NCBI GenBank assembly: GCA_003052455.1
Contig: QAPD01000028.1
Location: 1-64,000 of the forward strand
Direction: 5' to 3'
DNA: 64,000 nucleotides
Source: Sphaerisporangium cinnabarinum
GTDB lineage: Bacteria > Actinomycetota > Actinomycetes > Actinomycetales > Cellulomonadaceae
Part shown: one piece after another, positions 1-64,000 of the stretch
Layout of the letters: the number at the start of each line of letters is the position of its first letter
How positions within the stretch are numbered: the first letter of the stretch is position 1
Notes under the pieces: model-generated
The model's database searches: none
The model's input: the letters and a program-made list of their open reading frames with translations, nothing else
What the model was told of the DNA's origin: nothing
Program-made: the position numbers and the translations under genes

Positions 1-489
1 GTCACGGCGGCGACGTCGAGCCCGGTGAGCGACGGCGCCGCGGTCGTCGCGGTGGTCCCCGAGGTGGTGCGCCGCGACCTGGGCCTCGCGGGCCTGCGGG
101 TCGTCGCGTCGGCCACCGTGGGCTGCGACCCGGCGCTGCCCGGGTGGGGCCCGGTGCCCGCGGTGCGCGCCGTGCTCGACCGCGCCGGCGCGCGGCTCGA
201 CGACGTCGCGGCGGTCGAGGTCGTCGAGGCGTTCGCGGCCCAGGTGCTCGCGGTCACCGACGCGCTCGGCCTCGACCCGCTGGGCGACCCCGCGGACGAC
301 GCCCGGGTGTGCCCCGACGGCGGCGCGCTCGCGCTGGGCCACCCGTGGGGCGCGAGCGGCGCGGTGGCCGTGGTCCGGCTGTTCTCCCGCCTCGTGCGCG
401 GGGGCGCGCGGGCCGGGACGCTCGGGCTCGCGACGGCGGCCGTCGGCGGCGGCCAGGGCGTCGCGGTGCTCGTGGAGGTGGCGCGGTGA
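1..489 (+). CDS. Thiolase / acetyl-CoA acetyltransferase, C-terminal part
   Basis: The reading frame is open from base 1, so the gene starts before the window and about 163 C-terminal residues are seen. The opening TAATSSPVSDGAA matches the TAGNSSxxxDGAA block of thiolases. Further on, GALALGHPWGASGA is the GHPxGxSG motif that carries the thiolase active-site His, and GGGQGVAVLVE near the end resembles the C-terminal CxGxGxG loop, although the catalytic Cys of CxGGGxG is replaced here (AVGGGQG). Loss of that Cys suggests a divergent or non-classical thiolase. The stop TGA overlaps the GTG start of the transporter ATPase that follows, so the genes are probably co-translated. In some actinobacteria thiolase and acyl-CoA ligase genes sit beside bioY; the upstream gene cannot be seen here. 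Confidence 0.8.
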   Translation, partial: VTAATSSPVSDGAAVVAVVPEVVRRDLGLAGLRVVASATVGCDPALPGWGPVPAVRAVLDRAGARLDDVAAVEVVEAFAAQVLAVTDALGLDPLGDPADDARVCPDGGALALGHPWGASGAVAVVRLFSRLVRGGARAGTLGLATAAVGGGQGVAVLVEVAR

Positions 490-1274
490 TCGCGCGGGCG
501 GCGCGCGCCGTGCGGGGCCGACGACGGGACCGCCCGGCCGAGGTCGCGCCCCCCGCACCGGAGGTCTCCGTCGAGGACACCGCCCGGGCGTGCGTGGTGC
601 GGCTCGAGGACGTGCACGTGCGGCTCGGCGAGCGCGACGTCCTGCGCGGCGTGAGCCTCGAGCTGCGCGAGCACCGGGTCGGCGTGGTCGGGGCGAACGG
701 CTCGGGCAAGAGCACCCTGGCCCGCCTGCTCAACGGGCTCGTCGTGCCGACGGCGGGGCGCGTGCTCGTCGACGGCCTCGACACACGCCGCCAGGGCGCG
801 GCGGTGCGACGGCGCGTGGGGTTCGTGTTCACCGACCCGGACGCGCAGATCGTCATGCCGACCGTGGCGGAGGACGTCGCGTACTCGCTGCGCGGCGTCC
901 CGGCGGACGAGCGCGGCGAGGTCGTGCGGCGCGCCCTCGCCGCGCGCGGCCTGGCCGAGCACGCCGACCATCCCGCGCACCTCCTCTCGGGCGGGCAGAA
1001 GCAGCTCCTCGCGCTCACCTCCGTGCTCGCGGCGAGCCCGCGCCTCGTCGTGGCCGACGAGCCGACGACGCTCCTCGACCTGCGCAACACGCGGCGCGTC
1101 GCCGCGGAGCTCGCGGCCCTCCCCCAGCAGGTCGTGCTCGTCTCGCACGACCTCGCGCTCATGGACGCCATGGACCGCGTGCTCGTGGTCGACGGCGGGC
1201 GCGTCGTCGCGGACGACGCGCCGGGCCCGGCCGTCGCGCACTACCGCCGCCTGGTCGACGCGGGGCCGGGGTGA
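486..1274 (+). CDS. bioM: ECF transporter ATPase, BioM-like
   Basis: A 262-residue ABC ATPase. After an unusual 35-residue charged N-terminal extension come Walker A GANGSGKST (about residues 69-77), a Q-loop region FTDPDAQIV, the signature LSGGQKQ, Walker B LVVADEPTT and the switch His in VLVSHD. FTDPDAQIV and the single-domain layout are typical of ATPases of energy-coupling-factor vitamin and metal importers. The GTG start overlaps the thiolase stop by 3 nt and the gene overlaps the next by 4 nt (GTGA). The following small ECF-T protein makes BioM the best specific guess; CbiO or another ECF-A protein is possible because the substrate-binding BioY would lie outside the window. Confidence 0.8.
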   Translation: MIARAARAVRGRRRDRPAEVAPPAPEVSVEDTARACVVRLEDVHVRLGERDVLRGVSLELREHRVGVVGANGSGKSTLARLLNGLVVPTAGRVLVDGLDTRRQGAAVRRRVGFVFTDPDAQIVMPTVAEDVAYSLRGVPADERGEVVRRALAARGLAEHADHPAHLLSGGQKQLLALTSVLAASPRLVVADEPTTLLDLRNTRRVAAELAALPQQVVLVSHDLALMDAMDRVLVVDGGRVVADDAPGPAVAHYRRLVDAGPG

Positions 1275-1870
1275 CGGCGGGCGGCTACCGGCCGGGGACC
1301 TCGGTGCTGCACCGCCTCCCGGCCGGGTCGAAGCTCCTCGGTCTCGCGGGGGCGTCGGGCGCGGTGCTGCTCGTGTCGTCGCCGGTCGCGGTGGGGGTCG
1401 TGGTCGTCGTGGTCGCGGCGCTCTACGCGGTGGCGGGGGTGGGCGCCCGCGCCGCGTGGGAGCAGGTCCGGCCGCTGCGGCTCGTCGTGCCGGTGCTCCT
1501 CGCGGTGCAGTGGTTCGCGCTCGGTCCCGCCGCCGCGGCGGTCCTCACGACCCGCCTCGTGGCGCTCGTCGCGCTCGCGGGGCTCGTGCTGCTCACGACC
1601 CGCACGGCCGCGGTGCTCGCCGCGATCGAACGCGGCCTGCGCCCGCTCGGTCGGGTGGGGGTCGACGTCGGCCGCGTCGCGCTCGTCCTCTCCCTCGCCG
1701 TGCGCTCCGTCCCGGTGGTCGCGGCGCTCGCGCAGCGCGTGCGGGACGCGTGCCGCGCGCGCGGCCGGGAGCACGACGTCCGGGCCTTCGCCGTCCCGCT
1801 CGTCGTGGGCGCCCTGCGCCAGGCGGACGCGCTCGGCGACGCGCTGCGCGCCCGCGGCCTCGACGACTGA
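1271..1870 (+). CDS. bioN: ECF transporter transmembrane protein, BioN-like
   Basis: A 199-residue membrane protein (EcfT/CbiQ family). It opens with YRPGTSVLHRLPAGSKLLGL, the usual first motif of ECF-T proteins, followed by four to five hydrophobic segments. The coupling helices are visible in the C-terminal half: ARGREHDVRAFAVPL and, at the very end, ADALGDALRARGLDD, which carries the second Ala-Arg-Gly signature that contacts the ATPase. The GTG start overlaps the ATPase stop by 4 nt. With BioM it forms the energizing module of a vitamin importer, most likely biotin. At 199 residues it fits the short BioN type rather than the longer (about 260) general EcfT. Confidence 0.8.
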   Translation: MTAGGYRPGTSVLHRLPAGSKLLGLAGASGAVLLVSSPVAVGVVVVVVAALYAVAGVGARAAWEQVRPLRLVVPVLLAVQWFALGPAAAAVLTTRLVALVALAGLVLLTTRTAAVLAAIERGLRPLGRVGVDVGRVALVLSLAVRSVPVVAALAQRVRDACRARGREHDVRAFAVPLVVGALRQADALGDALRARGLDD

Positions 1871-1922
1871 GGCGGACCCGTCGGCGTCCCGCTGCCGGTG
1901 GTGCGCCCGCCGGCGGGTCCCG

Positions 1923-3260
1923 CTACCGGGCGCGGGCGACGGCAGGACGGCGGCGTCGGCCGCGCAGGGCGAGCGCCGCGGCGACGGCGATGCCCGCCAC
2001 GGTGACGACCAGCAGCGCCCGGTAGTCCACCACCCCGACGAGCGCGGCCCCCACCACGGTGAGCAGGAGCTGGGGCACGTTGAGCAGCATGGTGCTCGCC
2101 GCGGCCACCCGGCCCTGGAGCGCGGGCGGCGTGCGGAGCTGGCGCTCGGTGACGAACCCGACGATCGCCCACGTGACACCGAGGCCGACGCCGCCGAGCC
2201 CGACGACGACCGCCACCACGCTCGTGCCCGTCGCGGGGACGATGCCGAGCGCGAGCACGAGCAGGCCCAGCGCGACGAGGCGCTGCGCCCCCCACCGGGC
2301 CACGAGCCGGGCGGCGGTGAGGCCGGCCACGATCGCGGTCACGGCCTGGACGGACGACACCGGCCCGAGGAGCGCGGCCGGGAGCCCGAGGCCGTCCTCG
2401 ACGATCGCGAGGCTCACGGCGTTGAGCAGCCCCACCGCGCCGAACGCGACGACGAGCGCGACCGTGAGCACGCCGAGCGGCGCCGTCCCCGCGAGGTGCC
2501 GGAAGCCCGCGGCCACCTCGGCGAGGTACGGCTCGCGCTCGTCGGCCGGCGGGGTCTCGCGCACCCGCACGCGCGCGACCACCCCGGCCGCGACGACGAA
2601 CGCACCCGACGCGGCCAGGACGAGCGGCCACACGCCCGCGAGGGCGTACGCACCCGCGCCCACGACGGGCATGAGCAGCCGGAACACCTGGTCGATCGTC
2701 GTGAGGCGGCCGTTCGCGGCGGCGAGCGCGTCGTCGGGCAGCATGTCGCGCACGAGCCCGGACTGCGCCGCGGACGTCGCGAACCCGACCCCCGCGTACA
2801 CGACCGTGACGAGGAGCACGAGCCACACCTGCCCCGGCCCGCGGACGAGGAGGAGGGCGAGGAGGACGACCGCGCCGACGAGGTACGTCGCGACGAGCAT
2901 CCGGCGGCGGGACACCCGGTCGGCGAGCTGGCCGAGGAACGGCGACGCGAGCGCGGGCAGGCCCAGCGCGGCGAACACGAGCCCGGCCGCGCCGTTCGAG
3001 CCCGTGAGGTCCTTGACCCACACGGCGAGGATGAGCGCGAGCACCGAGTCGGCGAAGTTGGTGAACCCCCACGCGACCGAGAGCAGGCGGAACGGTCGCC
3101 CGCGGAGCGCGGCCCGCGCGTCCGCTCCCGGCGTCGTGGCCTCGCTCCCCGGCGCGGCCGCCGCGGTCGGCGCGGCGGCCGCTGCGGTCGGTGCGGTCGG
3201 TGCTGTCGTCGCGGCGTCCGCGGTCGGTGCCGCGGCCGCCGGCTCGGGCGGGGTGGTCAC
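1923..3260 (-). CDS. MFS transporter, probable efflux
   Basis: A 445-residue major facilitator protein. After an Ala/Pro/Thr-rich cytoplasmic tail of about 55 residues, the transmembrane region starts at FRLLSVAWGFTNFADSVLALIL. The A-loop motif GQLADRVSRRRML between TM2 and TM3 is the MFS signature, and TNFADS with LVRDMLPDDALAAANG places it near MFS_3-type drug exporters. The start GTG at 3260 was chosen because it gives a 4-nt GTGA overlap with the regulator upstream; the longer open frame to 3488 runs antisense-like through that regulator. Co-transcription with an ArsR-like repressor suggests inducible export of a toxic compound. The substrate is unknown. Confidence 0.85.
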   Translation of the reverse strand: MTTPPEPAAAAPTADAATTAPTAPTAAAAAPTAAAAPGSEATTPGADARAALRGRPFRLLSVAWGFTNFADSVLALILAVWVKDLTGSNGAAGLVFAALGLPALASPFLGQLADRVSRRRMLVATYLVGAVVLLALLLVRGPGQVWLVLLVTVVYAGVGFATSAAQSGLVRDMLPDDALAAANGRLTTIDQVFRLLMPVVGAGAYALAGVWPLVLAASGAFVVAAGVVARVRVRETPPADEREPYLAEVAAGFRHLAGTAPLGVLTVALVVAFGAVGLLNAVSLAIVEDGLGLPAALLGPVSSVQAVTAIVAGLTAARLVARWGAQRLVALGLLVLALGIVPATGTSVVAVVVGLGGVGLGVTWAIVGFVTERQLRTPPALQGRVAAASTMLLNVPQLLLTVVGAALVGVVDYRALLVVTVAGIAVAAALALRGRRRRPAVARAR

Positions 3261-3880
3261 CGGTGGTCCGCGGGCGGGTCGGCGTTGACGACGGCGAACA
3301 GCCGCGCCGGCCGGGCCCCCTCGGGGCGCAGCGACGGGTCGTCCCAGCGCCCGGCGAACCGGTCGGTGAGCGCCTCGACCTCGCGCGCGAGCGCGTCGAG
3401 CTCCTCGCGCGTCGCGTAGAACGACGACGAGCTGAGCGTCGAGGCGAGCAGCCACCGCGGGTCCTCCGCCGCGGCGCCGGCGAGCCACGCCCGCACGCGC
3501 GCCGCCTCCTGGCCGAGCACGAGGTCGGCCACGGCGCTCGCCGCGGGCAGCGACTCGGGCACGTCGGGGTCGAAGCGGGTCTGGCGCCCGCGCCCGACCG
3601 TCCGCCAGGGGCGCTCCTTGCCCCGCCGCTCGGCGGGCTCGACGTAGCCGTACTTCGCGAGCATGCGCAGGTGGAACGAGCAGCTCGCGACGGACTCGCC
3701 CGTGACCTCGGCGCAGCGCGTGGCCGTGACCTCGCCCTCGTCGTCGAGCAGCGTGAGGATCCGCAGGCGCAGGGGGTGCGCGAGGGCGCGGATGCTCGCG
3801 GGGTCGCTCGCGACCACCGGTTCCGGCCTGGACGGGCTCACGGAGGCGCCCTGCCCAGGGTGGTCGGCGGGGGTCGTCAT
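3257..3880 (-). CDS. ArsR-like winged-helix transcriptional regulator
   Basis: A 207-residue protein with an N-terminal winged HTH: RALAHPLRLRILTLLDDEGEVTA, then the recognition helix region TGESVASCSFHLRMLAKYGYVEPAE (about residues 30-85). This is the HTH_20/ArsR form that recognises compact palindromes. The C-terminal half (about 110 residues, charged and helical) is longer than in small ArsR proteins and may sense the ligand or dimerise. The start ATG at 3880 is 7 nt from a TAGCGT -10 box, so the mRNA should be leaderless. A 28-bp palindrome overlaps the promoter, which suggests autorepression and repression of the coupled MFS gene. Confidence 0.85.
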   Translation of the reverse strand: MTTPADHPGQGASVSPSRPEPVVASDPASIRALAHPLRLRILTLLDDEGEVTATRCAEVTGESVASCSFHLRMLAKYGYVEPAERRGKERPWRTVGRGRQTRFDPDVPESLPAASAVADLVLGQEAARVRAWLAGAAAEDPRWLLASTLSSSSFYATREELDALAREVEALTDRFAGRWDDPSLRPEGARPARLFAVVNADPPADHR

Positions 3881-3887
3881 GGGGACG

Positions 3888-3893
3888 ACGCTA
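3888..3893 (-). promoter_or_regulatory. -10 box of the regulator-MFS operon (leaderless)
   Basis: TAGCGT on the minus strand, 7 nt before the ATG of the ArsR-like gene. The TANNNT form and the spacing place transcription start at or next to the A of the start codon. Confidence 0.6.
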
Positions 3894-3899
3894 GTTCAC

Positions 3900-3927
3900 G
3901 AAAGATATCTTGCGCAAGACTTCTTTC
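3900..3927. promoter_or_regulatory. 28-bp palindromic operator
   Basis: Left half GAAAGATATCTTGC and right half GCAAGACTTCTTTC match as an inverted repeat at 12 of 14 positions. The site is AT-rich in a GC-rich background, starts 7 bp upstream of the -10 box of the ArsR-like gene and covers its -35 region, so a bound repressor would block the polymerase. It also abuts the stop codon of the PAP2 gene (3928). The likely ligand is the product of the adjacent regulator gene. Confidence 0.7.
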
Positions 3928-4653
3928 CTAAGAGTCCTCGGGCCTCGCCTCGACCGGTCGTGCTCGCACCCGGAGGTCGTGCACCCGGCTCACGGCGACG
4001 ACGACGCCGAGCACCGCCACCGCCAGGCAGAGCCCGGCGAGGACGTCGGTGAGGAAGTGGTACCCGAGGTAGAGGCGGCTCAGCGCCACGGTCCCGACGA
4101 CGAGCACCGACGCCACCGCCCAGACCGCGAGCACCCGCGCGTCGCGGTGGCGGTGCCACACGAGGTAGCCGCCGACGAGCACCAGGGTCGCCGCGCCGAT
4201 CGTGTGCCCCGAGGGGAACGAGAACGACCGCTCGACCCCGGCCACGACCATCGAGGCGTCCGGCGGGCGCGGGCGGGCGATCACGGCCTTGAGCACGCTC
4301 GAGACGAGGGTCGCGAGCACCATCGCCCCCGCCAGCAGACCCGGTTCCCACCAGGTCCCCGAGCGCCGTGCCCACACGACGCACCCCACCGCCACGAGGA
4401 GGGGCAGCACGAACGGGCCGAACACGGTCGTCACGACCGTCAGCACCCCCGTCGCGACGGGGGTCCGGTGCGCGACCATCCAGGCCAGCAGCGGCTCGTC
4501 GAACCGCCAGAGGTCGTCCCGCTCCCGGACCGAGTCCAGCAGGCCGGCGAAGCCCAGGACGCCGACCAGGACCAGGAGCAGCCCCGGCCACACGCTCGCG
4601 AGCACCGCCCGCGGCGACGTGCCCTCCTCCGACCCGCTCGTCGTCGCTCCCAT
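3928..4653 (-). CDS. PAP2 superfamily membrane phosphatase
   Basis: A 241-residue membrane protein with the three lipid-phosphatase signatures in order: KAVIARPRP (KX6RP form), FPSGHT and SRLYLGYHFLTD (SRX5HX3D). Five or six hydrophobic helices surround them, starting at VWPGLLLVLVGVLGFAG. Such enzymes dephosphorylate undecaprenyl pyrophosphate or other lipid phosphates at the outer face of the membrane. The short polar N-terminus has no signal peptide beyond the first helix. The start at 4653 sits 6 nt from a TAGCCT -10 box (4660-4665). The specific substrate cannot be told from sequence. Confidence 0.88.
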   Translation of the reverse strand: MGATTSGSEEGTSPRAVLASVWPGLLLVLVGVLGFAGLLDSVRERDDLWRFDEPLLAWMVAHRTPVATGVLTVVTTVFGPFVLPLLVAVGCVVWARRSGTWWEPGLLAGAMVLATLVSSVLKAVIARPRPPDASMVVAGVERSFSFPSGHTIGAATLVLVGGYLVWHRHRDARVLAVWAVASVLVVGTVALSRLYLGYHFLTDVLAGLCLAVAVLGVVVAVSRVHDLRVRARPVEARPEDS

Positions 4654-4659
4654 CCCCGG

Positions 4660-4665
4660 AGGCTA
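4660..4665 (-). promoter_or_regulatory. -10 box, PAP2 gene (leaderless)
   Basis: TAGCCT on the minus strand with 6 nt to the ATG start of the PAP2 gene; supports that start codon. Confidence 0.5.
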
Positions 4666-4880
4666 CGGAACGCGGGCCGACGACGCAGGGCGGCACGGTC
4701 GCGGACGGCCCCCGACGAACCCCCGGACGGAGCCTCGGGCGGTCCCCGGCGAAAAACCCGTGCGCCCCCGGGGGCCGACGTGGTCGTATGAGCACACACC
4801 GCGGTGGCGTCCGTCCGGTCCGTACCGGGCGGTGGAGGGTCCGGCCAGACCCACGAACCCAGCGTCACGAGAGCAGCACC

Positions 4881-5030
4881 ATGCATCCCTTGATCACGTA
4901 CGACGTGGCGGCCCTCAGCCGTCGCGAGCAGCTGCAGGAGCAGACCCTGCGCCGGTCGCAGCTGCGCCGCACCACGACCCGCGTCCCGGCGCACACCCGG
5001 CAGGCCCGCCTGTCGCGCCGCACCGCATGA
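4881..5030 (+). CDS. Small basic protein, 49 residues
   Basis: A short frame beginning MHPLITYDVAALSRREQLQ, rich in Arg and Gln in its first 30 residues and probably one amphipathic helix. Short actinobacterial proteins starting MHPxx(T/S)xxxA followed by a charged helix are familiar, but their function is not known. The purine stretch GAGAG about 8 nt upstream could act as ribosome binding site. A strong terminator-like hairpin follows at 5090-5141, which supports a real transcription unit. It may be a hypothetical protein only; no domain is recognised. Confidence 0.5.
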   Translation: MHPLITYDVAALSRREQLQEQTLRRSQLRRTTTRVPAHTRQARLSRRTA

Positions 5031-5089
5031 CGCGCACCGAGCGCTCGTCACGCCGGGGGCACACCCCGCCGGGCGAGAGCGCGACCCGT

Positions 5090-5141
5090 CGAAGGCCTCG
5101 GCCGTCCGGACCCTCCGTGGACCGGACCGCCGGGGCCTTCG
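5090..5141 (+). terminator. Long imperfect hairpin after the small gene
   Basis: Arms CGAAGGCCTCGGCCGTCCGG and, at the 3' side, a complement ending GGGGCCTTCG pair over about 20 bp with two mismatches and an 11-nt loop. No U-tract follows, as is common in high-GC genomes. Confidence 0.55.
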
Positions 5142-5152
5142 TCGTGCGCGAC

Positions 5153-5158
5153 TAGGCT
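5153..5158 (+). promoter_or_regulatory. -10 box of orn (leaderless)
   Basis: TAGGCT with 6 nt to the GTG at 5165. The spacing favours 5165 over the in-frame GTG codons at 5159 and 5174. Confidence 0.55.
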
Positions 5159-5164
5159 GTGGGC

Positions 5165-5878
5165 GTGAGCCCTGTGAACGCGAACGAACGCATCGTCTGG
5201 ATCGACTGCGAGATGACCGGGCTCGACCTGGGCGCCGACGCCCTCGTCGAGGTCGCCGCGGTCGTCACCGACTCCGAGCTCAACGTGCTCGGTGACGGCG
5301 TCGACGTCCTGGTCCGCCCGCCGGCCGAGGCGCTCGAGCAGATGGGCGACTTCGTACGCCAGATGCACACCACCTCCGGCCTCCTCGACGAGCTCGACGA
5401 GGGCCTGACGCTGGCCGAGGCCGAGCAGCGCGTCCTGGACTACGTCCGCACCTGGGTGCCGGAGCCCGGCAAGGCGCCCCTCGCCGGGAACTCCGTCGGG
5501 ACCGACAAGGCGTTCCTCGACCGCGACATGCCGGCCCTCATGAGCCACCTGCACTACCGGATCGTCGACGTCTCCTCCGTCAAGGAGCTCTCCCGCCGCT
5601 GGTACCCGCGCGCGTACTTCTCCTCGCCCGAGAAGCACGGCGGGCACCGCGCGCTCGCCGACATCCTCGAGAGCATCGACGAGCTGCGCTACTACCGCGC
5701 CGCCGTCTTCGTCCCTGCGCCGGGCCCCGACTCGGCGACCGCCCGCAAGATCGCGGAGCAGGTCGTCGCGACGAGCGTGACCCGGGGGCGCACGCGGCCG
5801 CACGAGCCCGGCGAGACCGCCGCCGCGACCGCCGACGACGCCGCCGTGGCGACCGTCACAGGGGCCACCGAGGCCTGA
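5165..5878 (+). CDS. orn: Oligoribonuclease
   Basis: A 237-residue DEDDh 3'-5' exoribonuclease that degrades 2-5 nt RNA and pGpG. Exo [11 protein letters not shown], Exo [20 protein letters not shown] and Exo [14 protein letters not shown] carry the metal-binding acidic residues and the catalytic His. [15 protein letters not shown] is conserved in the family. The core ends near residue 190, and a C-terminal tail of about 45 residues rich in Ala, Thr and Asp is longer than in E. coli Orn (181). The GTG at 5165 was chosen because it lies 6 nt after the -10 box TAGGCT. Confidence 0.95.
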
Positions 5879-5915
5879 CGCGAGAAAGGCGTCCGGGAGC
5901 ACCTCCCAGACCGGG

Positions 5916-5921
5916 TACACT
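5916..5921 (+). promoter_or_regulatory. -10 box of tRNA-His
   Basis: TACACT lies about 50 nt before the mature tRNA 5' end, in a short AT-richer patch. No clear TTGACA-like -35 is seen. Confidence 0.45.
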
Positions 5922-5970
5922 TTTCGACGGCCGGTGCTCCAGGCGCCGGTCCGGTGAGCACGGCTCACAT

Positions 5971-6047
5971 GGTGGGTATAGCTCAGCTGGTAGAGCACCT
6001 GGTTGTGGTCCAGGGGGTCGCGGGTTCAAGTCCCGTTACTCACCCCA
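5971..6047 (+). tRNA. tRNA-His (GTG)
   Basis: The full cloverleaf can be folded: acceptor GTGGGTA/TACTCAC with one G-T pair, D-arm GCTCAGCTGGTAGAGC, anticodon stem CCTGG/CCAGG with loop TTGTGGT (anticodon GTG at 6005-6007), and T-arm CGGGTTCAAGTCCCG. G at 5971 is the extra G-1 diagnostic of tRNA-His, facing C73. CCA is encoded at 6045-6047. Confidence 0.97.
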
Positions 6048-6053
6048 GACGGC

Positions 6054-6085
6054 GAGGGCCGGTCTCCTGACGGAGACCGGCCCTC
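6054..6085 (+). terminator. Terminator hairpin after tRNA-His
   Basis: Perfect 14-bp stem GAGGGCCGGTCTCC / GGAGACCGGCCCTC with loop TGAC, 7 nt after the tRNA. Confidence 0.8.
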
Positions 6086-6133
6086 CCCGCGTCCGAGCCC
6101 GACGCGCTCCCCGGCGGCGCGCTCCGGGGCTGC

Positions 6134-6775
6134 TCACGGCGCCCGGTGCGACGCGACGGCGAGGACGCCGCCGAGGCCGATCATCATCCCGCCGCCCGCG
6201 GCCCGCACCGCGCCGAGGCGCCGGGGCGAGGACGCGAACCACGAGCGGGCCGCGCCCGCGGCCAGCGCCCAGACGCTGTCGCACACGAACGCGATCACGG
6301 TGAAGACGAGACCGAGCACGATCATCTGCGCCGGCACGCGCCCTGCGTGGAAGTCGGTGAACTGCGGCAGCACGGCCACGAAGAACACGATCGTCTTGGG
6401 GTTGCTCACCCCCACGACGTAGCCCTGCCGCACCACGCGCCACCAGGGCTCGCGGACGGGGGCGGCGTCGACGGTGACGGCGCCGTCGCGCCGGTGGCGG
6501 ATCGCCTGGACGCCGAGCCACACGAGGTAGGCCGCACCGACGAGCTTGACGACGGTGAAGATCGCGACCGACGTCGCGACGACCGTCCCGACCCCGAGCG
6601 CCACGGCGACCACGAGCGTGAGCGCGCCCAGCTCGTTGCCGAGCACGCTGAGCACGCCGCCGCGGTGACCCAGCGCGAGCGAGCGACCGACGACGAAGAG
6701 CACGCTCGGGCCCGGGATCGCGACGAGCACGAGGGAGGCGAGCGCGAAGGCGAGGAGGGCGTCGAGGTGCGGCAC
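6134..6775 (-). CDS. LysE/RhtB family amino-acid exporter
   Basis: A 213-residue membrane protein. LLAFALASLVLVAIPGPSVLFVVGRSLALG at the N-terminus contains the (V/I)PGP motif of the LysE/RhtB family, SNPKTIVFF is the second family motif before TM4, and six hydrophobic segments are evident. These proteins export amino acids such as threonine, homoserine or leucine. The start GTG at 6775 was preferred to a longer frame because the upstream extension is non-hydrophobic and a TATCGT -10 box lies 6 nt before it. The gene converges with tRNA-His. The substrate is not predictable. Confidence 0.88.
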   Translation of the reverse strand: MPHLDALLAFALASLVLVAIPGPSVLFVVGRSLALGHRGGVLSVLGNELGALTLVVAVALGVGTVVATSVAIFTVVKLVGAAYLVWLGVQAIRHRRDGAVTVDAAPVREPWWRVVRQGYVVGVSNPKTIVFFVAVLPQFTDFHAGRVPAQMIVLGLVFTVIAFVCDSVWALAAGAARSWFASSPRRLGAVRAAGGGMMIGLGGVLAVASHRAP

Positions 6776-6781
6776 AGCGCC

Positions 6782-6787
6782 ACGATA
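6782..6787 (-). promoter_or_regulatory. -10 box, LysE exporter (leaderless)
   Basis: TATCGT on the minus strand, 6 nt before the GTG at 6775; this decides the start codon. Confidence 0.5.
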
Positions 6788-7003
6788 GGCCGCGACGTGA
6801 CGCACGTCACGGGCGAATCCCGCCCGCCGCCGGACGCGGGCCGCGAGCGGACCGAGGGGGCCGGGCGGTCCCTCGCGGTCCGGGTGCGGCGTGTCGGTGG
6901 TTCGTCGTACGGTCTGTGGGACGCGCGGCATTGCGCTTGACGAGCCGAGCCGCGGTCGTGGTTGGGTGGAGGCCGTTCACCGACTGTCGGGAGGCAGCGC
7001 CCC

Positions 7004-7837
7004 ATGATCGAGTTCCGATCGGTCACGAAGACGTACCCCGACGGCACGGCGGCGGTCGCCGACTTCGACCTCGTGATCCCGCCGCACCGCACCACGGTGC
7101 TCGTCGGGTCGTCCGGGAGCGGCAAGACGACGCTCCTGCGCATGATCAACCGGATGGTGGAGCCCACGTCGGGCACGATCGAGATCGACGGCAGCTCCGT
7201 CCTCGACCGCGACCCGGTGAAGCTGCGGCGCAGCATCGGGTACGTCCTGCAGAACGGCGGCCTGCTCCCCCACTACAAGGTCGTCGACAACGTGACGACG
7301 GTCCTGCGCCTCGAGGGCACGCCCCGGCGACAGGCGCGCGAGCGCGCCCTCGAGCTCCTCGACACCGTCGGCCTCGACAGGGCGCTCGCGGACCGCTACC
7401 CGAGCCAGCTCTCCGGGGGCCAGCAGCAGCGCGTCGGGGTGGCGCGGGCGCTCGCCGCGGACCCGAACATCCTGCTCATGGACGAGCCGTTCGGCGCGGT
7501 GGACCCGATCGTGCGGGCCGAGCTCCAGACCGAGACCATCCGGCTGCAGCGCGAGCTCGAGAAGACGGTCGTGTTCGTCACGCACGACATCGACGAGGCG
7601 TTCCTGCTCGGCGACCAGGTCGTGATCCTGGAGAAGGGGGCGCACGTCGCACAGATCGGGTCACCGAGCGAGATCCTCGAGAACCCCGCGAGCGAGTTCG
7701 TCGCGAGCTTCATCGGCGCCGAGCGCGGCCGTCGTGCGCTGCGCACGAAGCGGACGGCGCACGGCACGGTCCTCGTCGACGGCGCGGGCCGGACGCAGGG
7801 CGTGCTCGTCGGCGACGATCCCGAGGGCGGCGCATGA
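7004..7837 (+). CDS. Glycine betaine/osmoprotectant ABC transporter ATPase
   Basis: A 277-residue ATPase of the OpuA/OpuC (ProV) group. Walker A GSSGSGKTT is near residues 36-44, the Q-loop is YVLQNGGLLPH, the signature is LSGGQQQR, Walker B is ILLMDEPFGAVDP and the switch His is in VFVTHDIDEA. Family members such as OpuCA often carry two C-terminal CBS domains that sense ionic strength; here only about 35 residues follow the ATPase core, so they are absent and gating must differ. GGGAGG at 6989-6994 is the ribosome binding site. It overlaps the next gene by 4 nt (ATGA). First gene of a four-gene operon. Confidence 0.92.
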   Translation: MIEFRSVTKTYPDGTAAVADFDLVIPPHRTTVLVGSSGSGKTTLLRMINRMVEPTSGTIEIDGSSVLDRDPVKLRRSIGYVLQNGGLLPHYKVVDNVTTVLRLEGTPRRQARERALELLDTVGLDRALADRYPSQLSGGQQQRVGVARALAADPNILLMDEPFGAVDPIVRAELQTETIRLQRELEKTVVFVTHDIDEAFLLGDQVVILEKGAHVAQIGSPSEILENPASEFVASFIGAERGRRALRTKRTAHGTVLVDGAGRTQGVLVGDDPEGGA

Positions 7838-8475
7838 CCTGGGTCCTGGACAACCTCGACCTCATCGGCCGCCTGACCGTCGAGCACCTGCGCCAGTGCG
7901 TCGTACCGATCGTGCTGGGCTTCGCCGTGTCGATCCCGCTGGGCTGGCTCGCGTTCCGGTTCCGCCTCACGCGGGGGCTCGTGCTCACGCTCGTCGGGCT
8001 GCTCTACACGATCCCGTCGCTCGCGCTCTTCGCGCTCCTCCCCCCGCTCCTCGGCATCAGCTTCCTGTCCGAGGTCAACCTGGTGGTCGCCCTGACGATC
8101 TACGCCGTCGCGATCATGACGCGGTTCGTCGCCGACGCCCTCGCCTCGGTCGACCCGACCGTCCGGCAGGCGGCCCTCGCCGTCGGGTACGGGCCGTGGC
8201 GGCGCTTCTGGCAGGTCGACCTCCCGCTCGCCGGCCCGGTCGTGCTCGCCGGGCTGCGCGTCACCGCCGTCTCGACCATCTCGCTCGCGACGGTCGGCAT
8301 CCTCATCGGGATCGACAACCTCGGCTACCTCTTCACCAACGGCTACCAGCGACAGATCGTCCCCGAGATCCTGGCGGGCGTCGTCGCGGTCGTCGTCATC
8401 GCCCTGCTCGTCGACCTGCTGCTCGTGCTCGCCGGACGAGCGGTCATGCCCTGGTCCCGGAAGGTGCGCGCATGA
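7834..8475 (+). CDS. Osmoprotectant ABC transporter permease (first)
   Basis: A 213-residue permease with about five helices. The binding-protein-dependent transport motif appears as SVDPTVRQAALAVGYGPWRRFWQVDLPLAGPVVLAGL (EAA-like loop contacting the ATPase). YTIPSLALFALLPPLLG is the OpuCB/ProW-type segment. It begins at an ATG overlapping the ATPase stop and ends overlapping the second permease by 4 nt. Together the two permeases form the heterodimeric channel. Confidence 0.92.
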   Translation: MTWVLDNLDLIGRLTVEHLRQCVVPIVLGFAVSIPLGWLAFRFRLTRGLVLTLVGLLYTIPSLALFALLPPLLGISFLSEVNLVVALTIYAVAIMTRFVADALASVDPTVRQAALAVGYGPWRRFWQVDLPLAGPVVLAGLRVTAVSTISLATVGILIGIDNLGYLFTNGYQRQIVPEILAGVVAVVVIALLVDLLLVLAGRAVMPWSRKVRA

Positions 8476-9206
8476 ACGTCTTCTCCGACGCGGTCGCCTG
8501 GATCTTCTCCCCCGACCGGCTCACGGGCGCGCTCCCCCTCCCCGAGGCGATCTGGACCCACCTCGCCTTCACGTTCGTGGCGGTGCTGATCGCCGCGGCG
8601 ATCGCCGTCCCCGCGGGCTGGGCCATCGGCCACACCGGGCGCGGGCGGGAGGTCGCCGTCGCCCTCTCGGGCGCGGCGCGCGCCGTGCCCTCGTTCGGGC
8701 TCGTCCTGCTGCTCGTGCTCGTGCTCGGGGTGACGCACAAGATCGCGGCCTCGATCACGGCGTTCGTGCTCCTCGCGATCCCGCCGATCCTCGCGGGGGC
8801 GTACGCCGGTATCGAGGCCGTCGAGCGCCGCGTGGTCGACGGCGCCCGCTCCGTCGGGATGACCGGTCGCCAGGTGCTGTTCCAGGCCGAGGTCCCGCTC
8901 GGCCTCCCGCTGCTCATCGGGGGGCTGCGGTCCGCGACGCTCCAGGTCGTCGCGACCGTCACGCTCGCCGGCTACGTCGGCAACTGGGGCCTCGGGTTCT
9001 ACATCGTGCAGGGCATCCAGATCCGCGACTTCTCCCAGATCCTCGGTGCGGCCCTCGTCATCGTGGTGCTGGCCGTCGTGCTAGACGCACTGTTCGCGAT
9101 CCTCCAACGGGTCGTCGTGCCGCGCGGCGTCACGGCGGGACGATCCGTGGAGGACTCCCCGTCCCGGCGGCGGCGCCGCCGCGCCCCCGAACCCACCACC
9201 GCCTGA
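8472..9206 (+). CDS. Osmoprotectant ABC transporter permease (second)
   Basis: A 244-residue OpuCD-like permease, paralogous to the preceding one. The EAA loop reads ERRVVDGARSVGMTGRQVLFQAEVPLGLPLLIGGL. Five hydrophobic segments span about residues 25-215, and a basic Arg-rich tail ends the protein. ATGA overlap with the upstream permease indicates coupling. The 77 nt that follow lead to the binding protein and hold its ribosome binding site. Confidence 0.92.
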   Translation: MNVFSDAVAWIFSPDRLTGALPLPEAIWTHLAFTFVAVLIAAAIAVPAGWAIGHTGRGREVAVALSGAARAVPSFGLVLLLVLVLGVTHKIAASITAFVLLAIPPILAGAYAGIEAVERRVVDGARSVGMTGRQVLFQAEVPLGLPLLIGGLRSATLQVVATVTLAGYVGNWGLGFYIVQGIQIRDFSQILGAALVIVVLAVVLDALFAILQRVVVPRGVTAGRSVEDSPSRRRRRRAPEPTTA

Positions 9207-9283
9207 CGCGGACGGCCGCTCCCGCCGCACGCGCCGCACCGACCCCTCCCGGTCCCCGGGACGGCCCTCAGAAAGGCAGACAC

Positions 9284-10207
9284 ATGCGCACCACCCGACG
9301 CACCGCCGCCCTCGTCGCCACCGCGGCGACCGCCGTCCTCGCCCTCACCGCCTGCGGCGGCGGGTCCGACCCGCTCGCCGAGGACACCACGAGCGCCGAC
9401 GGCGGCGGCAGCGCCTCGTCCGACACGATCGTCGTCGGCTCGCAGGCCTACTACTCGAACGAGATCATCGCGGAGATCTACGCGCAGGCGCTCGAGGCCG
9501 AGGGCTTCACGGTCGAGCGCAACTTCTCGATCGGTCAGCGCGACGCGTACATGCCCGCGCTCGAGAGCGGCGAGGTGCAGGTCTTCCCGGAGTACACGGG
9601 CAACCTGCTGCAGTTCTTCGACCCGGAGACCACGGCGACCTCGCCCGACGACGTGTACGCGGCGCTCCAGGAGGCGCTGCCCGACGGCCTCACGGTCCTC
9701 GACCAGTCGACCGCGACCGACCAGGACTCCTACAACGTCACCGAGGCGTTCGCCACGGAGAACGACCTCACCAGCCTGTCCGACCTCGCCGGTCTCGACG
9801 TGCCGCTCACGCTCGGCGGCCCCGCCGAGCTCGAGCAGCGCCCGTACGGCCCGCAGGGGCTCAAGGACGTGTACGGGGTCGACGTGTCGTTCGTCGCGAC
9901 GGGCGACACGACCGTCCAGGACCTCGTCGCCGGCACGGTGAACATCGCGAACGTGTTCAGCGCCGACCCGCGCATCCAGACGGAGAAGCTCGTCACGCTC
10001 GAGGACCCGGAGGGCCTGTTCCTCGCCTCGAACGTCGTGCCGCTCGTCAACGCCGACATCGCCGACGAGATCGCGGACGTCATCAACCCGGTGAGCGAGG
10101 CACTCACGCCGGAGGGCCTCGTCGCCCTGAACGTGGAGTCCACGGTCGACCAGCGTTCACCCGAGGACATCGCCGCCGACTGGCTCTCGGAGAACGGCCT
10201 CGCCTGA
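9284..10207 (+). CDS. Osmoprotectant-binding lipoprotein
   Basis: A 307-residue OpuCC/ProX-like solute-binding protein. Residues 1-26 form a lipoprotein signal (basic start, hydrophobic core, lipobox LTAC with the lipidated Cys followed by GGGSDP). The mature domain begins IVVGSQAYYSNEIIAEIYAQ and holds QRDAYMPALESGEVQVFPEYTGNLLQ, the typical betaine-binding block. It would capture glycine betaine, choline or related osmolytes outside the membrane for the two permeases and ATPase encoded just upstream. AGAAAGG precedes the ATG. A terminator hairpin follows 20 nt after the stop. Confidence 0.92.
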   Translation: MRTTRRTAALVATAATAVLALTACGGGSDPLAEDTTSADGGGSASSDTIVVGSQAYYSNEIIAEIYAQALEAEGFTVERNFSIGQRDAYMPALESGEVQVFPEYTGNLLQFFDPETTATSPDDVYAALQEALPDGLTVLDQSTATDQDSYNVTEAFATENDLTSLSDLAGLDVPLTLGGPAELEQRPYGPQGLKDVYGVDVSFVATGDTTVQDLVAGTVNIANVFSADPRIQTEKLVTLEDPEGLFLASNVVPLVNADIADEIADVINPVSEALTPEGLVALNVESTVDQRSPEDIAADWLSENGLA

Positions 10208-10227
10208 ACGGACCCGCGTCGCACGAC

Positions 10228-10259
10228 GGCGGCCCGTCCCGGTTCCGGGACGGGCCGCC
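10228..10259 (+). terminator. Terminator of the osmoprotectant operon
   Basis: Perfect 15-bp inverted repeat GGCGGCCCGTCCCGG / CCGGGACGGGCCGCC around TT; no U-tract. Confidence 0.75.
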
Positions 10260-10361
10260 ATCGTCGTCGTGCGTGGGGCCGGAGCAGCACCGCCGAGGCG
10301 CACGGCCGCGTCGCTGCGGGTCGTCGCGCTCGGCCGCCCGGTCGGCGCGGGTCAGCGCCGG

Positions 10362-11288
10362 TCAGCGCGCGACGCGAGCCGCGATCGCGTCGGCGAACCG
10401 GTCGAGCGAGCCGGGCGAGAGCGCGAGGAACAGCGACGGCTCGGTGAGCTCGAGCTCGATGACGACGACGCCGCCGTCGTCGTTGCCCGTCACGACGTCC
10501 ACGCGCGCGTAGAGGAAGCTCGCCGGGTCCCCGCCGCCGACGGCGTCGGCCGCCACGGCCAGGGCGCGGCGTGCGACGTCGAGCTGCTCGTCGGACGCGG
10601 TGAACGGGCTCATCTCCTCCTGCTGGTAGAGGCCGCGCGTCGGGCGGTGCGGGCCGGTGAGCAGCGCGTTCTTGCGCACGGCGTGCGAGAACTCGCCGTC
10701 GACGAAGACGAGGCCCGTCTCCCCCGCGGTGTCCACGCTCGTCACGTAGGGCTGCACCATGACCTCGCGCCCGGACACGAGCAGGTTCTTGGCGTGCTGG
10801 ATGGCGAGCCCGCGCGAGTGCGCCTCGCCCGCCTGGTACCGGCCCGTGTCCTTCGCGCCCGCGCTGACCACGGGCTTGATGACGAAGTCGCCCTGGGCGG
10901 GCAGGCGCGTGTGGATCGCGCGCGAGGAGAGGTTGCGCGCCGGGTCGAGCCAGAGCGTCGGGATGACGGGGATGCCCGCGCCCTCGAGCTCGCGCAGGTA
11001 GCCCTTGTCGGTGTTCCAGCGCAGCACCTGCTCCGCGTTGAGGATGCGGGGGACCCGGCTCGCCCACGCGACGAACTCGTCGCGCCGGGCCGAGTAGTCC
11101 CAGGTCGAGCGCACGACGACGGCGTCGAACGCGGCCCAGTCCACGTCGGGGTCGTCCCAGACGGCGGGCTGCGCCGCGACGCCCCGGGCGTCGAGCGCCC
11201 GCACGAGCGGCGCGTCGTCGGGGTCGAGCTGTGGGAGGACGGAGCACGTCGCGAGGGCGACGCGCGGGGCGGTGGTCTCGGTCGTCAC
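10362..11288 (-). CDS. ATP-grasp ligase, DcsG-like
   Basis: A 308-residue ATP-grasp protein. VVVRSTWDYSARRDEFVAWASRV followed by ILNAEQVLRWNTDKGYLREL is the hallmark of the group that includes DcsG, the O-ureido-D-serine cyclo-ligase of D-cycloserine synthesis, and many uncharacterised actinobacterial proteins. FVIKPVVSAGAKDTGRY supplies the nucleotide-binding Lys and glycine-rich loop, and LELTEPSLFL is the metal-binding end (E-x-x-E/N-P-S). No other cycloserine gene is nearby, so the substrate is unknown: a carboxylate and an amine or hydroxyl are expected. The GTG start is 7 nt from the -10 box TAGGCT. Confidence 0.85.
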   Translation of the reverse strand: MTTETTAPRVALATCSVLPQLDPDDAPLVRALDARGVAAQPAVWDDPDVDWAAFDAVVVRSTWDYSARRDEFVAWASRVPRILNAEQVLRWNTDKGYLRELEGAGIPVIPTLWLDPARNLSSRAIHTRLPAQGDFVIKPVVSAGAKDTGRYQAGEAHSRGLAIQHAKNLLVSGREVMVQPYVTSVDTAGETGLVFVDGEFSHAVRKNALLTGPHRPTRGLYQQEEMSPFTASDEQLDVARRALAVAADAVGGGDPASFLYARVDVVTGNDDGGVVVIELELTEPSLFLALSPGSLDRFADAIAARVAR

Positions 11289-11295
11289 GTCCCCG

Positions 11296-11301
11296 AGCCT
11301 A
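11296..11301 (-). promoter_or_regulatory. -10 box, ATP-grasp gene (leaderless)
   Basis: TAGGCT on the minus strand, 7 nt before the GTG start at 11288. Confidence 0.5.
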
Positions 11302-11347
11302 GGCGACCGGGCCGCGGCGCGGGCGCCGGGCCCGCGCCGAGCGGTCC

Positions 11348-12907
11348 CTACAGCCCGTACTCCTCGAGCAGCCGCAGCCACACCTCGCTCACCGTCGGGT
11401 ACGACGGCACGGCGTGCCACAGCCGGCGCAGCGGGACCTCCCCCACGACGGCGATCGTCGCGGCGTGCAGCATCTCCGCCGCGTCGGGGCCCACGAACGT
11501 GGCGCCGACGACGACCTCGCGCGCGGCGTCGACGACGAGCTGCGCGCTGCCCGCGTAGTCGGCGGAGCGCACCGAGGAGCCGGCGACGTTCGCGAGGTCG
11601 TAGCGCACGACGCGCACGTCGAGGCCCGCGTCGCGCGCGGACGACTCGGTGTGCCCGACGGCCGCCACCTCGGGCCGCGTGAACACGACCTGGGGCGAGG
11701 CGACGGCGTCGGCGGTCGCGGCGAACCGCGACCACGGCTCGGGGTCGGCGCCGACGGCGGGCGGCCGCTCGCCCGCGGTCGGGGCGTCCTCGGCGTCGGG
11801 GTCGCCGAAGCGCGCGGCGACGACGTCGCCCGCGACGCGGCCCTGGTACTTGCCCTGGTGGGTGGTCGCGACGCGACCGGTGACGTCGCCCGCCGCGTAC
11901 AGCCACCCGGTGCCGGCCTCCGACCCGAGCCCCTGGACGAGCATCGTGTCGTCGACCTCCAGCGCGCGGCCGGGCGCGAGCCCGACGGAGTCGACCCCGA
12001 GGTCCTGGGTGCGCGGCACGCGGCCCGTCGCGACGAGCACGCGCTCGGCCGTGACGGGCGCCAGGTCGGGCGCGTCCCCGCCGTCCGCGGGACCGGTCGC
12101 CGCGAGGACGAGGCGCGCGCCGCCGTCGGGCAGCGGCTCGACGGCCTCCGTCGACACGCCGAGCCGCACGTCGACCCCCAGGTCCCGCAGCGACGCGGCG
12201 ACCGCCTCGCCCGCCCAGGGCTCGGTGCGCCCGAGCAGGCCGCCGCGCGACAGCACGGTCACGCGGGCCCCGAGGTCGGCGAACGCGACCGCCATCTCCG
12301 TCGCGACCACTCCCCCGCCGACGATCGCCAGCGACTCGGGCACGTCCTCGACCGCGGTCGCCTCGCGGCTCGTCCACGGGTTCGCGTCCGCCAGCCCGGG
12401 GACGTCGGGCAGGACCGGCACGCTGCCGGTCGCCACGATCACCGCATGGCGGGCGGCGAGCCGGCGGGCGCGCGGCAGGTCGTCCGGGTCGGCGTCGGGC
12501 TCCTCGGCGACGACCTCCACGAGCCGCGGACCGACGATCCGCCCGAGCCCGCGCACGAGCGTGAGGCCCGCGCCCTCGACCCACGAGACCTGGCCGGAGT
12601 CGTCCCAGTCCGAGACCATCTGGTCGCGCCGCGCGAGGACGGCGGCGACGTCGAGGTCGTCGCCGACGGTGACGCCCGGGACGCCCCGCGCCTCGGCCCG
12701 CACGGCCCCCGGGCGCAGGAGCGTCTTGGACGGCATGCACGCCCAGTACGAGCACTCGCCGCCCACGAGCTCGGCCTCGACGAGCGCCACGCTCAGGCCG
12801 GTGCGCGACGCGCGGTCGGCGGCGTTCTCGCCGACGGGCCCGCCGCCGATCACGATCACGTCGTAGGTCTCGTCAGGAGTGGTCGGGTGCTGCGCCTCGG
12901 ACGTCAT
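11348..12907 (-). CDS. FAD-dependent pyridine nucleotide-disulfide oxidoreductase
   Basis: A 519-residue flavoprotein of the Lpd/mercuric reductase family. The N-terminal FAD Rossmann motif is VIVIGGGPVGENAA, the redox pair sits in GGECSYWACMPSK (CX4C), the NAD-binding motif is LAIVGGGVVATEMAVAFADLG, and LYAAGDVTG is the second FAD contact. At the C-terminus the HAHPTxSE motif of lipoamide dehydrogenases reads PSYPTVSE, so the catalytic base His is replaced by Tyr. The protein is therefore unlikely to be a standard lipoamide dehydrogenase; a quinone reductase or transhydrogenase-like role is possible. No lipoyl-enzyme genes are nearby. A weak GAGGAT box lies 6 nt before the ATG. Confidence 0.88.
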   Translation of the reverse strand: MTSEAQHPTTPDETYDVIVIGGGPVGENAADRASRTGLSVALVEAELVGGECSYWACMPSKTLLRPGAVRAEARGVPGVTVGDDLDVAAVLARRDQMVSDWDDSGQVSWVEGAGLTLVRGLGRIVGPRLVEVVAEEPDADPDDLPRARRLAARHAVIVATGSVPVLPDVPGLADANPWTSREATAVEDVPESLAIVGGGVVATEMAVAFADLGARVTVLSRGGLLGRTEPWAGEAVAASLRDLGVDVRLGVSTEAVEPLPDGGARLVLAATGPADGGDAPDLAPVTAERVLVATGRVPRTQDLGVDSVGLAPGRALEVDDTMLVQGLGSEAGTGWLYAAGDVTGRVATTHQGKYQGRVAGDVVAARFGDPDAEDAPTAGERPPAVGADPEPWSRFAATADAVASPQVVFTRPEVAAVGHTESSARDAGLDVRVVRYDLANVAGSSVRSADYAGSAQLVVDAAREVVVGATFVGPDAAEMLHAATIAVVGEVPLRRLWHAVPSYPTVSEVWLRLLEEYGL

Positions 12908-12962
12908 GGACCCATCCTCGCGCGAGGGTCCCGTCGGCGCCCGGCGGTGCCGCCGGGGCGGC

Positions 12963-13529
12963 TCAGGCGACCCGTGCCTCGTCGAGGTGGTCGAGGACGT
13001 GCCGGACGGTCCGCGCGACCGTCCACCCGGTCGTGTCGACGTGCAGCCCGCCCGGGGTCGCGCGGGCGGCGGCGGCGAACTCCTCCGGGGTCCAGGCCCC
13101 GTACGCCTGCTTGTGGCGGCCGGCGTCGCGCGTGGCGAGGGTCGCGGCGTCCGGTGTCAGCACGACGGCGAAGCACGGCCGGGTGCGCACGCGCGCCGTG
13201 AACCGCGCGAGGTCGAGGCCGAGCAGGATGTCCTGGACGACGGCCGTGACGCCCGCCGCGGCGTAGGTGTCGGCCGCCTGCGCCGCGAGCGCCTGCCGCA
13301 GGTCGAGCTGGGCCCGGGCCGCGGCGGTGAGGGGCGGGGCCATCTCCGCCTGGCCGCTGACCACGAACCGCCGGAACTGGTCGCCGCGCACGTGCGCCGC
13401 GAGCGCGAACGTCCGGGCGAGCGCGTCGGCGACGGTGGACTTCCCGGAGGCCATCGCGCCGGTGACGACGAGGACCGGCGCGGGCGCCACGCCGCCCGAG
13501 GCGGCGGGGGCTGGGGTCGCGGAGGTCAT
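12963..13529 (-). CDS. Small P-loop kinase/ATPase
   Basis: A 188-residue single-domain protein. Walker A GAMASGKST is at about residues 25-33, followed by HVRGDQFRRFVVSG (possible phosphate-acceptor and base residues) and VVQDILLG; a lid region RDAGRHKQAYGAWTPEEF carries arginines. This resembles AAA_33/zeta-like or chloramphenicol-phosphotransferase-like kinases that phosphorylate small molecules. No antitoxin gene is beside it, so a toxin role is not supported. The ATG is 6 nt after a TACGGT -10 box (13536-13541). Confidence 0.75.
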   Translation of the reverse strand: MTSATPAPAASGGVAPAPVLVVTGAMASGKSTVADALARTFALAAHVRGDQFRRFVVSGQAEMAPPLTAAARAQLDLRQALAAQAADTYAAAGVTAVVQDILLGLDLARFTARVRTRPCFAVVLTPDAATLATRDAGRHKQAYGAWTPEEFAAAARATPGGLHVDTTGWTVARTVRHVLDHLDEARVA

Positions 13530-13535
13530 GGCGGG

Positions 13536-13541
13536 ACCGTA
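13536..13541 (-). promoter_or_regulatory. -10 box, P-loop kinase gene (leaderless)
   Basis: TACGGT on the minus strand, 6 nt before the ATG at 13529. Confidence 0.5.
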
Positions 13542-13581
13542 CGGCGCGGCCGGCGCACCGCGCGAGGGCTTTGCCGCGCGC

Positions 13582-13611
13582 GGACGCCCCCGGCCGGGGC
13601 CGAGGGCGTCC
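13582..13611 (-). terminator. Hairpin after the acetate symporter gene
   Basis: GGACGCCC pairs with GGGCGTCC over 8 bp with a GC-rich 14-nt loop, 25 bp beyond the stop codon of the symporter. Confidence 0.5.
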
Positions 13612-13636
13612 TGCGTGCGAGGGGGCCGCAGTCTGA

Positions 13637-15283
13637 CTAGTGCACCGTCGCCTTCTCGGCGCCCGCCCCGGTGAGCGAGCGCACCTCCATCTCGGCGAAC
13701 TTCTCGGGGTGCGGCTTCTCCCTGCTGAGGAGCGTCCCGACGATCCCGAGGAGGAACGCCAGCGGGATCGACACGATGCCGGGGTTGCTCAGGGGGAAGA
13801 TCGCGAAGTCGACGTCCGTGTTCTTGATCATCGACAGGCTCGCGCCCGTCACCGGGTCGACCTTGCCCGACACGACGGGCGAGAACGCGATGAGCACCAC
13901 GCACGAGATCAGCCCGCCGTACATGCTCCACAGCGCGCCCGCGGTGTTGAACCGCTTCCAGAACAGCGAGTAGAGGATGGTCGGGAGGTTCGCGCTCGCC
14001 GCGACGGCGAACGCGAGCGCCACGAGGAACGCGACGTTCTGCCCCTGCGCGAAGATGCCGCCGAGGATCGCGAGGATCCCGATCACGACGACCGTGATGC
14101 GCGCGACCTTGACCTCGCCGTCGGGCTTGACCTCGCCGCGCTTGATGACGTTCGCGTAGATGTCGTGCGCGAAGCTCGCCGCCGCGGTGATCGTGAGCCC
14201 GGCGACGACGGCGAGGATGGTCGCGAACGCGACGGCGGAGATGAAGCCCAGGAGGATCTCGCCGCCGAGCGCGAACGCGAGCAGAGGCGCCGCGGAGTTC
14301 ACTCCTCCTGGCGCGGCGCTGATCGTCTCCGGCCCCACGAGCGCGCCCGCCCCGTACCCGAGCACGAGGGTGAACAGGTAGAAGATGCCGATGAGCCAGA
14401 TCGCCCACACGACCGAGCGCCGGGCCTCCTTGGCCGAGGGCACGGTGTAGAAGCGCATGAGGACGTGCGGCAGGCCGGCGGTGCCGAGCACGAGCGCGAG
14501 GGCCAGCGAGAGGAAGTCGAGCTTCGTGGTGCCGGTGGCGCCGTACTGCTTGCCGGGCTCGATGAGCGCCTCGCCGCCCGGGCCCGCCTTGTCGATCGCG
14601 CCCTGGAGCAGGTCGGACAGGTTGAAGCCGAACTTCGCGAGGACCCACACCGTCATGACGGCGGCGCCCGCGATGAGCAGCACGGCCTTGATGATCTGGA
14701 CCCAGGTGGTGCCCTTCATGCCGCCGACCAGCACGTAGAGGATCATCAGCGCGCCGACGACGGCGACGACGACGCTCTGGCCCGCCGTGGAGTCGACGCC
14801 GAGCAGCAGCGCCACGAGGCCGCCGGCCCCGGCCATCTGCGCGAGCAGGTAGAAGAACACGACGGCGAGGGTCGCGAGGGCCGCCGCCATGCGGACGGGC
14901 CGCTGCTTGAGCCGGAACGACAGCACGTCGGCCATCGTGAACTTGCCCGTGTTGCGCAGGAGCTCGGCGACGAGCAGCAGCGCGACGAGCCACGCGACGA
15001 GGAAGCCGATCGAGTAGAGGAACCCGTCGTAGCCGTTGATCGCGATAGCGCCGCAGATCCCGAGGAAGCTCGCGGCGGAGAGGTAGTCGCCCGCGATGGC
15101 GGTCCCGTTCTGCGGCCCGGTGAACGACCGCCCGCCCGCGTAGTAGTCCGCGGCCGACTTGTTCTGCCGGGACGCGCGCAGCACGATGACGAGCGTCACG
15201 GCGACGAAGACGGCGAAGATCGCGACGTTGACGACGGGGTTCCCGACGTCCGTGGCCTCGGCGGCCAGGAGGTGCGCGCTCAC
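13637..15283 (-). CDS. Solute:sodium symporter, acetate/monocarboxylate (ActP/MctC-like)
   Basis: A 548-residue SSS-family transporter with about 13 helices. The start VVNVAIFAVFVAVTLVIVLRASR leads into the family motif YYAGGRSFTGPQNGTAIAGDYLSAASFLGI; GYDGFLYSIGFLVAWLVALLLVAELLRNTGKFTMADVL is typical of ActP and MctC. These import acetate, pyruvate or propionate with a cation. The GTG start overlaps the upstream DUF485 gene by 4 nt, the usual yjcH-actP arrangement. A CRP/GlxR-like site upstream of the pair fits carbon-source control. ActP and MctC cannot be distinguished without testing. Confidence 0.9.
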   Translation of the reverse strand: MSAHLLAAEATDVGNPVVNVAIFAVFVAVTLVIVLRASRQNKSAADYYAGGRSFTGPQNGTAIAGDYLSAASFLGICGAIAINGYDGFLYSIGFLVAWLVALLLVAELLRNTGKFTMADVLSFRLKQRPVRMAAALATLAVVFFYLLAQMAGAGGLVALLLGVDSTAGQSVVVAVVGALMILYVLVGGMKGTTWVQIIKAVLLIAGAAVMTVWVLAKFGFNLSDLLQGAIDKAGPGGEALIEPGKQYGATGTTKLDFLSLALALVLGTAGLPHVLMRFYTVPSAKEARRSVVWAIWLIGIFYLFTLVLGYGAGALVGPETISAAPGGVNSAAPLLAFALGGEILLGFISAVAFATILAVVAGLTITAAASFAHDIYANVIKRGEVKPDGEVKVARITVVVIGILAILGGIFAQGQNVAFLVALAFAVAASANLPTILYSLFWKRFNTAGALWSMYGGLISCVVLIAFSPVVSGKVDPVTGASLSMIKNTDVDFAIFPLSNPGIVSIPLAFLLGIVGTLLSREKPHPEKFAEMEVRSLTGAGAEKATVH

Positions 15284-15630
15284 AGCTCGTCCTCCTCGAT
15301 CTCCCGGCGGAGCTCGTCCGCCTGGGTGTCGAAGCGCTTGTTGGCCCAGCGCGCGTAGATCATGGTGATCGCGAACGTGGACACGAACTGGCCGAGCCCG
15401 AGGAGGAGCCCGACCGTGACGTTCCCCCACACCCGGACGCTCATGAGGTCGTGCGCGTAGTTCGCCAGCAGCACGTACACGAAGTACCACACGAGGAAGA
15501 GCGCGGTCATCGGGAACACGAAGTTCCGGAATCGTCGGCGCAGGTCCTGGAACTCGGGCGAGCGTTGCACCCGCTGGTAGTCGGTCTCTTCGGCGGGCCC
15601 CGGTCCGGGGGCGGCCGTCACGTCGGTCAT
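15280..15630 (-). CDS. DUF485 membrane protein (YjcH-like)
   Basis: A 116-residue protein with two hydrophobic helices (FPMTALFLVWYFVYVLLANYAH and VTVGLLLGLGQFVSTFAITMIY) followed by YARWANKRFDTQADELR. This is the DUF485/YjcH family almost always encoded before acetate permease genes and thought to assist it. The ATG has a GGAGG ribosome binding site 5 nt upstream. The acidic C-terminal tail ends on the start of the symporter gene. Confidence 0.9.
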   Translation of the reverse strand: MTDVTAAPGPGPAEETDYQRVQRSPEFQDLRRRFRNFVFPMTALFLVWYFVYVLLANYAHDLMSVRVWGNVTVGLLLGLGQFVSTFAITMIYARWANKRFDTQADELRREIEEDEL

Positions 15631-15750
15631 GACGCCTCCGTTGGCTCATTCCGTGGACAGACAGAGAGCCCGCACCCCGCGGACGGTCGCCTGTCGACGC
15701 GACCGCACGCGACACTGCGTGCCCGGGGCGACCTTCCACCCCCGGCACAA

Positions 15751-15766
15751 TGTGCCGTAGATCACT
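15751..15766. promoter_or_regulatory. CRP/GlxR-like half-conserved palindrome
   Basis: TGTGC-CGTAGA-TCACT matches the TGTGA-N6-TCACA consensus at 8 of 10 positions. It lies about 120 bp upstream of the DUF485-symporter operon and 98 bp beyond the trmB stop. cAMP-receptor regulators control acetate uptake genes in other actinobacteria; the role here is inferred. Confidence 0.35.
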
Positions 15767-15837
15767 GTTGTCCGCAAGGACCGCGCGCGGCCGGTCGCGA
15801 GTCCGGTCGGAGGCCGGGCGCGAGGCCGGGCCGAGCG

Positions 15838-16653
15838 TCAGACGCGCACGTACTCGAGGTCGGTGATGACGCGCCCCGCGGCCTCGCCCTTGCGCTCGAA
15901 CCCGGTGAGCACCCGGCCCTCGAAGCGCGGCGCGACGTTCCCCGGCCCGTGCGCGTTGCGCAGCCCCGGCGCGGCGTCCAGGACCTCGAGCATCTGGTCC
16001 GCGTACTCGGCCCAGTCGGTGGCGAGCCGCAGCGTCCCGCCGGGACGGGCGTCGTCGCCCTCCCCCGGCGCGCGCAGGACGCGCTCGGCCAGTGCCGCGA
16101 ACGACGGCGTCACGAGGCGGCGCTTGTGGTGGCGGGACTTGTGCCAGGGGTCGGGGAAGAACACCCAGAGCTCGTCGACGCTCCCCGCGGGCAGGGTGGT
16201 GGCGAGGACCTCGGCCGCGTTCGCCTGGACGAGCCGCACGTTCGTCAGGTCGCGCTGCGACGCGCGCAGCACGGTCTGCGCCAGCCCGGGCGCGTACACC
16301 TCGACGGCGAGGAAGTCCGTGCCCGGCTCGCGCTCGGCGGCGGCGACGACGGCCTCGCCCTGGCCCGAGCCGATCTCGACGACCAGGCGCGCGTCGCGCC
16401 CGAAGGTGGCCGCGACGTCGAGCACGTGGTCCGGGTCCACCGACGTCCGCGCGACGTCGCGCGGCACGTCGACGACGTAGCGGTCGCGGTACGCGTCCCA
16501 CGCGCGCTGCTGGCGCGGCGCGAGGCGGCCGCTGCGCTGCACGAACGACACGGGCTGGGTGCGGTAGCGCGGGCGGGCGTCGCCGGTCCCCGGGGTCGCG
16601 GAGGGGGCGCCGGTCACGGGCTCGTCGAGGGTGTCGGGGGTCGGTTCGGGCAC
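15838..16653 (-). CDS. trmB: tRNA (guanine-N7)-methyltransferase
   Basis: A 271-residue class I SAM methyltransferase that makes m7G46 in tRNA. LVVEIGSGQGEAVVAAAE is the SAM-binding motif, EVYAPGLAQ follows, and the catalytic block ELWVFFPDPWHKSRHHKRRLV is diagnostic (PDPWHKxRHxKRR). The N-terminal 45 residues are a poorly conserved extension common in actinobacteria. The GTG at 16653 is 6 nt from a TACCCT -10 box, so the transcript is probably leaderless. Confidence 0.95.
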   Translation of the reverse strand: MPEPTPDTLDEPVTGAPSATPGTGDARPRYRTQPVSFVQRSGRLAPRQQRAWDAYRDRYVVDVPRDVARTSVDPDHVLDVAATFGRDARLVVEIGSGQGEAVVAAAEREPGTDFLAVEVYAPGLAQTVLRASQRDLTNVRLVQANAAEVLATTLPAGSVDELWVFFPDPWHKSRHHKRRLVTPSFAALAERVLRAPGEGDDARPGGTLRLATDWAEYADQMLEVLDAAPGLRNAHGPGNVAPRFEGRVLTGFERKGEAAGRVITDLEYVRV

Positions 16654-16659
16654 CGCACC

Positions 16660-16665
16660 AGGGTA
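16660..16665 (-). promoter_or_regulatory. -10 box of trmB (leaderless)
   Basis: TACCCT on the minus strand, 6 nt before the GTG at 16653. Confidence 0.5.
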
Positions 16666-16710
16666 CGGGCGCCTCGCGCGGGGGTCGTGCCGCGCGAGGC
16701 GCCCGGCCCG

Positions 16711-18030
16711 TCACACGTACGCCGCGTACGCGGGCAGGTCGAGCACGCCGTTGCCCGACAGCCCGAGGACGATCACCTCGGGCTCCGTCGCCGCGCGCGC
16801 GTGCGCGACCGCCGCCGCGACGGCGTGCGTCGACTCGGGGGCGGGGATGATGCCCTCGCTGCGCGCGAACAGGGTCCCGGCCGTGAACGCCTCGTCCTGG
16901 TCGACGGCGACGGCGTCCATGAGCCCGAGGTGGACCGCGTGCGACACCATCGGCGACATGCCGTGGTAGCGCAGGCCGCCCGCGTGGATCGCGGGCGGGA
17001 CGAAGTCCTTGCCGAGCGTGTGCATCTTGAGCAGCGGCGTGAGGCCCGCGACGTCGCCGAAGTCGTAGCGGTACTCGCCCTGGGTGAGCGACGGGCACGC
17101 GGCCGGCTCGCACGCGACGAGCCGCGTCGTCGTGCCCTCGCGCAGGTTGCGGCCCAGGAACGGGAACGTCAGGCCCGCGAGGTTCGACCCGCCGCCCGCG
17201 CAGCCGAACACCACGTCCGGCGCGCCCTCGCCGGCCTCGTCGAGCTGGACGAGCGCCTCCTGGCCGATGACGCTCTGGTGCAGCATGACGTGGTTGAGCA
17301 CGCTGCCCAGCGCGTAGTGCGCCGCGGGGTCCTTCGCGGCCGTCTCGACGGCCTCGCTGATCGCCATGCCGAGCGAGCCGGTCGTCTCGGGGTCCGCGGC
17401 GAGCATCGCTCGCCCGGCCTCCGTGAGGTCCGACGGCGACGGGTGGCAGATCCCGCCGTAGACCTCCATCTGGGCGCGCCGGTACGGCTTGGAGTCGTAC
17501 GACGCGCGCACCTGCCACACCTCGACGTCGAGCCCGAGCAGCGCTCCCGCGAACGACAGCGAGGCGCCCCACTGGCCCGCGCCGGTCTCGGTCGTCAGCC
17601 TCGTCGTGCCCTCGAGCGCGTTGTAGTACGCCTGCGCGACGGCGGTGTTCGGCTTGTGCGAGCCGACCGGGCTCACGCCCTCGTACTTGTAGTAGATCCG
17701 GGCCGGGGTGCCCAGGGCCCGCTCGAGACGCCGCGCCCGCACGAGCGGGGACGGCCGCCACAGCGCGTAGATCTCGCGGATCGTCTGCGGGATCTCGACG
17801 TAGCGCTCCGTCGTCACCTCCTGCTGCACGAGCGCGAGCGGGAAGAGCGGCGCGAGGTCGTCGGGCGTGAGCGGCTCGCGCGTGCCCGGGTGCAGGTGCG
17901 GGGGCACCGGCTCGGGGAGGTCGGCCGCGAGGTTGTACCAGTGCGTCGGGACGGTCGAGGGCACCTCGGCGCCCGTCGGCTCGAGGGACCGGACGGGCAG
18001 GGCCGTCGGCGGGGTCTGCTGTGTCGTCAT
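16711..18030 (-). CDS. trpB2: TrpB2-type tryptophan synthase beta chain
   Basis: A 439-residue PLP enzyme of the TrpB2 (TIGR01415) group, which condenses indole with serine (or phosphoserine) and is usually not coupled to TrpA. The PLP Lys is in [29 protein letters not shown] is the substrate loop with its Glu, and [17 protein letters not shown] is the phosphate-binding glycine loop. The N-terminal [18 protein letters not shown] is characteristic of TrpB2 and absent from TrpB1. No other trp gene is next to it. The ATG at 18030 gives the normal family length; an in-frame GTG at 18129 would add 33 residues but lies inside the leader hairpins. A leader peptide with two Trp codons precedes it. 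Confidence 0.92.
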
Positions 18031-18150
18031 GCTCGGCTCCAGCTCAGGGGACGGCCGCTGGGCCGACGACGCGCGCACCGGGTTCACCGAGGCCGCCCAC
18101 GTCGTCGGTGCACGGCCGGATGAGGTCACCGGCCGTCAGGCGGCCGGCCA
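18031..18150 (-). promoter_or_regulatory. Probable tryptophan attenuator leader of trpB2
   Basis: Three short segments can pair in exclusive ways on the minus strand: segment 1 CCGGCCG at 18141-18147 (right after the two Trp codons), segment 2 CGGCCGG at 18129-18135, segment 3 CCGGCCG at 18113-18119. 1:2 closes a 5-nt loop, 2:3 a 9-nt loop. Further down CCGACGACG and CGTCGTCGG can form a 9-bp stem before the trpB2 ATG, and GCACCG/CGGTGC offers a partner for the region after segment 3. A ribosome waiting on the Trp codons would cover segment 1 and leave 2:3 to form. No U-tract is seen, so transcriptional versus translational control is open. Confidence 0.6.
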
Positions 18151-18177
18151 CCAGGGGGTCACGGACGGGTGCGTCAC
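18136..18177 (-). CDS. trpL: trp leader peptide with tandem Trp codons (13 residues)
   Basis: Minus-strand frame GTG to TGA reading MTHPSVTPWWPAA. Two adjacent TGG codons (18148-18153) stand two-thirds along, as in trp leader peptides of enteric bacteria and actinobacteria. It starts 7 nt after a TAGGGT -10 box, so it should be translated from a leaderless mRNA. The stop is followed immediately by the competing hairpins and 105 nt later by the trpB2 start. In a proteome where Trp is rare, WW in a 13-codon frame in this position is unlikely by chance. Confidence 0.7.
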   Translation of the reverse strand: MTHPSVTPWWPAA

Positions 18178-18184
18178 GGGGCCG

Positions 18185-18190
18185 ACCCTA
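18185..18190 (-). promoter_or_regulatory. -10 box of the trpL-trpB2 transcript
   Basis: TAGGGT on the minus strand, 7 nt before the GTG of the leader peptide. No TTGACA-like -35 is apparent. The remaining bases up to the divergent SDR gene at 18324 show nothing recognisable except that gene's ribosome binding site. Confidence 0.55.
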
Positions 18191-18323
18191 CCCCCGCGCG
18201 CCCGCTCGGGACCACCGGCGCCCGGGCGAGGACGATCGGCTCTCGCGCGCGCGGGTGCGCGGGCGCTGGGATGGGAGCAGACGCCGGACGACGGCAGGCC
18301 GGCGCGGACGGAAGGGAGCCGTC

Positions 18324-19085
18324 ATGGTCAGCAACCACGTCCCGGGCAGGTTCGAGGGCCGCACGGCGATCGTCACCGGCGCGGGAGCCGGCATCGGCCG
18401 CGCGACGGTCGAGCGGCTGCTCGCGGAGGGCGCACGCGTCGTCGCCACCGACGTCCGGGAGGACCGCCTCGACAAGCTCGTCGCCGACGTCGGCACGGAC
18501 GCGCTCGTGACCGTCGCGGGCGACGTGAGCGCCCAGACCACGATCGACGCGGTGGTCGCCGCCGCGGGCGGCCGGGTGGACGCCCTCGCCAACGTCGCCG
18601 GGATCATGGACGGCTTCCTGCCGACCGCCGAGGTCGACGACGCGACGTGGGACCTCGTCATGACCGTCAACGTCACCGCGGTCATGCGCCTCACGCGCGC
18701 GGTCCTGCCCCTCATGCTCGAGGCGGGGAAGGGCTCGATCGTCAACGTCGGGTCGGAGGCGGGCTCGCGCGCGTCGGCGTCGGGCACCGCGTACGCGACG
18801 TCGAAGCACGCGGTCGTCGGCTTCACGAAGAGCACCGCGTTCTTCTACACGCCCCGCGGCGTGCGGGCGAACGTCGTGGCGCCCGGGGCCGTCGCGACGA
18901 GCATCGAGGCGCCCTTCCGCTCGCAGTACGCGGGCGAGCGGCTCGGACCGGTCATGGCGACGACGGTCCCGCCGGCCGCGAGCGCCGACGAGCTGGCCGC
19001 GGCGATCACGTGGCTCCTGTCGGACGACTCGGCCAACGTCTCGGGCGCCGTCCTGCACAGCGACGGCGGGTGGGCCGCCGTCTGA
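18324..19085 (+). CDS. Short-chain dehydrogenase/reductase
   Basis: A 253-residue classical SDR. TGAGAGIG (about residues 17-24) binds the nicotinamide nucleotide, TDVREDR at the end of beta-2 has the Asp that favours NAD(H), NVAG is the structural motif, and the catalytic triad is Ser in VGSEAGS with YATSK. Substrate loop residues give no clear specificity; alcohols, sugars or 3-oxoacyl groups are possible. GAAGGGAG is 6 nt before the ATG. It is transcribed away from the trpB2 leader and ends before a strong terminator. Confidence 0.88.
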   Translation: MVSNHVPGRFEGRTAIVTGAGAGIGRATVERLLAEGARVVATDVREDRLDKLVADVGTDALVTVAGDVSAQTTIDAVVAAAGGRVDALANVAGIMDGFLPTAEVDDATWDLVMTVNVTAVMRLTRAVLPLMLEAGKGSIVNVGSEAGSRASASGTAYATSKHAVVGFTKSTAFFYTPRGVRANVVAPGAVATSIEAPFRSQYAGERLGPVMATTVPPAASADELAAAITWLLSDDSANVSGAVLHSDGGWAAV

Positions 19086-19122
19086 CCGTCCCGCTCCCCC
19101 GGCAGACCGGGCGAGCGACGGA

Positions 19123-19154
19123 GCGGCCCCCGGACCGTCCGGTCCGGGGGCCGC
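19123..19154 (+). terminator. Terminator between SDR and phosphoesterase genes
   Basis: Perfect 14-bp stem GCGGCCCCCGGACC / GGTCCGGGGGCCGC with loop GTCC. The two flanking genes converge, so it may work in both directions. Confidence 0.75.
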
Positions 19155-19208
19155 CCTCGTGCCGTCGGCACCGCGTCAGCGGCGCGTCGGCAGCGCGTCA
19201 GCGCCGGG

Positions 19209-22200
19209 TCAGCCGCACGCGAGCGCGTCGTACGCGACGTCGGCCGCGAAGGACCGGCCGTCCCCGCTCGCAGCGACGTGCGCGGCGCCCGCCGCGACGT
19301 CGGACGCCCGGACGGAGAACGCCTGGTACGCCGACGCGCCGGGCCGGACGCCGGTGACGGTGCGCTCCCCGAACGGCGTGCTGAGCGTGATGTCGGCCGG
19401 GACGGTGTCCGCGTTGCGGGCCCGGACCGCGACGTACGCCGTGCCGGCGAGGCACTGCGTGCGCGCCGTCGTCTCGACGACGAGGCCGTCCTCGGCGGGC
19501 GCCGTGGCGAACGTGCTCACCGGCGACACGGCGGTGCCGCCGCCCGCGCTGGTGGCCGTGACCGTCCACGCGTGCACGGCACCCGGCTCGAGCCCGTCCC
19601 ACGTGACGGTCGCGACCTCGCCCGACGGCACGGTCGCCCGGCCGATCTCCTCGCCCGGGGCGTAGAGCGACACGGCGTCGGTCGCGAGGCTCGTGACGCG
19701 CGACGTGAGGTCGACGGGGACGGTGAAGTCGTCCTCGCGGCCGTCGTAGCGGTGCTCGTCGTCGTACTCCGTGGCGCCGAAGTTCTCGAGCCACGGCGAG
19801 TAGGTGTCGACGATCATCTCGGAGCGGTCGACGTCGAACTGGAGCAGGCGCAGGAAGCTCGCTCCGAGCCGCAGCCCCTCCTCCGGCGTGTACCCGCCGA
19901 TCTCGGTGAGCCCCGCCTCCTCGGCCGTGACCTCGTAGAACTGGTAGTCCGCGAGCAGCTCGACGACGCCGTTGCCGGGCGTCCCGACGTCCTGGCGCAC
20001 GTTGATGCCCACGCCGTGCCGGTGCCCCGCGAGGACGAGGAACACGTTCGGGTTGGGCTCGACGACCTTGGCGTGCACGAGGCGGCCGTCGGGCGTCGAG
20101 ATCTCGGAGTCACGACCGTCGGGGTTCGAGCTCGGCACGAGGTAGTCGTGCGTGAGGACGACCGCGTTGCGGTCGGGGAACTGCTTGAGGACGCCGTCCG
20201 CCCACGCGGCCTCCTCGTCCGTCACCCCGTACGACAGGTACACGGCGACGAAGTCGAGCCCGCCCGCGCTGAACAGGTCGTAGTGGTTCTGGTTGTCGCC
20301 CTCGCGCCACGGGCCGCCGTAGGACGCGTTCTCCCACCCCGCGGACAGGGCCTCGTAGCGCTCGGGGCCGTAGAACTCGTTGAACAGCGCCCCCGGCCCG
20401 TTGTCCTGGCCCGTGAGGTTGTCGTGGTTGCCGGCGAGGACCCCGTTGGGGATGTTCGCGTCGTCGAGGATCTGCTGCGCGGCCGAGGAGAACTCGTACT
20501 CGCCCCGGATCTGGGCGGCCATCGCGTCGTCGGCCGGCAGGCGCGTGTAGTTCTCGTTCACGTCGCCCGTGTGCCCCACGTACGCGATCCCGCGCGCCTC
20601 GGCGTTGTCCACGACCCACTGCGTGAGGTCGGTGTAGGCCTTGCCCCAGACGGCTCGCTCCTCGGCCGTCTCCTGCTCGACCGCGCCCTCGGTGAGGTAC
20701 TGCGTGTCGGTGAAGTGGACGAGCGAGAAGTCGTAGTCGTCGCGCGGCGCGAAGTCGGTCTCGTCGCGCGACCCGCCTGCCGCGATGTCGTCCGCGAAGG
20801 GGTCGGTGCCCGTCACGAGCACGTGCACGGTGCCGTCCGTCGCAGCACCCTCGCCGAGCACGGTGCTCAGCGACGTCGTGCCCTCGACCGCACCGCGCGC
20901 GGACGCGAGCGGCTCCCACCGCTCCCCGTCCCACACGTGCAGCGTCGCGAGCCGCTGCGGGTCGACGACGCCCTCCCAGCGCACGACCTGGTCGGCGGTC
21001 GTGCCCGTGGCGGGCAGCTCGAAGCGCTGGTAGGTGACGTCGCGGCTCTGCGGGGAGTCGAGCGTCAGGTCGTCGCCCGGGGCGAGCGCGTCCGCCAAGG
21101 CGGGCTGCTCGCCCTCGACCGGGAGCGTCGTCGGGATCTCGGCCGACTCGCCCTGGGCGACGAGCGCGGGGGCGGTGACGTCGGCGCGGGAGAACGTCGC
21201 GGTGACGTCGCCGCCGCCGGGCGCCGCGACACGAGCCGACAGGTCGACGCTCCCCGCGACGTCGCGCGTGCCGTGCGCCGGGGCCAGGTCGGTCGGGACG
21301 TCCGGCACGCCGAGGCTCGTGAACGCGATCTCGTGCGTGCTCGCGTTGCCGAGCACGTCCGACGCGGTGACGACGAGCGTGTGCGCGCCCGGGGCGAGAC
21401 CCGGCCCGACGGGCGCGCCGAGCTCGAGCGGCTCGCCGTCGAGCGTGACGTCGGGGCCGGTCAGGACCCCGGAGGCGTCCGCGAGCTCGACCGCGAGGCT
21501 CGTCGCGCTCGCGAGCTCCGCGCCCGCGGCCGGCGTGCTGGACACGATCGCGGGACCGGTGTTGTCGGTGGTCACCGTCCGGCGCGCGGCCGCACCCGCG
21601 GCGGTCGCCGACGTGATCGTGTGCTCGCCGTCGGCGAGCGTCGTCGTGTCGACGTCGGCCCGCAGGCCCGTCGCGGGCGCGTCGGCGTCGCGGACCACGT
21701 CGAACGCGAGGTCGACCTCGCGCGGCTTCGTCGTGCTCGTGCCGCAGTCGCCGTCGCCCATCGAGTACGACGGCGCGATGCCCACGCCGGTCGCCGTGCC
21801 GTCGGTCACGTCGAGCGCGATCCCGGAGATCGCGAAGTCGTCGCGGTTGTCGCCGCACGCCGTCGGGTAGGTGCCCGTGACGAAGCGCACCACGTTGCGG
21901 CCCGGCGACAGGAAGGCGTTCGGGACGTCGATCCGCACCGTCTCGCTCACGTAGTCGCGGTCCACGAGGTCGATCCGCTGCCCGTTGACGAGCAGGTGGT
22001 TCGTGTAGCGGGCCTCGATCGAGTTCGAGCCCACGGTGAAGACGAACCGGGACGAGCCGGTACCGAGCGTCGCGACCGTCGGCAGCGGGGCGCCGTCCAG
22101 CTCGATGCCGGCAGGAGCGTCGCCCCCGGCGGGCGGCGTGGCGAGCACGGTCTGCGGGCCGTGCAGCAGCGCGCCGTCCGCAGGGAGGATCACGGGCGCC

Positions 22201-23063
22201 CCCGGGGCACCGTTGTTCACGGTGACCGCGCTCGACGCGGTCGCGCCCGACGCGGTCGTCGCGGTGAGCGTGTGGGCGCCGTTCTCGAGCGTCGTCGTGT
22301 CGAGCTCCGCGGCGAGGCCGGTCGTGGCCGCCGGGTCCTGCTCGAGGTCGAACGTGAGGTCCGCCGAGAGCACGCGCGACGTGTTCGTGCCGCACGAGCC
22401 GTCGCCGAACGCGTAGGAGAAGCTGTTGGCGGAGCCGTCGGCCGTCTCGCCCAGGAGCTCGAGGGACACGTCGGTGAGGTCGTAGTCGTCGTAGTTCGTC
22501 CCGCACGACGTCGTGACCGCGCCGACGACGAACCGCACCCGGTTCTCGCCCGGGACGAGCCACTGCGCGGGGACGTCGAGCGCGACGCGCTCGGACACCA
22601 TGTCGCGGTCGAGCTCGAGGCGCTCGCCGTTGACGAGCACGTGGCTGCCGTAGCGCTTCTCGATCGAGTTGCTCCCGACGTCGAACAGCAGGCGCGCGGT
22701 CGCGGGCGTCGCGGAGGCGTCGAGGGCGGTGCCGTCGACCGCGAGCGCCGTGACGGCGTCGCCCGCGCGGACGGGGTCGGCCGCGACGCGCACCGTCCCG
22801 TCGAGGAACGTGCCGGTCGTCGGGCTCAGCACGAGCAGCGTCTCCGGGGCGGCCCCGGTGGTCCGGGCGGTCGTCCGGTCGAGGGTCGGGGAGGCTCCCG
22901 GGGCGGTCGTGGCGGCGGCGCCGGGCGCGAGCAGGCCAGCGACGAGCACCGTGCCGAGCGCCCCGGCGACCGCGGCGCGGCGCCGCGCCCCGCCGTCGGT
23001 CCGTCTCTCGGCGCGTCTCTCGGCGCGTCTCGAAGTCCTGTGCGTGGGCACGGACGTGTCCAT
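19209..23063 (-). CDS. Secreted multidomain calcineurin-like metallophosphoesterase
   Basis: A 1284-residue exported protein. An N-terminal signal follows an Arg-rich stretch (AAVAGALGTVLVAGLLAPGAAA, about residues 29-50). Two homologous modules of about 200 residues (roughly 75-270 and 283-490) share GSNSIExRYxxHLLVNG and FGDGSCGT/MGDGDCGT. Ig-like segments follow, then a metallophosphoesterase domain from about residue 770: FTDTQ, GHTGDVNEN, GNHDN, LTHDY and GHRHG supply the dinuclear metal ligands. A fibronectin-like and a C-terminal module end the protein; no LPXTG or membrane anchor is seen. It probably hydrolyses an extracellular phosphoester. GAAGGGAA precedes the ATG. PHO-box-like repeats lie upstream. 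Confidence 0.88.
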   Translation of the reverse strand: MDTSVPTHRTSRRAERRAERRTDGGARRRAAVAGALGTVLVAGLLAPGAAATTAPGASPTLDRTTARTTGAAPETLLVLSPTTGTFLDGTVRVAADPVRAGDAVTALAVDGTALDASATPATARLLFDVGSNSIEKRYGSHVLVNGERLELDRDMVSERVALDVPAQWLVPGENRVRFVVGAVTTSCGTNYDDYDLTDVSLELLGETADGSANSFSYAFGDGSCGTNTSRVLSADLTFDLEQDPAATTGLAAELDTTTLENGAHTLTATTASGATASSAVTVNNGAPGAPVILPADGALLHGPQTVLATPPAGGDAPAGIELDGAPLPTVATLGTGSSRFVFTVGSNSIEARYTNHLLVNGQRIDLVDRDYVSETVRIDVPNAFLSPGRNVVRFVTGTYPTACGDNRDDFAISGIALDVTDGTATGVGIAPSYSMGDGDCGTSTTKPREVDLAFDVVRDADAPATGLRADVDTTTLADGEHTITSATAAGAAARRTVTTDNTGPAIVSSTPAAGAELASATSLAVELADASGVLTGPDVTLDGEPLELGAPVGPGLAPGAHTLVVTASDVLGNASTHEIAFTSLGVPDVPTDLAPAHGTRDVAGSVDLSARVAAPGGGDVTATFSRADVTAPALVAQGESAEIPTTLPVEGEQPALADALAPGDDLTLDSPQSRDVTYQRFELPATGTTADQVVRWEGVVDPQRLATLHVWDGERWEPLASARGAVEGTTSLSTVLGEGAATDGTVHVLVTGTDPFADDIAAGGSRDETDFAPRDDYDFSLVHFTDTQYLTEGAVEQETAEERAVWGKAYTDLTQWVVDNAEARGIAYVGHTGDVNENYTRLPADDAMAAQIRGEYEFSSAAQQILDDANIPNGVLAGNHDNLTGQDNGPGALFNEFYGPERYEALSAGWENASYGGPWREGDNQNHYDLFSAGGLDFVAVYLSYGVTDEEAAWADGVLKQFPDRNAVVLTHDYLVPSSNPDGRDSEISTPDGRLVHAKVVEPNPNVFLVLAGHRHGVGINVRQDVGTPGNGVVELLADYQFYEVTAEEAGLTEIGGYTPEEGLRLGASFLRLLQFDVDRSEMIVDTYSPWLENFGATEYDDEHRYDGREDDFTVPVDLTSRVTSLATDAVSLYAPGEEIGRATVPSGEVATVTWDGLEPGAVHAWTVTATSAGGGTAVSPVSTFATAPAEDGLVVETTARTQCLAGTAYVAVRARNADTVPADITLSTPFGERTVTGVRPGASAYQAFSVRASDVAAGAAHVAASGDGRSFAADVAYDALACG

Positions 23064-23146
23064 CGTGGTTCCCTTCCGTGGCGAACGGGTCGACGGGCGA
23101 CGCTGCCGAGCGGCGACGACGCCCGCACCGGACCCTTCCCGGCGGG

Positions 23147-23186
23147 GGTGAACACGAGGTCGGTGCCGGGCGAACTCCGGCGAAAC
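23147..23186 (-). promoter_or_regulatory. PHO-box-like direct repeats upstream of the phosphoesterase
   Basis: On the minus strand GTTTCGC (from 23186), GTTCGCC (from 23175) and GTTCACC (from 23153) start at 11- and 22-bp steps, i.e. in one 11-bp phase. Streptomyces PhoP binds direct repeats of GTTCACC spaced at 11 bp. The location 85-125 bp before a secreted phosphoesterase fits phosphate control. Inferred only. Confidence 0.4.
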
Positions 23187-23281
23187 GGACGGCGACGGTT
23201 GCGGCGGGCGACAGGCGCGCGCAGGCGTCCGGCACGAGCGGAGCGCGGAGGGACGGCTCCGCCGGACGGCCCGGACGACGA

Positions 23282-23310
23282 AGGCCGCCCACCACGAGGG
23301 TGGACGGCCT
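23282..23310 (-). terminator. Terminator hairpin of tRNA-Lys copy 1
   Basis: AGGCCGCCCACC and GGGTGGACGGCCT pair over about 12 bp with one mismatch, 12 nt beyond the tRNA 3' end on the minus strand. Between it and the phosphoesterase leader nothing else is recognised. Confidence 0.6.
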
Positions 23311-23322
23311 GGTCAGGAAGGG

Positions 23323-23395
<73 letters not shown>

Positions 23396-23485
23396 GCGAG
23401 AGGGAACACTACCAGCGGCCAGGACCGCCGCTCTCCGCGAGGAGACCGGGCCCGCCCGCCGCGCCGGCTCTCGACCGGCACGGCT

Positions 23486-23512
23486 CGGGCCGCCCGCCAT
23501 GCGGACGGCCCG
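23486..23512 (-). terminator. Terminator hairpin of tRNA-Lys copy 2
   Basis: CGGGCCGCCCG and CGGACGGCCCG form an 11-bp stem with one mismatch and loop CCATG, just beyond the tRNA 3' end. Confidence 0.6.
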
Positions 23513-23523
23513 ATCGGTGGTGG

Positions 23524-23596
<73 letters not shown>

Positions 23597-23701
23597 GCGA
23601 GAGAAAACACTAGCAGCCGCGGGCGCGCCGGGAAAATCCGTTCCGCCCGCCCTCGTGTGACGTCGGCGACACGGGCCGGCGGGCCCCCGGAGCGGCTCCG
23701 G

Positions 23702-24082
23702 CTACAGGTACAGCCCTGTCGGGCCGTCCTCCTCGACCTCCTGCGAGACGGCGTGCACGTCGCGCTCGCGCAGCAGCACGAGGTCCTTGCCGCCGAGCTC
23801 GACCTCGGCGCGCTCGTCCGGGTCGAACAGCACGCGGTCCCCCACCGCGACCTGTCGCACGTGCTCACCGGCCGCGACGACGACGGCCCACGCGAGCCGC
23901 TTCGGGCCCACGGCCGTCGCGGGGATGACGAGACCGGCCGAGCTCTGCCGCTCGCTCGCGTCGACCTCCGGGTCGACGAGCAGGCGGTCGTGCAGCATCC
24001 GGATCGGCAGGTCGCGGGCGACCGGCCGGGACGGCGACGGGCGGGACGAGGTGGTGGCGGGGGCGGACGTCGTCTTGCTCAC
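23702..24082 (-). CDS. GroES-like (Cpn10 family) protein
   Basis: A 126-residue protein whose core from about residue 29 follows GroES: IRMLHDRLLVDPE (the P-x-x-DR-V/L-LV signature), a mobile-loop equivalent ERQSSAGLVIPATA, then VVVAAGEHVRQVAVGDRVLFDPDERAEVELGGKDLVLLRERDVHAV. It has a 28-residue Ser/Thr/Pro-rich N-terminal extension and an acidic C-terminal tail not found in canonical 95-100-residue GroES. No groEL is adjacent. It may be a second, specialised co-chaperonin. The GTG is 7 nt from a TAGCGT -10 box (24090-24095), divergent from bcp. Confidence 0.75.
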   Translation of the reverse strand: MSKTTSAPATTSSRPSPSRPVARDLPIRMLHDRLLVDPEVDASERQSSAGLVIPATAVGPKRLAWAVVVAAGEHVRQVAVGDRVLFDPDERAEVELGGKDLVLLRERDVHAVSQEVEEDGPTGLYL

Positions 24083-24089
24083 AGCGCCA

Positions 24090-24095
24090 ACGCTA
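24090..24095 (-). promoter_or_regulatory. -10 box, GroES-like gene (leaderless)
   Basis: TAGCGT on the minus strand, 7 nt before the GTG at 24082; it supports this start over an upstream in-frame ATG. Confidence 0.5.
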
Positions 24096-24155
24096 CCGGT
24101 GCCGCCCACCCTCACCTACGCTCGAACCACACCCTGGCCGGACCGAAGGAGATCC

Positions 24156-24632
24156 ATGTCCACGCGCCTCACCGTCGGCGACACCGCTCCCGACTTCTCC
24201 CTGCCCGCCGCCGACGGCAGCACCGTCACGCTGTCCGACCTGCGCGGCAAGCACGTCGTCGTCTACTTCTACCCGGCGGCCGGCACGCCCGGCTGCACGA
24301 CGGAGGCGTGCGACTTCCGCGACAACCTCGCCTCGCTCCAGGGCGCGGGCTACTCGGTCGTCGGTGTCTCCCCCGACCCGGTCGACAAGATCGCCGCGTT
24401 CGTCGAGGCCGAGCACCTGACCTTCCCGCTCGTGTCGGACGAGGACAGGTCCGTCCTCGAGGCGTACGGCGCGTGGGGGGAGAAGAAGCTCTACGGCAAG
24501 ACGGTCGTGGGCGTCATCCGCTCGACGGTCGTCGTCGACCCGGAGGGCAAGGTCGAGCTCGCGCAGTACAACGTCAAGGCCACCGGCCACGTCACGAAGC
24601 TCCGCCGCGACCTCGGCATCGACCCGAAGTAG
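24156..24632 (+). CDS. bcp: Thioredoxin-dependent thiol peroxidase (Bcp/PrxQ)
   Basis: A 158-residue peroxiredoxin that reduces hydroperoxides with thioredoxin as electron donor. The peroxidatic Cys is in FYPAAGTPGCTTEACDFRD (about residue 45), with the PrxQ second Cys five residues on (CTTEAC), giving the 1-CX4C arrangement of atypical 2-Cys PrxQ. The end of the catalytic loop and the conserved Arg (GVIRSTVVVD) are present. GAAGGAG precedes the ATG. trxA, a possible reductant, lies 430 bp downstream on the other strand. Confidence 0.94.
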   Translation: MSTRLTVGDTAPDFSLPAADGSTVTLSDLRGKHVVVYFYPAAGTPGCTTEACDFRDNLASLQGAGYSVVGVSPDPVDKIAAFVEAEHLTFPLVSDEDRSVLEAYGAWGEKKLYGKTVVGVIRSTVVVDPEGKVELAQYNVKATGHVTKLRRDLGIDPK

Positions 24633-24712
24633 CGCACCCGGCCGGTGCGGTCCCGGCTCGGTGGCGCGTCGACCGACGCGCACCGACCGCCGGGGCCGCG
24701 CCGCCCGCGCCG

Positions 24713-24718
24713 TAGACT
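24713..24718 (+). promoter_or_regulatory. -10 box of tRNA-Leu
   Basis: TAGACT ends 9 nt before the mature tRNA 5' end, so transcription would begin at or near it. Confidence 0.5.
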
Positions 24719-24727
24719 GACCCCCGC

Positions 24728-24809
24728 GCGCGAGTGGCGTAACTGGCAGCCGCGCCAGGTTTAGGTCCTGGTGTCCTCGGACGTGCGGGTTCGAGTCCCG
24801 CCTCGCGCA
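24728..24809 (+). tRNA. tRNA-Leu (TAG)
   Basis: Class II tRNA with acceptor GCGCGAG/CTCGCGC, anticodon stem CCAGG/CCTGG and loop TTTAGGT (anticodon TAG), a long variable arm TGTCCTCGGACGT and T-arm GCGGGTTCGAGTCCCGC. A73 is followed by CCG, so CCA is not encoded. Confidence 0.95.
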
Positions 24810-24878
24810 CCGTTCCCGTCCCGCCGGAGCCCTCGCCGGGACCGCGTGGCGGCACGCGCGGATTCACCCGCACCTCAT

Positions 24879-24894
24879 CTGGACGACCGTCCAG
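24879..24894. promoter_or_regulatory. TetR-type operator without a neighbouring tetR gene
   Basis: CTGGACG-AC-CGTCCAG is a perfect 7+2+7 inverted repeat of the form bound by many actinobacterial TetR repressors. It precedes TACCGT (24904-24909), a plausible -10 box, on the plus strand. No TetR gene or protein-like ORF follows within the 250-bp gap up to trxA. Confidence 0.45.
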
Positions 24895-24917
24895 TTCGGT
24901 GTCTACCGTTGGTGGCA

Positions 24918-24965
24918 GAGCCGGTGCCCGCACCACTTGCCCCCTGCCGGTACGGGCACCGGCTC
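24918..24965 (+). ncRNA. Possible small RNA: 13-bp hairpin after the orphan promoter
   Basis: GAGCCGGTGCCCG and CGGGCACCGGCTC form a perfect 13-bp stem with a 22-nt loop. It begins about 9 nt after the TACCGT box, so it would form the 5' end of any transcript made there, which could end at the hairpin 25011-25049. It may instead be a terminator of tRNA-Leu or a remnant of a lost gene's leader. Confidence 0.3.
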
Positions 24966-25010
24966 CACACCCGCCACGCTGCGACTGCGCGCGAGACGGC
25001 CCCCGACACC

Positions 25011-25049
25011 ACGACGGCCCGGCACCCTCCGAGGGTGCCGGGCCGTCGT
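25011..25049. terminator. Terminator of trxA, possibly bidirectional
   Basis: ACGACGGCCCGGCACCCT and AGGGTGCCGGGCCGTCGT form a perfect 18-bp stem with loop CCG, 14 bp beyond the trxA stop. Confidence 0.8.
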
Positions 25050-25062
25050 CCTGCGTGCGGGC

Positions 25063-25446
25063 TCAGGCGTCCTGAGCCGGCGAGCCGTCGCTCGCCTCAG
25101 CGATCTGACGACGCACGTCCTCCATGTCGAGGCCCTTCACGGCGTCGACGACCTGCTTGAGCGCCGGGGCCGGGAGGGCGCCGGGCTGCGAGAACACGAG
25201 GATGCCCTCGCGGAACGCCATGAGCGTCGGGATCGACGTGATGTTCGCGGCGGCGGCCAGGCCGCGCTCGGCCTCCGTGTCGATCTTGCCGTGCACGACG
25301 TCCGGGTTCTCCTCCGAGGACGCCTCGAAGACCGGCGCGAACATCTTGCACGGTCCGCACCAGTCGGCCCAGAAGTCGACCAGGACGATGTCGTTCTCCT
25401 TGATCGTCTGCTCGAACGTGGACTCGGTGAGCGTCTGCGTGGCCAT
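25063..25446 (-). CDS. trxA: Thioredoxin
   Basis: A 127-residue thioredoxin. VLVDFWADWCGPCKMFAPVFE holds the WCGPC redox centre (Cys about residues 30 and 33), and NITSIPTLMAFREG gives the cis-Pro loop. A 20-residue acidic tail (VRRQIAEASDGSPAQDA) extends past the usual 105-110-residue fold. AGGAGG stands 6-7 nt before the ATG. It is a general disulfide reductant in the cytosol and could serve the nearby Bcp peroxidase. Confidence 0.94.
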   Translation of the reverse strand: MATQTLTESTFEQTIKENDIVLVDFWADWCGPCKMFAPVFEASSEENPDVVHGKIDTEAERGLAAAANITSIPTLMAFREGILVFSQPGALPAPALKQVVDAVKGLDMEDVRRQIAEASDGSPAQDA

Positions 25447-25547
25447 GGATGTTCCTCCTGGGGCTGTAGGGGTCTGCTTCGTAGAGCGCACACCCTGTCC
25501 TGAGTATTCCCCGCGCACGACCGCGCAGGCCCGGCCCGCGCACCCTC

Positions 25548-25553
25548 TACGCT
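25548..25553 (+). promoter_or_regulatory. -10 box, sugar symporter operon (leaderless)
   Basis: TACGCT with 6 nt to the GTG at 25560. Confidence 0.5.
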
Positions 25554-25559
25554 GCCCCT

Positions 25560-27014
25560 GTGACGCACGCCACCTCCACCCACCGGCTCTCGCGTGCCAC
25601 GGTCGCGGGCTACGCCGCCGGGTCCGTCGGCACCGGCGGGTTCGGCACCCTGCCCGGCCTGGTCCTGCTCGTCTACCTCACCGACGCGCTCGCCGTCCCC
25701 GCCGCGGCCGCCGGCCTCATCGTCACGGGCGCCAAGGTGTGGGACGTCGTCGTCGACCCGTTCATCGGCTACGGGTCCGACCGGGACCTGACTCGCACCG
25801 GGTCCCGCCGTCGCTTCATGACCCTGGGCGCCCTCACGCTGCCCGTGCTCTTCGCGCTGACGTTCGCGGTCCCGGCAGCCGCAGGCCCGACCGCCGCCGC
25901 GATCTGGGTGCTCGTCGCGTTCCTGCTGGCCGCGACCGCCTTCTCGCTCTTCCAGGTCCCGTACATCGCGCTCCCCGCGGAGCTCGACCCCACGTACGAC
26001 GGCCGCACCCGCCTGCTCGCGTGGCGCGTCGCGACGCTCGCGTTCGCGATCCTCCTGTTCGGGGCGGGCGGACCGGCGCTGCGCGGGGGCGGGGACTCCA
26101 CGACGGGGTACCTGGTCATGGGCATCGTGTCGGGCGTGGTCATCGGGGCCGGGATGCTCGTGGCGGCGCGCGTCGCGCCCCGCGGCCAGGGCACGCCCGC
26201 TCCTCCGGCCGCCGCCCCCGCGGCGCCCGCCGGTGCCGCCGCCGGGACGACGGCGCCCCCCTCCGCCGCGCGCGCGTGGACCCTCGCCGTGCGCGAGGCG
26301 GTCGACGCGCTGCGCCGCTCGCGCCCGTTCCGCACGCTGCTCGCCGCGTTCGTGCTCCAGGCCGTCGCGACGGGGCTCATGCTCGCCGGGGCGGCGTACG
26401 TCGCGCGGTACGTGCTGCGCGACGAGGCGGCCGTCAGCTACCTCTTCGCCGCGCTCGTCGCGCCCGCGCTGCTCTGCATGCCGCTGTGGACGCGGCTCGC
26501 GCGCCGCGACGGCAAGGAGCGCGGGTTCGTCGTCGCGACCGTGCTCTTCGCGGTCGCCGCGCTCGGGATGGTCCCGCTCGTGTGGGCACCGGGCGCATGG
26601 GTCTACCTCCCGACGGCGCTCGCCGGCGTCGCGTACGCGGGCATGCAGGCGCTGCCGCTCGCGATGCTCCCCGACGCCATCGCGCACGACGCACGGACGC
26701 ACGGCGAGGGCCGCGGCGGAGCCTTCAGCGGCGTGTGGACGGCGGGCGAGACGACGGGCATGGCGCTCGGCGCCGCGGTGCTCTCGCTCGTCCTGGGCGT
26801 CACCGGGTACGTGTCCACGCGGGCGGGCGAGACGGTCGGCCAGCCCGCCGCCGCGGTGGACGGGATCGCGCTCTCCTTCTCGGTCGTGCCCGCCGCGCTC
26901 GTCCTGCTGAGCCTCGTCCCGCTCGTGCGCTACGGTCTGCGCAGGGGGGACATCGACGACACAGCACCGGAGCTGCCGCGTGACCACTCCCCGACCGACC
27001 GAGCCCGTGACTGA
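25560..27014 (+). CDS. MFS / GPH-type sugar:cation symporter
   Basis: A 484-residue, 12-helix transporter. The N-terminal GYAAGSVGTGGFGTLPGLVLLVYLTD and KVWDVVVDPFIGYGSDR are the glycoside-pentoside-hexuronide (GPH, MFS_2) motifs, in which the Asp residues bind the cation; SRRRFMTLGAL is the loop after TM2, and ALPAELDPTYDGRTRLLAWR follows TM4. A Pro/Ala-rich central loop (about residues 205-235) separates the halves. The end overlaps the PLP-lyase gene by 35 nt, so the two are co-expressed. The substrate is unknown; lipids such as lysophospholipids are carried by some relatives, which would fit the neighbouring lyase. Confidence 0.85.
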   Translation: MTHATSTHRLSRATVAGYAAGSVGTGGFGTLPGLVLLVYLTDALAVPAAAAGLIVTGAKVWDVVVDPFIGYGSDRDLTRTGSRRRFMTLGALTLPVLFALTFAVPAAAGPTAAAIWVLVAFLLAATAFSLFQVPYIALPAELDPTYDGRTRLLAWRVATLAFAILLFGAGGPALRGGGDSTTGYLVMGIVSGVVIGAGMLVAARVAPRGQGTPAPPAAAPAAPAGAAAGTTAPPSAARAWTLAVREAVDALRRSRPFRTLLAAFVLQAVATGLMLAGAAYVARYVLRDEAAVSYLFAALVAPALLCMPLWTRLARRDGKERGFVVATVLFAVAALGMVPLVWAPGAWVYLPTALAGVAYAGMQALPLAMLPDAIAHDARTHGEGRGGAFSGVWTAGETTGMALGAAVLSLVLGVTGYVSTRAGETVGQPAAAVDGIALSFSVVPAALVLLSLVPLVRYGLRRGDIDDTAPELPRDHSPTDRARD

Positions 27015-28608
27015 CGCGGGAGCGAGCGCCCCCGGCGCCCTGCCGCGGCCCGCGGACGACGTGCCGCTGCGCACCGACGGGATCCTCGACCGGCTCGCCG
27101 CGCTCCGGGCCGCCGACGCCCCGACGCACGGCGGACGCGTGCTGTCCTACGTCTACGACCCCGGTCTCGCCGAGCTCGACGAGCTCGCCGCCGCCGCCGC
27201 GCGGGCCGTCCAGCCGGTCAACGGTCTCGACCCCACGACGTTCACGTCGGTGGCCGTCATGGAGAGCGAGCTCCTCGGGTTCGCGCGCACGATGCTGCAC
27301 GGACCCGCCGACGGGCCCGACGCCATCGTGGGCTCGGTGACGTCCGGCGGGACGGAGAGCTGCCTGCTCGCGGTGAAGATCGCGCGCGACGCGTTCCGCG
27401 CGCAGCACCCGGGCGCGCGTCCACGCGTCGTGGCCCCCGTGAGCGTGCACGCCGCGTTCCGCAAGGCCGCGCAGCACCTCGACGTGGACCTCACGCTCGT
27501 CCCCGTCGACCCGGCGACGGGGACGCCCGCCGCCACCGACCTCGTCGCGGCGCTCGACGCCGACGACGTCGCGCTCGTCGTGGTGTCCGCGCCGTCCTAC
27601 CCGCACGGCGTCGTCGACCCGGTCGCCGAGGTGGCCTCCGCCGCGGCCGCGCGCGGCGTGCCGGTGCACGTGGACGCGTGCGTCGGCGGCTGGGTGCTGC
27701 CGTTCTGGGCCGCGGCCGGGGGCGAGGACGTGCCGCCGTTCGACTTCTCCGTGCCGGGCGTGACGAGCATCTCCGCGGACGTGCACAAGTACGGCTACGC
27801 ACCCAAGGGCGCGTCCGTCCTGCTCGTGCGCGGGCGCGACCGCCAGCGCCTCCAGTTCTTCGCGACCACGGGCTGGCCGGGGTACCCGGTCGTCAACCCC
27901 ACCCTCTCCGGCTCCCGCTCGGCCGCGCCCCTCGCCGCGGCGTGGGCCGTGAGCCAGGCGCTCGGCACCGCCGGGTACACGGCCCTCACCGCGCGGTGCG
28001 TGCGCGCGACGCACGCCCTGCGCGCGGCCGTGGACTCGATCGACGGGCTCCGCGTCGTCGGGCGCCCCACCGGCCCGCTCGTCGCCGTGGCGACCGACGA
28101 GTCCGTGCCGTCCGAGCGGCGCGTCGACCCGCACCTGTGGGCCGACGCCGTCCGGTCCCTCGGGTGGGTGCTCCAGCCCCAGCCCGGGCTCGTCCAGGAC
28201 GACGGCACGCGCCTGCCGCACACGACCCACCTCACGGTCACCCCCGTCACCGAGGCCGGCCTCGACGACCTCGTCGCGGCGCTCGGCGCAGGCGCCGACG
28301 CCGTCCGCGGCGCGGGGCGCCCCGACGTGGGCGGCGTGCTCGGCGCGCTCGCCGGTGCGCTCGCTCCCGACGGTGACGCCGCGCCCACCGCCGACGACGT
28401 GTGGGGGGCGCTCGCCGGGGTGCTCGCCGGAGGCGGCCGCACCGCGGAGGGCGACGACGACGTGCAGCGCGGCTCCGTGCTGCCCGACCGCCTCGCCCCG
28501 CTCATGGCCCTCATGGAGGTGCTGCCCGGTCCGGTCGCGGAGCGGGCGCTCGTGGAGATCGTGGCGCGCGTCTCCGAGCCGCACGCGGAGACGCCCGGCA
28601 CATCGTGA
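26980..28608 (+). CDS. PLP-dependent lyase/decarboxylase, sphingosine-1-phosphate lyase-like
   Basis: A 542-residue group II PLP enzyme. NGLDPTTFTSVAVMESELLG and VGSVTSGGTESCLLAVKIARD match the S1P-lyase-like branch; HVDACVGG carries the Asp (about 232) that binds the PLP nitrogen, and SISADVHKYGYAPKG the Schiff-base Lys (about 270). GWPGYPVVNPTLSGSRS is another block of the family. Actinobacterial members are often annotated as aspartate aminotransferase or glutamate decarboxylase, but the motifs favour C-C cleavage of an amino-alcohol phosphate or decarboxylation. The GTG start lies inside the end of the symporter gene. The last 150 residues are Ala/Gly-rich and poorly defined. Confidence 0.82.
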   Translation: MTTPRPTEPVTDAGASAPGALPRPADDVPLRTDGILDRLAALRAADAPTHGGRVLSYVYDPGLAELDELAAAAARAVQPVNGLDPTTFTSVAVMESELLGFARTMLHGPADGPDAIVGSVTSGGTESCLLAVKIARDAFRAQHPGARPRVVAPVSVHAAFRKAAQHLDVDLTLVPVDPATGTPAATDLVAALDADDVALVVVSAPSYPHGVVDPVAEVASAAAARGVPVHVDACVGGWVLPFWAAAGGEDVPPFDFSVPGVTSISADVHKYGYAPKGASVLLVRGRDRQRLQFFATTGWPGYPVVNPTLSGSRSAAPLAAAWAVSQALGTAGYTALTARCVRATHALRAAVDSIDGLRVVGRPTGPLVAVATDESVPSERRVDPHLWADAVRSLGWVLQPQPGLVQDDGTRLPHTTHLTVTPVTEAGLDDLVAALGAGADAVRGAGRPDVGGVLGALAGALAPDGDAAPTADDVWGALAGVLAGGGRTAEGDDDVQRGSVLPDRLAPLMALMEVLPGPVAERALVEIVARVSEPHAETPGTS

Positions 28609-28691
28609 CGGCACAGCGCGACGGCTGCGCGCCGTGGTGCCGCGCGCGGGGCGGACTCGCCCCGCCGCACCGCTCGGGGTAGAACAGTCGC

Positions 28692-29261
28692 GTGACCGAA
28701 ACCGCCGACTTCCCGCCCGACGACTTCTCCCACGAGAACCCGCGCCCCGCGGGCTGGCTCAGCCCGGAGGAGATCGCGGTGGCGCGCGCCCAGCTCCCGC
28801 TCGTCTACGTGGACGCCGTCCCGGTCCGGGTCGACGACTCGGGCGACGTGGTCGCGGTCGGCCTCCTGCTGCGCGTGACGCCCGAGGGCATGATGACGCG
28901 GGCCCTCGTCTCCGGCCGGGTCATGTTCCACGAGCGCATCCGCGACGCGCTGCTGCGGCACATCGAGAAGGACCTCGGCCCGGTCGCGCTGCCCCAGGTG
29001 CCCGCCTCGCCGCAGCCCTTCACGGTCGCGGAGTACTTCCCGACGCCGGGCATCACGTCGTACCACGACCCGCGCCAGCACGCGGTGTCGCTCGCGTACG
29101 TCGTGCCGGTGACGGGCGACTGCCGACCGCAGCAGAACGCCCTCGAGCTCGCGTGGCTCACGCCCGAGCAGGCGTGCAGCGACGAGGTCCAGCTCGAGAT
29201 GCGCGGCGGCCAGGGGGTGCTGCTGCGCCAGGCGATGGCGTACGTCGGCCGCCTGCCGTGA
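28692..29261 (+). CDS. DUF4916 / Nudix-fold protein
   Basis: A 189-residue protein recognised from GWLSPEEIAVARAQLPLVYVDAVPVRVD near the start and VGLLLRVTPEGMMTRALVSGRVMFHERIRDALLRHIEKDLGP, the DUF4916 arrangement often listed with Nudix hydrolases. The Nudix box GX5EX7REUXEEXGU is only vaguely represented (GRVMFHERIRDALLRHIEKDLG), with the key EExG glutamates replaced, so catalysis is doubtful. It stands alone between two + strand genes and is followed by a strong terminator. Start GTG as the first codon after an AT-richer spacer. Confidence 0.75.
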   Translation: MTETADFPPDDFSHENPRPAGWLSPEEIAVARAQLPLVYVDAVPVRVDDSGDVVAVGLLLRVTPEGMMTRALVSGRVMFHERIRDALLRHIEKDLGPVALPQVPASPQPFTVAEYFPTPGITSYHDPRQHAVSLAYVVPVTGDCRPQQNALELAWLTPEQACSDEVQLEMRGGQGVLLRQAMAYVGRLP

Positions 29262-29276
29262 CCGACGCGGCGCGCC

Positions 29277-29303
29277 ACGTGCCCGCCGACGGCGGGCACG
29301 TGC
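29277..29303 (+). terminator. Terminator after the Nudix-like gene
   Basis: Perfect 12-bp stem CACGTGCCCGCC / GGCGGGCACGTG with loop GAC, 15 bp after the stop codon. Confidence 0.75.
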
Positions 29304-29479
29304 GCGGCGTCGACCCCCTGCGCCTCGCGACCTGACGCGACAGCAGCGGGGCGGACGCGCGGGACCAACGACCCGCGCGCTCCGTCCGCCCGACCCTGGG
29401 CCTCGCGCTCCCCGCCCCCGAGGCTGGAGGGAGGGGACCCGTCCGGCCGGGACGGGCGGTCGACGGAGGGATGTGCGCC

Positions 29480-30022
29480 ATGGACGCCGCAGTGGTCTAC
29501 GAGTCGATGTACGGCAACAGCGAACGCGTCGCACAGGCGATCGCGGAGGGCCTGTGCGAGACGGTCCGCGTCGAGGTCGTGGACGTGACCGAGCCGGCCG
29601 CCGCGCCGGACGCTCTGCGTCACGTCCAGCTGGTGGTCGCCGGGGGCCCGACCCACGCGCTCGGCATGACGCGGCCCGCGACCCGCGCCGAGGCGGTGCA
29701 GCGCGCGACGGGACCGGTCTCCGACCGCACGACCGGACTGCGCGAGTGGGTGGAGTCCCTCCCGCCCCAGGACGAGGAACGGCTCGCCGCGACCTTCGAC
29801 ACGCGCGCGACCAAGGTCCGGTCGCTCCCGGGTTCCGCGGCCCGCGGCGCCGCCCGGGCCATGCGTCGCGCGGGGTTCCGCCTCGTCGTGCCGTCCGCGT
29901 CGTTCTACGTCGGCGACGTCGAGGGCCCCCTGGACGACGGCGAGCTCGACCGGGCGCGCGCGTGGGGTCGCGCGCTGGGCAAGGTGCTCGTCCCGGCGGA
30001 GAGCCCGGCCGAGGGACGCTGA
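29480..30022 (+). CDS. Flavodoxin-like protein
   Basis: A 180-residue protein. The FMN phosphate-binding loop is VVYESMYGNSERVAQAIAEGL (T/S-x-x-G-N-T/S type), VVAGGPTHALGMTRPATR resembles the second FMN loop, and the C-terminal SFYVGDVEGPL follows the fold. The central part has a basic segment (ARGAARAMRRAGFR). The ATG at 29480 was chosen over that at 29471 because GGAGGG directly abuts the latter but is 9 nt from the former. It may transfer electrons or sense redox; no partner enzyme adjoins it. Confidence 0.8.
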   Translation: MDAAVVYESMYGNSERVAQAIAEGLCETVRVEVVDVTEPAAAPDALRHVQLVVAGGPTHALGMTRPATRAEAVQRATGPVSDRTTGLREWVESLPPQDEERLAATFDTRATKVRSLPGSAARGAARAMRRAGFRLVVPSASFYVGDVEGPLDDGELDRARAWGRALGKVLVPAESPAEGR

Positions 30023-30087
30023 CCAGCCGGTCCCGCCCGCACCCTGGCCACGACGCCCCGGCCGGTCCGGCGCCGAGGCCCGGCGGG

Positions 30088-31719
30088 TCAGCCGAGCTCG
30101 AGCCGGGGCCAGTCGTCGAGGTCCTCGCGCATGCGGCGGTCGTGCGTCGCCACGACGACCGCCGCGGGGGTGACGCGCAGCGCCTGGGTGAGCTCGTCGA
30201 CGAGGTCGATCGACAGGTGGTTGGTCGGCTCGTCGAGGACGAGCACGTGCGGCGCCGCGAGGAGCGCGCGGGCGAGGTCGAACCGGCGGCGCTGCCCCGC
30301 GGAGAGCTCGCGCAGCGGGCGTTCCAGGTCCTCCTCCGTGAGCAGGCCGAGGAACGCGACGGGGACGAGATGGTCCGGGTCCAGGCGACCGGCGTCGAGC
30401 AGGTCGAGCGCCTCGCGCGCGTACTCGTCGAACCCGGTGCGGTCCTCCGCCTCCGGGGGCAGCGCCGGGCCCTCCTGCGCGACGACGCCCAGCCGCGCGC
30501 CGTCGACCACGGACCGCGTGCCGCGGTCGAGAGGCACCAGGCCCGCGAGCGCGGCGAGGAACGTCGACTTGCCGCTGCCGTTCGGCCCGGTCACGAGGAG
30601 GCGTCCCGAGGGCGGGAGCGCGACCCGGGTCCCGGGCAGGTCGAGGCGCGCGCCGCCGTCGGGCCCGACGCGCGGGCTGCGCAGCTCGAGCACCGGGTCG
30701 CCCGGCTCCCAGCCGGGCGACATCGCGGGGAGCTCGGGGAACACGAGCTGGAGCGGCGGGACGGGCACCTCGACGGCCTCGGCCTCGAGCTGCTGCAGGC
30801 GCCGGTCCGCCGCCTTGACGTGGATCCGGGCGCGCGTCGCGCGGCGGTGCTTCTGGCTGCCCTTGGGCGGGCGCCACTCGTCGGACAGCCCCTCGTACGA
30901 CGCGTCGAGCACCGCCGCGAGCTTCTCCGCGCGCTTCTGCTCCGCCCGGAACCGCTGCCGCCACCGGTGCAGCGCCTGGTTCTTCGCGAACCGGTAGGAG
31001 AGGTACCCCGGCTGCCCGTAGAGCACCGGCTTCCCGTCCATCGCCGGGTCGAGGTCGAGGATCTCGGTCGCGACGTCGTCGAGCAGCTGCCGGTCGTGCG
31101 TGACCATCACCACCCCGCCGCGCCACGCGACGAGCTCGCCGGTGAGGAAGTCGATCCCGCCGGTGTCGAGGTGGTTGGTCGGCTCGTCGAGGAGGAGCAG
31201 GTCGGCGCGCTCGGCGAGCCGGCACGCGAGCCGCACGCGGTAGCGCTCGCCGACGGACAGGGTCGCGAGCTCCCGGTCCCGGTCGCGGCACGCGCCGAGG
31301 CGCGAGAGCGCGACGTCGACCCGGCGGTCCGCGTCCCACACGGCGAGGTGCTCGGCGCGGGCGAGGATCTCCGTGAGCTCGGCGAGGTCGCCCGCCTCGT
31401 GGTCGAAGTCGCGGGCCGCCGCCTCGAGCTCGGCGGCGACCGCCCGCAGCCCGCTCAGCGTCGCGGCGACGAGCGTGCCGACCGTCTGGCCCGGCGCGAT
31501 GGCGAGCTCCTGCTCGACGAGCGCGAGCGAGCCCGCGCGGCGCACCTCCCCGCGGCCGGGTGCGAGGTCCCCGGAGAGCACGTGCAGGAGCGTCGACTTG
31601 CCCGTGCCGTTCTCCCCCACGACCCCGAGCCGCGTCCCCGCGGCGACGCGCAGCCCGACCCCGTCGAGGACGGGACGTCCGGGGTAGGCGAAGGCGAGGT
31701 CGTCGGCGGCGAGGTGCAC
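30088..31719 (-). CDS. ABC-F family ATPase (ribosome-protection type)
   Basis: A 543-residue protein with two ABC domains and no membrane segment. Domain 1: Walker A GENGTGKST, signature LSVGE, Walker B LLLLDEPTNHLD. Domain 2: GPNGSGKST, LSAGQ, VLVLDEPTNHLS. The linker between them (about residues 225-305, ALHRWRQRFRAEQKRAEKLAAVL and GSQKHRRATRARIHVK) is a charged helical hairpin, the interdomain arm that reaches into the ribosome. It resembles antibiotic-resistance ABC-F proteins of actinobacteria more than EttA, so macrolide, lincosamide or pleuromutilin protection is plausible but unproven. The GTG at 31719 is 7 nt after TAGGGT; the GTG at 31728 overlaps that box and is rejected. Confidence 0.85.
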   Translation of the reverse strand: MHLAADDLAFAYPGRPVLDGVGLRVAAGTRLGVVGENGTGKSTLLHVLSGDLAPGRGEVRRAGSLALVEQELAIAPGQTVGTLVAATLSGLRAVAAELEAAARDFDHEAGDLAELTEILARAEHLAVWDADRRVDVALSRLGACRDRDRELATLSVGERYRVRLACRLAERADLLLLDEPTNHLDTGGIDFLTGELVAWRGGVVMVTHDRQLLDDVATEILDLDPAMDGKPVLYGQPGYLSYRFAKNQALHRWRQRFRAEQKRAEKLAAVLDASYEGLSDEWRPPKGSQKHRRATRARIHVKAADRRLQQLEAEAVEVPVPPLQLVFPELPAMSPGWEPGDPVLELRSPRVGPDGGARLDLPGTRVALPPSGRLLVTGPNGSGKSTFLAALAGLVPLDRGTRSVVDGARLGVVAQEGPALPPEAEDRTGFDEYAREALDLLDAGRLDPDHLVPVAFLGLLTEEDLERPLRELSAGQRRRFDLARALLAAPHVLVLDEPTNHLSIDLVDELTQALRVTPAAVVVATHDRRMREDLDDWPRLELG

Positions 31720-31726
31720 GGGGACC

Positions 31727-31732
31727 ACCCTA
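31727..31732 (-). promoter_or_regulatory. -10 box, ABC-F gene (leaderless)
   Basis: TAGGGT on the minus strand with 7 nt to the GTG at 31719. A leaderless start leaves no room for the leader-peptide attenuator known from several resistance ABC-F genes. Confidence 0.55.
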
Positions 31733-31816
31733 TGTTCCAGGAGATCGACCCCTCGTGTCCTGGGACCCGTCTCCTGGGGCCGCTCCCGGCCGTGCGGGGC
31801 GCTCTCGCGGGCGGGG

Positions 31817-31822
31817 TACCGT
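31817..31822 (+). promoter_or_regulatory. -10 box, DUF3054 gene (leaderless)
   Basis: TACCGT with 7 nt to the ATG at 31830. Confidence 0.55.
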
Positions 31823-31829
31823 CGGGAGC

Positions 31830-32279
31830 ATGACCGACCTCGCGCCCTCCGGACCGCGCCCTCGTCGCCCCGGGCTCGTCGTGCTCGCCGCGCTCGCCGA
31901 CGTCGCGTGCGTCCTCGCGCTCGCGACCGGCGGCCTCGCGACGCACTCCGCCGACGAGGGCCTGGCCCGGCTGCTCGTCGTGGCGTGGCCGTTCGCCGCG
32001 GGCACCGCGCTGGGCTGGCTCGTCACGCGCGCGTGGCGTCGACCATGGGCCCTGTGGCCGACGGGCGTGGTCGTCTGGGGCTGCACGTGGGCGCTGGGCG
32101 TCCTGCTCCGCGTGCTCACCGACCAGGGCGTGGCCCCGGCCTTCCAGCTCGTGTCGTTCGGGTTCCTCGCCGTGACGATGCTCGGCTGGCGCGGCGTGGT
32201 CGCGCTCGTCGGAGTCCTGCGGCCGGGCGACCGGCGACGCCGCGAGCGCGAGCTCGCCGGCCGCCCCCTACCGCGCTGA
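31830..32279 (+). CDS. DUF3054 membrane protein
   Basis: A 149-residue integral membrane protein with four hydrophobic segments: LVVLAALADVACVLALATGG, LLVVAWPFAAGTALGWLVT, LWPTGVVVWGCTWALGVLL and FQLVSFGFLAVTMLGW. RPWALWPTGVVVWGCTWALGVLLR is characteristic of the DUF3054 family, whose function is unknown. Its last 12 nt overlap the end of rdgB on the opposite strand, a convergent overlap. Confidence 0.82.
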   Translation: MTDLAPSGPRPRRPGLVVLAALADVACVLALATGGLATHSADEGLARLLVVAWPFAAGTALGWLVTRAWRRPWALWPTGVVVWGCTWALGVLLRVLTDQGVAPAFQLVSFGFLAVTMLGWRGVVALVGVLRPGDRRRRERELAGRPLPR

Positions 32280-32954
32280 GAGCGCCGCGACGACGTCCGG
32301 TGCGAGAGCGCGGAACGCCTTGCCCCGGTGGCTGATCGCGTTCTTCTCCGCCGGGCTCAGCTCGGCGGCGGAGCGGCCCGCCCCCGCCTCCGGCTGCTCG
32401 TCCGGCAGGAGGATCGGGTCGTAGCCGAACCCGTTCGCGCCGCGCGGCGCCGTGAGCAGGGTCCCGCGCATCTCCCCCGTGCGCACGACCTCCGTGCCGT
32501 CGGGCGTCACGAGCGCCGCGGCGCACACGAACCCGGCCGCGCGGTGCTCGGCACGCACGTCGCCGAGCTGCGCGAGCAGGAGCTCGAGGTTCGCGACGTC
32601 GTCGCCGTGCCGCCCGGCCCAGCGGGCGGAGAAGATGCCCGGCGCGCCGCCCAGCACGTCGACGGCGAGACCGGAGTCGTCCGCGACGGCCGGCAGCCCG
32701 GTGGCCGCGACCAGGGCGCGCGCCTTGATGAGCGCGTTCTCGGCGAACGTCACGCCGTCCTCGACCGGCTCGGGCGCGCCGACGTCGCCCGCCCCGACGA
32801 TCGCCCCGGGCGCGAGCTCGAGGACCGGGTGCGCGACGAGCTCCGCCGCGAGGATCGCGCGCAGCTCGGCGATCTTCCCCGGGTTGTGCGTCGCGAGGAC
32901 GAGGCGCGCGCCGTCGGGCACGACGACGCCCGTCGCCCCGGGTGCGCCGCTCAC
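32268..32954 (-). CDS. rdgB: Non-canonical purine NTP pyrophosphatase (RdgB/HAM1)
   Basis: A 228-residue ITPase that removes dITP and XTP from the nucleotide pool. [18 protein letters not shown] is the SHHxxK-type N-terminal motif; [37 protein letters not shown] and [13 protein letters not shown] are the substrate pocket, and ISHRGKAF ends the active site. The GTG start overlaps the rph stop by 4 nt, the classic rph-rdgB pair. The 3' end overlaps the opposite DUF3054 gene by 12 nt. Confidence 0.95.
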
Positions 32955-33721
32955 CGCGCGTCCGCCGCGAGCGCCGCGCGCTGGATCGCGGTGAGGTCGG
33001 CGGTGCCGGCCACCGCGAGGTCGAGCAGCGCGTCGAGCTCGGCGCGGTCGAACGGGGCGTGCTCCGCGGTGCCCTGGACCTCGACGAACGTCCCGGACCC
33101 CGTGACGACGACGTTCATGTCCGTCTCGGCGCGGACGTCCTCGACGTACGGGAGGTCGAGCATGGGCGTGCCGTCGATGATGCCGACGCTCACGGCCGCG
33201 ACGGAGTCGGTCAGCACGGGCTTGCCGCCCTTGATGTGGCCGTGCCGCTGGCCCCACGCGACGGCGTCGGCGAGCGCGACGTAGGCACCGGTGATCGCGG
33301 CGGTGCGCGTGCCGCCGTCGGCCTGGAGGACGTCGCAGTCCAGCACGATCGTGTTCTCGCCGAGCGCGGAGACGTCGATGATGGCGCGCAGGGACCGGCC
33401 GATGAGGCGGGAGATCTCGTGCGTGCGCCCCCCGATCTTGCCCTTCACCGACTCGCGCTGGCTGCGCTCGTTCGTCGCGCGCGGGAGCATCGCGTACTCG
33501 GCGGTGACCCAGCCCTCGCCCGACCCCTTGCGCCAGCGCGGCACGCCCTCCGTGAACGACGCCGCGCACAGCACGCGCGTGCGGCCGAACTCGACGAGCA
33601 CGCTGCCCTCGGCCTGGTCGAGCCAGTGGCGGGTGATGGTCACGGGGCGGAGCTGGTCGGGCGTGCGGCCGTCGGCGCGGAGGGGCGCGGCCGTGCCCGT
33701 GGACGAGGAGGGGGTGGTCAT
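32951..33721 (-). CDS. rph: Ribonuclease PH
   Basis: A 256-residue phosphorolytic 3' exoribonuclease for tRNA 3' maturation. [68 protein letters not shown] and [19 protein letters not shown] are hallmark blocks; the Arg residues of GRTHEI bind phosphate. The ATG is 6 nt after a TAGGGT -10 box (33728-33733). Translationally coupled to rdgB. Confidence 0.96.
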
Positions 33722-33727
33722 GCCGCC

Positions 33728-33733
33728 ACCCTA
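33728..33733 (-). promoter_or_regulatory. -10 box of rph-rdgB (leaderless)
   Basis: TAGGGT on the minus strand, 6 nt before the ATG of rph. Confidence 0.55.
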
Positions 33734-33747
33734 CCGACCCCCGGCCC

Positions 33748-33814
33748 ACCGCTGAGTGCGGTGAACAGTCGCGACTTCCGGGGCCGACGGCGACTGTTCC
33801 CCGCACTCAGCGGT
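33748..33814. repeat. 25-bp inverted repeat between MBL gene and rph
   Basis: Left arm 33748-33772 and right arm 33790-33814 are complementary at 24 of 25 positions, with a 17-nt loop. The arms contain CTGAGTGCGG and AACAGTCGC. The right arm ends on the stop codon of the MBL gene, and the left arm is 15 bp from the rph -10 box. Too long and too symmetrical for an ordinary terminator; it may be a dispersed palindromic (REP-like) element that now serves as one. Confidence 0.65.
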
Positions 33815-34644
33815 CAGAGGTCGAAGACCGCGCCCGTCGTCGCGACGTCGACCGGGCCGTCGTACGTCTCGCGCGCCTCGGCGCGCGAGCGCTCGGGGTC
33901 GTTCCACGCGGGCAGGTGCGTGAGCACGAGCCGGCGCGCGCCCGCCGCCGTCGCGACCTCGCCCGCGCGCCGCCCCGTGAGGTGGATGCCCCGCTCGACG
34001 CCGTCGTCGCGGCCCTCGTGGAACGCCGCCTCCGACAGCAGCAGGTCCGCGTCGCGCGCGAGCTCGACCACGCCGTCGCACGCGTCCGTGTCCCCCGTGT
34101 ACGCGAGGAGGGCGCGCTCCCCCGGGCGCAGCGTCGACGGCCCGGTGACGCGCACCCCGTACGCCTCGACCGGGTGGAACACGCGGTACGGCTCGAGGAC
34201 GAGCGGGCCCACCCGGACCGGTGCGCCGGGCTCCCACGTCCGCACGTCGAGCTCCTCCGTCACGCCGTCGCCCGGCTCCGCGCCGTACGCCGCCTCGATG
34301 CGGGCGGCCGTGCCCGCCGGGCCCAGCACGGTGAGCCGGCTCGGCACGCCCGTGCGGGTCGAGCCGCGCACCGGGTGGTAGCGCAGGTAGACGTACAGGC
34401 CGCACACGTCGACGAAGTGGTCCGGGTGCAGGTGGGACAGGCCGACGGCGTCGAGGTCGAGCGGGTCGACGAACCGCTGGAGCGCGCCCAGCGACCCGTT
34501 GCCCAGGTCCAGCACGACGTTCCAGTCGCGCGCCTCGAAGCCCGCGGCCGCGGCCTCCGCGGCGGGGACCTGGACCAGGTACGACGACGCGGGCGACGCC
34601 GGGCCGGCGAACGACCCGGAGCACCCGACCGTGACGAGACGCAT
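33814..34644 (-). CDS. MBL-fold metal hydrolase (RNase Z-like)
   Basis: A 276-residue metallo-beta-lactamase fold protein. LSHLHPDHFVD is the HxHxDH metal motif, AYTGDTDACDGVVELARDADLLLSEAAFHEG carries the bridging Asp, and LVLTHLPAW the last His. [25 protein letters not shown] is the usual start of this short clade related to RNase Z and PhnP, in which the substrate is unknown. It overlaps murI by one base (TGATG), as in many actinobacteria. Confidence 0.85.
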   Translation of the reverse strand: MRLVTVGCSGSFAGPASPASSYLVQVPAAEAAAAGFEARDWNVVLDLGNGSLGALQRFVDPLDLDAVGLSHLHPDHFVDVCGLYVYLRYHPVRGSTRTGVPSRLTVLGPAGTAARIEAAYGAEPGDGVTEELDVRTWEPGAPVRVGPLVLEPYRVFHPVEAYGVRVTGPSTLRPGERALLAYTGDTDACDGVVELARDADLLLSEAAFHEGRDDGVERGIHLTGRRAGEVATAAGARRLVLTHLPAWNDPERSRAEARETYDGPVDVATTGAVFDL

Positions 34645-35447
34645 CAGGCCGCCTCCACGCTCAGCACCTCGGGACCGAGGAACCGGCGCGCGAGGTGCTC
34701 GAACGGCTCCGCGCTCCCCGTCGCGAGGAACCGGTGCCGGGGCGGCCCCGCGTCCCGCGAGCGCTCGAGGTCGTGCGCGACGAGCGTGCGGTACACGTCC
34801 TTCGCCGTCTCCTCCGCGCTCGACACGAGCGTGACCTCGTCGCCCATCACGTAGGAGATGGCACCCGTCAGCAGCGGGTAGTGCGTGCACCCGAGCACGA
34901 GCGTGTCCACGCCCGCGGCCTTCACCGGGTCCAGGTAGCGGTGCGCGACCTCCAGCACCTCGGGGCCCGACGTCACGCCCTGCTCGACCAGCGGCACGAA
35001 CTCGGGGCACGCCTGGGTCGTCAGCGTCAGGCCGGGGGTCACGGCGAACGCGTCCTCGTACGAGCGCGACGTGATCGTGGCCCGCGTCCCGATGACGCCG
35101 ATGCGGCCCGACCGCGTCGCGGCCACGGCGCGACGCGCCGCCGGGAGGATCACCTCGACGACCGGGAGCCCGTGGCGCTGCGTGTACCGCTCGCGCGCGT
35201 CGCGCAGCACCGCGGACGAGGCGGAGTTGCACGCGATGACGAGCATCTTCACGCCGTCGTCGACGAGCTGGTCCATGATCGCCAGCGCCATCGCCCGGAC
35301 CGCCGCGAGCGGCTTCGGCCCGTACGGGCTGTTCGCGGTGTCCCCGATGTAGAGGAGGGCCTCGTTGGGGAGCTGGTCGAGGATCGAGCGAGCCACGGTC
35401 AGGCCACCCACGCCCGAGTCGAAGATCCCGATGGGAGCGTCGTTCAC
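34644..35447 (-). CDS. murI: Glutamate racemase
   Basis: A 267-residue cofactor-independent racemase that supplies D-glutamate for peptidoglycan. [17 protein letters not shown] is the N-terminal signature, [11 protein letters not shown] contains the first catalytic Cys and [11 protein letters not shown] the second; [11 protein letters not shown] is also conserved. The GTG start is 7 nt after TAGGCT (35455-35460). First gene of a murI-MBL unit. Confidence 0.96.
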
Positions 35448-35454
35448 CCGGCCG

Positions 35455-35460
35455 AGCCTA
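35455..35460 (-). promoter_or_regulatory. -10 box of murI (leaderless)
   Basis: TAGGCT on the minus strand with 7 nt to the GTG at 35447. Confidence 0.55.
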
Positions 35461-35535
35461 CTGTCGCCGTCCCGCGCGAGGCGCCCCGAACCACGCGTAC
35501 GTGGCTGTGGCAGCGCCCACAGGCCCCGGGCACGC

Positions 35536-36219
35536 TCAGTCCCGCGGCTCGGGGCGCGGTCCGCCGCGCCCCGCCCGCAGGTCCGCGAGCATGCCGTCGA
35601 CGAGCGACTCCTGGAGCAGGCCCGTGAGGAGGAACACGCTCACGAGGAAGCGGCGCGGCGCACCGCCCACCTCGCCGTCGTCGGGGCCGTCGTCGCCCTC
35701 GCGGTCCAGCTCGTCGTAGAGGCCCTCCACCTGCTCGTCCGTGCGCAGCCCCAGGCGCTCGGCCAGGACGAGGCGCACGTCGGTCAGCGCGCCCGCGACG
35801 TCCTCCGCCTCGTCGCGCCCCACGACGAACGGCGCCGCCTCGGCCGGCTCGGAGTCCACGAGCATCCGGCCGAGCAGCACCAGCCGCCCCACCTTGCGCG
35901 CCGCCAGGTCGTCCTGCGTGAAGCGTCGGAACTCGTGCGCCACCTCGACGTCGTCCGACGCGTCCGGGAGCAGACGGCGCACGGCCGGGTCCGGCGGCGG
36001 CGTCGCCTCCGCCGCGCCGCCGCCGGGCGTCGGGCCGGTCCAGCCCGGGGGCGACCACGCGTCGTCGGGCGCGGCCCGGCCCAGCGCGTCCGACGCCCGC
36101 CCGGGGACGCCCTCCTGGAGCATCTGCGCGACGTCGCCCGCGAGCTGGGCCAGCACGATCCGCTCCGACGGCTCGAGCTCGGCGACGTACCCGTGCGCCT
36201 CCGCGCGGAACGGCCTCAC
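35536..36219 (-). CDS. DUF2017 protein
   Basis: A 227-residue actinobacterial protein. It begins [34 protein letters not shown] and continues with [32 protein letters not shown], the DUF2017 pattern; function unknown. A Pro/Gly-rich insert (about residues 45-75) separates two helical parts. It always sits with clpS in related genomes and here overlaps it by 4 nt, which suggests a role near the N-end-rule adaptor. No membrane segment or catalytic motif is seen. Confidence 0.85.
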
Positions 36220-36551
36220 TGCTCGCCGTCCTTCTGGAGCGTCGCCCACAGCCCGAACGAGTGCATCGCCTGCACGTCGACCTCCATGCGCTCGCGGTCG
36301 CCCGTCGACACGACGGCCCGGCCCTCCCGGTGCACCTGCATCATCAGCTCGTGGGCGCGCGCGGTCGAGTACCCGAAGTACGACTCGAACACGTACGCGA
36401 CGTAGCTCATGAGGTTGACCGGGTCGTTCCACACGAGCGTGACCCACGGGCTGTCGAGCCGGGTCTCCTCCTCGGTGCGGACCGCCTCCTCGGGCACGGT
36501 CAGGGACGCCCGCGCGACCGCGGGACGGGTGAAGATGGGGTGGGGTCTCAC
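36216..36551 (-). CDS. clpS: ATP-dependent Clp protease adaptor ClpS
   Basis: A 111-residue adaptor delivering N-degron substrates to ClpC/Clp[22 protein letters not shown] holds the NDxxN substrate-pocket motif, and [14 protein letters not shown] the second pocket face with the conserved VHxxG. The N-terminal 35 residues are flexible, as in the family. GTG start 6 nt after TACAGT. Confidence 0.95.
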
Positions 36552-36557
36552 GTGACC

Positions 36558-36563
36558 ACTGTA
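36558..36563 (-). promoter_or_regulatory. -10 box of clpS-DUF2017 (leaderless)
   Basis: TACAGT on the minus strand with 6 nt to the GTG at 36551. It is back to back with the pncB promoter 41 bp away. Confidence 0.55.
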
Positions 36564-36603
36564 TTCGCGGGCCTGTCGGCACCCACCGCGGCGGTCGCTG
36601 CCC

Positions 36604-36609
36604 TACGGT
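36604..36609 (+). promoter_or_regulatory. -10 box of pncB (leaderless)
   Basis: TACGGT with 7 nt to the ATG at 36617. Confidence 0.55.
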
Positions 36610-36616
36610 ATTCCGC

Positions 36617-38047
36617 ATGAGCCTCGCCGACCCGGGCAGCGTCGCCCTCCCCGCGACCGACAGCGCTGCCCCCTCCGCCTCGCCGACGCACCGGTCGACG
36701 TACCAGCCGGCGTACCAGCCGGCCGCGTCGACGGCGCTCCTCACCGACCGCTACGAGCTGACGATGCTCCAGGCCGCGCTCGCCGACGGCACCGCGGGCC
36801 GGCACTGCCTGTTCGAGGTCTTCACGCGCCGACTCCCGCCCGGTCGGCGGTACGGCGTCCTCGCCGGGACCGGACGGGTGCTCGAGGCGCTGTCGGCGTT
36901 CCGCTTCTCCGCGCAGGAGCTCGACTGGCTCCACGCGCAGTCCGTCGTCGACGACCGCACCCTCGAGTTCCTCGCCGGGTACCGCTTCACCGGCACGATC
37001 ACCGGGTACCCCGAGGGCGAGGTCTTCTTCCCCCAGTCGCCCGTCATGACCGTCGAGGGCACGTTCGCCGAGGCGGTGCTGCTCGAGACCCTCGTGCTGT
37101 CGATCCTCAACTACGACTCGGCCGTCGCGTCCGCCGCGTCCCGCATGACGAGCGCCGCCGTCGAGCGCCCGTGCCTCGAGATGGGCGCGCGGCGCGCGCA
37201 CGAGCAGGCGGCCGTCGCCGCGGCGCGGGCCGCCGTCGTCGGCGGGTTCGCCGGGACGTCGAACCTCGAGGCGGGCCGCCGGTACGGCCTCGACACCATC
37301 GGCACCGCCGCGCACGCCTTCACGCTCCTGCACGACGACGAGGAGTCCGCCTTCGCCTCGCAGGTCGCCTCCCTCGGCCCCGGCACCACGCTGCTCGTCG
37401 ACACCTACGACGTGCGCCGCGGCGTCGAGAACGCCGTCAAGGCGGCCGGTGGCCGGCTCGGCGCCGTCCGGCTCGACTCCGGGGACCTCGGCGTCCTCGC
37501 CGTCGAGGTGCGCCGCCAGCTCGACGCCCTCGGCGCGCACGACACGAAGATCACCGTGACCTCCGACCTCGACGAGTACGCGATCGCGTCGCTCGCCGCC
37601 GCACCCGTCGACTCCTACGGCGTCGGCACGTCCCTGGTCACCGGCTCCGGCGCCCCCACGTGCGGCATGGTCTACAAGCTCGTCGCCCGCGCCGACTCCA
37701 CCGGCGTGCTCCAGCCCGTCGCCAAGGCGTCCACCGCCAAGACGAGCACCGGCGGCCGCAAGTGCGCCGCACGCCGCTACGACGCCGACGGGCGCGCGGT
37801 CGAGGAGGTCGTCGTCTCCGGCGACGACCTCGCCGTCCAGGAGTGGGAGCCCGACGACGTCGACCTGCGCCGGCTCCAGGTGCCGCTCGTCGTGGACGGT
37901 GCCGTCGACTCGCGCTGGGTCGGGTCGTACGGCGTCGAGAACGCCGCGCACCGCCACCGCGAGGCCCGCGCCGAGCTGCCCCGTGGCGCGCGCCGGCTCT
38001 CCGCCGGCGACCCGGCGATCCCGACGGTCCTGCACACCCTCACCTGA
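36617..38047 (+). CDS. pncB: Nicotinate phosphoribosyltransferase
   Basis: A 476-residue enzyme of NAD salvage that converts nicotinate and PRPP to NaMN. LLTDRYELTMLQAAL is the family start, FEVFTRRLPPGRRYGVLAG follows, EMGARRAHEQAAV holds the phosphorylated His region, GFAGTSNLEAGRRYG and VRLDSGDLGVLAVEVR bind PRPP. The first 38 residues form an Ala/Ser/Pro extension containing a 12-bp tandem repeat at DNA level (YQPAYQPA). It is divergent from clpS, the common actinobacterial arrangement. Confidence 0.95.
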   Translation: MSLADPGSVALPATDSAAPSASPTHRSTYQPAYQPAASTALLTDRYELTMLQAALADGTAGRHCLFEVFTRRLPPGRRYGVLAGTGRVLEALSAFRFSAQELDWLHAQSVVDDRTLEFLAGYRFTGTITGYPEGEVFFPQSPVMTVEGTFAEAVLLETLVLSILNYDSAVASAASRMTSAAVERPCLEMGARRAHEQAAVAAARAAVVGGFAGTSNLEAGRRYGLDTIGTAAHAFTLLHDDEESAFASQVASLGPGTTLLVDTYDVRRGVENAVKAAGGRLGAVRLDSGDLGVLAVEVRRQLDALGAHDTKITVTSDLDEYAIASLAAAPVDSYGVGTSLVTGSGAPTCGMVYKLVARADSTGVLQPVAKASTAKTSTGGRKCAARRYDADGRAVEEVVVSGDDLAVQEWEPDDVDLRRLQVPLVVDGAVDSRWVGSYGVENAAHRHREARAELPRGARRLSAGDPAIPTVLHTLT

Positions 38048-38054
38048 CGCGACC

Positions 38055-38091
38055 GAGGAGCGGCGCCCGGCCCCGCCGGGTGCCGGTCCTC
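38055..38091. terminator. Terminator between pncB and the helicase gene
   Basis: A 17-bp stem with two mismatches (GAGGAGCGGCGCCCGGC with its 3' partner ending GGTCCTC) around loop CCC. The flanking genes converge. Confidence 0.7.
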
Positions 38092-38132
38092 GACGTCGGC
38101 CACGCCACCCGGCACCGCCGGGCGACGTGCGG

Positions 38133-39986
38133 CTACCGCTTGCCGACGAACCAGCCGCGCACCGTCGCGACGCGGGCATCGAGCTGCTCGACCGTCGCGA
38201 GCGGGACCTCGGGACCTCCGCAGCGGCGCCGGAGCTCGGTGTGCACCGACCCGTGCGGCTGCCCGCTGCGGCGTGACCACGCCGAGACGAGCTGCTGGAG
38301 CTCCTTGCGGAGCTCCGCGGCGCGCCGGTGGTCCATCTCCGCGCGCTCGCGCTCCGCGGACTGCGTGGTGCGGGAGCGCGCGCTCATCTGGTCGGCCTGC
38401 CGCTGGCGCAGGAGGGTCGTGACCTGGTCCGCGTCGAGCAGACCGGGCAGCCCGAGGAAGTCGAGCTCCTCGTCCGAGCCGACGTCCGCGCCCGTGCCGA
38501 ACTCGCCGCCGTCGAACAGCACGCGGTCGAACGACGCCTGCGCCTCGAGCGCCTCGAACGAGCCCTGGACGAGCTCCCCCGACGCCTTGTCCTCGCGGTT
38601 CGCCTCGGCGAGCAGGGCGTCCTCGGGGTTGAACCCCGCGCCCTGCTCCTCCGCGGTGAGCGGTCGGTCCAGCGCGTGGTCGCGCTCGAGCTCGAGCCCG
38701 TTCGCGAGCTCGAGCAGGTGCGGCACGCTCGGCAGGAACACCGATGCCGTCTCGCCGCGCTTGCGGGCACGCACGAACCGCCCGACGGCCTGCGCGAAGA
38801 ACAGCGGCGTCGCGGTGGAGGTCGCGTACACGCCGACGGCGAGCCGCGGGACGTCGACGCCCTCCGACACCATGCGGACGGCGACCATCCAGCGCGCGTC
38901 GCCGTCGGAGAACTCCTCGATGCGGCTGCTCGCGCCGTCGTCGTCGGACAGGACGACCGTCGGCGACTTCCCGGTGATGCGCGCGAGGTGGCCGGCGTAC
39001 GCGCGCGCGTCCGTCTGGTCGGTCGCGATGACGAGACCGCCCGCGTCGGGGATCGCCCTCCGGACCTCGGTCAGCCGCTTGTCCGCCGCCGCGAGGACCG
39101 ACGGGATCCACTCGCCGTTCGGGTCCAGCGCGGTGCGCCACGCCTGCCCCGTCATGTCCTTGGTGAGCGCCTCGCCGAGACGGGCGCTCACCTCGTCGCC
39201 GGCCTTGGTGCGCCACCGCATGTTGCCCGAGTAGGAGAGGAACAGCACCGGACGCACGACGTGGTCGCGCAGCGCGTCGCCGTACCCGTACGTGTAGTCG
39301 GCGCGCGACCGCCGGATGCCGTCCGGACCGCGCTCGTACTCGACGAACGGGATGGCCGCGGTGTCCGAGCGGAAGGGCGTGCCCGTGAGCGCCAGGCGCC
39401 GGGTCGCGTCCTCGAACGCCTCGCGCACCGCCTCGCCCCACGACAGCGCGTCGCCGCCGTGGTGCACCTCGTCGAGGATGACGAGGGTGCGGTCGGCCGT
39501 GGTGCGCGCCGCGTGCAGCGCCGGCTTCGCGGCGATCTGCGCGTACGTGAGCGCGACGCCGTCGTAGTGCGCGCCGTGCCGGCCCTGGCTGTTGCGGAAG
39601 TTCGGGTCGATCCGGATGCCGACGCGCGCCGCGGCGTCGGCCCACTGGTGCTTGAGGTGCTCGGTCGGGGCGACGACGGTCACGCGCCGCACCACGCCCT
39701 GCTCCAGGAGCTCGGTCGCGACGCGCAGCGCGAACGTCGTCTTGCCCGCGCCGGGCGTCGCGACGGCGAGGAAGTCGCGCGGCGAGCGCGCACGGTACAG
39801 CTCGAGCGCCTCGGCCTGCCAGGCGCGCAGCTTGGACGCCGAGCCCCACGGGGCGCGCCGCGGGAACGCGGGCGAGAGGTGCGACGCCGCCGCGGACGAC
39901 GGGCTCTGGGGCGCCGGCGGCGAGGTCCTGCTACGGGAGTCGGGGGCGGAGTGACCGGTGGACGTCGTGTGGTGCTCCGCGCTCAC
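38133..39986 (-). CDS. DEAD/DEAH-box helicase (SF2, XPB/SSL2-like)
   Basis: A 617-residue superfamily 2 helicase. Motif I VATPGAGKTTFAL, Ia VVAPTEHLKHQW, II ILDEVHHGGD (DEVH), III ALTGTPFRSD and in the second RecA domain motifs IV-VI VSEGVDVPRLAVGVYAT and QAVGRFVRA are all present. RAWQAEALELYR is the Q-like motif near residue 53. The C-terminal 200 residues are charged and helical (DQMSARSRTTQSAERERAEMDHRRAAEL). The GTG start overlaps the DUF3039 gene by 4 nt, an association conserved in actinobacteria. Its nucleic-acid substrate is unknown. Confidence 0.88.
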   Translation of the reverse strand: MSAEHHTTSTGHSAPDSRSRTSPPAPQSPSSAAASHLSPAFPRRAPWGSASKLRAWQAEALELYRARSPRDFLAVATPGAGKTTFALRVATELLEQGVVRRVTVVAPTEHLKHQWADAAARVGIRIDPNFRNSQGRHGAHYDGVALTYAQIAAKPALHAARTTADRTLVILDEVHHGGDALSWGEAVREAFEDATRRLALTGTPFRSDTAAIPFVEYERGPDGIRRSRADYTYGYGDALRDHVVRPVLFLSYSGNMRWRTKAGDEVSARLGEALTKDMTGQAWRTALDPNGEWIPSVLAAADKRLTEVRRAIPDAGGLVIATDQTDARAYAGHLARITGKSPTVVLSDDDGASSRIEEFSDGDARWMVAVRMVSEGVDVPRLAVGVYATSTATPLFFAQAVGRFVRARKRGETASVFLPSVPHLLELANGLELERDHALDRPLTAEEQGAGFNPEDALLAEANREDKASGELVQGSFEALEAQASFDRVLFDGGEFGTGADVGSDEELDFLGLPGLLDADQVTTLLRQRQADQMSARSRTTQSAERERAEMDHRRAAELRKELQQLVSAWSRRSGQPHGSVHTELRRRCGGPEVPLATVEQLDARVATVRGWFVGKR

Positions 39987-40318
39987 TTGCCGGAGTCACC
40001 CTCGCCGTCCTGCGGGTCTCGCAGTCCCTCGTAGATCTCCTTGCACGTGGGGCACACGGGGAACTTGTTCGGGTCACGGCCGGGCACCCAGACCTTGCCG
40101 CACAGCGCGATCACCGGCTTGCCGGAGAGCGCCGACTGCATGATCTTCTCCTTGCGCACGTAGTGCGCGAAGCGTTCGTGGTCGCCGGGCTCGGTCTGAT
40201 CGCGCGTCTCCTCGCGCTCGAGCACCCCGGTCGACGTGCCGGTCGTCGGCTCGGTCGCAGGAGTCCGGAACGGGTCCTCGGGACCCCCGGGTGGCGTGCT
40301 CGCGCGGAGTTCGATCAT
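39983..40318 (-). CDS. DUF3039 zinc-ribbon-like protein
   Basis: A 111-residue protein. The conserved core is HERFAHYVRKEKIMQSALSGKPVIALCGKVWVPGRDPNKFPVCPTCKEIYEGL; the CG and CPTC cysteines could bind zinc. The N-terminal half is low-complexity. The ATG at 40318 is 7 nt after TAGACT (40326-40331), which excludes the longer open frame upstream. It is co-transcribed with the helicase and may help it bind nucleic acid. Confidence 0.88.
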   Translation of the reverse strand: MIELRASTPPGGPEDPFRTPATEPTTGTSTGVLEREETRDQTEPGDHERFAHYVRKEKIMQSALSGKPVIALCGKVWVPGRDPNKFPVCPTCKEIYEGLRDPQDGEGDSGK

Positions 40319-40325
40319 GGAGGGA

Positions 40326-40331
40326 AGTCTA
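40326..40331 (-). promoter_or_regulatory. -10 box of DUF3039-helicase operon (leaderless)
   Basis: TAGACT on the minus strand with 7 nt to the ATG at 40318. Confidence 0.55.
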
Positions 40332-40511
40332 CGTCGCGACGCCCACACGTCGGGCGGCCGGCGTCGCGGCAGCCCCGCGCGGCGCGCGACGGGAACGGCC
40401 CGGGCAGGGGACGACGAAGCCCGCCGACGCACGGTCCAGGGGCGTGGACCGCGCGCCGACGGGCGGCTCGGTGTCGCGGGAGCTCCCGCGAGGTGTCGTC
40501 GACCCGTCGGG

Positions 40512-41294
40512 TCAGAGGCCCTGCCAGTCGGGCTTGGACGCGTACGTCTGGCGGTAGTAGTCGCCCAGCTGCAGGCGCGAGGCCGCCGCGTCGTCGACCA
40601 GGACCGTGGCGTGGGGGTGCATCTGCATGATCGTCGCGGGCCACATCGCGCTGATCGGACCCTCCACGAGCTGGTGCACCGCCTCCGCCTTGCCCTTGCC
40701 CGTGGCCAGCAGCACCAGGTGCCGCGCCGACATGATCGTGGCCAGACCCTGCGTCAGACAGTGCCGCGGCACCCGCTCCACGTCGTCACCGAAGAACCGC
40801 GCGTTGTCCTCACGCGTCTGGGCCGTCAACGTCTTGATCCGCGTGCGCGACGCCAGCGACGAGCCCGGCTCGTTGAACGCGATGTGCCCGTCCGTCCCGA
40901 TCCCCAGGATCTGCAGGTCCACACCCCCCGCCCCCGCGATCGCGTCCTCATAGGCCGCGCACGCCGCCACCAGGTCCGCCGCGTTGCCGTCCGGCCCCTG
41001 CACCGCACCCGGGGCGAAGTCCACCCGCGAGGCGATCTCGGTCTCGATCACGTTGCGGTACCGCTCCGGATGATCGACCGGCAACCCCACGTACTCGTCC
41101 AGCATGAACGCCCGCACCCCCGCGAACGACAACCCGTCCTGCACATGACGACGCACCAGCTCGTCGTACACCTTCAACGGCGACGACCCCGTCGCCAACC
41201 CCAGCACCGCCCCCGGCCCCGACCGCACCACCGCCTCCACGGCATCCGCAGCCAGCACCGCCAACCGCTCCGCCGGAGCGATCACGACCTCCAT
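40512..41294 (-). CDS. nagB: Glucosamine-6-phosphate deaminase
   Basis: A 260-residue enzyme turning glucosamine-6-P into fructose-6-P and ammonia. LGLATGSSPLKVYDELV binds phosphate, FMLDEYVGLP has the catalytic Asp pair, LGIGTDGHIAFNEPGSSLASRTRIKTLT the active-site His and Glu, and MSARHLVLLATGKGKA a further phosphate contact. The ATG overlaps the upstream kinase stop by one base. Codon use differs from the neighbours: TTG for Leu, GGG for Gly, CGT, GAT and CAT are frequent, making the coding strand strikingly G-rich, so recent transfer or gene conversion is possible. Last gene of the amino-sugar locus. Confidence 0.95.
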   Translation of the reverse strand: MEVVIAPAERLAVLAADAVEAVVRSGPGAVLGLATGSSPLKVYDELVRRHVQDGLSFAGVRAFMLDEYVGLPVDHPERYRNVIETEIASRVDFAPGAVQGPDGNAADLVAACAAYEDAIAGAGGVDLQILGIGTDGHIAFNEPGSSLASRTRIKTLTAQTREDNARFFGDDVERVPRHCLTQGLATIMSARHLVLLATGKGKAEAVHQLVEGPISAMWPATIMQMHPHATVLVDDAAASRLQLGDYYRQTYASKPDWQGL

Positions 41295-42322
41295 CACAAC
41301 ACCTTTCGACGGCCGACGAGGGCAGCACCCACGGCGGCGACCGGGACGTCCGACGGAGCGAGGGAGACCCGCTCCGACAGACGCAACGAGGACAGGAAGG
41401 GGGACGTGCTCGACTGCGCGTCGAGCGCGTCGCGGACCGCGTCCAGCAGCGGCTGGCCCAGCGCGGACACGCCGCCGCCGAGCACGACGTGGCGCACGTC
41501 CACCGTCAGCTCGAGGATCCGCACGGCGGAGGCGACGGCGGACGCGAACTCGTCCTTGATCCGGATCGCGTCCGGGTCGCCCGCGGCCGCGGCATCGAAG
41601 AGCTCGGCGGGGGCCGGCCGGCCGTGCCGGGACGGCCAGCGCGCCGACACGGCAGAGCCCGACGCGTAGACCTCCACGCACCCGCGCTGCCCGCACGCGC
41701 ACTCCGGCCCGCGCGGGTCGATCGGGATGTGCCCGATCTCGCCCGCGGCACCGCTCACGCCTCGGCGCAGCTCGCCGCCGAGCACGATGCCGGCCGCGAG
41801 CCCGGTGCCGAGCGCGAGGAATGCCAGGTCCTCGCCCTCCGCGCCGCGCAGGTGCGAGGCACCGAGGGCGGCGACGTTGAGGTCGTTGTCGACCTGGACC
41901 GGGACACCGCCGAGCTCGGCGGACAGCGCCTCGGCGAGCGCGAAGCGTCCGCCCTCGATGCCGAGGTTCACCGCGTGCATGACGGAGCCGTCGTCGGGGT
42001 CCACCAGCCCGGGCACCCCGACGCCGACGCCCTCGACGTCCGCGAGGTCACCGCAGGCGCGCCGGACCACCTCGCGGACCGCGCGCGCAGCGCTGGACAC
42101 GACGCCCTCCGGTCCACGCACCGTCGGCAGGCGCAGCGTCTCGCGCGCGACCCCGTCGGGGCCGAGGAAGGCCGCCAGCACCTTGGTGCCGCCGATGTCG
42201 AGGCCCACCGCGCTCCCCGGGCCCACGGGGCCGCGTCGTGACGCGGCCCCGGGCCCGGGGCGTCCGGCCAGGGCTGCGGCCGCCTCGCCGTCGAGCGAGG
42301 CAGCCGTGCTCAGGTCGCTCAC
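41294..42322 (-). CDS. ROK-family sugar kinase, probable N-acetylglucosamine kinase/glucokinase
   Basis: A 342-residue kinase. AVGLDIGGTKVLAAFLG is the ATP phosphate motif near residue 38, GVGVPGLVD and VQVDNDLNVAALG (catalytic Asp in DND) follow, and EIGHIPIDPRGPECACGQRGCVEVYASGSA is the ROK zinc motif (HX11CXCGXXGCXE). No HTH precedes the domain, so it is an enzyme, not a repressor. Between permease and nagB genes the most likely substrate is GlcNAc or glucosamine, which would feed NagB. It lies 1 bp after the permease stop. Confidence 0.88.
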   Translation of the reverse strand: MSDLSTAASLDGEAAAALAGRPGPGAASRRGPVGPGSAVGLDIGGTKVLAAFLGPDGVARETLRLPTVRGPEGVVSSAARAVREVVRRACGDLADVEGVGVGVPGLVDPDDGSVMHAVNLGIEGGRFALAEALSAELGGVPVQVDNDLNVAALGASHLRGAEGEDLAFLALGTGLAAGIVLGGELRRGVSGAAGEIGHIPIDPRGPECACGQRGCVEVYASGSAVSARWPSRHGRPAPAELFDAAAAGDPDAIRIKDEFASAVASAVRILELTVDVRHVVLGGGVSALGQPLLDAVRDALDAQSSTSPFLSSLRLSERVSLAPSDVPVAAVGAALVGRRKVL

Positions 42323-42323
42323 G

Positions 42324-43256
42324 TCAGCCCTTCACCGCACCCGAGACGAGGCCACCGGTCATCCGACCCTGGACGATGAGGAAGAACACCACGGCCGGGA
42401 TGGCGATGAGCACCGAGCCGGCCATGAGCGCGCCCCAGTTGGTCGCCTGGGTCGCCTGCTGGAAGGTCCGCAGCCAGACCGGCAGCGTCATCGCCTCCGG
42501 GCGCTGCATGATGATCAGCGCCATGACGAACTCGTTCCACGCCTGGATGAACGCGAAGACACCCGTCGCGACCAGCCCGGGGGCCAGGAGCGGGAAGGTG
42601 ATCTTCCAGAACGCCTTGCCCCGCGAGCACCCGTCGATCATGGCGGCCTCCTCGAGGTCTGCCGGGACGCCGTTGACGAACCCGCGCAGCGTCCAGATCG
42701 TGAAGGGCAGCACGCCGGACACGTAGACGATCCCGAGCCCGACGATCGTGTTGAGCATCTGCCAGTTGTCGATGATCCGGAAGATCGAGATCATCATCGC
42801 CTCGCCCGGGATCATCTGGACCACGAGGATCGCGAGGATGAACGTCCGGCGACCCTTGAACCGGAAGCGCGTCACCGCGAGCGACGCGAGGAACCCGAGC
42901 ACCATGGCGATGACGAGGGTGAAGAACGTCACCGTGAGCGAGTTGCCCATGGCCGGGATGAACGGGGCCCGCGTCTCGTCCGTGATCGCCGTGACGTAGT
43001 TGTTCAGCGTGAAGACGTCGGGCGTCGGGAAGAACTTCAGCTCCGTCCCGCGCACGAGGCTCGACGGCAGGAACGACGTGTTGATCATCCAGTAGACGGG
43101 GAAGACCGACGAGACGAAGACGATGATCGCCAGGATCGCGTAGCCGACGTTCGCGAGCTTCTTGCGCTGCTTCTCGCGGCTCACGCGAGGGGCGGTGCCC
43201 GCCGCGGGAGAAGCGTGCCGGACCGCGGCGCGGGGGGTGGTCTGGACGGTGCTCAC
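42324..43256 (-). CDS. Carbohydrate ABC transporter permease (MalG-like)
   Basis: A 310-residue permease with six helices after a 35-residue cytoplasmic start. The EAA loop is LEEAAMIDGCSRGKAFWKITFPLLAPGLVATGVF, and AFIQAWNEFVMAL is typical of CUT1 sugar permeases. It ends GGLVSGAVKG, the conserved MalG-family tail (GLxxGAVKG). GTG start overlapping the MalF-like gene by 4 nt. Confidence 0.93.
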   Translation of the reverse strand: MSTVQTTPRAAVRHASPAAGTAPRVSREKQRKKLANVGYAILAIIVFVSSVFPVYWMINTSFLPSSLVRGTELKFFPTPDVFTLNNYVTAITDETRAPFIPAMGNSLTVTFFTLVIAMVLGFLASLAVTRFRFKGRRTFILAILVVQMIPGEAMMISIFRIIDNWQMLNTIVGLGIVYVSGVLPFTIWTLRGFVNGVPADLEEAAMIDGCSRGKAFWKITFPLLAPGLVATGVFAFIQAWNEFVMALIIMQRPEAMTLPVWLRTFQQATQATNWGALMAGSVLIAIPAVVFFLIVQGRMTGGLVSGAVKG

Positions 43257-44209
43257 AGTTCTTCCTCCCGGACCGTCTGGCGCACGTAGTAGAACGAGAT
43301 GCCGAGCATGATGAACACGAAGATCACCGAGATGGCGCCGGCGAGACCGTAGTGCCCCTGGGCCATGCCCATCTGGTAGATGTACACGCCGATCGTGTTC
43401 GTCTTGTCGCGGTCGCCACCGACGCCCTGGAGGGCGTAGATCTGCGTGAAGACGCGCAGGTCCCAGATGATCGACAGCACGATGAGCACCGTGATGATGC
43501 TGCGGACGTACGGGACCATGATGAGCCGGAAGCGCTGCACCGGCGTGGCGCCGTCGAGCTGGGCCGCCTCCAGGACCTCGCCGGGGATCTGCGTCAGTCC
43601 CGCGTACATCGTGAAGGCGACGAACGGCACGGCGCCCCAGACGATGACGATCGTCGCGATGAGGAAGAACTGGAGCGGGTTGAGCAGCCACGAGTGGCCC
43701 ATCCAGTTGTCGCCCGTGATCGCGGTCAGCAGGTTGTTGATGACGCCGTACTGGGTGTCGAAGATCCAGCCCCAGACGATGGTCGCGGCGAGCGCCGGCA
43801 TGGCCCACGCCAGCAGCAGCCCGACCGAGACCAGCAGGCGGAAGCCCTTGCCGAGACGCATCATGAGCAGCGCGATGAGCGTGCCGAGCACCATGGTCAG
43901 GACGACGCACGCCACCATGAACAGGAAGCTGCGCAGGAGGACGGTCCAGAAGCCGTCCACGTCGGTGAGGACCTGGACGTAGTTGTCGAAGCCGACCCAC
44001 TCGGCGGGCTGACCCATGAGCTGGGCCCGCTCGTACTTCTGGAACGACATGATGACGAGCCGCACGAGCGGGTATCCGACGAGGATGCCGAGCACGACGA
44101 GGCTGGGGACGAGGAGCGTCCACGGCAGGATCGGTGGACGCCGCTTCTTGGGTGGCCGCACGGGCGCGCCGGAGCGCTCGGTGCGGGGTTCGAGGGTGGT
44201 TGAGCTCAT
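43253..44209 (-). CDS. Carbohydrate ABC transporter permease (MalF-like)
   Basis: A 318-residue CUT1 permease. A proline-rich basic start leads to TM1 LPWTLLVPSLVVLGILVGYPLVRLVIMSF; the EAA loop is LEAAQLDGATPVQRFRLIMVPYVRSIITVL. WGWIFDTQYGVINNLL is the conserved periplasmic loop. GAGTGAGGA precedes the ATG. Two hairpins lie between it and the binding-protein gene. No ATPase gene is present in the locus; a shared MsiK-like ATPase encoded elsewhere would be needed. Confidence 0.93.
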   Translation of the reverse strand: MSSTTLEPRTERSGAPVRPPKKRRPPILPWTLLVPSLVVLGILVGYPLVRLVIMSFQKYERAQLMGQPAEWVGFDNYVQVLTDVDGFWTVLLRSFLFMVACVVLTMVLGTLIALLMMRLGKGFRLLVSVGLLLAWAMPALAATIVWGWIFDTQYGVINNLLTAITGDNWMGHSWLLNPLQFFLIATIVIVWGAVPFVAFTMYAGLTQIPGEVLEAAQLDGATPVQRFRLIMVPYVRSIITVLIVLSIIWDLRVFTQIYALQGVGGDRDKTNTIGVYIYQMGMAQGHYGLAGAISVIFVFIMLGISFYYVRQTVREEEL

Positions 44210-44276
44210 TTCCTCACTCCGTCAGGGGTTGCGCGGTGGTGCGCAGGCGACGTGCCTCCGGGGCCCGTCATGGGAA

Positions 44277-44310
44277 GGGGTGGGGGCTCCGGCGAAGGAG
44301 TCCCCACCCC
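44277..44310 (-). terminator. Second hairpin in the binding-protein/permease gap
   Basis: GGGGTGGGGGCTCC and GGAGTCCCCACCCC form a 14-bp stem with one G-T pair and loop GGCGAA. Together with the hairpin at 44325-44360 it should limit read-through into the permeases or protect the binding-protein mRNA 3' end. Confidence 0.6.
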
Positions 44311-44324
44311 TGACGGCTCGAGCC

Positions 44325-44360
44325 TCCGACGGTGCCTGGCGGTCACCAGGCACCGTCGGA
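44325..44360 (-). terminator. First hairpin after the binding-protein gene
   Basis: Perfect 15-bp stem TCCGACGGTGCCTGG / CCAGGCACCGTCGGA with a 6-nt loop, 5 bp beyond the stop codon. Confidence 0.7.
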
Positions 44361-44365
44361 CCGGC

Positions 44366-45676
44366 TCAGCTGTTGAGGATCGACTCGATCTTCGCGTCGA
44401 GCTCCTCGGCGACCGTCTGCACGTCGTCGCCGTTGGCGAGCTTCGTGAAGGCGCTCTGGAGCACGTTCTGCGCCTCGACGTCGGCCCACTTCGGGGACGC
44501 CGGGGTGAGGCGAGCGTTCTGTGCCGCCTCGACGCCCGCCTGGGCGATCGGGTTGTCCTGCGGCACCTCGCTCGCGAGGGACTTCTTCGCCGGGATCATG
44601 TTCGCCTGGGCGAGGATCGTCTGGTACTCGTCGCTCATCATGATCTCGAACGCCTTGTACGCGAGGTCCGGGTTGTTGGACTTCGCCGCGACGGCGATGT
44701 TCGAGCCACCGGCGAACACGGCCGCCGGCTCACCCGCGGTCTTGCCGGGCAGCGGGAACGCCGCGAGGTCGGAGCCGTAGGTCTCGAGGCACCCGGGGGT
44801 CACCTTCGGGTCGTCGGGCGTCGCCGAGGTCTTGATGGTGCCGGCGATCCACGTCGGGGCCGACACGTAGGCCACCTGGCCCTCGCAGAACGGCACCTGG
44901 AGGTCGGTCTCCTGACCGTCCTTCGGCGCCAGCGACGCCTTGGTCATGAGGTCCTGGACCTGCGCGAGGCCGGCGAGGCCGCCCTCCGAGGAGAACCCGG
45001 CCTCCCACTCGCCGTCGTCGTTCTGCTCGGCGATGAAGCCGCCGTTCTCCCAGACGAAGGGAAGGGCGTTGTACCAGTCCTGGCCGGGCCAGTAGACGCC
45101 GGAGACCGTGTCCGTCTTGAGCGACTTCGCGGTCTCGACGTACTCGTCGAGAGTGGTCGGGACCGGCGTGGAGCCGGTGACCTGCGGCGTGTAGAACACG
45201 GCGCGCGAACCGGCGTAGTAGGGCAGCGCGTAGTGCTTGCCCTCCCAGTCGCCGGCCTCGACGAAGCCGCCGAGCAGGTCGTCGCCGCCGAGGGACTGGA
45301 ACTCGTCCTCGGTGATCTCACGGAAGAAGCCTGCGGACGTGAAGGCCGGGGACTGCGTGTTGCCGACCTCGACGATGTCCGGGCTGTCGGACCCGGAGAG
45401 CGACGTGGTGAGCTTGTCGACGAGGCCGGTCCAGGACTGCTCCTCGATCGTGAGGGTGCTGCCCGGGTTCTCCTCCTCGAACGTGGTCGTGAGGTACTCG
45501 CGCGCGGCGTCGGGCGTGTCCGACCCGTTGAGCCAGACGCGGATGTCGCCGGAGGCGGACTCGCCGTCGCCGGAGCCGTTGTCCTCGCTCCCGCCGCCGG
45601 TGCTGCAGGCGGTCAGCGCGAGCGCCAGGGTGATCGTCGACGCCACGGAGGCGACGACGAGACGGTTCCTCTTCAC
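44366..45676 (-). CDS. Sugar-binding lipoprotein of ABC transporter
   Basis: A 436-residue family 1 solute-binding protein. Residues 1-24 are a lipoprotein signal ending LTAC, followed by a Gly/Ser/Asp linker and DIRVWLNGSDTPDAAREYLTTTFEEENPGSTLTIEEQSW. LTTSLSGSDSPDIVEVGNTQSPAF and YAGSRAVFYTPQV are typical of CUT1 binding proteins. The gene partners suggest GlcNAc or chitobiose, as in NgcE or DasA of Streptomyces, but the ligand is not proven. GTG at 45676 with GAGAGGAAG 7 nt upstream. The 208-bp gap before it holds the hairpin at 45826-45849 and no clear -10 box. Confidence 0.92.
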   Translation of the reverse strand: MKRNRLVVASVASTITLALALTACSTGGGSEDNGSGDGESASGDIRVWLNGSDTPDAAREYLTTTFEEENPGSTLTIEEQSWTGLVDKLTTSLSGSDSPDIVEVGNTQSPAFTSAGFFREITEDEFQSLGGDDLLGGFVEAGDWEGKHYALPYYAGSRAVFYTPQVTGSTPVPTTLDEYVETAKSLKTDTVSGVYWPGQDWYNALPFVWENGGFIAEQNDDGEWEAGFSSEGGLAGLAQVQDLMTKASLAPKDGQETDLQVPFCEGQVAYVSAPTWIAGTIKTSATPDDPKVTPGCLETYGSDLAAFPLPGKTAGEPAAVFAGGSNIAVAAKSNNPDLAYKAFEIMMSDEYQTILAQANMIPAKKSLASEVPQDNPIAQAGVEAAQNARLTPASPKWADVEAQNVLQSAFTKLANGDDVQTVAEELDAKIESILNS

Positions 45677-45825
45677 TGGGTGCTTCCTCTCGGTGATTCT
45701 TGGTGGTGGCGGCGATGCCCCCACCGGAGGTGTGGCAGGAGTCCTGCGTAATCGAGCGTGTGCAGGGGTGCTGCTGTGTTACTGCGTTCCTGGGGGTGCT
45801 GCACTGGGGGTCCCAGGAGGTCTGA

Positions 45826-45849
45826 GGGGCGGGTCGTGGCCCGCGCCCC
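45826..45849 (-). terminator. Hairpin after the ROK regulator gene
   Basis: GGGGCGGG pairs with CCCGCGCCCC with one bulge, 36-59 bp beyond the regulator stop; a weak terminator or mRNA processing site. Confidence 0.4.
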
Positions 45850-45884
45850 GGTCGGGCAGAGAGGTCAGGCGGAGCGTCGTCGGC

Positions 45885-47045
45885 TCACGAGACCCCCAGC
45901 TGTCCGGAGAGGACGAGGACGGCGGCCCCAGCGAGGACGACGTCTTCGTCGAGCGTGGCCATCCGCACCTGCAGCCCGCTGCCGATGACCGGCATGGTGC
46001 GGGAGCGGATGGTCTCGAACGCCGACTCGCGCAGGGGTCCGTCGAGCAGGTCCGCCGGACCGCTCACGAGCACCTCCGCGAGGTTGAGCGCACTGACGAC
46101 AGGGGCCAGGGCGATGCCCAGCGTCCTGCCCACCGACGCCAGCACGGCGTCGGAAGCCTCGGTGTCGAGCCCGTCCACCGCGCGGCGCAGCGCCGGCACG
46201 GACAGCACGGTCTCCAGGCAGCCGCGGCGCCCGCAGGCGCACGGCTCGCCGTCCTCGACCACGGTCACGTGGCCGAGCTCGCCGGCGGCGTCGGCGTGCC
46301 CGTGCACGCGTGCGCCGTCGACCATGATGCCGGCACCCACGCCCTCGCCCACGGTGAGGACGAGCAGGCCGTCGCCGGCCGCTCCCCCGAACGTGAACTC
46401 GCCGAGCGCGGCGATGTTCGCGTCGTTGGCGACATGGACCGCGAGCCCGAGCCGCTCCGTGAGCTGCGCGGCGAGCGGGACGTCGTACCAGCGCCGGTTC
46501 GGCGCCTCGATGACGCGGCCCTCAGCGTCGACGACGCCGGGCGACCCGATCCCCACGCCGATGACCGGCTGGGTCGCGGACGCGATGAGGCCGCGGCAGA
46601 ACCGCATGAGGAGGTCGACGAGCTCGGTCCCGGTACGGCCGTCCACGGCGAGGCTCTGCCGGACGACGAAGTCGCCCGTGAGCGTGACGACGGCGCCGCG
46701 CAGGACCTCGTCGTCGGTGAGGTCGACGGAGACGATCTGGTAGGCGCTCGTGCGCATCCCGACGAGGATCGCCGGCTTGCCGACGCGCTGGCCGGGACGC
46801 ACGCCGAGCTCCTCGACCAGGCCCTCGGCGATGAGCACGGACACCAGGTCCGAGATGGTCACACGAGTGAGGGACGTGGCGCGCGCGAGGTCGGCGCGCG
46901 ACGTGGGTCCCTCGTGGAACAGGTGCTGCAGCACGAGCGACCGGTTGTGGGCCCGAGCGTGCTCGGGGAGCACCTTCGAGGTCGGCCTGAGCCCTGTGCT
47001 CAGTCGCCTCCTCGGTGCGCCGGTGCCGGTGACTGCCGTTGTCAT
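45885..47045 (-). CDS. ROK-family transcriptional repressor (NagC/XylR type)
   Basis: A 386-residue repressor. An N-terminal winged HTH at about residues 30-90 (NRSLVLQHLFHEGPTSRADLARATSLTRVTISDLVSVLIAEGLVEE) precedes a ROK sugar-binding domain: VGIGSPGVVD, VANDANIAALGEF, and the zinc motif AGELGHVTVVEDGEPCACGRRGCLE. The ATP loop is degenerate (IVSVDLTDDEVLRGAVVTL), as usual in ROK repressors. Position between the PfkB kinase and the binding protein suggests it controls the amino-sugar operon. A palindromic operator lies 6 bp upstream of its ATG, so it probably represses itself. Confidence 0.9.
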   Translation of the reverse strand: MTTAVTGTGAPRRRLSTGLRPTSKVLPEHARAHNRSLVLQHLFHEGPTSRADLARATSLTRVTISDLVSVLIAEGLVEELGVRPGQRVGKPAILVGMRTSAYQIVSVDLTDDEVLRGAVVTLTGDFVVRQSLAVDGRTGTELVDLLMRFCRGLIASATQPVIGVGIGSPGVVDAEGRVIEAPNRRWYDVPLAAQLTERLGLAVHVANDANIAALGEFTFGGAAGDGLLVLTVGEGVGAGIMVDGARVHGHADAAGELGHVTVVEDGEPCACGRRGCLETVLSVPALRRAVDGLDTEASDAVLASVGRTLGIALAPVVSALNLAEVLVSGPADLLDGPLRESAFETIRSRTMPVIGSGLQVRMATLDEDVVLAGAAVLVLSGQLGVS

Positions 47046-47050
47046 GTTTG

Positions 47051-47071
47051 TTAGTAGACTGCCTTTACTAA
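47051..47071. promoter_or_regulatory. ROK-type operator upstream of the repressor gene
   Basis: TTAGTAGA and TTTACTAA are inverted repeats with one mismatch around CTGCC (8+5+8). The site is AT-rich in GC-rich surroundings and starts 6 bp before the ATG of the ROK repressor. NagC and other ROK repressors bind AT-rich palindromes of this kind. No second copy is seen before the binding-protein gene. Confidence 0.6.
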
Positions 47072-47158
47072 GTGGCTGTCAACTCCCTCCCGGCTTCGTG
47101 ACCGAAATGTAGCCGAGGAGGCCACGACGCGGGACCTTGGTCCCACGGCCGCCGCTCG

Positions 47159-48049
47159 TCAGGGAGCCGCGGCGATCCAGCCCCGCGCGCCGGCGTGCTC
47201 GACCGAGCGGGACGCGACCCGCACGGCGCCCTCCAGCGCGAGGCGCCACGACGACCCGCGCGCCACCGCCGCGGCGAACGCGCCGTGGACCACGTCGCCC
47301 GCACCCAGCGTGTCGACGACGGCGCCCGGCCGAGGGACCGCGACCTCGTACCTCTCCCCCGCGTCGAGCACCTCGACGGGCAGCGCACCACGGGTCCGCG
47401 CGACGAGCCTCGGCCCGAGCGCGGCGACGACGTCGAGCACGTCGTCCGTCGCGACGCCGGGCGGCCGGAAGTCCGCGGACACGACCACGGCGTCGCACAG
47501 CCCGATCATCGCGGGCGCGTCGGGCTTCCAGGAGCCCCCGTCCAGCACGACGACGCACCCGCGCTCCCGCGCGCGGCGCGCGACCCGGAGCGCGAGCCCG
47601 GGGTGGTGCCCGTCGAGCAGCAGGACGTCCCCGGGGCCGAGCGCGTCCAGGAGGTCCGCCGCGCGCCCCGGCACGACGAGCGGCGCGTCCGTGAGGTCGT
47701 CGAAGCCGGACGCGTTCGTGCTCACGACCGCACGCTCCCCGGTCGCGCGGGTGACGAGCACGGTCGAGACCGCGGGCTGGGCACACCCTGCCGCACCGTC
47801 GGCGGCGTCGACGAGCGCGACGCCCGCCGCCTCGAGCTCGGACCGCACGACCGCGGCGAGGGGCCCGTGGCCCGCGGCGGTCACGAGGGTCGTCGGGACG
47901 CCGAGCGCGACGGCGGTCGCCGCGGCGTTCGCGGCCGGGCCGCCGAACGTCGCGGCGAGGGACCGCGCGACGACCTTCTCGTCGGGTCCGGGCAGGGCGT
48001 CGACGACCTGGACGACGTCGAGGGTCACGAGTCCGCAGCACACCAGCAC
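47159..48049 (-). CDS. PfkB-family carbohydrate kinase
   Basis: A 296-residue ribokinase-family enzyme. VCCGLVTLDVVQVVDALPGPDEKVVARSLAATFGGPAANAAATAVALG contains the first PfkB signature (GGPAANAA), and VVDTLGAGDVVHGAF the second, with the catalytic Asp in GAGD. The sugar specificity is unknown; N-acetylhexosamine, fructose or ribose derivatives are possible. It is the first gene of the minus-strand amino-sugar locus. The GTG at 48049 lies 6 nt after a weak GAGGAT -10 box and matches the usual family start. Confidence 0.85.
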   Translation of the reverse strand: MLVCCGLVTLDVVQVVDALPGPDEKVVARSLAATFGGPAANAAATAVALGVPTTLVTAAGHGPLAAVVRSELEAAGVALVDAADGAAGCAQPAVSTVLVTRATGERAVVSTNASGFDDLTDAPLVVPGRAADLLDALGPGDVLLLDGHHPGLALRVARRARERGCVVVLDGGSWKPDAPAMIGLCDAVVVSADFRPPGVATDDVLDVVAALGPRLVARTRGALPVEVLDAGERYEVAVPRPGAVVDTLGAGDVVHGAFAAAVARGSSWRLALEGAVRVASRSVEHAGARGWIAAAP

Positions 48050-48170
48050 GCGCCCATCCTCGCGCGCGGACCGGCGCGTCCGCACGGCGCCGGGCGGCGG
48101 TCGGATCACGGTCAGTTCACAAGACGGTCACGATGTGGGTGCGGCTGTCCGGTTCGCGCGGTTGGCCCCC

Positions 48171-48176
48171 TACCCT
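48171..48176 (+). promoter_or_regulatory. -10 box, DUF4349 gene (leaderless)
   Basis: TACCCT with 6 nt to the ATG at 48183. Confidence 0.5.
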
Positions 48177-48182
48177 CGCAGC

Positions 48183-49154
48183 ATGCGGACCACTCGCCCT
48201 CTCGCCGTCGTCGCCGCGCTGGTCCTCGGCGGCGCGCTCCTGGCCGGCTGCTCCGCGATGTCGGGGGACAGCGCGTCCGACTCCGGCGCGGGGTCCGAGG
48301 CGGCGGTCGTCGACGGCACCGACACCTCGTCCGGCGCCTCCGCCGGTATCGCGCCCGGCGACGAGGACGCCGTGGTCGAGGCGGACCGCGAGATCGTCAC
48401 CACCGGCTCGGTGACCGTCGTCGCGAAGGACCCGTCGGCGGCCGCCGAGCAGGTCGCCGAGCTCGCGGAGAGCGCGGGAGGTCGGGTCGAGAGCCGTCGG
48501 CAGTCCGAGCCCGAGGGCGACGCGCGGCCCACGGCCGAGCTGACGGTGCGCGTGCCCGCGGCCCAGACGACCGCGACCGTGGACGCGCTCGGCCAGGTCG
48601 GCGAGGTGCGCGACCTCGCGATCGAGGCGGTCGACGTGACCGGCACCGCGCGCGACCTCGACGCCCGCGTCGCGGCGCTCACCACGTCGGTCGAGCGGCT
48701 GCGGACCCTCATGGGCGACGCCGCGACGACCGCGGACCTGCTCGCCGCCGAGCAGGAGCTCACGACCCGCCAGGCGGAGCTCGAGTCGTTGCAGTCGCAG
48801 CGCGCCGCGCTCACGGACCAGGTGTCGATGTCGACGCTGCACGTCACGGTCGTGCAGGTGGCGCCGACCGAGCAGCTCGCGCCCGGCGGCTTCCTCGGCG
48901 GGCTGCAGAACGGCTGGAACGCTCTGCTCACGACGCTGAACGGCCTGGTCGTCGTCCTCGGCGCCCTGCTCCCGTGGCTCGTCGTCGCCGGTCTCGTGCT
49001 GCTCGTCGTGCGCTGGGTGCTGCGCCGGGTGCGCCGTCGTGCGCAGGACGGCGGCGCTCCCCCGGCCGACGACGGCGGCACGGCACCGGACGACGACCCG
49101 GGGGCGCCGTCCTCCGGGCGGGCTCCGCTCGTCGGGGCGTCCGCCCGTGACTGA
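48183..49154 (+). CDS. DUF4349 membrane-anchored lipoprotein
   Basis: A 323-residue protein. Residues 1-23 form a lipoprotein signal with lipobox LAGC. A Ser/Asp/Gly linker is followed by DREIVTTGSVTVVAKDPSAAAEQVAELAESAGGRVESRRQSEP, the DUF4349 start; residues about 155-215 are a coiled coil (TSVERLRTLMGDAATTADLLAAEQELTTRQAELESLQSQRAALTDQ). A C-terminal helix ALLPWLVVAGLVLLVVRWVL crosses the membrane and a low-complexity cytoplasmic tail follows. Function unknown; the layout suggests an envelope scaffold. Confidence 0.87.
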   Translation: MRTTRPLAVVAALVLGGALLAGCSAMSGDSASDSGAGSEAAVVDGTDTSSGASAGIAPGDEDAVVEADREIVTTGSVTVVAKDPSAAAEQVAELAESAGGRVESRRQSEPEGDARPTAELTVRVPAAQTTATVDALGQVGEVRDLAIEAVDVTGTARDLDARVAALTTSVERLRTLMGDAATTADLLAAEQELTTRQAELESLQSQRAALTDQVSMSTLHVTVVQVAPTEQLAPGGFLGGLQNGWNALLTTLNGLVVVLGALLPWLVVAGLVLLVVRWVLRRVRRRAQDGGAPPADDGGTAPDDDPGAPSSGRAPLVGASARD

Positions 49155-49497
49155 GCCCGTCGCTCGCGAGGGCACCGGGCGGGTCGCGCGCCTGTGGGCC
49201 GACGACGAGGGCACGGCCCGGCTCGCCGGGCACCTCGTGACGCGCGTGTGCACGCACTGGGACACGGTCGGGCCGCAGACGTTCCCCCGGCACGTCAACC
49301 CGGAGCCGCGCGTGCAGTGGCGGGCCCACCTCGACGGCCCGGACGGCGACGACGAGGACCTGTACAGCGACGACCCCGGCGCGCCCCCGCTCCCTCGTGA
49401 CGACGACGCCCGGCTCGAGGTCAGGGGGCGACGGCTGCGGCTCGAGTGGCTCGAGGGCGACGAGGCGGCGGCGGCCTGGGAGCGCTACGGCTGGTGA
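49147..49497 (+). CDS. Hypothetical acidic protein
   Basis: A 116-residue frame starting at a GTG that overlaps the DUF4349 stop by 8 nt, so translation is probably coupled. It contains VARLWADDEGTARLAGHLVTRVCTHWDTVGPQTFPRHV and an acidic middle part (DGPDGDDEDLYSDDPG), and ends LRLEWLEGDEAAAAWERYGW. No domain is recognised and no membrane segment is present. Codon use matches the neighbours, which supports a real gene. Confidence 0.65.
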   Translation: MTEPVAREGTGRVARLWADDEGTARLAGHLVTRVCTHWDTVGPQTFPRHVNPEPRVQWRAHLDGPDGDDEDLYSDDPGAPPLPRDDDARLEVRGRRLRLEWLEGDEAAAAWERYGW

Positions 49498-49564
49498 CCG
49501 CGACCGGGTGCTGGTACGACGACGGCCCGCACCCCGGGAGGGGTGCGGGCCGTCGCCGCAGGGG

Positions 49565-49928
49565 TGGAGGTGCGGGGAATCGAACCCCGGTCCGGTGACG
49601 CCGATCGAGGACTTCTCCGGGCGCAGTCTGCTGTCGTTTTTCTCGGCCCCCGCACTCACGCAGACAAGATGCGGACGGGCTCAGTCACCTGAAAGTCCCC
49701 GCAGCCCCGGTGACGAGGACTGCGAGCAGTGGCTCTCTAGATGACGCCAGGATCCGAGTCGAGAGCTAGCTCGGGCTGACGGACTTCGGGGCTCGCTCAG
49801 GCGGCGAGGGCGAAGTCGGTGCGCTTGTTATCGGCACCTGTGTTTTGCAGACATCGTTTACGAGATAAGCCTGCATCCTCGGCCCGCTTCTCCTCGAAGC
49901 ACGACCACCGTCGAAACCGATCACCCCC
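49565..49928 (-). ncRNA. ssrA: Transfer-messenger RNA
   Basis: The minus strand starts GGGGGTGATCGGTTTCGACG, the universal tmRNA 5' end, and finishes GGGGTTCGATTCCCCGC plus CACCTCC, which pairs with the 5' GGGGGTG as acceptor stem. The resume frame at 49797-49835 encodes ADNKRTDFALAA and a stop, with the required ALAA end. Several pseudoknot segments follow. A73 is followed by CCC, so CCA is added. smpB lies 680 bp upstream on the same strand. TAGGCT at 49989-49994 is a candidate -10 box about 60 bp before the mature end. Confidence 0.96.
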
Positions 49929-50036
49929 TGTGCAGTTGTCAAGCACTGCGCGGCGCCCGGGCGGACCCGGACCTCGTGCAGCAGGTCCAGCCTACGCGAT
50001 CAACGCCGTGCCCCGCACGGATATTTCCGCGCGGCC

Positions 50037-50065
50037 GGGTACCGGCGGTCTCGCCGCCGGTACCC
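50037..50065 (-). terminator. Terminator of the DoxX-like gene
   Basis: Perfect 12-bp stem GGGTACCGGCGG / CCGCCGGTACCC with loop TCTCG, 10 bp beyond the stop codon. Confidence 0.7.
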
Positions 50066-50074
50066 GCGTCGCGG

Positions 50075-50488
50075 CTACTTCTTCCGGCTCAGCGAGTCGA
50101 CGAGCAGCCCGCCGGCGATCCCGAGCAGGAACACGTCCTTGGCGAGCCCGGTCCCCTGCTCGGTGGGGCGGACACCGTCCTCGCGCGTCATGCCCGGGGT
50201 CTTGAGGTACATGCCCACGAGGCCGGCCGAGAAGACGCCCAGCCCGACGGCGACGAGCCCGGTCGGGACGAAGGGCGCCACGAGCGCCGCGCCGAGCGCG
50301 ATCTCGGCGGTCGACAGGGTCTTGGTGAACTGCTTCGGCTCGACGTCCCCGAGGAACGAGTACGTGCCGGCGGCCATCCCGTGCAGTCCCTGCGCGGTCT
50401 CCTCGTCGGCACCGCGCTTGCTCAGGCCGGAGTTGAGGATGTACGCCCCCGCCGCGAGGCGCGGGATGTACTGGCGGAGCTTGACCAT
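50075..50488 (-). CDS. DoxX-like membrane protein
   Basis: A 137-residue protein with three to four hydrophobic stretches (TAEIALGAALVAPFVPTGLVAVGLGVFSAGLVGMYL and DVFLLGIAGGLLVDSL). It begins MVKLRQYIPRLAAGAYILNSGLSKRGADEETAQGLHGMAAGTYSF, a form frequent in Micrococcales and only distantly similar to DoxX. Function unknown. AGGAGG stands 5 nt before the ATG. Confidence 0.75.
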   Translation of the reverse strand: MVKLRQYIPRLAAGAYILNSGLSKRGADEETAQGLHGMAAGTYSFLGDVEPKQFTKTLSTAEIALGAALVAPFVPTGLVAVGLGVFSAGLVGMYLKTPGMTREDGVRPTEQGTGLAKDVFLLGIAGGLLVDSLSRKK

Positions 50489-50607
50489 GGGGCCTCCTGG
50501 TTCGCGGTCGTCGTCTCGCCCTCGACCGTACGTCGAGGGCGACCGCGTCACCAGCGGGTGGGGCCGGCGTCGGGCACCCGTCTCCGTGCGGGACCCCGCG
50601 CGAGGCG

Positions 50608-51078
50608 TCAGCGCAGCTCGCGCTGCCGCATGGCGCGCTGCGCCTCGCGGTTGTCCTGCTTCTCGCGGAGAGCCTGGCGCTTGTCGTACTCCTTCTTGCC
50701 GCGCGCGAGCGCGATCTCGACCTTGGCGCGGCCGTCGAGGAAGTACAGCGCGAGGGGCACGATCGTGTGCCCCTTCTCGCGCGTCTTGGACTCCAGGCGC
50801 AGGATCTCCTCCTTGTGCAGGAGCAGCTTGCGCTTGCGCCGCGGGGCGTGGTTGTTCCACGTGCCCTCGGTGTACTCGGGGATGTGGACGTTCTCGAGCC
50901 AGGCCTCGCCGCGGTCGACCGCGACGTAGCCGTCGACGAGCGACGCCCTGCCCATCCGCAGCGCCTTGACCTCGGTCCCGGAGAGCACGATCCCCGCCTC
51001 GTACACGTCCTCGATCACGTAGTCGTGGCGTGCCTTGCGGTTGCTGGCGACGACCTTGCGGCCGCTGTCCTTCGCCAT
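50608..51078 (-). CDS. smpB: SsrA-binding protein
   Basis: A 156-residue OB-fold protein that delivers tmRNA to stalled ribosomes. [29 protein letters not shown] is the family start, [33 protein letters not shown] the tmRNA-binding face, and [16 protein letters not shown] the basic tail that enters the mRNA channel. Its partner ssrA is nearby on the same strand. It follows the ftsE-ftsX-M23 genes, a frequent actinobacterial order. Confidence 0.97.
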
Positions 51079-51197
51079 CCGTGTCCTACCGTCCTTCGTC
51101 GCTGTCGGTGCTGTCCCCGGGATCCGAGGCGTTCGTCCGGGCGCCCCAGCGTACGGGTGCCCGACGACGCCTGGTACCGATTATCCCCCGGGTGCGG

Positions 51198-52586
51198 TCA
51201 GCGCAGCACGGACATCGGGTCGATCGTGGACCCGTTGACGTACACCTCGAAGTGCAGGTGGCACGCCCCCGAGAGGCCGGTGTTGCCCGAGTACCCGATG
51301 ACGTCGCCCTTGTTGACGGTCCGGCCCGACGACACCGCGAAGCGCGTGAGGTGGTTGTAGCTCGTCATGAGGTTCTTGCCGCCCACCGTGCCGTGGTTGA
51401 TCAGCACCTGGTTGCCGAACCCGTTGCGCCACTGGGCGTGGACGACGGTCCCGGGCCCGGACGCCATGATCGGTGTGCCGCAGTAGGCCCGCAGGTCGGT
51501 CCCCGCGTGCAGGCGGTAGTAGCCGAGGATGGGGTGCAGCCGCATCCCGTAGCTCGACGTGACGTAGGGCACCGCCGTCGGGTACGACAGGAAGCTCGAG
51601 ATGCTGCCGCGGTCGCCGCCGGAGGACGACCCGCCGCCCCCGCCGGAGGACGACCCGCCGCCCCCGCCGCCACCGCCACCGCCACCACCGGACTGCTGGC
51701 TCTGCTGCTGGCGGCGCGCCTCCTCCTCGGCGGCCTTGCGGTCACGCTCGGCCTGCTCCGCGATGATGCCCTTGATCTCGCTCTGCAGGGACTGCTGCGC
51801 GGCCTCGTTCTCGGCGACCTTCGCCTCGGCCGCGGACTTGCGCTCCTCGATCGTCGCCTTCTTGGCCTGCTGGTCGACGATGAGCTGCTCGACCTCGGCC
51901 TTGCGGTCCGCCGCGGCCGTGCGTGCGGCCTCCGCGGCGACGAGGTTCTCGTCCGCCTGCTGCTTGAGGTCGGTGACCGTCTCGCGCACCGCCTGGAGGC
52001 GCGCCTCGCGGTTGCGCGACACGGACTCCGCCTCGAGGAGCTCCTGGAGCGAGCGGGACTGGCTGCGTGCCGCCGTCGAGGAGACGGCGTACTCCGCGAT
52101 GAACTCCTCGGTGCTCTGCGCACCCGTGACGATGCCGAGGCTCGAGACGTCGCCCTGACCGCGGTACGCCTGACGCGCCATCTCGGCGATGCTCGACTTG
52201 GCGTCGGCCACCTCGGTCGCACCGCGCTCGATCTCTGCGCTGATCGCGGCCTCCTGGCCCAGCGCGTCCTCGAGCCGCTGCGCGAGCAGCTCCGCCTCGC
52301 GCTGCGTCCGCTCGACCTCGGCCTGGGCGGCGTCGAGCTCGGCCTGCGCGACGGGCAGCCGCGCCTCGATGGCCTGGAGGTCCACGACGGCCTGGGCGAG
52401 CGCCGAGTCCGTGTCCTCGAGCTCGGACTGGAGCTGCTCGCGGCTGCCGAGGATCTCGGACTGGCGGCGCTCCGCCGCGGCGCGGCGGTCGTCGATGTCG
52501 TCGGCGGACGCCGAGGCGACACCGCCCACGAGGAGCAGGGTCGTGGCGATCAGAGCCGCTGTCGCGCGGCGGAGGTCCCGGGTCAT
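51198..52586 (-). CDS. M23 peptidoglycan endopeptidase with coiled coil (FtsEX-linked)
   Basis: A 462-residue exported protein. A signal peptide ends near residue 28 (LLLVGGVASASADD). Residues about 30-285 form long coiled coils (RRQSEILGSREQLQSELEDTDSALAQAVVDLQAIEARL). A Ser/Gly linker with runs of up to twelve Gly leads to the LytM domain from about residue 340: SYGMRLHPILGYYRLHAGTDLRA (HxxxD zinc ligands) and GACHLHFEVYVNG (HLHFE). It lies 1 bp after ftsX. By analogy with EnvC, PcsB and RipC, the coiled coil would be gripped by FtsEX to activate wall cleavage at division. Confidence 0.92.
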   Translation of the reverse strand: MTRDLRRATAALIATTLLLVGGVASASADDIDDRRAAAERRQSEILGSREQLQSELEDTDSALAQAVVDLQAIEARLPVAQAELDAAQAEVERTQREAELLAQRLEDALGQEAAISAEIERGATEVADAKSSIAEMARQAYRGQGDVSSLGIVTGAQSTEEFIAEYAVSSTAARSQSRSLQELLEAESVSRNREARLQAVRETVTDLKQQADENLVAAEAARTAAADRKAEVEQLIVDQQAKKATIEERKSAAEAKVAENEAAQQSLQSEIKGIIAEQAERDRKAAEEEARRQQQSQQSGGGGGGGGGGGGSSSGGGGGSSSGGDRGSISSFLSYPTAVPYVTSSYGMRLHPILGYYRLHAGTDLRAYCGTPIMASGPGTVVHAQWRNGFGNQVLINHGTVGGKNLMTSYNHLTRFAVSSGRTVNKGDVIGYSGNTGLSGACHLHFEVYVNGSTIDPMSVLR

Positions 52587-52587
52587 C

Positions 52588-53508
52588 TCACACCCTCGTG
52601 TGGCGGTTGAGCGTGACGACCGAGGACACGGCCGCCAGCAGGAAAGCGATCCCGACGAGGACGGGTGCGATGCGCAGCACGTCCGCCTCGTCGACGTAGG
52701 CCACCCACGTCACGGACTGGGACAACCAGTCGGTGACGAGGTACTTCACCCCGACCCAGAGCCCGCCCACCGCGAGGACCGCGCCGAGCACGGCGGCGAT
52801 CGCCCCCTCGAGGAGGAAGGGGAGCTGGATGAACAGGTTCGACGCCCCGACGAGCCGCATGATGCCCGTCTCGCGCCGTCGGCTCAGCGCGGAGAGGCGG
52901 ATCGTCGTCGTGATGAGCAGCACGGCGGCGAGCAGCATGACCGCCGCGAGGCCGGCCGCGAGCAGCGACGCGCGGTTGAGCGCGAGGAAGAGCGAGTCGA
53001 AGATGCGGCGCTGGTCCTCGACCACCTCGACGCCCGGCCGCCCCGTCACGACGTCGTTGACGACCTCGTAGTTCTCCGGGTTGGTGAGCTTGAGGCGGAA
53101 GGACGCCTGCATGTCGTCGACCGTGAGCTGCGTGCCGAGGTACCCGTCGGGGTAGCGCTCGGTGAACGCCGCGAACGCGTCGTCCTTGGACTCGAAGTAC
53201 ACCGTCTGGATCTCGTCGCCGAGCTCGGTGTCGAACAGGTCCTCGATCGCCGCGATCTGCTCGGGCGTGGCCTCGCCCGCCGCGCACGTGGGCGACGGCG
53301 ACCCGGCCGGGCACAGGAAGACGGACACCTCGACCTTGTCGTACCAGTCGTCCTTGAGCTTGCCGATCTGCGCCTGGAGCAGCAGGGACGACCCGACGAA
53401 CGTCAGCGAGACGAAGGTGACGAGCACGACGGAGACCGCCATGGAGACGTTGCGCCGCAGGCCCTGGCCGAGCTCCGCGAGGATGAACTGGAGTCGCACG
53501 CCGCTCAC
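52588..53508 (-). CDS. ftsX: Cell division permease-like protein FtsX
   Basis: A 306-residue protein with a short cytoplasmic start, TM1 [19 protein letters not shown], a large extracellular domain (about residues 45-175, [32 protein letters not shown]) and three further helices ending in [21 protein letters not shown]. Two Cys in the outer domain may form a disulfide, as in mycobacterial FtsX. It passes the FtsE ATPase signal to the wall hydrolase encoded next. GTG start overlapping ftsE by 4 nt. Confidence 0.95.
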
Positions 53509-54449
53509 TCCCCCGCGGTCGCGTCGACGTGACGACGCGTCGAGCGTCGCCGGGGCAGCGGCGTCCGGCCGGGCGCGTCCACCACGGGCGTCGCACCGGT
53601 CGTCGCGCCGGGCGTCGACGCCTGGTCCGCGGCCTCGGCGGGGGCCTGCCCGGACCGGGACGCCGGGTCGGGCGCCGTGGTCGGGCGCGCCGCGCGTCGC
53701 ACGACGGCGGTCGGCGCCGACTCGGGTGCCGCGGCGGGGGTCGTCGGGTCGGGGATGACCTGGCCGCGCGCGCCGTACGACCCGTGCGCCTGGTCGCGCA
53801 CGAGCGTGCCGGTGTCCAGCTCGACGACGCGACGGCGCATCTGGTTGACGATCTCCTCGTCGTGCGTCGCCATGACGACGGTCGTGCCGGTGCGGTTGAT
53901 GCGGTCGAGCAGGCGCATGATCCCGAGGGACGTCGTGGGGTCGAGGTTCCCGGTCGGCTCGTCGGCGAGCAGGATCGGCGGGCGGTTGACCATCGCGCGC
54001 GCGATGGCGACGCGCTGCTGCTCACCACCGGAGAGCTCGTGCGGGCGGCGCTTCTCCTTGCCGGCGAGCCCCACCATCTCGAGCGTCTCGGGCACCGTGA
54101 TGGCGATGGTGTGACGCGGCTTGCCGATCACCTGGAGCGCGAAGGCGACGTTCTCGAACACCGTCTTGTTGGGCAGCAGGCGGAAGTCCTGGAAGACCAC
54201 CCCGATCTGGCGGCGCAGCTTGGGGACGTTCCAGCTCGACATCGACCCGAGGTCGCGACCCGCGACGAAGACCTTGCCCTTCGTCGGGCGCTCCTCGCGC
54301 AGGACGAGGTGCAGGCACGTCGACTTGCCGGAGCCGGAGGCACCGACGAGGAAGACGAACTCGCCGCGTCGGACCTCCAGCGACACGTCGTCGACGGCCG
54401 GCCTCGCGCCGCGCGCGTAGACCTTGGTGACGTTCTCGAAGCGGATCAC
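53505..54449 (-). CDS. ftsE: Cell division ATP-binding protein FtsE, C-terminally extended
   Basis: A 314-residue ABC ATPase. [25 protein letters not shown], Walker [31 protein letters not shown] (FtsE-specific), signature LSGGEQQR, Walker [14 protein letters not shown] and switch ATHDEEIV are all present. Normal FtsE ends near residue 230; here some 85 residues rich in Pro, Ala, Thr and Arg follow, probably disordered. The GTG at 54449 has GAGGAA about 9 nt upstream. First gene of ftsE-ftsX-M23. Confidence 0.95.
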
Positions 54450-54611
54450 AGCGGCACGTTCCTCGGGTCGGGGGTCGATCCGTGGACGAACGAGGTTCGT
54501 CGCACGATCCCGAGGGTAGGCATGCGTCTCCGGCCCGACGGGGCGGACACGCCGCACCCGGGTGCATCGATCCGTTGCTCGGATCAATCGGCCCGGGGCG
54601 GCCGAGGAGGC

Positions 54612-55724
54612 TCAGGCCTCCTTCTGCACCCCACGGCGCCAGCGGATCCCGGCCTCGATGAAGTCGTCGATGTCGCCGTCGAACACCGCCGAGGGGTTGC
54701 CCACCTCGTGCTCGGTGCGCAGGTCCTTGACCATCTGGTACGGCTGCAGCACGTAGGAGCGCATCTGGTCGCCCCAGCTCGCCTTGATGTCGCCCGCGAG
54801 CTCCTTCTTCTTCGCGTTCTCCTCCTCCTGGCGCACGAGCAGCAGGCGGGACTGGAGCACGCGGAGCGCGGCGGCGCGGTTCTGGATCTGCGACTTCTCG
54901 TTCTGCATCGAGACGACGATGCCCGTCGGGATGTGCGTCATGCGCACCGCGGAGTCCGTCGTGTTGACCGACTGCCCGCCCGGGCCCGAGGACCGGAACA
55001 CGTCGACCTTGATCTCCGACTCCGGGATCTCGATCGAGTCCGTCTGCTCGATGAGCGGGATCACCTCGACCGCGGCGAACGACGTCTGGCGACGGCCCTG
55101 GTTGTCGAACGGCGAGATGCGCACGAGGCGGTGGGTGCCCGCCTCGACCGACAGGTGGCCGAACGCGTACGGCGCCTTCACCTCGAACGTCGCGGACTTG
55201 AGCCCGGCCTCCTCCGCGTAGGACGTGTCGAGGACGGTCGTCGGGTAGCCGTGGCGCTCCGCCCAGCGCAGGTACATGCGCAGCAGCATCTCGGCGAAGT
55301 CGGCCGCGTCCACGCCGCCGGCGCCCGCGCGGATCGTCACGACGGCCTCGCGCGCGTCGTACTCGCCGGCGAGCAGGGTGCGGACCTCGAGCTGGTCGAG
55401 GTCCTTGCGGATGGCGGCGACCTCGTTCTCGGCCTCGACGAGGGTGTCCTCGTCCTCCATCTCCTGGCCCATCTCGACCAGGGTCTCGACGTCGGCGATG
55501 CGCTGCCCGAGCTTCTTCACCCGGTCCAGCTCCGACTGCGCGGCGGAGAGCGCCGACGTCACCTTCTGCGCGGCGTCCGGGTCGTCCCACAGGTCGGGCG
55601 CCGACGCCTTCTCCGAGAGGTCCGCGATCGTCGCGCGCAGCTCCTCCGGGTCGCTCACGCTCTCGATGGAGTCGAGCGTGCTCCGCAGCGCCTTGATCTC
55701 GGACGGGAAGTCGATGGTGGCCAC
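54612..55724 (-). CDS. prfB: Peptide chain release factor 2
   Basis: A 370-residue RF2 that recognises UGA and UAA stop codons. The recognition tripeptide SPF lies in [18 protein letters not shown], and [17 protein letters not shown] holds the GGQ loop that triggers hydrolysis. The frame is continuous: the programmed frameshift (CTTTGA) known from many bacteria is absent, as usual in actinobacteria. The GTG at 55724 stands 8 nt after TAACCT; a TTG three codons upstream would also fit. Confidence 0.96.
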
Positions 55725-55732
55725 GAGGTTCA

Positions 55733-55738
55733 AGGTTA
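55733..55738 (-). promoter_or_regulatory. -10 box of prfB (probably leaderless)
   Basis: TAACCT on the minus strand with 8 nt to the GTG start, 1-2 nt wider than the other leaderless genes here. Confidence 0.4.
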
Positions 55739-55827
55739 CGCGACCCCGCGCGCGGTCGGCGCCGTCGTGCAAGGTCACGGCGAGGGTTCCGCGCGGGGTC
55801 TCCTCGCGAGGTCCGCGCGCGGGACCG

Positions 55828-55875
55828 CCGCGGGGTTCGGCGCGGGGGTCGGCGCGGGGATCGGCGCGGGGGTTC
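55828..55875. repeat. Four 12-bp tandem repeats
   Basis: Units close to GGCGCGGGGNTC follow each other (one degenerate at 55828-55838, then 55839, 55851 and 55863). They lie in the 190-bp gap between prfB and the DUF916 gene and have no clear function. Confidence 0.6.
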
Positions 55876-55876
55876 G

Positions 55877-55906
55877 GCGCCGTCGGATGAGCCCGCCCGA
55901 CGGCGC
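55877..55906 (-). terminator. Hairpin after the DUF916 gene
   Basis: Perfect 10-bp stem GCGCCGTCGG / CCGACGGCGC with a 10-nt loop, 7 bp beyond the stop codon. Confidence 0.55.
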
Positions 55907-55913
55907 GTCGCCG

Positions 55914-57131
55914 TCAGTCCTTCGTGCCGCCCTGCGCGCCGGACCCGCCCGTGCTCGACGACGCCGGCTCGGTGGTCGTGGCCTGCTGGCGGCCCTCGTC
56001 GCGCGCCTTCGCGAGCATCGCCTCGAGACGCTGGCGCCGGCGTCGGCGGTCGTCCCGCACCCCGAGGATCACGACGACGACGATCGCGAGGAGCAGGAGC
56101 TGCGGCCACGGGACCGCCCACGTGGTCACGGTGACCGTGACCGGGTCGAGCGGCGCGTCGACCTGGTCCTCGCCGACGACCGTCGGCGTCACGGTGATCG
56201 TCGTGCTCACCGGTCCGAGCGGCCAGACGTCGGCGAACGCGACCTTGCTCCGCAGCGAGCCGCCCGGCAGGACCTCGCCGAGCGGTTCCGCGGCGGCCTC
56301 GTCGACGAGGGCACCGAAGAGGGCGGACGTCGCGACCTGGCCCTCGGCGCCGAGGCGCACGTTGCCCTCGTTGGCGACGTCGTAGGAGACGGTGAGGTCG
56401 CCCGCAGCGAACGGGTTCCACGAGGGCGCGTAGGACGCCTTGACGTCCTGGACGGCGAGCGCGGGCTGGATCTCGCCCGTGACGCGGGTCGTGACGCGGA
56501 ACCCGACGCGGCTCTCGACGCCGACGCTCGTGCCGCCCTCGCCACCGCCCGTGCTCGTGACCGACGCGGCGATGCCGGCCGGGTGGTCACCCGGGGTCGC
56601 GTTCTCGGGGACCGTGATCGTGTACGGGACGACCACCGTCTCCTTGGGGCCCACCTCCACGGTGTCCTGGACCGTGAACCACGTCCCCGCGTCGGTGGAC
56701 TCCTGGTCCGAAGAGAGCATGTTGAAGCGCCCGTTGTCGGTGAGGTATCCGTCCGCGGCCTTGAGCGCGAACGTGGCCGGCACGTCGCTGAAGTTCGAGA
56801 CGGCGATGTGCTCCTCGACCGTCGTGCCCGGGTCGGCGACGAGGTCGACACCGCGGCGCCCGTCGGGACCGTTCGCGTCCGCGGGCTTGGCGCCCCACGT
56901 GATGCGGTCGTCCGTGTCGAGGGGCAGCGTCGTCGGCAGGGCGCTCGCGACGTCGGCCTGCGCGTTCGGGGCGGCGGCGTGCGCGCTCGTGGCAGCGGTC
57001 GTCGCGGACGCGGCGAGCGGCGTCGCGGGCAGGAGGCCGACGGCGAGGGCCGTCGCGGCGAGGACGAGACGGCGCCCGCGACGGCGGGACGGGGACCCGG
57101 TGCGGGCAGGGTGCGTTGGTGCGGGGATCAC
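55914..57131 (-). CDS. DUF916 (WxL-interacting) membrane-anchored surface protein
   Basis: A 405-residue exported protein. The signal peptide is about residues 20-45 (LVLAATALAVGLLPATPLAASA). TWGAKPADANGPDGRRGVDLVADPGTTVEEHIAVSNFSDVPATFALKAADGYLTDNGRFNML is the DUF916 domain, which in WxL-interacting proteins binds peptidoglycan; PYTITVPENATPGDHPAGIAASV follows. A second immunoglobulin-like region ends in TM WPQLLLLAIVVVVILGV and an Arg-rich cytoplasmic tail. It is encoded just after a small secreted WxL-like protein, the usual WIP/WxL pairing. Confidence 0.85.
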   Translation of the reverse strand: MIPAPTHPARTGSPSRRRGRRLVLAATALAVGLLPATPLAASATTAATSAHAAAPNAQADVASALPTTLPLDTDDRITWGAKPADANGPDGRRGVDLVADPGTTVEEHIAVSNFSDVPATFALKAADGYLTDNGRFNMLSSDQESTDAGTWFTVQDTVEVGPKETVVVPYTITVPENATPGDHPAGIAASVTSTGGGEGGTSVGVESRVGFRVTTRVTGEIQPALAVQDVKASYAPSWNPFAAGDLTVSYDVANEGNVRLGAEGQVATSALFGALVDEAAAEPLGEVLPGGSLRSKVAFADVWPLGPVSTTITVTPTVVGEDQVDAPLDPVTVTVTTWAVPWPQLLLLAIVVVVILGVRDDRRRRRQRLEAMLAKARDEGRQQATTTEPASSSTGGSGAQGGTKD

Positions 57132-57263
57132 GCAGGGGCTTCTCTCCGTACGACGACGGGTCGCCCGTCCCGCACGACCGTGGTCGTGCGGGACGGTGCG
57201 ACCCGTCGTGTGACTACTCGGTCGGTGCCCGGTCGAGACCGGTCACCGGGACGTCGGGACGGC

Positions 57264-57878
57264 TCAGTCCTCGAACAGGGACAGCGTGATGGTCGAGTTG
57301 TACGCGCCCGGCGCGACGTCCTCGCCCGTCCGCAGCGTGAGGTTCGCGCCGGCGGTCCAGGAACCGGGGTTGACCTCGGTCGAGTCGAACGTCGAGACCA
57401 GGAGCTCCTGGTCGACGAGACCCGGGCCGTCCTCGAGGGAGGGCTCGACCGGCTCGCCCTCGGAGACCAGGCCGGTGTCGCCACCGTCGACGAGGGTCGG
57501 GGCCCAACCGAGGTTGTCAGCGCCGATCTCGCCCGCGTCGCCCGTGAAGGCCGACGCGTTGCCCAGCACGTACCAGTAGGCGCCCTCGGGCACCTCGGTC
57601 CGCGTGTCGGTGACGGTGACCTCCGGGAGCGCGCCGTTGAACTCGCGCGTGCCCTCGACCGACGACTCGTCGGCCTCGGTCAGCGTGGTCGAGCTCGAGG
57701 CGACGGTGAGGGCGAGGTTGCCCGGCTCCACGTTGGACTCGATCTCGACGGAGACGTCGACGTTCGTGTCGTCGCCCACCTGGTCGGCGGAGGCAGCGGA
57801 CGCGAGGGCGACCGTGCCGATGAGCATCGCGCCGAGGGCACCCCCGGCGACGAGCTTCTTCGTTGCTCGTGCGTTCAT
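57264..57878 (-). CDS. Secreted WxL-like surface protein
   Basis: A 204-residue protein with a clear signal peptide (KKLVAGGALGAMLIGTVALASAASADQ, cleavage near residue 31) and a beta-rich mature part: VDVSVEIESNVEPGNLALTVASSSTTLTE at the start and PGSWTAGANLTLRTGEDVAPGAYNSTITLSLFED at the end. LGWAP and the terminal TLSLFE strand resemble WxL-domain proteins; the exact WxL motif is weak. The ATG at 57878 has GGAGAG 7 nt upstream, preferred to an ATG 15 nt earlier. It probably binds the wall with the DUF916 partner. Upstream, 57894-58066 is unusually AT-rich and contains TATGGT at 57920-57925 as a possible -10 box. Confidence 0.75.
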   Translation of the reverse strand: MNARATKKLVAGGALGAMLIGTVALASAASADQVGDDTNVDVSVEIESNVEPGNLALTVASSSTTLTEADESSVEGTREFNGALPEVTVTDTRTEVPEGAYWYVLGNASAFTGDAGEIGADNLGWAPTLVDGGDTGLVSEGEPVEPSLEDGPGLVDQELLVSTFDSTEVNPGSWTAGANLTLRTGEDVAPGAYNSTITLSLFED

Positions 57879-58066
57879 GTTGTAGCTCTCCATCGTTGGA
57901 GTTGTTGTCGGACCGGATCACCATAGCGGCGAACCCAGGGTTTTGACAGGGTCGAAACAGAAGTGGCCATCCAAAGTTAAGAAAGTGAACAAAGGCGCGG
58001 GAGCGCGCTCACGCGACGTTGCGGCATTCCTTCCCTGGACGTTCTTCGTCGAACAGCAACAGGTGC

Positions 58067-58654
58067 TCACCACGCTCTGGCACGTGACTCTGCACGCACG
58101 ATGATGCCATCACTCCACGCCTCGGTCACCCAGCTGATCATCGCGGGTCGTGCCCGCGCGGCGAGGGTGACCGACGCCGTGCGCCCGTCGCCGGTCGACG
58201 CGTCGGTCACCACGACGTCGCTCAGGCCCGCGAGCGCCGCCGGGTTCCGGTCGAGGTAGTCGTCGACGTCCGCCCGGATCCCGGCGTCCGTGAGCGTGAG
58301 GACGGCGTCCTCGACCGGCGGCGCTGCGCCGCCGGAGTAGAACGTCTGGTGGGTCAACGAGTCGGCCGCAGAGAGCGCGAGCGCGTCGGCGAGCTCGTAG
58401 AGCCGCTTGCGCTCGAGGTGCACCTGCGTCGCGCTCACCACGACCGTGACGAGGAGGAGGGCGAACGCGACGAAGGCGCTCGTGAGGAGCAGGATGCGGC
58501 CGTCGTCCTCGCTCCCGCTCGGTCCGCGGAGGCGCGCGACGAGCGTCAGCGACCCACGCCCGCCCGCCGGGAACCGCTGCCCGGGACCCGGACCACGAGC
58601 GGGACGCGGACAGGGACCGGGTGGTCGTGCGCTCTCGGGAGTCCGGGCGCTCAC
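58067..58654 (-). CDS. TadG-like pilus assembly protein
   Basis: A 195-residue protein. After a Pro/Gly/Arg-rich start comes SEDDGRILLLTSAFVAFALLLVTVVVSATQVHLERKRLYELADALALSAAD (about residues 48-100), the TadE/TadG pseudopilin pattern: an acidic-Gly cleavage-like site, a hydrophobic helix and a helical stretch ending in ADALALSAAD. The remainder is a small extracellular domain. The GTG start overlaps the preceding TadE-like gene by 4 nt. Last gene of the Tad cluster; the shorter form without a VWA domain is usual in actinobacteria. Confidence 0.82.
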   Translation of the reverse strand: MSARTPESARPPGPCPRPARGPGPGQRFPAGGRGSLTLVARLRGPSGSEDDGRILLLTSAFVAFALLLVTVVVSATQVHLERKRLYELADALALSAADSLTHQTFYSGGAAPPVEDAVLTLTDAGIRADVDDYLDRNPAALAGLSDVVVTDASTGDGRTASVTLAARARPAMISWVTEAWSDGIIVRAESRARAW

Positions 58655-59124
58655 GATCGCCGCGCCGCGTAGGCGTCGACGGACGCGACGTGCTGCGCCT
58701 CGACGGGGACGGAGAGGGGGACGACCCCACGGACGAACTCCGGCACGAGCGGGAGCGGCACGTCGAGCCGGACGTGCGCCGTCACCTCACCGCCCGGCTC
58801 CAGGCAGGGCAGCGACGAGCACGCGATCGTCAGGCCGTCCGAGGTCGGGGCGAACCCCTGGTCGCCGAGAGCGAGGCCCACCGCCGCTGCGGCGAGCCGG
58901 GCGCCGTCGTCGGACGACGGCGCGGTGACGAACGCGCGCGCCGCCTCGCGAGAGGCGCCCTCCACGGCGAACGCCGCGGCCTGCAGCCGGCCGACGGTGA
59001 GCACGAGATACAGGACCGGCAGGAGGAGGACGAGCGCGACGCCCAGGAACTCCACGACCGCGCTCCCCCGGTCCGCGTGCGGCCCCGTCAGCCTCGAGCG
59101 GAGCCGGAGGAGCAGGTGCCTCAC
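58651..59124 (-). CDS. TadE-like pseudopilin (second)
   Basis: A 157-residue protein with ADRGSAVVEFLGVALVLLLPVLYLVLTVGRLQAAAFAVEGASREAARAFV: the G/x5E-like TadE prepilin site followed by one helix. Two cysteines (ACSSLPC) in the outer part may form a disulfide. Overlaps both neighbours by 4 nt. Confidence 0.85.
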   Translation of the reverse strand: MRHLLLRLRSRLTGPHADRGSAVVEFLGVALVLLLPVLYLVLTVGRLQAAAFAVEGASREAARAFVTAPSSDDGARLAAAAVGLALGDQGFAPTSDGLTIACSSLPCLEPGGEVTAHVRLDVPLPLVPEFVRGVVPLSVPVEAQHVASVDAYAARRS

Positions 59125-59546
59125 GGAGCCTCCTCCAGGGCGTGACCGCGGACGGTGAGCGCTCCTGCCGGGCCGAGCAGCCCGACGACCGGGAGCGGCG
59201 CGGTGACGGTGACCTCGACGACCGGGAGACCGTCCACGACCGTCTGGCGCGCGACGACGTCCTGCGCGTAGCGCGCCGAGAGCGCGGACACGACGAGGTC
59301 GCGCGTGCGGTCCGCGCCGTCGTGCGGGCCACGGTCCGCCCGGCCCGCGACGCGGGCGCCTTCCGCCGCGCAGTCCACCAGCGTCGCGCGCACGTGGACG
59401 GCGAGCGCGACCTGGACCACACCGAGGAACAGGACGAGGACGAGGACGGAGACGAGGGTGAACTCGACGACGGCGGAGCCCTGCTCACGGTCCTCGACGC
59501 CGGCCCCCGGACCGACGCCGGCTCCCGGACCACCGCGACGGCCCAC
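59121..59546 (-). CDS. TadE-like pseudopilin (first)
   Basis: A 141-residue protein with EQGSAVVEFTLVSVLVLVLFLGVVQVALAVHVRATLVDCAAEGARVAG, the classical TadE form with Glu in the +5 position. A Gly/Pro-rich N-terminus precedes it. The C-terminal part is a small beta domain (VEVTVTAPLPVVGLLGPAGALTVRGHA). The stop of the preceding Flp-like gene is 1 bp away. Confidence 0.87.
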   Translation of the reverse strand: MGRRGGPGAGVGPGAGVEDREQGSAVVEFTLVSVLVLVLFLGVVQVALAVHVRATLVDCAAEGARVAGRADRGPHDGADRTRDLVVSALSARYAQDVVARQTVVDGLPVVEVTVTAPLPVVGLLGPAGALTVRGHALEEAP

Positions 59547-59547
59547 C

Positions 59548-59763
59548 TCAGGGGGCGCCGACGCTCGAGATCGCGTTGCTGAAGGCCTCGGTCAGCGCCG
59601 GTCCCGCGACGGCCCACAGGGCGATCACCAGTCCCGCCGTCATCAGGGTGATGAGCACCCAGCCCGGCACGTCACCGCGTTCCCGGTCCTGTCCGGTCAG
59701 CCGCCCGAGCGCGCCCCGCGCTGCGGCACGCACGGCCTGGTTCCCTCGGCTCCACCCCTGCAT
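59548..59763 (-). CDS. Flp-like/Tad-locus small membrane peptide
   Basis: A 71-residue peptide with basic N-terminus and RERGDVPGWVLITLMTAGLVIALWAVAGPALTEAFSNAISSV: an acidic-Gly site before a single hydrophobic helix, as in pilins processed by TadV. It lies where Flp pilin genes are found, between tadC and tadE. GAAGGAGAA precedes the ATG. Likely a structural pilin subunit, although the canonical Flp motif GxTAIEY is lacking. Confidence 0.75.
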   Translation of the reverse strand: MQGWSRGNQAVRAAARGALGRLTGQDRERGDVPGWVLITLMTAGLVIALWAVAGPALTEAFSNAISSVGAP

Positions 59764-59792
59764 GGTTCTCCTTCGTCGTCGGTCGATCGGTC

Positions 59793-59857
59793 GTGCCGGA
59801 CGGTCGTGTCGGGCGTTCGTGTCGGGCGTTCGTGTCGGATGTTCGTGCCGGATCGTG
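59793..59857. repeat. 13-bp tandem repeats between tadC and the Flp-like gene
   Basis: Five consecutive units close to GTGTCGGGCGTTC start at 59793, 59806, 59819, 59832 and 59845; the second and third are identical. They fill most of the 115-bp gap before the Flp-like gene start and may affect expression of the pilin. Confidence 0.7.
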
Positions 59858-59878
59858 GGGGACGTTCGTGGCTGCTTC

Positions 59879-60820
59879 TCAAAAGCCCAGCTGCAGGGTC
59901 GCCAGCGACGGGAAGACGGCGTAGACCACCGTCACGGGGAGGATGAGGAAGACGACCGGGACCATCATCACGACCTCTTTCCTGCCGCCCGCCTCCATGA
60001 GCGCGCGGCGACCCGACTCGCGCACGTCCTGCGCCTGCGCCCGCAGCACGTCGGCGAGCGGGGTCCCCCGTTCGACGGCCACCGCGACCCCCTCCGCGAA
60101 ACGGGTGAGGCTGGGCAGCCCGGTGCGGTCGGCGAGCTGCTCGAGCGCCCGCGCGAGCGGCGTCCCGGCGCGCACGGCCGCGAGCGTCGTGCGCAGCTCG
60201 CCGGAGAGCTCGCCGTGCGCGGTGGTCGCGACGCGCTCGAGCGCGGCGACCGGTCCTTCCCCCGCGTTCACCGCGAGCGCGAGGAGCTCGGCGACCGTGG
60301 GGAACTCGGCGAGCATGCGCTCCTCCCGACGCCGCACGGCGCGGGTCAGCGCGTGGTCGCACGCGAGCACCCCGCCGACGCCGCACAGCAGCACGAGGAC
60401 CACCAGCGCGGCGACCGCCGACCCCCGCGTCGCCGCGAGCAGCACGGCGAGCGCCGTCCCGCCGCCGAGCCCGACGACGCCCCACACGAGCTGCCGAGCG
60501 CGGAACTGCTCGACGCTGCGGCCACGCCCGGCGCGGTCGAGGCGGCGCCGGACGTCGGACGCCGTCGAGCCGAACCGTTCCAGCGCGCGGCCCGCGTCCG
60601 CGAGCAGCGGCGCGAGGAGTCGTTCGAGGGTCGGGAAGGGGGATCGGACGGGGTGGTCGCGCAGCAGCACCGACGTGCGGTCGTGCGTGCGCAGGTAGGG
60701 CGCGAGCCGCTCGTCGAGGCGGATCGCCCGCCCCCGGAGCCCGGTGACGACGAGGAGGACACCCAGCCCACCGAGCGCGCCGATCGCGGCGCCGGTCCAG
60801 GAGACGTCGACGACGCTCAT
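59879..60820 (-). CDS. tadC: TadC-like type II secretion F family protein
   Basis: A 313-residue membrane protein with a T2SSF domain: RREERMLAEFPTVAELLALAVNAGEGPVAALERVA and GTPLARALEQLADRTGLPSLTRFAEGVAVAVERGTPLADVLRAQAQDVRE, then terminal helices VVMMVPVVFLILPVTVVYAVFPSL. Three to four membrane segments. The ATG overlaps the tadB stop by 4 nt. With TadB it forms the inner-membrane platform of the Tad apparatus. Confidence 0.88.
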   Translation of the reverse strand: MSVVDVSWTGAAIGALGGLGVLLVVTGLRGRAIRLDERLAPYLRTHDRTSVLLRDHPVRSPFPTLERLLAPLLADAGRALERFGSTASDVRRRLDRAGRGRSVEQFRARQLVWGVVGLGGGTALAVLLAATRGSAVAALVVLVLLCGVGGVLACDHALTRAVRRREERMLAEFPTVAELLALAVNAGEGPVAALERVATTAHGELSGELRTTLAAVRAGTPLARALEQLADRTGLPSLTRFAEGVAVAVERGTPLADVLRAQAQDVRESGRRALMEAGGRKEVVMMVPVVFLILPVTVVYAVFPSLATLQLGF

Positions 60821-61677
60821 CGCAGCACCCGCTCTTCCTCGGGCAGCCGCCCGATCCGCAGCATGAGCTGGTACGCCGTCGCGGAGCAGGCCGCGCCGGC
60901 GGCGAGGACGACCGCCCCCGTCATCGAGTTGTAGGCGGCCGCCGTCTCCGGGCGCGTCGCGAGGAAGCCGAGCACGACCCACGGGCCGGCGACCGCGAGC
61001 CGTGCCCCGTTCACGGTCCACGACTGACGCGCCTCGAGCTCACCGCGCGTGCGGGCGTCCTCACGCAGGAAGGTCGAGAGGGTGCGCAGGAGGCGACCCA
61101 GGTCGGTGCCGCCGACGTCCCGCGTGATCCGGAGCGCCTCGACGATACGGTCGGCGACCGGGTCCGCGAGCCGGTCCTTGAGCAGGTCGAGGCACTCCCC
61201 GAACCGGCCGGACGCGCGGTAGTCCCGCGCGAACTGGGTGAACGGCTCGCGCAGCTCGACCGGACCGCGCTCGCCGAGCTGACCGACGGCCTCGGGCAGC
61301 GACAGCCCCGCCCGCACGCCCGAGGACAGATGGTCGAGCACCTCGGGCCAGACCTCCCGCAGTCGCGCACGCCGCCGACGCGCGCGGGACCGCACGAGGA
61401 GCGCCGGTGCTCCCGCGGCGATCACGGCGAAGCACGTCGCGATCGTCCAGGACCGCGCGAGCACGGTCCCGACGAGGAGCACGACGAGCCCGACACCGAC
61501 GCTCGCGACCACCAGGGCGCTCGGCGTCACCGCCGGTGCACCGGCCTGGACGAGCAGGTCCTGGGTGCGCGCCGCCCACCCGTCGGCACGCTGCACGCGC
61601 GGGGGCCCGGGCGCCCAGAACGACCACCAGACGCAGAACAGCCCGGCACCGAGGAGCAGGCCCACCGCCACGCCCAC
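60817..61677 (-). CDS. tadB: TadB-like type II secretion F family protein
   Basis: A 286-residue T2SSF protein. Two N-terminal helices (VGLLLGAGLFCVWWSFW and ALVVASVGVGLVVLLVGTVL) are followed by LREVWPEVLDHLSSGVRAGLSLPEAVGQLGERGPVELREPFTQFARDYRASG and ITRDVGGTDLGRLLRTLSTFLREDARTRGELEARQSWT, the conserved TadB blocks, then two more helices. The GTG at 61677 is 2 nt after the tadA stop. Confidence 0.88.
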   Translation of the reverse strand: MGVAVGLLLGAGLFCVWWSFWAPGPPRVQRADGWAARTQDLLVQAGAPAVTPSALVVASVGVGLVVLLVGTVLARSWTIATCFAVIAAGAPALLVRSRARRRRARLREVWPEVLDHLSSGVRAGLSLPEAVGQLGERGPVELREPFTQFARDYRASGRFGECLDLLKDRLADPVADRIVEALRITRDVGGTDLGRLLRTLSTFLREDARTRGELEARQSWTVNGARLAVAGPWVVLGFLATRPETAAAYNSMTGAVVLAAGAACSATAYQLMLRIGRLPEEERVLR

Positions 61678-61679
61678 GG

Positions 61680-62480
61680 TCAGCCCACCCTCGTCGGCGC
61701 GGCGCCGTCGAGCACGTCGGCACCGGTCGGGCCCGGCCGCAGGACCGCTACCAGGTCGATGCCCGCGCGGGCGAAGCGGTCGGCGCGCGGCGGGAAACCG
61801 CCCGCGCGCACCAGGCGGTCGCCCGAGCGGACGAAGATCTCCGCGGCCTCCACGACGCCCTGCTCGACGCGCCCCGTCACACCGAGGATCTCGCGCACGC
61901 CGCGACGCCCATCGGCATCGACGCCCAGGTGCACGACGAGGTCGATCGCGGACGCCACCGTCGGCACCACGAAGCGGTCCGACACGTTCTCGCCCGCGAG
62001 CAGGGGCAACGTGCACATCTTGGTGATCGCCTCCCGCGCGGAGTTCGCGTGGATCGTGCACATCCCCGGAACCCCGGCGTTCAGCGCGACGAGCAGGTCG
62101 AGGCTCTCCGCCTCCCGGACCTCGCCGATGACGATGCGGTCCGGGCGCATGCGCAGCGCCTCCTTGACCAGGCGCCGCAACGGGATCTCCCCCGTGCCCT
62201 CGAGGCTCGGCTGCCGGCACTGGAGAGACACGACGTCCCGCACGGCGAAGCGCAGCTCGAACACCTCCTCGCACGTGACGACGCGCTGCGCGGGCGGGAC
62301 GGACCCGGCGAGGGCGTTGAGCATCGTCGTCTTGCCGGCCTGCGTGGCCCCCGCGACGAGGATGTTCAGCCCGGCCCGCACGGACGCGTCGAGGAACGCC
62401 GCGGCCTGGGGCGGGAGCGCGCCGAGCCGGACCAGGTCGTCGAGGTGCGACGCCCGGACGACGTGCTTGCGGATGTTCAC
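61680..62480 (-). CDS. tadA: TadA/CpaF secretion ATPase, 5'-truncated by an integrated element
   Basis: The frame codes for the C-terminal catalytic part of the Tad motor ATPase (266 residues from a GTG at 62480). Walker A GATQAGKTT is at about residues 45-53, the Asp box VTCEEVFELR, Walker B RPDRIVIGEVREAES and His box GMCTIHANSAREA follow. Full CpaF/TadA has about 150-200 further N-terminal residues. Upstream of the GTG the frame continues ITDVTRSEWAVNIRKH, which still matches CpaF (DVTRxxWAVNIRK), and then runs into the recombinase gene, so homology stops near 62510. The gene is interrupted and the remaining fragment probably cannot make a working hexamer. Confidence 0.85.
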   Translation of the reverse strand: MNIRKHVVRASHLDDLVRLGALPPQAAAFLDASVRAGLNILVAGATQAGKTTMLNALAGSVPPAQRVVTCEEVFELRFAVRDVVSLQCRQPSLEGTGEIPLRRLVKEALRMRPDRIVIGEVREAESLDLLVALNAGVPGMCTIHANSAREAITKMCTLPLLAGENVSDRFVVPTVASAIDLVVHLGVDADGRRGVREILGVTGRVEQGVVEAAEIFVRSGDRLVRAGGFPPRADRFARAGIDLVAVLRPGPTGADVLDGAAPTRVG

Positions 62481-62494
62481 CGCCCACTCGCTGC

Positions 62495-62515
62495 GCGTGA
62501 CGTCCGTTATCCCTC
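62495..62515. other. Presumed attachment-site junction inside tadA
   Basis: TadA homology (minus strand, from codons for TDVTR) gives way to the recombinase reading frame here; the recombinase TAA stop (62507-62509) lies within the junction. Large serine integrases recombine at short sites next to their own gene, so the crossover dinucleotide should lie in or beside these bases. The exact core cannot be fixed without the other end. Confidence 0.55.
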
Positions 62516-63967
62516 GCCGCGCATAGGTTCCCAGACCGGAATCGCGCGCGCGGTGCGCTGCTCGTAGTCCACGACGACGGCCCGGACGAGCTGGCGCAGG
62601 GCCGCGCGCTTGGCGTCGATCGGGAGGGTGTCCCAGTCGGCGAGGGCTTCGCGCGCGATCGCGGACGGGTCCTCCGGGACGTGCAGCACGAGCCGCTCAG
62701 CCTCCGCGAGTCCGCGCTCGAGTTCGCCACGCCGAGCGAGGATCTCGTCGCGGGTCGTCACGTACGCGGACTCGGGGACGAGACCGGACGCAAGGTGTCC
62801 GGTGAGGGCTGTGAGCTGGGCGTCGAGCGCGGTGATCTCCCGGGCGAGGCGCTGCGCTTCTCGGTGCGCGTCGTCGCGCCGGGCCGCGGCGCGCGGCACC
62901 TTGTTCTCGACGTCGGCCGCGACCTGGTGCAGCCAGTCCATGACGGGCTGCTCGACCATGCGCAGGCTGATGCTCCACGGGCCGTGCACGGCCGTGCTCT
63001 TCGCCGTCGTGCACCGGTAGCACGACCAGGGAGAGCGGGTGCGCCCGGTGCGGGGTCGGCCGGCCTGGTCCTGGGTGAAGCCGCGCATGGGCGAGCCGCA
63101 GGTGCACGTGAGGATGCCGGAGAGCAGGTAGCGACGCTTGACCTGCCGCTCCCCCGCGCGCCGCTCGCGCTCGCGCCGGTACGCCTCCCAGGTGGCGACG
63201 TCGATGATGCCGTCGTGCGCGCCCGGGAGCGTCTGCCCGTGGTAGGCGATGAGGCCGGCGTGGATCGGGGAGTCCAGGCACTGCGTGATCGTCGAGAAGT
63301 ACCACTGCTTCGCGTGCATCGGGCGCACGCCGGACCCGTTGAACCACTCCGCGAGGTCCCGGTTGCCGGCGCCGGCGAGGTACCGCCGGTAGGCCTCGAC
63401 GATGTACGGGGCCGTCTCGGGGTCGGGCGTGACCGCACCGTCGACCCACCGCCAGCCCCAGGGCAGCTTGCCGCCGGGCGGGAGGCCGCGCGCGACCCGG
63501 GAGGTGTGGACCTCCTTCCACTGCTCGCTGATGCGCTCGGACTCGAACGCTGCGAGCTCGGTCATGACGCCGCGCGCGAACCGGCCCGCGGCGGTCGCGG
63601 TGTCGTTGGGTTCGGTGGCGGACTCGATGCGGCCGCCGGCGACGTCGACGCGGTCTGCGGCGATCGCCCAGTCCTTGCGGTTGCGGGACAGGCGGGACCA
63701 GCGCCACAGGAGGATGACGTCGGCGTCGCCGCTCTCGATCATCTCCATGACGCGCTGCACGGCGGGCCGGGCCCAGGTGCGGCCGGAGACGCCGGGGTCG
63801 GACTCGACGGCGACGATCTGGTAGCCGTGCCGGGCCGCGTAGTCGCGGCAGGCGGTCTCCTGCAGCTCGAGGCTGATGGACTCCTCGCGGTACGTGGACT
63901 GGCGCAGGTAGGCGACCGCGCGGGGCGGGGTGTCGGGGACGGGTGCGAGCGCGCGACGACGGGCCAT
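62507..63967 (-). CDS. Large serine recombinase (integrase)
   Basis: A 486-residue recombinase. The catalytic domain starts AVAYLRQSTYREESISLELQ, with the nucleophilic Ser in RQST, and continues DPGVSGRTWARPAVQRVME and LWRWSRLSRNRKDW with the catalytic arginines. The recombinase domain is GLPPGGKLPWGWRWVDGAVTPDPETAPYIVEAYRRYLAG; a zinc ribbon (CTCGSP and CYRCT, about residues 295-330) and a coiled coil (RRDDAHREAQRLAREITALDAQLTAL) follow, as in phage and ICE integrases. ATG 63967 was preferred to the one at 63976 because the purine-rich stretch directly abuts the latter. It inserts or excises the element that breaks tadA. Confidence 0.92.
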   Translation of the reverse strand: MARRRALAPVPDTPPRAVAYLRQSTYREESISLELQETACRDYAARHGYQIVAVESDPGVSGRTWARPAVQRVMEMIESGDADVILLWRWSRLSRNRKDWAIAADRVDVAGGRIESATEPNDTATAAGRFARGVMTELAAFESERISEQWKEVHTSRVARGLPPGGKLPWGWRWVDGAVTPDPETAPYIVEAYRRYLAGAGNRDLAEWFNGSGVRPMHAKQWYFSTITQCLDSPIHAGLIAYHGQTLPGAHDGIIDVATWEAYRRERERRAGERQVKRRYLLSGILTCTCGSPMRGFTQDQAGRPRTGRTRSPWSCYRCTTAKSTAVHGPWSISLRMVEQPVMDWLHQVAADVENKVPRAAARRDDAHREAQRLAREITALDAQLTALTGHLASGLVPESAYVTTRDEILARRGELERGLAEAERLVLHVPEDPSAIAREALADWDTLPIDAKRAALRQLVRAVVVDYEQRTARAIPVWEPMRGEG

Positions 63968-64000
63968 GGTGGGCATCCTGCCTGACGGCGCCTACACGAC
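62507..64000. mobile_element. Edge of an integrated element (prophage or ICE), continues past the window
   Basis: The serine integrase gene borders chromosomal tadA directly. The rest of the element, its other attachment site and the N-terminal half of tadA should lie beyond base 64000. No cargo gene can be seen in the 24 bases after the integrase start. Confidence 0.65.

Follow-up and report, generated by a model that had tools for sequence, protein, structure and literature searches.

A 13-codon reading frame with two adjacent tryptophan codons, together with four mutually exclusive RNA segments, was found upstream of the stand-alone trpB2 gene, and it is likely that a ribosome-mediated attenuator reading these Trp codons controls trpB2 separately from the trp operon. 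The window is the whole analysed stretch of 64,000 nucleotides (positions 1 to 64,000 of contig QAPD01000028.1, assembly GCA_003052455.1, Sphaerisporangium cinnabarinum), and all features given with coordinates below are on its minus strand. At the level of sequence, the comparison established the frame, the Trp codons, the spacing, the four mutually exclusive segments, their co-variation, and the restriction of the element to trpB2.

In the window, a -10-like box TAGGGT (18185..18190) was located 7 nt ahead of a GTG codon (18177-18175), a spacing that leaves zero 5' UTR space. The frame opened by this GTG (18136..18177) consists of 13 codons reading VTHPSVTPWWPAA (18177-18139, codon 1 being GTG) and a TGA stop (18138-18136), and contains the tandem Trp codons TGG TGG (18153-18148). 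Three 7-nt segments were identified, segment 1 CCGGCCG (18141..18147), segment 2 CGGCCGG (18129..18135), and segment 3 CCGGCCG (18113..18119), which allow either 1:2 or 2:3 pairing. The box with its spacing, the frame with its two adjacent Trp codons, and the three segments had all been described in an initial annotation made from the sequence, and each was recovered in place. A fourth segment overlooked there, GGGCGGCC (18091..18098), pairs with segment 3 to give a 3:4 hairpin (18084..18123; -21.1 kcal/mol, z -2.27), although one mismatch versus segment 3 is present in the window itself; the shape of this hairpin is common to three genera. The 9-bp stem that the initial annotation had placed before the trpB2 start (CCGACGACG at 18108-18100 with CGTCGTCGG at 18071-18063) was also present, but it is nested in a longer hairpin (18052..18118), because segment 3 also pairs with CGGCCG at 18057-18052 around it; this structure is limited to the genus of the window and is not the hairpin shared by three genera. 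GGAG (18037..18040) is the likely ribosome-binding site of trpB2, judging from its sequence. An upstream trpB2 start at GTG 18129 was dismissed because the leader lengths differ by non-multiples of 3.

When the 294 nt upstream of trpB2 were dinucleotide-shuffled 20,000 times, a WW frame of up to 20 codons with TANNNT 5-8 nt ahead was never obtained, and any short WW frame appeared in 64. No Rfam family, including Trp leaders and T-boxes, matched the leader site at its gathering score, and the only match there at E ≤ 5 was a miRNA family (E 3.5). An intrinsic terminator with a U-run, formed as segment 3:4, was not detected in a scan of 17900-18400 in the window, and inspection by eye of the other leaders revealed no U-run terminator.

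The downstream gene (16711..18030, ATG at 18030) encodes a TrpB-like PLP enzyme of 439 aa. Its product scored above the cutoffs of NF009057 (698.8 bits, cutoff 366) and TIGR01415 (586.1, cutoff 518.85) and far below that of the ordinary-trpB model TIGR00263 (139.9, cutoff 392.45), which agrees with its earlier assignment to the TrpB2 kind. The closest solved structures by sequence were 6hul_B, 6hte_B, and 4qys_B. The ordinary trp cluster (trpE, trpC, trpB1, and trpA) was encoded on another contig of the same genome, so that trpB2 lies outside it. Just behind trpB2, the window contains trmB for tRNA guanosine-46 methyltransferase (15838-16653), which adjoins trpB2 in the searched loci of the window's genus and of g15 (see below) and was not found at the Sanguibacter locus. 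The window also carries an ordinary tmRNA gene (49562-49928) and, elsewhere, four ordinary tRNA genes.

Of the 17 genomes of the window's genus (hereinafter g1), 10 encode TrpB2, as do 87 of the 221 genomes of the family. Upstream DNA was examined at 86 of the 87 family loci, one (G102) being dropped as cut at a contig end. The leader was found at 19 of these 86 loci, namely 10/10 in g1, 7/7 in g15, which is probably Oerskovia, and 2/2 in g22, which is Sanguibacter; the same leaders were identified in records of Oerskovia rustica, Oerskovia turbata, and Sanguibacter gelidistatuariae. All 19 are of equal length (13 codons), end in WWPxx, and have a -10-like box ahead (TAGGGT, TATGGT, or TATGCT). 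The box lies 6-7 nt from the GTG at every locus, a spacing consistent with the leaderless frame before trpB2 proposed in the initial annotation. The leader peptides of the three genera read VTHPSVT(P/L/S)WWP(A/T)A, VNLLTAHTWWPD(H/R), and VITHS(A/V)RLWWPTR, with WWP at the identical position in each and the remaining residues varying between genera; two genera use the stop codon TGA, the third TAA. At the ten g1 loci, frame and stop were invariant in 37 of 42 columns versus 12 of 42 at -55 to -14, and the corresponding values in g15 were 40/42 and 16/42. Loss of the frame or of the pairing in relatives had been named beforehand as evidence that would speak against the element, and both were found to be kept in three genera. 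A chance origin was rejected, as the element recurs in two genera besides that of the window. Conservation caused by a divergent plus-strand SDR gene was likewise rejected: within flanks of 1.5-2 kb, this gene was found at 4 of 23 loci searched, all four in g1, and was absent from the searched leader-bearing loci of the other genera.

None of the 67 other family loci carried a WW frame of up to 20 codons, with or without the box, in the 294 nt upstream of trpB2. When the search was widened to about 700 nt, longer WW frames appeared at two of them (L039 and L087), both lacking the spacing. Outside the family, no WW frame was detected at 20 examined loci of 29 matches in the order, one of which (L207) had just 87 nt upstream. 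Among 80 named loci, the leader was found in three (two Oerskovia and one Sanguibacter), and two further loci (L116 and L137) had other WW frames. At L137, from a Chromatiaceae MAG, the region about 264 to 190 nt ahead of the trpB2 match contains a short frame ending in WW and a GC-rich hairpin followed by nine T; this arrangement is possibly a classical attenuator on trpB2. It was not retained as an independent case, being found in its own genome only among 30 loci examined of 85 matches in 146 genomes of its group, several of these 30 being truncated at contig ends and at least three incorrectly placed. In a tree of 40 TrpB2 proteins (including one outlier, L099, with a broken frame), leader-bearing rows fell in three places and well-supported branches forced at least two changes; either an early origin with frequent losses or more than one gain of the leader would account for this.

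The four segments have the cores CCGRCC (1), GGYCGG (2), GRCC (3), and GGYC (4), in which R/Y is G/C in g1 and A/U in g15 and g22. The same position co-varies in all four segments, keeping the 1:2, 2:3, and 3:4 pairings. Over the 19 loci, 127 Watson-Crick pairs and 4 unpaired cells were counted for 1:2, 119 Watson-Crick, 7 G-U, and 1 unpaired for 2:3, and 148 Watson-Crick, 2 G-U, and 2 unpaired for 3:4; the register for these counts was set by hand, as MAFFT does not align the 3' arms of the different genera correctly. Mismatches were located in the window (L001; 3:4), in L006, L012, and L013 (1:2), and in L011 (all three helices). When arms were swapped between genera, a pair was lost in some combinations and became G-U in others. 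The four-segment co-variation derives from few events. Folding gave 3:4 hairpins of similar shape for the window, L003, L014, and L068 (free energies between -19.2 and -21.1 kcal/mol, z between -1.61 and -2.79). For the whole four-segment stretch, z was -3.37 (window), -0.81 (L014), and -1.94 (L068), and the longer hairpin, for which segment 3 of g1 has the alternative partner CGGCCG (or CGGCC) near trpB2, gave -1.02 in the window (18031-18124) and -2.70 in L003; single-sequence z-scores of this kind are modest.

In the proposed mechanism, the transcript would begin at the GTG of the leader. With charged tRNA-Trp in short supply, the ribosome would stall at the two UGG codons and cover segment 1 only; segment 2 could then pair with segment 3, the 3:4 hairpin would be blocked, and trpB2 would be expressed. 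When tryptophan is plentiful, the ribosome would get to the stop codon and cover segment 2, leaving segment 3 free for the 3:4 hairpin (in g1 also for the longer one), and expression would fall. Most likely, transcription would be cut off by a stop that needs no U-run or that is assisted by Rho.

Segments 1 and 2 correspond to nt 31-38 and 43-49 of the leader. A ribosome with Trp codon 9 or 10 in its A site shields the RNA up to about nt 37-40, and one at the leader stop up to about nt 52. In constrained folding with the RNA blocked to nt 40, the probability of 2:3 pairing was 0.45-1.00 at 10/10 g1 loci, 0.00-0.97 at the seven g15 loci (three of them ≤0.16), and 0.00 at both g22 loci. A block at the leader stop makes 2:3 impossible by construction. 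Part of segment 3 lies outside the 3:4 helix, which caps the measure for 3:4 at about 0.57 (g1 and g15) or 0.67 (g22). Under this block, the measure was 0.00-0.53 in g1 (≤0.04 at 6/10 loci), 0.43-0.52 and near the ceiling at 7/7 loci in g15, and 0.66 and 0.19 in g22; in g1, other structures such as the longer hairpin competed with 3:4. The equilibrium model would support the 2:3 side of the switch in g1 and the 3:4 side in g15, and it fails on 2:3 in g22.

Points weighing against an attenuator are the lack of a U-run, the 2:3 values of g15 and g22, the 3:4 values of g1, the mismatches, the few events behind the co-variation, and the modest z-scores. The reading as trp attenuation put forward in the initial annotation was supported in part, by the Trp-codon frame, the pairing, and the conservation; it was weakened by the lack of a U-run terminator and by constrained folding that agrees with it in part.

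The same sensor might instead work by translational attenuation, in which stalling alters access to the ribosome-binding site of trpB2 and no transcript ends early. This possibility is the less probable of the two, yet a serious one: it accommodates the lack of a U-run terminator, and the leaderless Cys leaders of Mycobacterium smegmatis are so described (cited in PMC13236596). On the other hand, constrained folding of the 19 loci with a stalled or a finished ribosome revealed no consistent change in pairing of the trpB2 start region, and the 3:4 hairpin stops short of the start codon. A second alternative, in which a repressor binds the repeats as its DNA operator and the frame has no role of its own, is very unlikely. 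In its favour, the segments form GC-rich palindromes near a promoter box, and a DNA palindrome would show co-varying bases too. Against it, the length, start, WW codons, and stop of the frame were kept at 19/19 loci though other residues differ, and the stop switches from TGA to TAA. Equally improbable is a translated frame that merely feeds ribosomes to trpB2 by reinitiation or coupling and senses no tryptophan. Small leaderless frames before genes are common in mycobacteria (PMC4633059), which favours it, but the 99-214 nt from leader stop to trpB2 match start are long for coupling and it is the Trp codons and pairing segments that the three genera share.

Whether the Trp-codon attenuator occurs at other genes was addressed with R1, a search model derived from the leader sequences. 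Because its structure is the RNAalifold choice, which differs from the one proposed above, R1 behaves largely as a sequence profile; filters were stricter whenever more than 40 genomes were searched. In the 221 family genomes, R1 retrieved exactly the 19 leaders at E ≤ 1.6e-9, and a search of 396 genomes from the order gave just three matches passing E 0.001, each a known leader. Weaker matches in four genomes (G176, G059, G136, and G209; E 3e-4 to 2e-3) were taken as chance, that in G176 lying within long open frames and the other three being judged by alignments only. No comparable leader was found within 500 nt upstream of trpE in the 30 genomes with a trpE match (32 searched); the only WW frame near trpE, in G209, was 446 nt before the match and had no properly placed -10 box. 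In the 18 kb around the trp cluster of the window genome, the sole fitting WW frame was antisense to a long frame and was discarded. In the genomes tested, the Trp leader is therefore located at trpB2 and not immediately upstream of trpE, the other trp genes being covered by the model only.

At 45 of the 67 leader-free loci, a -10-like box was detected no more than 110 nt from the point where the trpB2 match begins, a count without a shuffle control. At one of them (L027), trpB2 itself seems leaderless, with TAGGGT, 7 nt, and ATG about 25 to 6 nt before the match, a box and spacing equal to those ahead of the leader frame in the window. In the leader-bearing genera, the leader would stand between promoter and trpB2.

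The role of TrpB2 beside ordinary trpB is disputed. An activity as serine deaminase was proposed and then found to be poor (PMC1854888), and indole salvage by TrpB2 was reported for an archaeon (cited in PMC11085991). A reader of charged tRNA-Trp before trpB2, absent at trpE in the same genomes, would link the enzyme to tryptophan supply and make the question of its role directly testable. On sequence grounds, the kept leader suggests that the cell makes TrpB2 when tryptophan is short. We lean slightly toward the further view that attenuation acts on the stand-alone TrpB2 instead of on the trp operon. TrpB2 would then be a separately switched synthase (for scavenged indole, for example), turned on when tRNA-Trp is uncharged, by a device free of a U-run. 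If true, this would tie a debated enzyme to tryptophan supply in this lineage and would be another case of attenuation without a U-run.

The trp attenuator of Escherichia coli controls the whole trp operon, its frame is leadered, and it uses a U-run terminator. The trpB2 element resembles it in having four segments with 1:2 plus 3:4 set against 2:3, tandem Trp codons just before the end of segment 1, and the stop codon between segments 1 and 2. Among Actinobacteria, Trp attenuators have been predicted before the trp operons of Corynebacterium and Streptomyces and before trpS (PMC1262725), and those predictions share with the present element tandem UGG codons and complementary GC-rich triples; they differ in having poly-U terminators and trp operons, whereas here the gene is a stand-alone TrpB2 gene. 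An attenuator was also predicted before a Corynebacterium diphtheriae operon written trpB2A (PMC1262725), in which the gene so named shares the operon with trpA. The leaderless polycysteine leaders of mycobacteria, for which candidates are given in PMC4633059, are similar in combining a short frame, tandem codons of the regulated amino acid, and a metabolic gene, but the amino acid is cysteine and they are described as translation attenuation. Among the matches listed in a literature search, no paper described a Trp leader before a stand-alone trpB2, as judged by title or start of abstract. The leaderless Trp leader peptide singled out in the initial annotation was already known, as two such leaders of Streptomyces lividans have been mapped by RNA-seq, trpL1 before trpE, with three Trp codons and a U-enriched stretch, and trpL2 before trpS, with 13 codons, one Trp codon, two hairpins, and no U-rich stretch (PMC8079986). 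Like trpL2, the present element is an actinobacterial leaderless Trp leader of 13 codons without a U-rich stretch; unlike it, the frame has two Trp codons, and the target is trpB2 instead of trpS or trpE. The kind of leader is therefore known, and what is new is the target gene, which is added to those of the leaderless Trp leaders of Actinobacteria.
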